Positions 1-18,453 of a stretch of DNA of 18,453 nt are shown here, piece by piece. Every line of letters starts with the position of its first letter. The stretch's first letter is position 1. The notes below the pieces were generated by a model, which worked only from the letters and a program-made list of their open reading frames with translations, was not told the DNA's origin and did not search any database. The translations under genes and the position numbers were made by a program. Source of the stretch: a bacterium (GTDB lineage Bacteria > Lindowbacteria > 2-12-FULL-62-27); contig JACQOF010000070.1 in NCBI GenBank assembly GCA_016202645.1, positions 1 through 18,453 on the forward strand. Direction: 5' to 3'.

Positions 1-22
1 CCGTAACCCCCCTGATTCCAAC

Positions 23-52
23 CGCCGGCCCGGTGCCCGCCCTCGGCCGGCG
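23..52. repeat. GC-rich inverted repeat at window start
   Basis: Perfect 8-bp arms CGCCGGCC (23-30) and GGCCGGCG (45-52) enclose a 14-nt loop. There is no T-tract on either side, so a rho-independent terminator for an upstream gene is possible but unsupported. The rest of the first 58 bases shows no gene. Confidence 0.3.
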
Positions 53-58
53 ATCCGC

Positions 59-87
59 TTGATATAGGACTACATTTGTAGTAACAT
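59..87 (+). promoter_or_regulatory. Candidate self-regulated promoter/operator of the toxin-antitoxin operon
   Basis: A sigma-70-like promoter can be read as TTGATA (59-64), a 17-bp spacer, then TAACAT (82-87). The spacer contains the inverted repeat ACTACA-TT-TGTAGT (69-82, perfect 6-bp arms), which touches the -10 box. Phd/YefM-type antitoxins generally bind palindromes overlapping their own promoter and repress it, more strongly when complexed with toxin. The position fits that model exactly. Both boxes and the repeat are seen in the sequence; binding is inferred. Confidence 0.55.
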
Positions 88-107
88 TCCCGCAGGAGGT
101 GAGAGAC

Positions 108-353
108 ATGCAGACTGCGAGCGTGCGGGAATTCAAGATCCATGCGACGAAGTATCTTGGATCGAAAGAGGAGGTCGTGGTGACGCGATACGGCAAACCC
201 ATCGCCGTGGTGACGCCGGTGGAGGATAAATCCGCCGGGTCCATTTTACTGGAATTGCGGAGCGTCCTGAAAGACGCCGGGGTAACGAAGAAAGAGGCGC
301 TGAAGGCGCTGGACAACGTCCGCCGGGAGGTTTATGGCCGGCGTAGTTCTTGA
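108..353 (+). CDS. Type II antitoxin, Phd/YefM-like
   Basis: This 81-residue protein is the likely antitoxin of the module, neutralising the PIN nuclease encoded just downstream and repressing the operon. The N-terminal half shows the Phd/YefM pattern: a short 'TASVREFK' opening, then 'VVVTRYGKPIAVVTPV', the strand-turn-strand typical of this DNA-binding fold. The C-terminal part (from about residue 45) is charged and helical, as expected for the toxin-binding tail. ATG 108 is preferred because AGGAGG (94-99) lies about 8 nt upstream. A GTG at 99 would add three residues but would overlap that ribosome-binding site. The 3' end overlaps the toxin start by 20 nt, the usual translational coupling in such pairs. 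The closest subfamily cannot be settled by eye. Confidence 0.82.
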   Translation: MQTASVREFKIHATKYLGSKEEVVVTRYGKPIAVVTPVEDKSAGSILLELRSVLKDAGVTKKEALKALDNVRREVYGRRSS

Positions 354-750
354 CGCGAACGTCCTGGTGTCCGCCCTGTTCGGCGGCATTCCGGCGGCGG
401 CCGTCAAGAAGGCCATGAAGGGGGACGTTTGGATATCGCGGGATGTGGAGGATGAGCTGTACGGATTGAGCGGGCGTCTTGCGAAAAAATTCAGCCTGGA
501 CCAGCAGGTGCGATGGAACTCGGAGTTTTTTCCATTGATCAAAAAAATGAAGCGGATCGAAGTCGAAAATCGTGTCAGGCTGTGCCGTGACCCCAAGGAT
601 GACGCGTATCTCTCGCTGGCGAAGGCGTCGGGAGCGGCGCAATTAATCACGGGCGATGGGGATTTATTGTGCCTGACAAAAGAACAGTTGACGTCGGTCG
701 GCCTTGCCTCTCTCTCCATCCTGACGCCCAAAGCATTCTTGGAAAACTGA
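334..750 (+). CDS. PIN-domain toxin (putative endoribonuclease, COG1569-like)
   Basis: This 138-residue single-domain PIN protein is probably a Mg2+-dependent RNase that cleaves RNA when its antitoxin is degraded. The acidic active-site positions are visible: D7 in 'VVLDANVLVSALF', E41 in 'SRDVEDEL', D86/D89/D90 in 'CRDPKDDAYLSLA', and D108/D110 in 'LITGDGDLL'. The 'CRDPKDD' and 'TGDGDLL' wording is typical of the 'PIN family toxin component' group rather than VapC proper. Length is normal and no catalytic residue is missing, so the toxin should be active. It overlaps the antitoxin gene by 20 nt and has no ribosome-binding site outside that gene. The gene ends 12 nt before the 3' end of a convergent tRNA. 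The RNA target cannot be inferred. Confidence 0.88.
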   Translation: MAGVVLDANVLVSALFGGIPAAAVKKAMKGDVWISRDVEDELYGLSGRLAKKFSLDQQVRWNSEFFPLIKKMKRIEVENRVRLCRDPKDDAYLSLAKASGAAQLITGDGDLLCLTKEQLTSVGLASLSILTPKAFLEN

Positions 751-762
751 AAGTCGAAAATT

Positions 763-835
763 GCGCCCGAGAGGAGTCGAACCTCTGACCTTTGCCTTCG
801 CAGGGCAACGCTCTATCCAGCTGAGCTACGGGCGC
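763..835 (-). tRNA. tRNA-Arg (anticodon GCG)
   Basis: Read on the minus strand, this is a complete 73-nt cloverleaf. The acceptor stem is GCGCCCG/CGGGCGC, the D stem GCTC/GAGC, the anticodon stem TTGCC/GGCAA with loop CTGCGAA, the variable loop 5 nt, and the T stem AGAGG/CCTCT with loop TTCGACT. The anticodon is GCG (plus-strand 799-801), which reads CGC and by wobble CGU. The D loop has A after GG, consistent with the A20 arginine identity base. No 3' CCA is encoded. Most bacteria read this box with an A34 (inosine) tRNA, so G34 is unusual. The gene is convergent with the PIN toxin. Its acceptor and D arms match the tRNA-Arg(UCU) at 12429-12501 almost exactly. Confidence 0.95.
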
Positions 836-850
836 ATGGATGCGCCTGTA

Positions 851-885
851 CCCGCAGGCGGGAATTCTTCCGCCTGAGGCGGAAG
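851..885. repeat. Two adjacent short palindromes
   Basis: CCCGC-AG-GCGGG (851-862) is followed directly by CTTCCGCC-TGA-GGCGGAAG (867-885, perfect 8-bp arms). They lie between the 5' side of the tRNA-Arg(GCG) gene and the xdh operon. There is no T-tract, so they look more like small dispersed palindromic repeats than terminators. The rest of 836-1006 holds the short mosaic at 911-936 and no recognisable gene. Confidence 0.5.
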
Positions 886-910
886 CCGCCGAAGGGTGCG
901 GGCGCGGTGC

Positions 911-936
911 TTGACACTAGATACTCAATACTAGAA
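911..936. repeat. Short repeat mosaic (ATACT/CTAG words)
   Basis: The stretch contains two direct ATACT words (921-925 and 928-932) bracketed by CTAG at 917-920 and 931-934. It looks like a degenerate remnant of the kind of short intergenic repeat seen better preserved at 1839-1945. It begins with TTGACA (911-916), but I find no -10 box at a workable distance, so I do not call a promoter. Confidence 0.35.
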
Positions 937-1006
937 AACCCCCGGAAAAACAAACGGTCTGTCTGCTGGATTTTGCCGCAGGGGTCGGTTATACTCCAGC
1001 CGCGTC

Positions 1007-1828
1007 ATGAACAGTCAGGAAAAACTTCAGGTCGAACTGGCGGATGTTCTCTCCCGCGGCAAGGGCGTCACGGTTGTGACCGTCACCGCCGCGGACCTTT
1101 CCACGCCCCAGAGTCCGGGCGCAAAAATGCTGGTCTATCCCGATGGTTCCATTTCCGGAACGGTCGGCGGCGGGCCCGTGGAGGCTTTCGTCAAGAAGGA
1201 GGCGCTGGTGGCGTTCCGGGAAGGCAAACCCCGAACGGCGGAGTACCGCCTGGTGATGTCGGAAACGGGGATGTACTGCGGCGGCAAGATGACGTTTTTC
1301 ATCGAAGTTTATCCCGCGAAATCCACGCTCTTTGTTCTCGGCGCCGGCCACGTCGGCCGCGCCACCGCGCGTCTGGCCGAATTTCTCGGAATGCCGATGG
1401 TCGTCGTGGACGACCGCCCGGAATACGCAGTCGCCGGTCTCTATCCGTCCGCCACGGTGATCTGCGAGGCCTACGATTTCGTCTTTGAGAAACTTCCGAT
1501 CACCGATCTGGACTACGTTGTGATCGTCACGCGCTGTCACACGCACGACGAAATCTGCCTTGAAAAAGCCATGAAAACCCCCGCGCGATACATCGGCGTG
1601 ATCGGCAGCCGCACCAAGATCAAGACCCTCTTCGGGCGCATGAACAAGCGCGGCGTCAGACCTCAGTCCGACCCGCGCGTCTTCGCGCCCATCGGGCTGG
1701 ACCTCGGCGATGAGACTGTCGAAAATATTGCGCTTTCCATCCACGCCGAGATCGCGAAGCTCAAGGTCTCCCGGACCGGCGCGCACATGCGGGAGAAGCT
1801 GGCAGAGCGGGAGGAAAAGGCCGGGTGA
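1007..1828 (+). CDS. xdhC: XdhC/CoxI-family molybdenum hydroxylase maturation factor
   Basis: This 273-residue protein is the likely chaperone that binds and sulfurates molybdenum cofactor and helps insert it into the hydroxylase encoded downstream. The N-terminal XdhC/CoxI domain contains 'SPGAKMLVYPDGSISGTVGG' (about 36-55) and 'YCGGKMTFFIE' with C91. The C-terminal XdhC Rossmann domain starts at 'VLGAGHVGRATA' (110-121) and includes 'YIGVIGSRTK'. Length fits the family. The symbol is used here in the chaperone sense; in E. coli xdhC names the iron-sulfur subunit instead. It is the first gene of the operon. A TATACT at 990-995 could be a -10 box. If used, transcription would start only a few nucleotides before ATG 1007, giving a nearly leaderless message, and no clear ribosome-binding site is present. 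Confidence 0.92.
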   Translation: MNSQEKLQVELADVLSRGKGVTVVTVTAADLSTPQSPGAKMLVYPDGSISGTVGGGPVEAFVKKEALVAFREGKPRTAEYRLVMSETGMYCGGKMTFFIEVYPAKSTLFVLGAGHVGRATARLAEFLGMPMVVVDDRPEYAVAGLYPSATVICEAYDFVFEKLPITDLDYVVIVTRCHTHDEICLEKAMKTPARYIGVIGSRTKIKTLFGRMNKRGVRPQSDPRVFAPIGLDLGDETVENIALSIHAEIAKLKVSRTGAHMREKLAEREEKAG

Positions 1829-1838
1829 TGGTCTGAAT

Positions 1839-1945
1839 GTATCGGAGTATCGGAGTGTCGGAGTATCGGAGTAAGCCCGTGTTCGGGTTGCCGGGAGCAT
1901 GAGCCGCGCCGTCTCCGATACGCCGATACGCCGATCCTCCGATAC
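1839..1945. repeat. Inverted tandem-repeat hairpin (8-bp units) spanning the next gene's start
   Basis: The left arm has four 8-bp units: ATCGGAGT at 1841, 1849 and 1865, and GTCGGAGT at 1857. The right arm, 1912-1943, has four inverted units: TCTCCGAT, ACGCCGAT, ACGCCGAT and CCTCCGAT. Arms 1839-1872 and 1912-1945 can pair over about 34 bp with few mismatches, leaving a loop of about 39 nt (1873-1911). The start codon of the molybdenum subunit (1899) lies in this loop, and the right arm is translated as that protein's first residues. Element class unknown. Confidence 0.8.
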
Positions 1946-4175
1946 TTCCCAATTCAAATCTGTCGGCAAGAACCCGCCCCGCAAGGAATCGCGCGAGAAG
2001 GTTACCGGGAAAGCGAAATACATTGACGATCTGACGTTCGAAGGGTGTCTCTACGGAAAGACCGTCAGGTCGACCATCCCCCGCGGGAAAATCAAAAAAA
2101 TCACATTCGAGCCCGGCGTGCCATGGGAGGAATTCACAGTGGTGACCGCGAAGGACATCCCCGGGAAGAACGTCGTCGCGTTGATTGAGATGGACCAGCC
2201 CTTTCTGGTCGAAACGGAAATTCGCCACATGGCCGAGCCCATCGCGCTGATCGCGCATCCGGACAAGGGACTGGTCGAGAAGGCCCTGACGAAGGTGCGG
2301 GTCGAATACGAGGAACTGCCGGCCATCTTCACGATCGACGAGAGCCTGTCCGGGCGGAACATTCAGCGCGGCCGGGACAACGTCTTCAAGAAATATCATA
2401 TTCAAAAAGGCGACCCGGCGCCCGTGTTCTCCCGGCCGGCCATCGTTGTGATCGAGGGCGAGTACTGGACCGGCCCGCAGGAGCAGCTCTACATCGAGCC
2501 CAACGGCGTCGCGGCCGTCGCGACCCCCGATGGTGTGACTGTCTGGGGATCGATGCAGTGCCCGTTTTATGTGCAAAAGGGTTTGAAACCTCTCTTCAAT
2601 CTTCCGGACGACAAAATCCGCGTGATCTACTGCGTGACCGGCGGGGGATTCGGCGGCAAGGAGGAATACCCGACGCTTCCCGCCGCGCACGCGGCGCTCC
2701 TCTCCTGGAAGGCGGGCGGCCGACCGGTCAAAATCATCTACGACCGGATGGAGGACATGTGGGCAACGACAAAACGTCATCCGTGCCGGACGCGCGTCAA
2801 AACCGCATTCGCCAAAGACGGAAAACTCCTCGCCCTGCAGGTCGACGCGACCATGGACGGCGGCGCCTACCTGACCCTGAGTTCGGTCGTCCTTTCCCGC
2901 GGAACTCTTCATGCCTTCGGCCCGTACGCCTGTGATCACGTGACCATCGACACCCGCGCCGTCTTTACGAACTCTCCGCCCTACGGCGCCTTCCGGGGAT
3001 TCGGCGCGCCCCAGACGATTTTCCCGCTGGAACTTCACATGGACCGCGCGGCGGACCGGCTGGGCATCGAGCCTCACGAACTGCGCCTCAAAAATATTCT
3101 GCACAAGGGCGACACGATGGCGACGGGGCAGAAGATGGAAGACGAGATGGATATCGAAGGCATCCTGAAAAAGGCGATGACGGAGTCGCGCTACCTTGAG
3201 AAGCGGAAATCCCACCGCGAACACAACCGGACGGCGTCGCCCGTCAAGAAAGGCATCGGCCTATCGCTTTTTTTCCATGGCGCCGGATTCACCGGCAGTG
3301 GCGAAGTGTTTCTGGATTCCAGGGCGGGTCTGGAGATCACTCCGGCCGGGACTGTTCGGATTCTGACGGCCAACACGGAAATCGGCCAGGGATCCTTCAC
3401 CACCCACAGCCAGATTGTCGCGGAGGCCCTCCGGATTCCCTACGAGATGATCGAAGTCGCCCCGCCTGACACCGCGGTTGTTCCGAACAGCGGACCGACC
3501 GTCGCGTCCCGCACGTGCATGATCGTCGGCGAACTTCTCCGCCGCGCGGCGGATGACCTCCGGGACCTGCTCATCCGGTCCTCCGGCCTGTCGAACAACG
3601 GCTATGGGCCGGACGAGTTTCGCCGGGCGGCCAGCGCCCACGCCGAAAAAAACGGCGTCACCCGCGTCTACGCCAAATACAAGCCGCCCGCCGGGATTCA
3701 CTGGGACGACCAGACCTACACCGGCTCCGCCTACGGCGCGTACGCATGGGCTTGTTATGTCTGCGATCTTGAGACCGACCTGACGACGTATCAAGTCGAA
3801 GTCAAGGATTTCGTGGCGGTGCAGGAAGTCGGCCGCGTCATCCATCCCGTCATCGCCGGCGGCCAGATCGAGGGCGGCGTCGCGCAGGCGCTCGGCTGGG
3901 CCCTCTATGAAAATGTCGTCTTGAAGCAGGGCGTCATGCAAAACACCCAGCTCACCAATTACATCCTGCCCACCACGGCCGACACGCCGCCCATCCGCGT
4001 ATTCTTTTATGAGAACCCCTATCCGAACGGCCCCTACGGCGCCAAGGGACTCGGGGAACTGCCGATGGACGGACCCGCGCCGGCCGTCGCGTCTGCAGTG
4101 GCGTTTTCCTTGGGCGGCAAATTCATTTCGTCGATTCCCATCCTGCCGGAAAACATATGCGAGATTCTGAAATGA
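1899..4175 (+). CDS. Molybdenum hydroxylase, molybdopterin-binding large subunit (xanthine dehydrogenase family)
   Basis: This 758-residue catalytic subunit hydroxylates a substrate at the Mo centre, and electrons leave through the 2Fe-2S and FAD subunits. The substrate-entry (a/b hammerhead) domain is near residues 33-140. Cofactor-domain motifs follow: 'TGGGFGGKEEYP' (247-258), 'YGAFRGFGAPQ' (362-372) and 'EIGQGSFTTHSQ' (from 494). 'GAKGLGELPMDGPAPA' contains E720 at the position of the family's catalytic base. E255 and R366 appear to match the purine-orienting Glu/Arg pair of xanthine dehydrogenases, which favours a purine, but the alignment is by eye. Size matches E. coli XdhA. The only usable start is ATG 1899. 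It lies in a repeat hairpin and has no properly spaced ribosome-binding site, so about the first 17 residues are repeat-encoded. Confidence 0.93.
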   Translation: MSRAVSDTPIRRSSDTSQFKSVGKNPPRKESREKVTGKAKYIDDLTFEGCLYGKTVRSTIPRGKIKKITFEPGVPWEEFTVVTAKDIPGKNVVALIEMDQPFLVETEIRHMAEPIALIAHPDKGLVEKALTKVRVEYEELPAIFTIDESLSGRNIQRGRDNVFKKYHIQKGDPAPVFSRPAIVVIEGEYWTGPQEQLYIEPNGVAAVATPDGVTVWGSMQCPFYVQKGLKPLFNLPDDKIRVIYCVTGGGFGGKEEYPTLPAAHAALLSWKAGGRPVKIIYDRMEDMWATTKRHPCRTRVKTAFAKDGKLLALQVDATMDGGAYLTLSSVVLSRGTLHAFGPYACDHVTIDTRAVFTNSPPYGAFRGFGAPQTIFPLELHMDRAADRLGIEPHELRLKNILHKGDTMATGQKMEDEMDIEGILKKAMTESRYLEKRKSHREHNRTASPVKKGIGLSLFFHGAGFTGSGEVFLDSRAGLEITPAGTVRILTANTEIGQGSFTTHSQIVAEALRIPYEMIEVAPPDTAVVPNSGPTVASRTCMIVGELLRRAADDLRDLLIRSSGLSNNGYGPDEFRRAASAHAEKNGVTRVYAKYKPPAGIHWDDQTYTGSAYGAYAWACYVCDLETDLTTYQVEVKDFVAVQEVGRVIHPVIAGGQIEGGVAQALGWALYENVVLKQGVMQNTQLTNYILPTTADTPPIRVFFYENPYPNGPYGAKGLGELPMDGPAPAVASAVAFSLGGKFISSIPILPENICEILK

Positions 4176-4648
4176 CGGCGAAGATATCTTTCACCCTCAA
4201 CGGCAAACCCTGGACCGGCAATGTTCATCCCCTGAAGCGTCTCCTCGACACGCTTCGGGAGGACGCGGGACTCACCGGAACCAAGGAAGGCTGCGGCGAG
4301 GGCGAATGCGGCGCCTGCACGGTTTTTCTCGACGGGCAAGTGGTGATGAGCTGTATGGTGCCGACGTGCCAGGCCGAAGGAAAAAAAGTCACAACCATCG
4401 AGGGCCTGGTATCGGACGGCGACCTCCACCCCATGCAGGACTGTTTCATCCAGGAGGGCGGCGCCCAGTGCGGGATCTGCACGCCGGGCATGATCATGGC
4501 CGCCGTCGCCTACGCAAACGATCCCGACTCGGCCGAAGACATGCGCGAAGCCTTGGCCGGGAATTTGTGCCGGTGCACAGGTTACACGCGAATCTACGAG
4601 TCCGTCAAAAAAGCGATGGAGAAAATGAGCGTCTCCGAAATAAGATGA
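4172..4648 (+). CDS. Molybdenum hydroxylase, [2Fe-2S] subunit
   Basis: This 158-residue electron-transfer subunit carries two [2Fe-2S] clusters between the Mo centre and FAD. The plant-ferredoxin-type domain shows 'CGEGECGACTVFLDG' and a following C in 'VVMSCMVP'. The C-terminal helical domain shows 'QCGICTPGMIMA' and 'NLCRCTGYTRIYESV', so all eight cluster cysteines are present. Length matches E. coli XdhC and CoxS-type subunits. ATG 4172 is preferred because it makes a 4-nt ATGA overlap with the large-subunit stop, implying translational coupling. An in-frame ATG at 4157 would add five residues inside the upstream gene. Clearly part of the same enzyme complex as its neighbours. Confidence 0.95.
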   Translation: MTAKISFTLNGKPWTGNVHPLKRLLDTLREDAGLTGTKEGCGEGECGACTVFLDGQVVMSCMVPTCQAEGKKVTTIEGLVSDGDLHPMQDCFIQEGGAQCGICTPGMIMAAVAYANDPDSAEDMREALAGNLCRCTGYTRIYESVKKAMEKMSVSEIR

Positions 4649-4668
4649 ACCACGCACAAACATTCGCA

Positions 4669-4783
4669 CACGAACGGACACGAACCGGCACGAACGGACA
4701 CGAACCCTATCCATCCACGTTCACAGTTTTTTTAAATTCTCCGGCGTTTCGTGCTCGTTCGGGGTCGTTCGTGTCCGTTCGTG
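4669..4783. repeat. Inverted tandem-repeat hairpin (10-bp units) before the FAD-subunit gene
   Basis: The left arm has 10-bp units: CACGAACGGA (4669), CACGAACCGG (4679), CACGAACGGA (4689) and CACGAACCCT (4699). The right arm (4746-4783) has them inverted: TTTCGTG, CTCGTTCGGG, GTCGTTCGTG and TCCGTTCGTG. The outermost unit pairs perfectly over 10 bp and the inner ones about 7 of 10. The loop (4707-4745, about 39 nt) includes seven Ts in a row. The right arm ends exactly at GGAGG (4783-4787), the likely ribosome-binding site of the next gene. This fills the 150-nt gap between two genes of one operon. Confidence 0.8.
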
Positions 4784-4798
4784 GAGGATGTTTCTGAT

Positions 4799-5689
4799 AT
4801 GCGCAGTTATCTTGCTGAATTTTCAGTCATCAGCCCCCGGTCGCTGGATGAAGCCTTGTGGGCGCTGAAGCAGAGGCCGGCGCCGGCGCCGATTGCCGGG
4901 GGGACGGATCTGATGGTGCTGCTCAATGCCGGGCAGCTGCCGCCCGGCGCGTATCTCAACCTGCATTCGATACCGGAACTTCGGAGGCCCATCGAATTCG
5001 TGAACGGGGAAGCGTGTTTCGGCGCGCTCACCACGTACGCGGATGCGCGCCGTCATCCCGAAATCCGCAAGCGTCTTCCGATGCTGTGTCTGGCGGCGCG
5101 GGAGATCGGCGCCCTGCAGATCCAGTCCCGCGGGACGTGGGCCGGCAATATCGTGAACGCGTCGCCCGCCGCCGACGGCGTCCCCGCGCTCATGGCCTAT
5201 GACGCCGCGGTGGAACTTTCCTCCGCCTCAGGCGTCCGGTCGGTCGCGCTTGCCGATTTTTACTCGGGATACAAACAGACGGCCCGCCGGCCCGACGAGC
5301 TGGTGACTGCCATTCGAATTCCGGTTCCGGAGAAAGAGGCCGTTCAGTATTACCGGAAAGTCGGCACGCGCAAGTTCCAGGCCATATCGAAAGTTTTGCT
5401 GGCGGGGATCATGGTTCTGGGAAAAGACCGGCGCATAAAAAAAATTCGATTGGTTTACGCTAGCGTGATGCCCTACACCTACCGCGCCCGGGCTGTGGAA
5501 GCGGTTCTCGAAGGCCGGGTTCCGGATGGGGCCGCCATCAAGGCCGCCGTCGCCGCGCTTCGGAGCGAACTCAAACCCATCGATGACGTGCGGTCCACGG
5601 CCGCCTACCGCCTGCGGGTCGCCTGCAACCTCCTGGAGGAATTTCTGAGTGCTTCCTCCCCCTCAAGGGGGGAGGCAAGGAGGGGGTGA
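4799..5689 (+). CDS. Molybdenum hydroxylase, FAD-binding subunit
   Basis: This 296-residue flavoprotein subunit passes electrons from the iron-sulfur clusters to NAD+ or another acceptor. FAD-binding motifs are 'PIAGGTDLMVLLNAG' (31-45) and 'QIQSRGTWAGNIVNASPAAD' (108-127), a slightly divergent version of the usual 'TIGGN' loop. The C-terminal CO_deh_flav_C-like domain starts near 'YYRKVGTRKFQAISKV' (184-199). Size matches E. coli XdhB (about 292). ATG 4799 is chosen because GGAGG lies at 4783-4787. An upstream in-frame ATG at 4751 would translate the repeat arm and has no support. The last residues (SSPSRGEARRG) and the TGA stop at 5687-5689 lie in the next repeat element, so the original C-terminus may have been altered by it. 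Confidence 0.92.
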   Translation: MRSYLAEFSVISPRSLDEALWALKQRPAPAPIAGGTDLMVLLNAGQLPPGAYLNLHSIPELRRPIEFVNGEACFGALTTYADARRHPEIRKRLPMLCLAAREIGALQIQSRGTWAGNIVNASPAADGVPALMAYDAAVELSSASGVRSVALADFYSGYKQTARRPDELVTAIRIPVPEKEAVQYYRKVGTRKFQAISKVLLAGIMVLGKDRRIKKIRLVYASVMPYTYRARAVEAVLEGRVPDGAAIKAAVAALRSELKPIDDVRSTAAYRLRVACNLLEEFLSASSPSRGEARRG

Positions 5690-5754
5690 GCTGTTGCGTT
5701 GCCACGGCTATCTGAAAGTACCCCCCCTCCCATCCTCCCCCTCAAGGGGGGAGG
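5655..5754. repeat. Paired C/G-rich palindromes between convergent operons
   Basis: Two copies of a CCTCCCCCTCAAGGGGGGAGG-like palindrome lie in inverted order: 5655-5687 with its trailing AAGGAGGGGGT, and 5719-5754. Each copy can fold alone, or the two can pair with each other around a loop of about 31 nt (5688-5718). The element occupies the gap between the FAD-subunit gene and motB, which converge here. It could act as a bidirectional transcription barrier, but there is no T-tract. This type of CCTCCCCCTCAAGGGGG word recurs between genes in many bacterial genomes, from general recollection. Confidence 0.65.
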
Positions 5755-5794
5755 AGTTACCACCTCTGAAACTTCAACAGAGCCAGTCCCTGTC

Positions 5795-6502
5795 CTACTG
5801 ATCCAGGTCGATGACGATGTCGACTCTCCGGTTGGGTTCGTTTTCTCCGGGCGTGAGCTGTTCGAAGGTCAGCGGTTCCTGTTCCGCGCGTCCGGAAACC
5901 GTGATGCGGTGGGGCTCGATGCGGTGATTGTCCATCAGATAATGCCCGACGTTCAGCGCCCGGGCCGCGCTGAGTTCCCAGTTGGTCGGGTATTGACCCC
6001 CGCTGGCCGGCGCCGGGTCGGTGTGGCCCTGAATGGTGAACTTGTTCGTCACGAGTTTTAAAAATCCCCCCACGCGGTCCAGGACCTGCCGGGCCTGCGG
6101 CAACAGCTGGGCGTCGTTCGGCCCGAAGAGAATCAGCCCGGAGATCCGCACGATGACCATTTTTTTCCGGGTCTCCACGTTGACCCCGCGCGTTCCGAGA
6201 GACTCGAGCTGGGACACGAGGTTCAAACTTACGTCCTGGGACGGCCGGTTGTACGGCAGCAGTCCCTTCCCGCTCCCGAATCCAGACATGTGGGATGGGC
6301 TGGCGGCCGGGAAGACTCCGAAGACCTTGGAGAAAGCGACGCCCAAGGATTCGACCTTCTTGACGTCCGGTTTCGAAATGGCCGCGATGACGATGAAAAA
6401 CACCAGAAGCAGGGTGATGAGGTCGGCGTACGTGAGAAGCCACCGGAGACCTCCGGCGGCGTCGTGTCCCCCGCCTCCCCCGTGCCCCTTTTTTTTACCC
6501 AT
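5795..6502 (-). CDS. motB: Flagellar motor stator protein MotB
   Basis: This 235-residue inner-membrane protein anchors the stator to peptidoglycan and contributes the ion-binding aspartate. The sequence has a short basic Gly/His-rich N-terminus, then one transmembrane helix (about 19-43) containing 'LLTYADLITLLLVFFIVI' with D27, the conserved ion-binding Asp. A plug/linker region follows. The OmpA-like peptidoglycan-binding domain (about 120-233) has 'FTIQGHTDPAP', 'NWELSAARALNVGHYL' and 'NRRVDIVI'. The usual motif spacing is intact. It lies 42 nt after motA. No strong ribosome-binding site precedes ATG 6502, so coupling to motA is likely. Codons 3-5 form a run of eight A residues on the coding strand, a possible slippage site. 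The coupling ion (H+ or Na+) cannot be read from the sequence alone. Confidence 0.95.
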   Translation of the reverse strand: MGKKKGHGGGGGHDAAGGLRWLLTYADLITLLLVFFIVIAAISKPDVKKVESLGVAFSKVFGVFPAASPSHMSGFGSGKGLLPYNRPSQDVSLNLVSQLESLGTRGVNVETRKKMVIVRISGLILFGPNDAQLLPQARQVLDRVGGFLKLVTNKFTIQGHTDPAPASGGQYPTNWELSAARALNVGHYLMDNHRIEPHRITVSGRAEQEPLTFEQLTPGENEPNRRVDIVIDLDQ

Positions 6503-6544
6503 GGCGGTTCATCCGGGTCATTGTCCCGCCGGTCAGGAAGGAAA

Positions 6545-7342
6545 TCAACCTTCCTTGTCGGCTTTCTTCTCCAATTTTTTCTGGTCCTCGGGCGGAAGGT
6601 AGGCCAGGAGCCGGATTTTGACGATCGCCGGATTTTCCCCGTGCTCGATCGCCAGAATGCCGTCAATCGTCATCTGCCGGTAGAGCATCTCCGCTTCGTG
6701 CTTGGCCTTGAGCTTTCCCCCGAGCGGCAGAAAGAAAACATTTGCGCTGAAAATCCCGAAGAAGGTCGCCATGAACGCGAGCGCAATACCGCTCGCGAGT
6801 TTTCCGATGTCGCCGCCGGACTCCTCGATCCCCCCCAGCACGTGGACGACGCCCATGACGGTACCGATGATGCCCATGGTCGGCGCGAAGCCGCCCGACG
6901 TGGTCCATATGGCCATGAGGTGGTTGTGCCGGTCATCGATGATGTTCAGCTGTGTTTCCATGATGCTCTTGGTGACTTCCGGCGCCGTCCCGTCGACCAC
7001 GAGCTGGAGGCCGTTCTTGAGGAACGTGTCTGAGAGTTGTTCGATGTCTTCTTCAAGGGAAATAACGCCTTCGCGTCGGGCTTTCTCCGCCAGGCTTACA
7101 ATGACCTCAATGAGGGAGGTCGCCTCGAATTTGACTTCGGTAAACGCGATTTTCATCATCACCGGGACCTTCGAAAGCTCGTGCATGGTGTGATTGAAGA
7201 CCGTCGCGCCGATGGTGCCGCCGAAGATGATGGCGTAGGCGGACGGAGACCAGAGGACGGCAAAGTGCACATGTTCCAGGTGCATGAGAACAAACAGGCT
7301 GATGATCGCCAGCCCGAACCCGCCAATACTAGCTATATCCAC
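6545..7342 (-). CDS. motA: Flagellar motor stator protein MotA
   Basis: This 265-residue, four-helix membrane protein forms the ion channel with MotB and pushes on the rotor. Features are N-terminal helices at about 5-22 and 33-50, and a cytoplasmic loop with 'EKARREGVISLEEDIEQL' (86-103), which carries the charged residues that contact FliG. Helices 3 and 4 follow, with 'GGFAPTMGIIGTVMGVVHVL' (150-169, P154) and 'FFGIFSANVFFLPLGGKLK' (P206), matching the two conserved channel prolines. The loop distinguishes it from ExbB/TolQ. Translation starts at GTG 7342, well supported by GGGAGGG (7348-7354) five nt upstream. It is the first gene of a motAB unit with its own sigma-28-like promoter. No other flagellar gene is in the window. 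Confidence 0.95.
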   Translation of the reverse strand: MDIASIGGFGLAIISLFVLMHLEHVHFAVLWSPSAYAIIFGGTIGATVFNHTMHELSKVPVMMKIAFTEVKFEATSLIEVIVSLAEKARREGVISLEEDIEQLSDTFLKNGLQLVVDGTAPEVTKSIMETQLNIIDDRHNHLMAIWTTSGGFAPTMGIIGTVMGVVHVLGGIEESGGDIGKLASGIALAFMATFFGIFSANVFFLPLGGKLKAKHEAEMLYRQMTIDGILAIEHGENPAIVKIRLLAYLPPEDQKKLEKKADKEG

Positions 7343-7372
7343 TCAGACCCTCCCAAGACTTTTCTACCATGT

Positions 7373-7400
7373 ATATCGGCGCAAACCGGAGGAAACCTTA
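7373..7400 (-). promoter_or_regulatory. Sigma-28 (FliA/SigD)-type promoter of motAB
   Basis: On the minus strand, TAAGGTTT (7400-7393) and GCCGATAT (7380-7373) are separated so that 16 nt lie between TAAG and GCCGATAT. The flagellar sigma-28 consensus is TAAA-N14-16-GCCGATAW. The -10 element is a perfect match and the -35 differs by one base. Predicted transcription starts near 7366, giving a leader of roughly 24 nt with the ribosome-binding site in place before GTG 7342. This puts motAB in the late flagellar class. Confidence 0.75.
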
Positions 7401-7444
7401 AAGACCGGCGGACAGGGATGTCCAGTCCCCGGAGCTCCAGACTC

Positions 7445-7469
7445 AGGAAATCCCAGGACGGGATTTCCT
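7445..7469 (-). terminator. Hairpin directly after the methyltransferase stop
   Basis: Perfect 10-bp arms AGGAAATCCC (7445-7454) and GGGATTTCCT (7460-7469) enclose a 5-nt loop. It begins the base after the TGA stop of the minus-strand methyltransferase gene and lies before the motA promoter. No U-tract follows, so it may be a weak terminator or an mRNA 3'-end stabiliser that separates the RNA-modification genes from motAB. Confidence 0.6.
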
Positions 7470-8378
7470 TCAATCTGCGAGGGGGGCGCAAGACCACCGC
7501 CCGAAAACGGATGTTGAGAGAATCCTGCCGGCGCTTTTTTCGGCGAGAACGGTCTCTCCAGCCGTTGTCCGCCCCTTTCGGCCGGAAAAAAATTCGGCCA
7601 CGGCGTTCCGGATACTCAGGGCGGACGCCGGGTGGGAGTAGACCGTCATCACCATGAAGAGGGGTTCCGGCGAAAGAAGCGCCCGGCAGTTGGCGAGCAG
7701 TTCCGGAAGAGAGTCCTCGAGTTTCCATATCTCGCCTTTCGGTCCACGGCCAAATTTTGGCGGGTCCATGATAAACGCGTCGTATTGAGTTTTCCGCCTC
7801 ACTTCCCGGCGGACGAATTTCATCGCGTCATCGAGAATCCATCGGACAGGCTTGTCCGTCAGCCCCGACAGGGCTTGGTTGTCTCGCGCCCAGCCGATCG
7901 CCTTTTTCGAAGCGTCCACATGCGTAACGGCGGCGCCGGCCGCTGCCGCCGCCAGAGTCGCGAGGCCCGTATATCCAAACAGGCTGAGAACCCGGATTGG
8001 GCGACCGGCGGCGCGGATGGCCCCGCCAATCCAGTCCCAGTGGCCGGCCTGTTCCGGAAAAACGCCCATGTGCCGGAACGGCGTCGGCATGGCCCAGAAT
8101 TTCAGATTTTTGTATCGCATCTCCCAGCGCGGCTCGATTGGCCTCCGTGTTTCCCAGCCCTGGGATTCTCCCTCCCCGTCGCCCTGAAATACCAGATGCG
8201 CCGCGTCCCATTCCTCCGCGGGAAGCGCCGTCCGCCAAACCGCCTGCGATTCCGGGCGGACGAACCGGTACGGCCCGAACCGCTCGAGTTTCTTTCCGCC
8301 GCCGCTGTCGAGAAGTTCGTAGTCCGTCCAGTCCGGCGACGAGATGAGTTCCAGCTTCGGAAAATTATCGTTTGTCAT
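7470..8378 (-). CDS. SAM-dependent RNA methyltransferase, COG1092/RlmI-like catalytic domain
   Basis: This 302-residue class I methyltransferase probably acts on rRNA. The Rossmann motifs are in order: 'VLSLFGYTGLATLAAAAAGA' (130-149, SAM loop), 'VDASKKAIGWARDN' (154-167, acidic end of strand 2), 'ILDDAMKFV' (181-189) and 'FIMDPPKFGRGPKGEIW' (202-218). The last is the DPP motif typical of the RlmI/RlmK-C group. There is no PUA domain; the first 95 residues are a divergent N-terminal region. That resembles a group of about 300-residue proteins annotated only as class I methyltransferase, so the exact target base is unknown. ATG 8378 overlaps the upstream HEAT-methyltransferase stop by 14 nt, so the two are co-translated. 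A perfect hairpin follows the stop. Confidence 0.88.
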   Translation of the reverse strand: MTNDNFPKLELISSPDWTDYELLDSGGGKKLERFGPYRFVRPESQAVWRTALPAEEWDAAHLVFQGDGEGESQGWETRRPIEPRWEMRYKNLKFWAMPTPFRHMGVFPEQAGHWDWIGGAIRAAGRPIRVLSLFGYTGLATLAAAAAGAAVTHVDASKKAIGWARDNQALSGLTDKPVRWILDDAMKFVRREVRRKTQYDAFIMDPPKFGRGPKGEIWKLEDSLPELLANCRALLSPEPLFMVMTVYSHPASALSIRNAVAEFFSGRKGRTTAGETVLAEKSAGRILSTSVFGRWSCAPLAD

Positions 8379-9948
8379 ACCGCTGAATCTGCCCTCGAAA
8401 CCCGCCCATGTCTACGTCCTGCCGGTAGTTCAAGGTCAGTCCGGCGTGGCGCGCTTCTTCGGCGTGATCCTCCGGCGCCGGCGATATCCACACCAGCCTT
8501 CCTCCCGTCACGAGTTGGCCTGCCGCATGTTTGACGAATCGTTTCAGCAGAGGCCCCACATCGCCGGGCCGGCTCCGTCGGCCCATCGGCGGGTTGGTGA
8601 TCACAAGCGTGACGCCCGGAACGCGCAGAGTCAGAGCATCCCCGACTCCGAGCGCCGCGTTTCCGATTCCGGCCGCCTTCAGATTTTGCTTTGCGGCGTC
8701 GATGGCCCGCGGGTCGGTGTCGGTTCCCCGCAGTTCCCGGTACGGGCCGGCGATGGCGCGTTCGGCCAGTTCGGTTCCCGACCCGACGAAGGGATCCCAG
8801 ACCACATCGTCCTGCCTGACGCCCGCCACACGGGCCAGCGCGGCGGAGAGGGTCGGATGTGAGGATGCGTAGACGTATTTCAATCGGTACGCGAAGCGCG
8901 GGTCCGGCAGTTTTTTGGGCCGGAGTTCAATCTGAACGCCGTCCTTCGATTCTCGGATCACGGCCTCCCAGGTGCTGTCGGCCGGATCGTTGATCAGTTC
9001 CGGCCGGCGCTCGCTGACTGATTTCGCGCATTTCCAAACGTCCGAGCGGCGGTGTCCCGAGCGCGTCCACTCCAGCCGGTATCGGATTGCCCCGCGCGTC
9101 CATGTCTTGAACAGATTCAGCGCTTCCCCGCCGCTCAGCGCCTCGACCACCGCGTCGGCTCCCCGGCCTTTGACAAATCCGAGAGAGATTCCGAACGTCT
9201 CCATCGTCCGGGCCCGAAAGACGGTTTTGAGCGCTCCGCGCAGGGTGACTTCAACCCGGCCGGGCCCGAGAATTTTCGGGGACCATGCGCCGTCGAATTC
9301 ATCCGACAGGATTTTTTCAATGCCGGCCCGGCAATGCGTGATCAGCCGGACGGGCGACTTGGGCGCGGCGCCGTCTGAGATGGACGAGGCTTCCCCGCGG
9401 GTCATCCTGCGGGAGATCATGAGCCTGGCCTGTCCGAGGATCCGATTCAGTTCGGCGTCATCCGTCTTAAATCCGTCCAGCGCCTTACGCGCCGCATCGC
9501 CTCCGATCCGGCCAAGGGACGCCGCGATGGATCGCCGGTGATCGACGCGGTCTTCCCGGCGCCATTTCTCCAGCAGAGCGTTTTCGACCGCGGGGCCGGG
9601 GAATCGCCCAAGCGCGATGATGGCGTTGCGGCGGGTTTTGAGATCTTCGTCATAGAGCATCGACACCAGCATTTCCGGAATACGGGGATCCGGCAGGGAC
9701 TGGCCGATCCGCCCGAGCGCTTTGACGAGATGCCCACGCGCCGGCCGGCGCGTCAGGGGAAACCGCGCCGCGATGACCGGAACGGCCGCGGGCCCGACGC
9801 GGTTCAGGGCGTTCAGGATCGCCTTGACGAGCGTCTCATCATCGGTCTCCAAAAGCCGGATCAACCCGTCCACGTCCCGCGCGCCCGGGGTAAACGAAGA
9901 ATCCCGAACGGCGTCCGCGAGGGAAAAATCGGGGCCGCGCCGATTCAT
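8365..9948 (-). CDS. HEAT-repeat protein fused to a THUMP/UPF0020-type nucleic-acid methyltransferase
   Basis: This 527-residue two-part protein has HEAT-like helical repeats in residues about 25-180, for example 'LVKAILNALNRVGPAAVPVI', 'LVKALGRIG', 'RRNAIIALGRFPGPAVENAL' and 'RRSIAASLGRIG'. The middle region (about 200-360) resembles a THUMP-type RNA-binding module. The C-terminal class I methyltransferase has 'VVWDPFVGSGTELAERA' (SAM loop), 'GTDTDPRAIDAAKQN' and the catalytic 'ITNPPMGRR', as in RlmL-N/Trm14-type N2-guanosine enzymes. The HEAT fusion is unusual for that family. ATG 9948 is preferred because GGAG sits about 7 nt upstream. Extending to 10023 would run into the divergent gene's leader. 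The gene is divergent from the pseudouridine synthase and overlaps the next methyltransferase by 14 nt. An RNA substrate is likely; its identity is unknown. Confidence 0.85.
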   Translation of the reverse strand: MNRRGPDFSLADAVRDSSFTPGARDVDGLIRLLETDDETLVKAILNALNRVGPAAVPVIAARFPLTRRPARGHLVKALGRIGQSLPDPRIPEMLVSMLYDEDLKTRRNAIIALGRFPGPAVENALLEKWRREDRVDHRRSIAASLGRIGGDAARKALDGFKTDDAELNRILGQARLMISRRMTRGEASSISDGAAPKSPVRLITHCRAGIEKILSDEFDGAWSPKILGPGRVEVTLRGALKTVFRARTMETFGISLGFVKGRGADAVVEALSGGEALNLFKTWTRGAIRYRLEWTRSGHRRSDVWKCAKSVSERRPELINDPADSTWEAVIRESKDGVQIELRPKKLPDPRFAYRLKYVYASSHPTLSAALARVAGVRQDDVVWDPFVGSGTELAERAIAGPYRELRGTDTDPRAIDAAKQNLKAAGIGNAALGVGDALTLRVPGVTLVITNPPMGRRSRPGDVGPLLKRFVKHAAGQLVTGGRLVWISPAPEDHAEEARHAGLTLNYRQDVDMGGFRGQIQRYDKR

Positions 9949-10014
9949 GAGTGCGCTCCGGCCACGGGACTGTGATACAGTTTGTTTATTCTGGTCATGG
10001 ACAACAAGGATAAC

Positions 10015-11046
10015 ATGGATCAAACCGGATCATCAGTCCGGCCGCTGATCGCGTGGGTGCTGGATCAGTTCCCGGAGACTCCGAAAAAACGGGCGAAGCA
10101 GTGGATCGAGGCGGGACGTGTGCGTATCGGCGGCGCCGTCCACCGCAAGCCCCACGAACCGTTGCCGGATCCCCGGGGTGCTTTGGAACTCATGGACCGC
10201 CGGGACACCGCGGCGGCGTTCGCCGGGCCGCGCCGGATTCATCCCGGTCTCACGCTTGTCTATCTCGACGGATCGATCGCCGTGGTCAACAAGTCCGCGG
10301 GTCTCCTGTCCGTTCCGGCCGATCGTCGCAGCCTGTCGGCGCTCGATCTGCTTGCCCGTTTCCTCGGGAAACCCGGACACGCCGCAAGGAAACTTCCGCC
10401 CGCTTACAGAAATCTGGTCCCGCTCCCCGTCCATCGGCTGGACGAATACACCAGCGGCCTGCTCTGTTTTGCCATGAATCCGGCCGCGCGCGATCATCTG
10501 ATCGAGGCAATCTCGTCCCGCGTGGCGGGACGCGAGTACATCGCGTTCACGGATGGATGTCCCGAATCGTCAAGCGGCGCGTGGCGGCATTGGCTGAAGC
10601 TGAGTGATGACGGGTTAAGGCAGACCGTGATCGCGGCGGCGAGCGTGGCGCGGTCCAAGCCGCGCGACCCGCAGGTCATGGAAGCCGTGACGCATTATGA
10701 AGTGATCGGCCGGTACGAGATCGCGTCGGAGGACCGCACCCGGGTGATCGCGAAACTTCGTCTGCGCCTCGATACCGGATGCAAACATCAGATCCGTATC
10801 CAGGCCGCCCAGGAAAAGATTCCCGTCATCGGCGACCGGACGTACCACCCGCTCTATCAAGCGAAATCCCACGGCGGCGGGCCCGTCCCCGTTCCGTTTT
10901 CTCGACAGGCGCTCCATTCCGAAATTCTGGAGTTGCCGCACCCGGATCGGCCTGGCCCTCCGATGCGCTGGACGGCGCCCCTGCCGGAGGATCTGGTTCA
11001 GCTGGAACTGCGCCTGAGCGATGCATCCCGGGAGCGGTTGGGATGA
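10015..11046 (+). CDS. RluA-family RNA pseudouridine synthase
   Basis: This enzyme converts specific uridines in rRNA or tRNA to pseudouridine. It has 343 residues. The N-terminal S4-like RNA-binding domain (about 11-60) includes 'RAKQWIEAGRVRIGG'. The catalytic domain has 'IAVVNKSAGLLSVP' (88-101), the signature 'VHRLDEYTSGLL' with catalytic D143, 'KHQIRIQAAQEKIPVIGDRTY', and 'RQALHSEILELPHP'. Start choice: ATG 10015 has AAGGA (10006-10010) at short spacing. ATG 9997 and TTG 9982 are in frame but lack a ribosome-binding site. Which of RluA/C/D it matches is not clear by eye. The 3' end overlaps the next lipoprotein gene by ATGA, and it is divergent from two RNA methyltransferase genes, suggesting a shared RNA-modification locus. 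Confidence 0.93.
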   Translation: MDQTGSSVRPLIAWVLDQFPETPKKRAKQWIEAGRVRIGGAVHRKPHEPLPDPRGALELMDRRDTAAAFAGPRRIHPGLTLVYLDGSIAVVNKSAGLLSVPADRRSLSALDLLARFLGKPGHAARKLPPAYRNLVPLPVHRLDEYTSGLLCFAMNPAARDHLIEAISSRVAGREYIAFTDGCPESSSGAWRHWLKLSDDGLRQTVIAAASVARSKPRDPQVMEAVTHYEVIGRYEIASEDRTRVIAKLRLRLDTGCKHQIRIQAAQEKIPVIGDRTYHPLYQAKSHGGGPVPVPFSRQALHSEILELPHPDRPGPPMRWTAPLPEDLVQLELRLSDASRERLG

Positions 11047-11585
11047 ATCGAAAACCCGCATGTATCCTATTGGCCGCAGTCTTAATTTGCGCCTGCAGTC
11101 CATCGCCGCCGGATCGGCCGATCCCGCCTCCGGCGGCTCCGCGGGCGGCTCCGATTTTGACGGACATCGACAGCCGGGGGCTTGCGTCGCGGGTTGGCGA
11201 GTTTCGGGGCGGGAAAGCCGTCCTGGTCAATATCTGGGCGACTTGGTGCGCGCCGTGCGTCGAGGAATTTCCGGACCTGGTGAAACTTCAGAGGGACCAT
11301 GCCGGCAGTCTTCAGGTGCTGTTCGTCTCGGCTGATTTTGACGATCAGCGGCCGGGGGTGGTGTCGTTCCTGGAAAAACAGGGCGTCGACTGGGAGACTT
11401 TTTTCAAAACCGAAAATGATCAGGACTTCATCCCGGCTGTGTGGCCGGAATGGTCCGGCGCCTTGCCCGCGACCCTGCTTTATGACAAAAATGGTCGGGT
11501 GGTTGAATTCTGGGAGGGTGCGCCCGAACGGGGCGAGATCGAATCGGCGGTCAGGGAATTATTGACCGAAACTTGGAAGGAGTGA
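11043..11585 (+). CDS. TlpA-like thioredoxin-fold lipoprotein
   Basis: This 180-residue envelope-anchored thiol-disulfide protein begins with a basic N-terminus, a hydrophobic core 'ACILLAAVLICAC' and lipobox cysteine C18. A proline-rich linker follows (about 19-37). The redoxin/TlpA domain has 'VLVNIWATWCAPCVEEFP' with active-site C69 and C72 (CAPC), then 'LFVSADFDDQRPGVVSFLEK' and the cis-Pro region 'SGALPATLLYDKNGRVV'. TlpA-like proteins usually reduce periplasmic thiols, for instance in cytochrome c maturation. That would suit an organism with multihaem cytochromes, but the link is inference. ATG 11043 overlaps the pseudouridine synthase stop by 4 nt (ATGA), so the two are translationally coupled. 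A second redoxin lipoprotein follows 5 nt after the stop codon. Confidence 0.9.
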   Translation: MNRKPACILLAAVLICACSPSPPDRPIPPPAAPRAAPILTDIDSRGLASRVGEFRGGKAVLVNIWATWCAPCVEEFPDLVKLQRDHAGSLQVLFVSADFDDQRPGVVSFLEKQGVDWETFFKTENDQDFIPAVWPEWSGALPATLLYDKNGRVVEFWEGAPERGEIESAVRELLTETWKE

Positions 11586-11590
11586 ATCGA

Positions 11591-12259
11591 ATGAAATTCA
11601 ATCAGAATGTTTTTATTCTGGCGGCGGTGTTGCTCGCCGCGGGTTGCAGTTCAGACACCAAATCGCAGTCGGCGCCTGCTGTTCCGGTAAGTGCGGACCC
11701 GGCCAACGTCGCGGCCTCATCCAGTGAGAAGTCCGCCGGAAGTCTCGGTTCCATGTCCGACCGGATGATGCCGGACATTTCAGGCAAAGAGCTGAGCCTG
11801 ACTTCGGCAAAGGGAGAAAACGGTCTTCTGGTGATTTTTTCCTGCAACACCTGCCCCTGGGTCCAGGCCTGGGAGGACCGCTATCTCACGTTGGCGGAGC
11901 AGTGCCGCGAAAAAAGCGTGGGAATGATCGCCGTCAACTCCAATGAAGGCTCGCGGGACGGAGTCGACTCGATGGACGAGATGCGGGCGCGCGCGGCGAA
12001 GATGGGCTATACGTTTCCGTACGTGGTCGACCGGAATTCGGAACTCGCCGACGCCTTCGGCGCCACCCGAACGCCGGACGTGTTTCTTCTGGACAAGGAC
12101 CTGACTCTCGTCTACCGCGGCGCCATCGACGACAACGCCAAAGACCCCGCGAGCGTCACGCGGCGATTTCTATCCGAAGCCATCGACGCCCTGAGCGCCG
12201 GAAGGGAAATCGCGGCCAAGGAGACCAAATCGATCGGGTGTACGATCAAGCGGCTTTGA
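11591..12259 (+). CDS. Redoxin-family (AhpC/TSA-like thioredoxin-fold) lipoprotein
   Basis: This 222-residue secreted lipoprotein has a signal peptide 'FILAAVLLAAGC' with lipid-acceptor C19, then a low-complexity Ser/Ala linker (about 20-58). The thioredoxin-fold domain contains 'LLVIFSCNTCPWVQAWEDRY' with C85 and C88 (CNTC) and 'GMIAVNSNEGSRDGVDSM'. It continues with 'FPYVVDRNSELADAFGATRT' and a C-terminal 'KETKSIGCTIKRL' with a third conserved Cys. This layout is typical of proteins annotated as thioredoxin family/redoxin domain; the physiological partner is unknown. ATG 11591 is preceded by GGAAGGAG (11574-11581), a strong ribosome-binding site overlapping the end of the previous gene. Two different CxxC lipoproteins in tandem suggest a reductase-acceptor pair or parallel electron routes. 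No terminator follows. Confidence 0.9.
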   Translation: MKFNQNVFILAAVLLAAGCSSDTKSQSAPAVPVSADPANVAASSSEKSAGSLGSMSDRMMPDISGKELSLTSAKGENGLLVIFSCNTCPWVQAWEDRYLTLAEQCREKSVGMIAVNSNEGSRDGVDSMDEMRARAAKMGYTFPYVVDRNSELADAFGATRTPDVFLLDKDLTLVYRGAIDDNAKDPASVTRRFLSEAIDALSAGREIAAKETKSIGCTIKRL

Positions 12260-12293
12260 TCCATCAGCCCTCTAAAATATTGAGAACAGCAAT

Positions 12294-12365
12294 GCGTCCC
12301 AATGCGTCCCCGATGCGTCCCCGATGCGTCCCCGATGCGTCCCCGATGCGTCCCCGATGCGAACA
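12294..12365. repeat. 11-bp tandem array (GCGTCCCCGAT)n
   Basis: Five perfect 11-bp copies of GCGTCCCCGAT run from 12304 to 12358. A degenerate 10-bp copy precedes them (12294-12303) and a truncated one follows (12359-12365). One inverted, imperfect unit (GCATCAGGGA) occurs past the following hairpin at 12404-12413. The array lies between the redoxin lipoprotein stop and tRNA-Arg(UCU). There are no spacers, so it is not a CRISPR. The copies are identical, implying recent expansion or homogenisation. Confidence 0.9.
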
Positions 12366-12366
12366 T

Positions 12367-12402
12367 GCGTCATTTTCGTACTTCCCTGTACGAAAATGAC
12401 GC
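12367..12402. repeat. 15-bp perfect inverted repeat upstream of tRNA-Arg(UCU)
   Basis: GCGTCATTTTCGTAC (12367-12381) and its exact reverse complement (12388-12402) flank a 6-nt loop TTCCCT. With the neighbouring GATGCG/CGCATC words the pairing can extend further across a bulge. It ends 26 nt before the tRNA. A smaller palindrome GCCCAT-CC-ATGGGC (12417-12430) runs into the tRNA 5' end. It could be a terminator for the lipoprotein operon, a protein-binding site or a mobile hairpin. Confidence 0.85.
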
Positions 12403-12428
12403 CGCATCAGGGACATGCCCATCCATGG

Positions 12429-12501
12429 GCGCCCGTAGCTCAGTTGGATAGAGCATCGGCCTTCTAAGCCGAGGGTCCCAGGTTCGATTCCTGGCGGGCG
12501 C
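12429..12501 (+). tRNA. tRNA-Arg (anticodon UCU)
   Basis: This is a complete 73-nt cloverleaf. The acceptor is GCGCCCG/CGGGCGC, the D stem GCTC/GAGC, and the anticodon stem TCGGC/GCCGA with loop CTTCTAA (anticodon TCT, reading AGA/AGG). The variable loop is 5 nt, and the T stem is CCAGG/CCTGG with loop TTCGATT. No 3' CCA is encoded. The first 26 bases differ from tRNA-Arg(GCG) at 763-835 by only one D-loop base and the last acceptor strand is identical, so the two are close paralogues or co-evolved isoacceptors. Confidence 0.97.
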
Positions 12502-12577
12502 GATTACAGGGATGTAATCGCCCCTGTTTCGGGAATTCGGCGTAGCCCGGAGGGCGGAGCCGCCGAGAACAGGGGCG
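12501..12577. repeat. REP-like nested palindromes after tRNA-Arg(UCU)
   Basis: The first hairpin, CGATTACA-GGGA-TGTAATCG (12501-12520), begins on the last tRNA base. The second, larger stem pairs CGCCCCTGTTTCGG (12519-12532) with CCGAGAACAGGGGCG (12563-12577, one bulge). Inside its loop is GCCC-GGA-GGGC (12545-12555). The composite separates the tRNA from the convergent antiporter gene. It may serve as a bidirectional terminator or be a REP-type dispersed element; neither side has a T-tract. Confidence 0.65.
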
Positions 12578-12588
12578 TACTGGCCCGC

Positions 12589-13809
12589 CTATTCTTCGTC
12601 GAGGTCGGTCGCTTCCGCCGCCGCTGTTTTTGAGGAGGCAGCAGGGGAAGGCTCCTCGCGCGGGGGAAGAAGATGGGTGGGGACGAAGGCCATGGATGCG
12701 ATGAGCGTCGGGATCACGGCGCTGCCGATCACCACCGCCACCAGAAATGAGTATTGCTGCCGGGTGACGATGCCGTGCGACAAACCGTAGAGAGCGGAGA
12801 TCGTCCCGAAGGTCAGACCCGTCGACATCAGGAGCGTATAGTACCAGCGCTCGTTTCGTTCCTTTCGAAACATCCCGATCACCGGATACAAACCAAATAT
12901 TTTCGACGCGACCTTGCCGGCCAGGAGCAGTCCGAAGACCATGGGCGCGGTGAGGAGGGCCGGGATAGACACGAGAGAGCCGGCGCGGAGGAAGTAGAAG
13001 GGCGTGAGAAATCCGACCGTGAGAGTCCTGAGCCGCCGGATGAAAAACGTGTCCCGGGCGGCTGATCCCGCCAGCAGCATCCCGCAGATGTAAGCGGGCA
13101 GGACGGCTTCATTGCCAGACCACAGGGCGAGCGCGCCCAGTCCGCAGAGGACAAACACAATCCACTTGGTGCGGATCGCCGCCGTCTTGTGCCCGTACGC
13201 GGCCGTCAATTTGGCCGTCACGGCCGGAAGGAGAATGAAGGCCAGAATGCATCCGACGCCGAAAATCAGGGTCCTGTGGGTAAATGGCGCAAACAGAAAT
13301 CCCAGCGCAAGCACCGTTCCGAGATCATTGACGAAACAGGCGCCGAGAATGCCTTTGCCGAATTCCGTGCGGTTGAATCCCGTTTCGAGCATCACGGCGT
13401 AGACGACGGCCATCGAGGTGGTCGATAGAGCGATGCCGGCAAGCCAGCTGGCTTGGGGATCCCAGTTCAGCAGGTATCGGGCGACCGCCGCGCAGCCGAG
13501 GAATGGCGCAAAAAACCCGACCAGCCCGACGAAGGTGACTTCCCTCCATTTGGCCCGCATGACCTCCGGCTCCAGTTCCGCGCCGGCCAGGAACGTCAGG
13601 AGCACCGCGCCCATCGCGGCCAGAAACCGGAGCCACGGCTCCTCCGCGCCCATCGATCCGGATCCCCACGCCGATTCGATGACAGCCACCGCCGCCGCGC
13701 CGATGCAGATTTCGAGAAGTGCGGATGACAGGCGCAAATGTTTTGCGAGAATGGTCGACCCGATGGCCAGCGCCATCCAAAGCGCCGCCGTGGTGAAAGC
13801 GGATTCCAT
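12589..13809 (-). CDS. Cation/proton antiporter (CPA family, Na+/H+ exchanger domain)
   Basis: This 406-residue polytopic inner-membrane transporter has hydrophobic helices along nearly the whole length to about residue 375, then a charged cytoplasmic tail rich in Ala/Glu. Family landmarks are the early 'LLEICIGAAAVAVIESAW' segment, 'LTFLAGAELEPEVMRAKWRE' (about 71-90, typical of CPA2/KefB-like proteins) and the core 'GACFVNDLGTVLALG' with N161-D162. An ND pair, rather than DD, is usually associated with electroneutral exchange in CPA proteins. There is no TrkA-N/RCK regulatory domain, so it is shorter than KefB/KefC. Ion specificity (Na+, K+) is unknown. It is transcribed divergently from the CDF transporter, from a TTGACA-containing region with a 12-bp palindrome. 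The ribosome-binding site before ATG 13809 is weak. Confidence 0.9.
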   Translation of the reverse strand: MESAFTTAALWMALAIGSTILAKHLRLSSALLEICIGAAAVAVIESAWGSGSMGAEEPWLRFLAAMGAVLLTFLAGAELEPEVMRAKWREVTFVGLVGFFAPFLGCAAVARYLLNWDPQASWLAGIALSTTSMAVVYAVMLETGFNRTEFGKGILGACFVNDLGTVLALGFLFAPFTHRTLIFGVGCILAFILLPAVTAKLTAAYGHKTAAIRTKWIVFVLCGLGALALWSGNEAVLPAYICGMLLAGSAARDTFFIRRLRTLTVGFLTPFYFLRAGSLVSIPALLTAPMVFGLLLAGKVASKIFGLYPVIGMFRKERNERWYYTLLMSTGLTFGTISALYGLSHGIVTRQQYSFLVAVVIGSAVIPTLIASMAFVPTHLLPPREEPSPAASSKTAAAEATDLDEE

Positions 13810-13821
13810 TTGTGCTGTCTG

Positions 13822-13851
13822 TCCTTACCAACGCGTTGGAGGGTCTGTCAA
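13822..13851 (-). promoter_or_regulatory. Candidate promoter with 12-bp palindromic operator for the antiporter
   Basis: On the minus strand TTGACA (13851-13846) is a perfect -35 box, with a weak -10 candidate TAAGGA (13827-13822) 18 nt downstream. The spacer holds the perfect 12-bp palindrome CCAACGCGTTGG (13828-13839). A repressor bound there would block the promoter and could also affect the divergent CDF operon starting at 13904. The palindrome and -35 are certain; the promoter reading is tentative because the -10 is poor. Confidence 0.45.
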
Positions 13852-13903
13852 GAAACAATCCCGGGGGCTGGTCACGGGAGGATCGCCAAGGAATAATTGG
13901 AGG

Positions 13904-14800
13904 ATGACCAACGATTCATCCGGCAAGACCGCGCCGGGCGTCTTCAGGACGGTTGCCTTTCTCATCGGTTACAGCGCGCTTCTGGCCGCCGCCAAGTTCT
14001 GGCTGGGCGACCGGGTCGGCTCCGCGGCCGTCGTCTCGGACGGCTGGAACAACTTCGCCGATCTTTTCTATTCCATTCTTCTCGGATTGGGATTCTACGT
14101 CGCGCAGCAGCCCGCCGATGACTCCCATCCCCACGGGCACCGGCGATTCGAGTCGATCGTCGGACTGGCCGTCGGACTTGTCATCCTTGCGACCGGCATC
14201 CACATCCTCGCCGAATGCCGCCGGCGACTGCTCGCGCCGGTGCCGCCCTCTCCCAGTCTCGCGGCGATTGCGGTCCTCACGGTTTTCATGCTTTCCAAAA
14301 TATGGGTCGGCGCATTCTGCCGCCGCGCCGCCGCGCGCCTCCGCCGGCCGGTCCTCGACGCGGTCGGCCGCGACCAGCAGATGGATGTCTTCGCAACGCT
14401 GTCGGCGATGGCCGGCTACGGCGGCGGCGCCTGGAGCGCGCCGGCGTTCGACCCGGTTTTTGGCGGCGTGATTTCACTCTGGGTGTTCAAGGTCGGCGGC
14501 GAGACTGTCCTCGAACACGTCCATCAGCTCACGGGCCGGTCGGCCCCCCCGGACATTCTCGCCGCCGTCGCGCGCGCGGTCGACGAAAGCCCGCTCCTAT
14601 TTGGCATGAACGACCTCCGGACCCACCACGTCGGGCCGGAATATCAGGTCTCGCTCAATGTCTACGCGGACAAGACTCTCACGCTGGAGGCGGTCCACGC
14701 GGCGGAGGAGGATTTGAAATCGCGCCTTCTGGACATCCCGGGCGTCGCGGCGGCGTTTATTCACATCGAGCCGCATGATACACCGGTCAAAGATCGATGA
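13904..14800 (+). CDS. Cation diffusion facilitator (CDF) metal exporter
   Basis: This 298-residue inner-membrane antiporter exports divalent metal ions in exchange for protons. There are about six hydrophobic helices (roughly 12-210) and a C-terminal cytoplasmic metallochaperone-like domain (about 215-295, 'VGPEYQVSLNVYADKTLTLE'). The likely transport site is D46/N50 in 'VVSDGWNNFADLF' plus D157/D161 in 'GRDQQMDVFATL'. 'SHPHGHRRFESI' is the family's conserved loop. A DGxNNxxD helix-2 motif with Asp at helix 5 is, from memory, like manganese-type CDFs such as Bacillus MneP rather than zinc exporters with His. The start is ATG 13904; AAGGA is at 13888, while GGAGG directly abuts the ATG and is too close. 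Its stop overlaps nrfH by ATGA. Confidence 0.92.
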   Translation: MTNDSSGKTAPGVFRTVAFLIGYSALLAAAKFWLGDRVGSAAVVSDGWNNFADLFYSILLGLGFYVAQQPADDSHPHGHRRFESIVGLAVGLVILATGIHILAECRRRLLAPVPPSPSLAAIAVLTVFMLSKIWVGAFCRRAAARLRRPVLDAVGRDQQMDVFATLSAMAGYGGGAWSAPAFDPVFGGVISLWVFKVGGETVLEHVHQLTGRSAPPDILAAVARAVDESPLLFGMNDLRTHHVGPEYQVSLNVYADKTLTLEAVHAAEEDLKSRLLDIPGVAAAFIHIEPHDTPVKDR

Positions 14801-15246
14801 GCCGGCCGGTCCTCATGATTTTTCTGGGCGTTCTCGCGGGCGCCACGGCCGGGATCGGCGGGTACACGTTTGTTTACGCCAAAGGCTATTCATACCTCAC
14901 CGACAACCCGGCGGCCTGCGCGAACTGCCACGTCATGCGGGACCATCTGGATGGCTGGATCAAGTCCAGTCATCGGTCTGCGGCCGTTTGCAACGATTGC
15001 CATACGCCGGCGGGGTTCGCCGGAAAATACGCGGTCAAGGCCTCGAACGGGTTCTGGCATTCCTTCGCCTTCACGACCGGCCGGTTTCATGAGCCGATTC
15101 GGATCAAGGAACGAAACCGGCGGGTGCTCGAAGAATCCTGCCGCCGGTGCCACGCCGATATCGTGGAGGCGCTTGACGGCCCGCATCGCGGAACCGAACA
15201 TATTCTGTGCGTCAAATGCCATGCGGGGGTCGGGCATGAGAAATGA
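14797..15246 (+). CDS. nrfH: NrfH, tetrahaem quinol dehydrogenase of nitrite reductase
   Basis: This 149-residue NapC/NirT-family cytochrome oxidises membrane quinol and delivers electrons to NrfA. It has an N-terminal signal-anchor helix (about 4-28), then four haem-binding motifs: CANCH (41-45), CNDCH (65-69), CRRCH (115-119) and CVKCH (138-142). The first is followed by M47, the CxxCHxM arrangement that distinguishes NrfH. Length is typical (about 150-160). The start ATG 14797 overlaps the CDF stop in ATGA, and no independent ribosome-binding site is seen, so translation depends on the upstream gene. nrfA follows after 27 nt, the canonical nrfHA order. Periplasmic side, with the anchor in the inner membrane. 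Confidence 0.96.
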   Translation: MSRPVLMIFLGVLAGATAGIGGYTFVYAKGYSYLTDNPAACANCHVMRDHLDGWIKSSHRSAAVCNDCHTPAGFAGKYAVKASNGFWHSFAFTTGRFHEPIRIKERNRRVLEESCRRCHADIVEALDGPHRGTEHILCVKCHAGVGHEK

Positions 15247-15273
15247 CAGAGAGGGAGACAAGTAGGGTCCCAT

Positions 15274-16671
15274 ATGAATCCATCCAATACTGACAATCGA
15301 CCGCCCCGCCGGGAACGCTCGGCCATGTTCTGGATGCTTACCGTCGCCGCGTCCGCCGCTCTCGCCGCCGCGCTTACGGCGTTTCTGGTCAATATATTCG
15401 AACGCAAGCAGGAGGCGAAGAATCCGTTCTACCGCGTGGTGGAACTGACCGACGAGACGGTCGATCCGGAAGTCTGGGGGAAAAATTTTCCGATGCAGTA
15501 CGACGGCTACCGGAAAACCGTCGATCAGGTCCGGACGCGCTTTGGCGGCAGTGAGGCGGTGCCCCGCACGCCCGGACAGGTCGATCCGCGGTCGGTGGTG
15601 GCGCAGTCGAAGCTGGAGGAGGACCCGCGCCTGAAAAAAATGTGGGCAGGGTACGCGTTTTCGATCGATTTCCGCGAGGAGCGCGGACATGCCTACATGT
15701 TCCTGGACCAGATCTACACGGAACGGCAGAAAGTGAAACAGCCCGGGACCTGCATCCACTGCCACGCCTCCATGTACGTGCCGTACAAAACAGCCGGGGG
15801 CGGCGATCTCATCAAGGGATTTGAGAAAGTCAATCAGATGCCGTACGCCGAGGCCATGAAACTCGCGGCTCACCCCGTCGCCTGCATCGACTGCCACGAT
15901 CCGAAAACCCTCCAGCTTCGCGTCACCCGCCCCGGATTCATCGAGGGAATGCGGGCCTACAAGGCGTCGCAGGGGATCAAAGAGTATGACGTGAACGCCA
16001 TGGCCACCCGCCAGGAAATGCGGACCTTCGTGTGCGGACAGTGCCACGTCGAATACTATTTCAAAGGCCCCGAAAAACGGCTGGTCTATCCATGGTCGAA
16101 GGGCCTCAAGGTCGACGACATCATGGCCTATTACGAGGAGATCGGATTCAAGGACTGGACGCACAAAACGAGCGGCGCGGACGTGCTCAAGGCCCAGCAT
16201 CCGGAATTCGAGATGTGGAACCAGGGCATTCACGCGCGGTCGGGCGTCGCCTGCGCCGATTGCCACATGCCCTATAAACGCGAAGGCGCCATGAAAATCA
16301 GCGACCATCACGTCCGCAGCCCCATCCTCAACATCAACCGCGCCTGTCAGACCTGCCACAAATGGCCGGAGGAGGAACTGAAGGACCGGGTTGAGCATAT
16401 CCAGGAACGGACATTCCGGCTCCGCAATATCGCCATGGACGCGCTGATGGATTTGATCGACGACATCAAACGCGATTCGGACGCGGCCGGGCCGGCGCCG
16501 GCGTTGGCGGCGGCGCGCGGGCATCAACGCCGCGCCCAGTTCTACCTTGATTTCGTCGAGGCTGAAAACTCAACCGGATTTCATGCGCCACAGGAGGCCG
16601 CCCGGATTCTCGGCGAGTCGATCAACTTTTCCAGAATGGGACAAAATGCGCTCCGAAACTCAAATCCGTAG
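15274..16671 (+). CDS. nrfA: NrfA, pentahaem ammonia-forming nitrite reductase (CxxCH type)
   Basis: This periplasmic enzyme reduces nitrite to ammonium with six electrons. It has 465 residues. An N-terminal hydrophobic segment (about 18-41) may be an uncleaved anchor or signal. There are five haem motifs: CIHCH (160-164), CIDCH (204-208), CGQCH (254-258), CADCH (327-331) and CQTCH (358-362). The first, catalytic haem site has His where E. coli-type NrfA has Lys (CxxCK). CxxCH NrfA proteins are a known, less studied branch. Other signatures are intact: '[18 protein letters not shown]' for the calcium/active-site region, '[20 protein letters not shown]' and '[10 protein letters not shown]'. 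TAGGG (15263-15267) precedes ATG 15274. The 3' end overlaps the phosphoketolase start by 26 nt. Confidence 0.95.
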
Positions 16672-18453
16672 GGCCGCGCCGGTGGGGACCGCGGACTTGC
16701 TCAAAAAGATGGACGCCTACTGGCGCGCCGCGAATTTTCTCTCCGTGGGGCAGATCTATCTCTACGATAATCCCCTGCTCCGGGCGCCCCTCAAACGCGA
16801 ACACATCAAGCCCCGCCTCCTCGGCCACTGGGGCACCACGCCCGGATTGAATTTTATTTACGTTCATCTCAATCGCATCATCCGGGAACGCGGCCTCGAC
16901 ATGATCTACATCACCGGCCCCGGGCACGGCGGGCCCGGCATCGTGGCGAACGCCTACCTCGAGGGAACCTACAGCGAGGTCTATCCGGAGATATCGCGGG
17001 ACGAGGCCGGCATGAAACGGCTCTTCAAGCAATTTTCCTTTCCGGGCGGGATTCCAAGTCACGTGGCGCCGGAAACGCCGGGATCCATCCACGAAGGCGG
17101 CGAGCTTGGCTATGCGCTCGTCCACGCCTTCGGGGCCGCATTCGATAATCCCGATCTTCTCGTCGCCTGCGTCGTCGGAGACGGCGAGGCCGAGACCGGG
17201 CCGCTGGCGACGAGCTGGCACTCGAATAAATTTCTGAACCCGGCGCGGGATGGAGCTGTCCTGCCGATCCTTCACCTGAACGGCTACAAAATCGCCGGTC
17301 CGACGGTGCTGGGCCGGATGCCGCATGACGAGCTGGAGTCCCTCTTCATCGGATACGGCTATCGTCCCTATTTTGTCGAAGGCAGTGATCCCGCCGCGAT
17401 GCACCGGATCATGGCGGCGGCGCTCGACGCCGCTGCATCCGAAATCCGGAAAATCCAGACGGACGCGAGAACCCGGGGATTCACCAAACGCCCCCGCTGG
17501 CCCATGATCGTGCTTCGCACGCCGAAAGGCTGGACCGGCCCGAAGGAGGTGGATGGAAAACCTGTTGAGAACACATTTCGGTCGCATCAGGTGCCGATGG
17601 GCGACATGGACAGGCCGGAGCACGTCCGGATTCTTGAAAGATGGATGAGAAGTTACCGCCCGGAGGAACTTTTTGACCGGCGCGGACGCTTGATCCCGGA
17701 GCTGGCCGCGCTGGCGCCGCGCGGCGCGCGCCGGATGAGCGCCAATCCCCACGCCAACGGCGGCATCCTCCTGCGCGATCTAAAGATGCCCGATTTTCGA
17801 AAGTATGCCGTCGCCGTTCCGAAGCCGGGCGGCGTGGAGGCCGAGGCGGCGCGCCTCCAGGGGCGGTTTTTGCGCGATGTCCTGAAACAAAATCCGAAAA
17901 CGTTCCGCGTCTTCGGCCCGGACGAAACCGCGTCCAACCGCTGGACGGCGGTCTTCGACGTCAGCGACCGCTGTTCCACCGCGGAAATTCTGAAGACCGA
18001 TGACCACGTTTCACCCGACGGCCGCGTCATGGAGGTTTTGAGCGAGCACATGTGCCAGGGCTGGCTGGAAGGGTATCTTCTGACCGGCCGCCACGGATTT
18101 TTTAATTGCTACGAGGCCTTCATCCACATCATCGACTCCATGTTCAACCAGCACGCCAAATGGCTGAAAACCACCCGGCACATCCCCTGGCGCCGGCCCA
18201 TCGCCTCGCTCAATTATTTTCTGACGTCGCACGTGTGGCGGCAGGACCACAATGGATTCAGCCACCAGGACCCGGGGTTCATCGATCACGTGGTCAACAA
18301 GAAGGCCGAGGTCGTTCGGGTGTATCTCCCGCCCGACGCCAACACCCTGCTGTCCGTCACCGACCACTGCCTGCGAAGCCGGAGTTACGTCAACGTCATC
18401 GTCGCCGGCAAACAGTCCGCGCCCCAGTGGCTCGACAGGAATGCCGCCGTCAA
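16646..18453 (+). CDS. xfp: Xylulose-5-phosphate/fructose-6-phosphate phosphoketolase (3' end beyond window)
   Basis: This TPP-dependent cytosolic enzyme splits xylulose-5-P (and often fructose-6-P) with phosphate to acetyl-phosphate plus an aldose phosphate. The first 602 of about 790-800 residues are present, in frame to the window edge. Visible signatures are '[20 protein letters not shown]' (22-41), '[20 protein letters not shown]' (58-77), '[10 protein letters not shown]' (89-98) and '[20 protein letters not shown]' (132-151). The TPP/Mg motif is '[20 protein letters not shown]' (176-195). Later blocks are 'PDETASNRW', '[20 protein letters not shown]' and '[20 protein letters not shown]'. 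ATG 16646 lies inside the nrfA 3' end with GGGA just upstream, giving a 26-nt overlap. No acetate kinase gene is visible; it could follow downstream. Confidence 0.96.

Follow-up and report, generated by a model that had tools for sequence, protein, structure and literature searches.

Background

Facing pairs of heptamer or octamer arrays are found in unrelated bacteria, where they have so far been read as regulator sites or quadruplexes and where their spread is unexplained. In Geobacter metallireducens, paired 'global regulator binding sites' of classes 1-3 (site words GTTGCTYN, TCTCCGTS, and MTYCTGA) were reported along with elements made of four copies of the heptamer GGGACCG; insertion sequences were found inserted near class 1 sites, and binding of a global regulator (IHF/HU) to the paired sites was proposed by the authors (Aklujkar 2009, PMC2700814). 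In Xanthomonas and Nostoc, GGGNATC heptamer arrays (GGGAATC in Xanthomonas) show a preference for four units, and X. campestris has ~70 inverted pairs that converge (Rehm 2015, PMC4692102). The TAACTGA heptamer arrays of the Beggiatoaceae, on the other hand, have essentially no inverted pairs, one being recorded in ~170 sets (MacGregor 2015, PMC4679880).

Here we analyse three sites with a comparable layout, which a preliminary description had put forward as a possible new class of intergenic element. Such a layout has already been published for Geobacter metallireducens (PMC2700814) and Xanthomonas (PMC4692102), and given these precedents the architecture must be regarded as known. The word sequences of the families described below did not occur in the literature searched.

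Results

Three sites with inverted arms

The window (the whole stretch of DNA analysed, 18,453 nt) is contig C41 of a 2.9-Mb source genome, assembled in 146 contigs and 82% complete. Inverted arrays had been placed at 1839-1945, 4669-4783, and 5655-5754; all three are real and their coordinates proved right (Table 1). At site 1 (family F1), arms of 33 nt, 88% complementary and 41 nt apart, carry the tandem 8-bp words GTATCGGA (4.4 copies) and CCGATACG (3.9 copies). The 36-nt arms of site 2 (F2) are 83% complementary, lie 43 nt apart, and carry ACACGAACGG (3.8 copies) and TTCGTGCTCG (3.6 copies), the F2 word being CACGAACGGA, of 10 bp. At site 3 (F3) the arms are again 33 nt long, 76% complementary and 36 nt apart, and each combines the palindromic hairpin CCTCCCCC-tcaa-GGGGGGAGG with a tail rich in G; a tandem-word array is absent. 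Arms made of repeated words, as originally claimed for all three sites, are thus present at sites 1 and 2, but not at site 3 with its palindromic hairpins; the loops are short, as described, but measure 36-43 nt instead of 31-39 nt.

Table 1. Coordinates of the three elements, and of the parts of the F1 element, in the window
Feature	Position	Strand	Content
F1 element	1832..1952		outer head TCTGAAT and its inverted counterpart, four GTATCGGA words, loop, four inverted words
F1 left arm	1839..1871	+	four GTATCGGA words in + reading
F1 loop	1872..1912		includes ATG 1899, predicted to start the molybdopterin-subunit gene (1899-4175)
F1 right arm	1913..1945	-	four GTATCGGA words in - reading
F2 element	4669..4783		~four CACGAACGRR words per arm (4669-4704 and 4748-4783), 43-nt loop
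F3 element	5654..5755		facing hairpin units 5654-5686 and 5723-5755 with G-rich tails, of unlike type

The molybdopterin-subunit gene is predicted to start inside the F1 loop; its first codons (1899-1945) read through the right F1 arm, and the aligned 5' region of the gene differs in two relatives of the same family, G001 and G002. The stop codon of the FAD-subunit gene (5687-5689) is supplied by F3. The elements therefore appear to remodel genes, F1 giving a start codon and F3 a stop codon.

Two other features of the window were noted. Positions 12292-12402 hold 6.5 tandem copies of the 11-mer ATGCGTCCCCG and, after them, GCGTCATTTTCGTAC, an inverted repeat of 15 bp without mismatch; the two together lie shortly upstream of a tRNA gene (12429-12502). 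At 108-750, overlapping short genes were assigned by eye to a putative antitoxin (108-353) and a PIN-domain toxin (334-750).

One plan, several word families

Inverted word arrays exceed random expectation, as the preliminary description required. In a sample read by script (400 kb of the source genome and 340 kb of its relative G001), nine such loci were found in the 400 kb of the source genome against none in one order-3 Markov control, and under stricter conditions a scan detected 18 arrays that have an inverted partner, compared to none in two Markov controls. Further word families emerged in the source genome, namely AGGGAGAA (F4), CGGTAAC, AATAGCT, and TCAATAT. A single plan of ~four words, a short loop, and the inverted words is common to the GTATCGGA, CACGAACGRR, AGGGAGAA, CGGTAAC, AATAGCT, and TCAATAT families, which bears out the idea of an element defined by structure rather than sequence, with one plan realised in unrelated words.

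Dispersal and empty junctions

F1, F2, and F3 are all dispersed families. BLAST of the sites placed F1 at ~34 and F2 at 6 positions in their own genome, and among the matches listed F3 occupies at least ~40 and F4 at least ~37. A strict three-word F1 pattern has 74 matches in the source genome, compared to none for a reversed control pattern, and none in 59 other genomes, two of the same family included. Synteny of the xdh gene cluster is kept in both family relatives, and all three elements are missing at the corresponding junctions of G001 and G002; the genes on either side of the F2 junction overlap each other in G001. Orthologous junctions, the comparison originally proposed, are thus empty in two syntenic relatives.

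In other phyla the F1 word is mostly seen in single arrays, several of them with a 24-nt spacing, which suggests that the latter are coding repeats. Arrays of this word or a similar one face each other in a Nitrospirae MAG (L169), in CP070698 (L205), in a Planctomycetota MAG (L167), and in an Auribacterota MAG (L217). Two viral contigs also match the F1 word, and in both the inverted partner is absent.

As judged with a simple codon-based gene caller, 23 of 30 arrays are intergenic though ~90% of the sample is coding, and at one locus (L076) the gap between two genes is nearly filled by an F1 element. This placement, in ~10% of the sequence, would suit paired sites that are bound by a nucleoid protein or global regulator and selected for gene control, and an identical architecture has been interpreted in this way (IHF/HU) in G. 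metallireducens. A regulator leaves unexplained, however, why the F1 word is missing from both family relatives, why at least six word families coexist in one genome, and why whole pairs with shared loops (see below) stand at unrelated loci. We regard regulator sites as an improbable primary explanation of the families, while regulator binding could be a secondary use of mobile elements.

Polarity and unlike ends

F1 arms have exactly four words in most of 57 cases, with YTTGARA as the outer flank and GA(A)A on the inner side; F2 arms have four words as well, and F4 arms ~4.4 words of 8 bp. Loops range from 7 to 43 nt in F1 and from 14 to ~150 nt in F4. All 51 pairs scored are convergent (22 in F1, 19 in F4, 10 in F3), none of them being divergent, and unpaired arms also exist (12 F1, 16 F4). 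The two ends of a pair are unlike in 12 of 15 F1 pairs (inner base A versus T, p=0.018), in 12 of 17 F4 pairs (tag AGG versus AGT, p=0.07, a weak bias), and in all 10 F3 pairs; like pairs exist as well. Both p-values treat copies as independent and the null as even, which holds approximately. Since the two ends tend to be of distinguishable types, a pair is better seen as a two-ended unit than as a fold-back copy of one arm.

Origin of the facing arms

The preliminary description offered, as a rival to an element, a replication or repair process, for example template switching, acting at gene junctions. In such a process slippage would build the word arrays and fold-back template switching would add the inverted copy. 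Arrays do expand locally, to 14 words in one arm at contig C97, and words drift along one array of a Lentisphaerae MAG (L231), both in keeping with slippage. The inverted arm is a different matter: F1 arms are identical at 27.3 of 32 positions within an element and at 27.6 between elements (p=0.93), and the corresponding values for F4 are 29.0 and 29.35 (p=0.995). On this evidence a fold-back origin of the inverted arm was rejected. That arms match no better within than between elements speaks against template switching as the chief mechanism, and the identical words at dozens of loci, the lack of any divergent pair among 51, the unlike ends, and the loops shared by some copies all point the same way. 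For F1 and F4 the slippage and template-switching origin is largely refuted by the arm-identity tests, and we hold it to be extremely improbable overall.

Some F4 copies at unrelated loci share both arms and loop (87% identity over 107 bp, 83% over 119 bp). F1 loops are mostly unlike one another, and their cores exceed shuffles by ~4 SD. From the shared F4 arms and loops and the excess in F1 loop cores it follows that whole pairs have been copied, in at least part of the families.

The same arms bear on a reading at the RNA level, as terminators or transcript stabilisers selected for their hairpin. Predicted folding of sites 1, 2, and 3 is strong (z = -6.6, -5.7, and -5.1), which speaks for such a function. 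An Rfam search, however, matched two tRNAs and nothing else, arm matching within an element does not go beyond the family consensus, and single arms of both F1 and F4 occur, which together make RNA-level elements a very improbable explanation.

Several observations concern the arrays themselves. In the L231 array the word changes stepwise, from GTGTACCA through GTGTATCA to GTGTATCG, which suggests how a word changes via mutation and local duplication. In the source genome (G000), the ends of contigs C45 and C97 fall within expanded F1 arrays of up to 14 words or close to them, and such arrays may break the assembly. The F4 loop at L073 (G000:C106, ~122540-122750) holds an apparent further hairpin repeat, CATTCCCGC...GCGGGAATCCAG, also seen near L051, L243, and L253; at L073 it is possibly a nested insertion.

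Candidate mobilising enzymes

The source genome has 10 Y1_Tnp genes (TIRYT). The four Y1 proteins examined matched the model of REP-associated tyrosine transposases, below its curated cut-off, and three of the four matched Bac_DnaA_C (a DnaA-C-like HTH), one of them above the cut-off. Most Y1 genes are bounded by near-perfect terminal repeats of ~25-40 bp, often starting with GGGGTCA, in elements of ~930-1070 bp, and those of G001 and G002 resemble those of the source genome. These elements fit the TIRYT type of Di Nocera (PMC3733652), mostly subclass 2.1 of Quentin (PMC6006769).

The inner part of their terminal repeats consists of two tandem 8-bp words: in 33 terminal repeats drawn from several genomes, lag-8 identity reaches 0.43, compared to 0.27 after shuffling (z=9.1). 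These words are not mentioned in the accessible parts of the TIRYT/TIRtron literature (PMC3733652, PMC6006769). Gene-less pairs of TIRYT ends (word, short loop, inverted word) are found at L069:17311-17376 and L085:9268-9365 in the source genome and at L164:5459-5511 in G001. One known kind of element therefore yields the very plan that was first noticed in the window. The pairs at L069 and L085 have a GGGGWSAS-type head and two 8-bp words, and thus qualify as non-autonomous TIRYT derivatives.

None of the F1, F2, F3, or F4 words was found at the ends of Y1 genes in the source genome, in G001 and G002, or in seven genomes that have F1-like arrays, an absence that is not final given a source assembly that is 82% complete. 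F1 and F2 lack the GGGG-type head that TIRYT ends carry, and the combination of a GGGGWSAS head with two tandem 8-bp words is absent from F1, F2, and F4 arms. In view of the lack of Y1 genes with F1-F4 words and of the GGGG head in F1 and F2, we do not claim TIRYT membership for the window's families and propose for them a TIRYT way of working only. Y1 genes accompany F1-like arrays in seven of seven genomes, which is not above the background of 41 in 60.

Short-word arrays also abut the terminal repeats in the flanks of Y1 genes at L057, L059, L062, and L066 (e.g. GGCATCAG, CCGTCAG, and AAAGCGGG). Within the 400-kb sample, none of these words makes up a dispersed tandem family.

An enzyme other than Y1, for instance a conventional DDE transposase acting on double-stranded DNA, could also move such mobile two-ended repeats (MITEs). 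Inverted ends are typical of DDE MITEs, and no cognate Y1 gene was found for the window's families. Against this, no target-site duplication was obvious by eye at aligned F4 copies, and it is for Y1 elements that tandem-word ends are demonstrated here; the relatives, being ~75% identical, do not define the target sites. We consider a DDE or other non-Y1 enzyme unlikely.

Discussion

The three sites are best explained as insertions of small (~60-150 bp), non-autonomous, MITE- or REPIN-like mobile elements with two convergent ends. An end of a word family comprises ~four words of 7-10 bp in fixed polarity, from an outer head through the words to an inner tag, and an F3 end comprises a hairpin and a tail. 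Such elements would move in trans, with the word arrays acting as multimeric recognition sites for a transposase that may work on a folded single strand. The best candidates for this role would be Y1/HUH enzymes of the TIRYT type, whose own ends and gene-less derivatives in this genome carry tandem 8-bp words. That the window's families are mobile two-ended repeats is very probable in our judgement. A Y1 enzyme as their mobiliser is a tentative proposal, somewhat short of an even chance; the TIRYT ends examined do not carry the words of the window's families, so that the mobiliser is inferred. For mobile two-ended repeats taken together with a Y1 mobiliser, the latter as the leading inference, we see the case for and against as evenly balanced.

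More broadly, one may imagine a widespread Y1/HUH-mobilised superfamily recognising tandem short words instead of a hairpin, with two words per end in autonomous members and ~four in non-autonomous ones, and with the word diverging along with each enzyme. We put this forward as a rather doubtful extension. If true, it would account for the facing word arrays known from Geobacter and from Xanthomonas as mobile DNA.

Comparison with described elements places the window's families close to several of them. As in MITEs, there are terminal inverted repeats, dispersed copies, and relatives with empty sites; no autonomous partner with the same ends was found among the Y1 genes searched. REP, REPIN, and BIME elements resemble them in having polar units, single or in convergent pairs, with variable loops, combining subtypes, and an intergenic position. 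F3 is the family most like these: its units are palindromic, and its listed sequences start with CCTCCC or CTTCCC, without a GTAG or CGTC tag. The arms of F1, F2, and F4, in contrast, are tandem words and not GTAG/CGTC-tagged palindromes, and none of the Y1 genes examined in the source genome, G001, and G002 is a cognate RAYT with F1-F4 words at its ends. Assignment of each word to a described REP or MITE family with a transposase, the outcome named beforehand as fatal to the preliminary description, did not arise. TIRYT/TIRtron elements (TnpAY1 subclass 2.1; Di Nocera 2013, PMC3733652; Quentin 2018, PMC6006769) share tandem words in their ends (two of 8 bp) and gene-less short-loop pairs, but have a GGGGWSAS-type head and two words per end, whereas F1 and F2 have four words and no such head.

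Among word arrays, the TAACTGA heptamers (PMC4679880) are likewise short, intergenic, and patchily distributed. The GGGNATC arrays (PMC4692102) share the preference for four units, convergent inverted pairs, and intergenic position; they differ in being a single, quadruplex-forming word family with generally no association with mobile elements according to the authors. F1 and F2 words have GG only and so do not provide the four GGG tracts of a quadruplex, and F4 words do have GGG. There is a further likeness to G. metallireducens (PMC2700814), which has several families in its genome and intergenic sites of 3-5 tandem words of 7-8 bp, with partners on the opposite strand at differing distances. 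That word number and length is matched by F1 (four words of 8 bp in most arms) and F4 (~4.4 words of 8 bp), F2 has four words of 10 bp, and F3 does not fit; opposite-strand partners with variable spacing are likewise seen here (loops of 7-43 nt in F1, 14 to ~150 nt in F4). The words differ, and the explanation given there is a regulator site. To these precedents the present analysis adds an interpretation as mobile two-ended elements and the observation that TIRYT ends are built of words. Facing arrays become readable as mobile units with two ends through their fixed polarity, the unlike types of their ends, the loops that some copies share, and the junctions found empty in relatives, and the tandem 8-bp words in TIRYT ends offer a testable class of enzymes.
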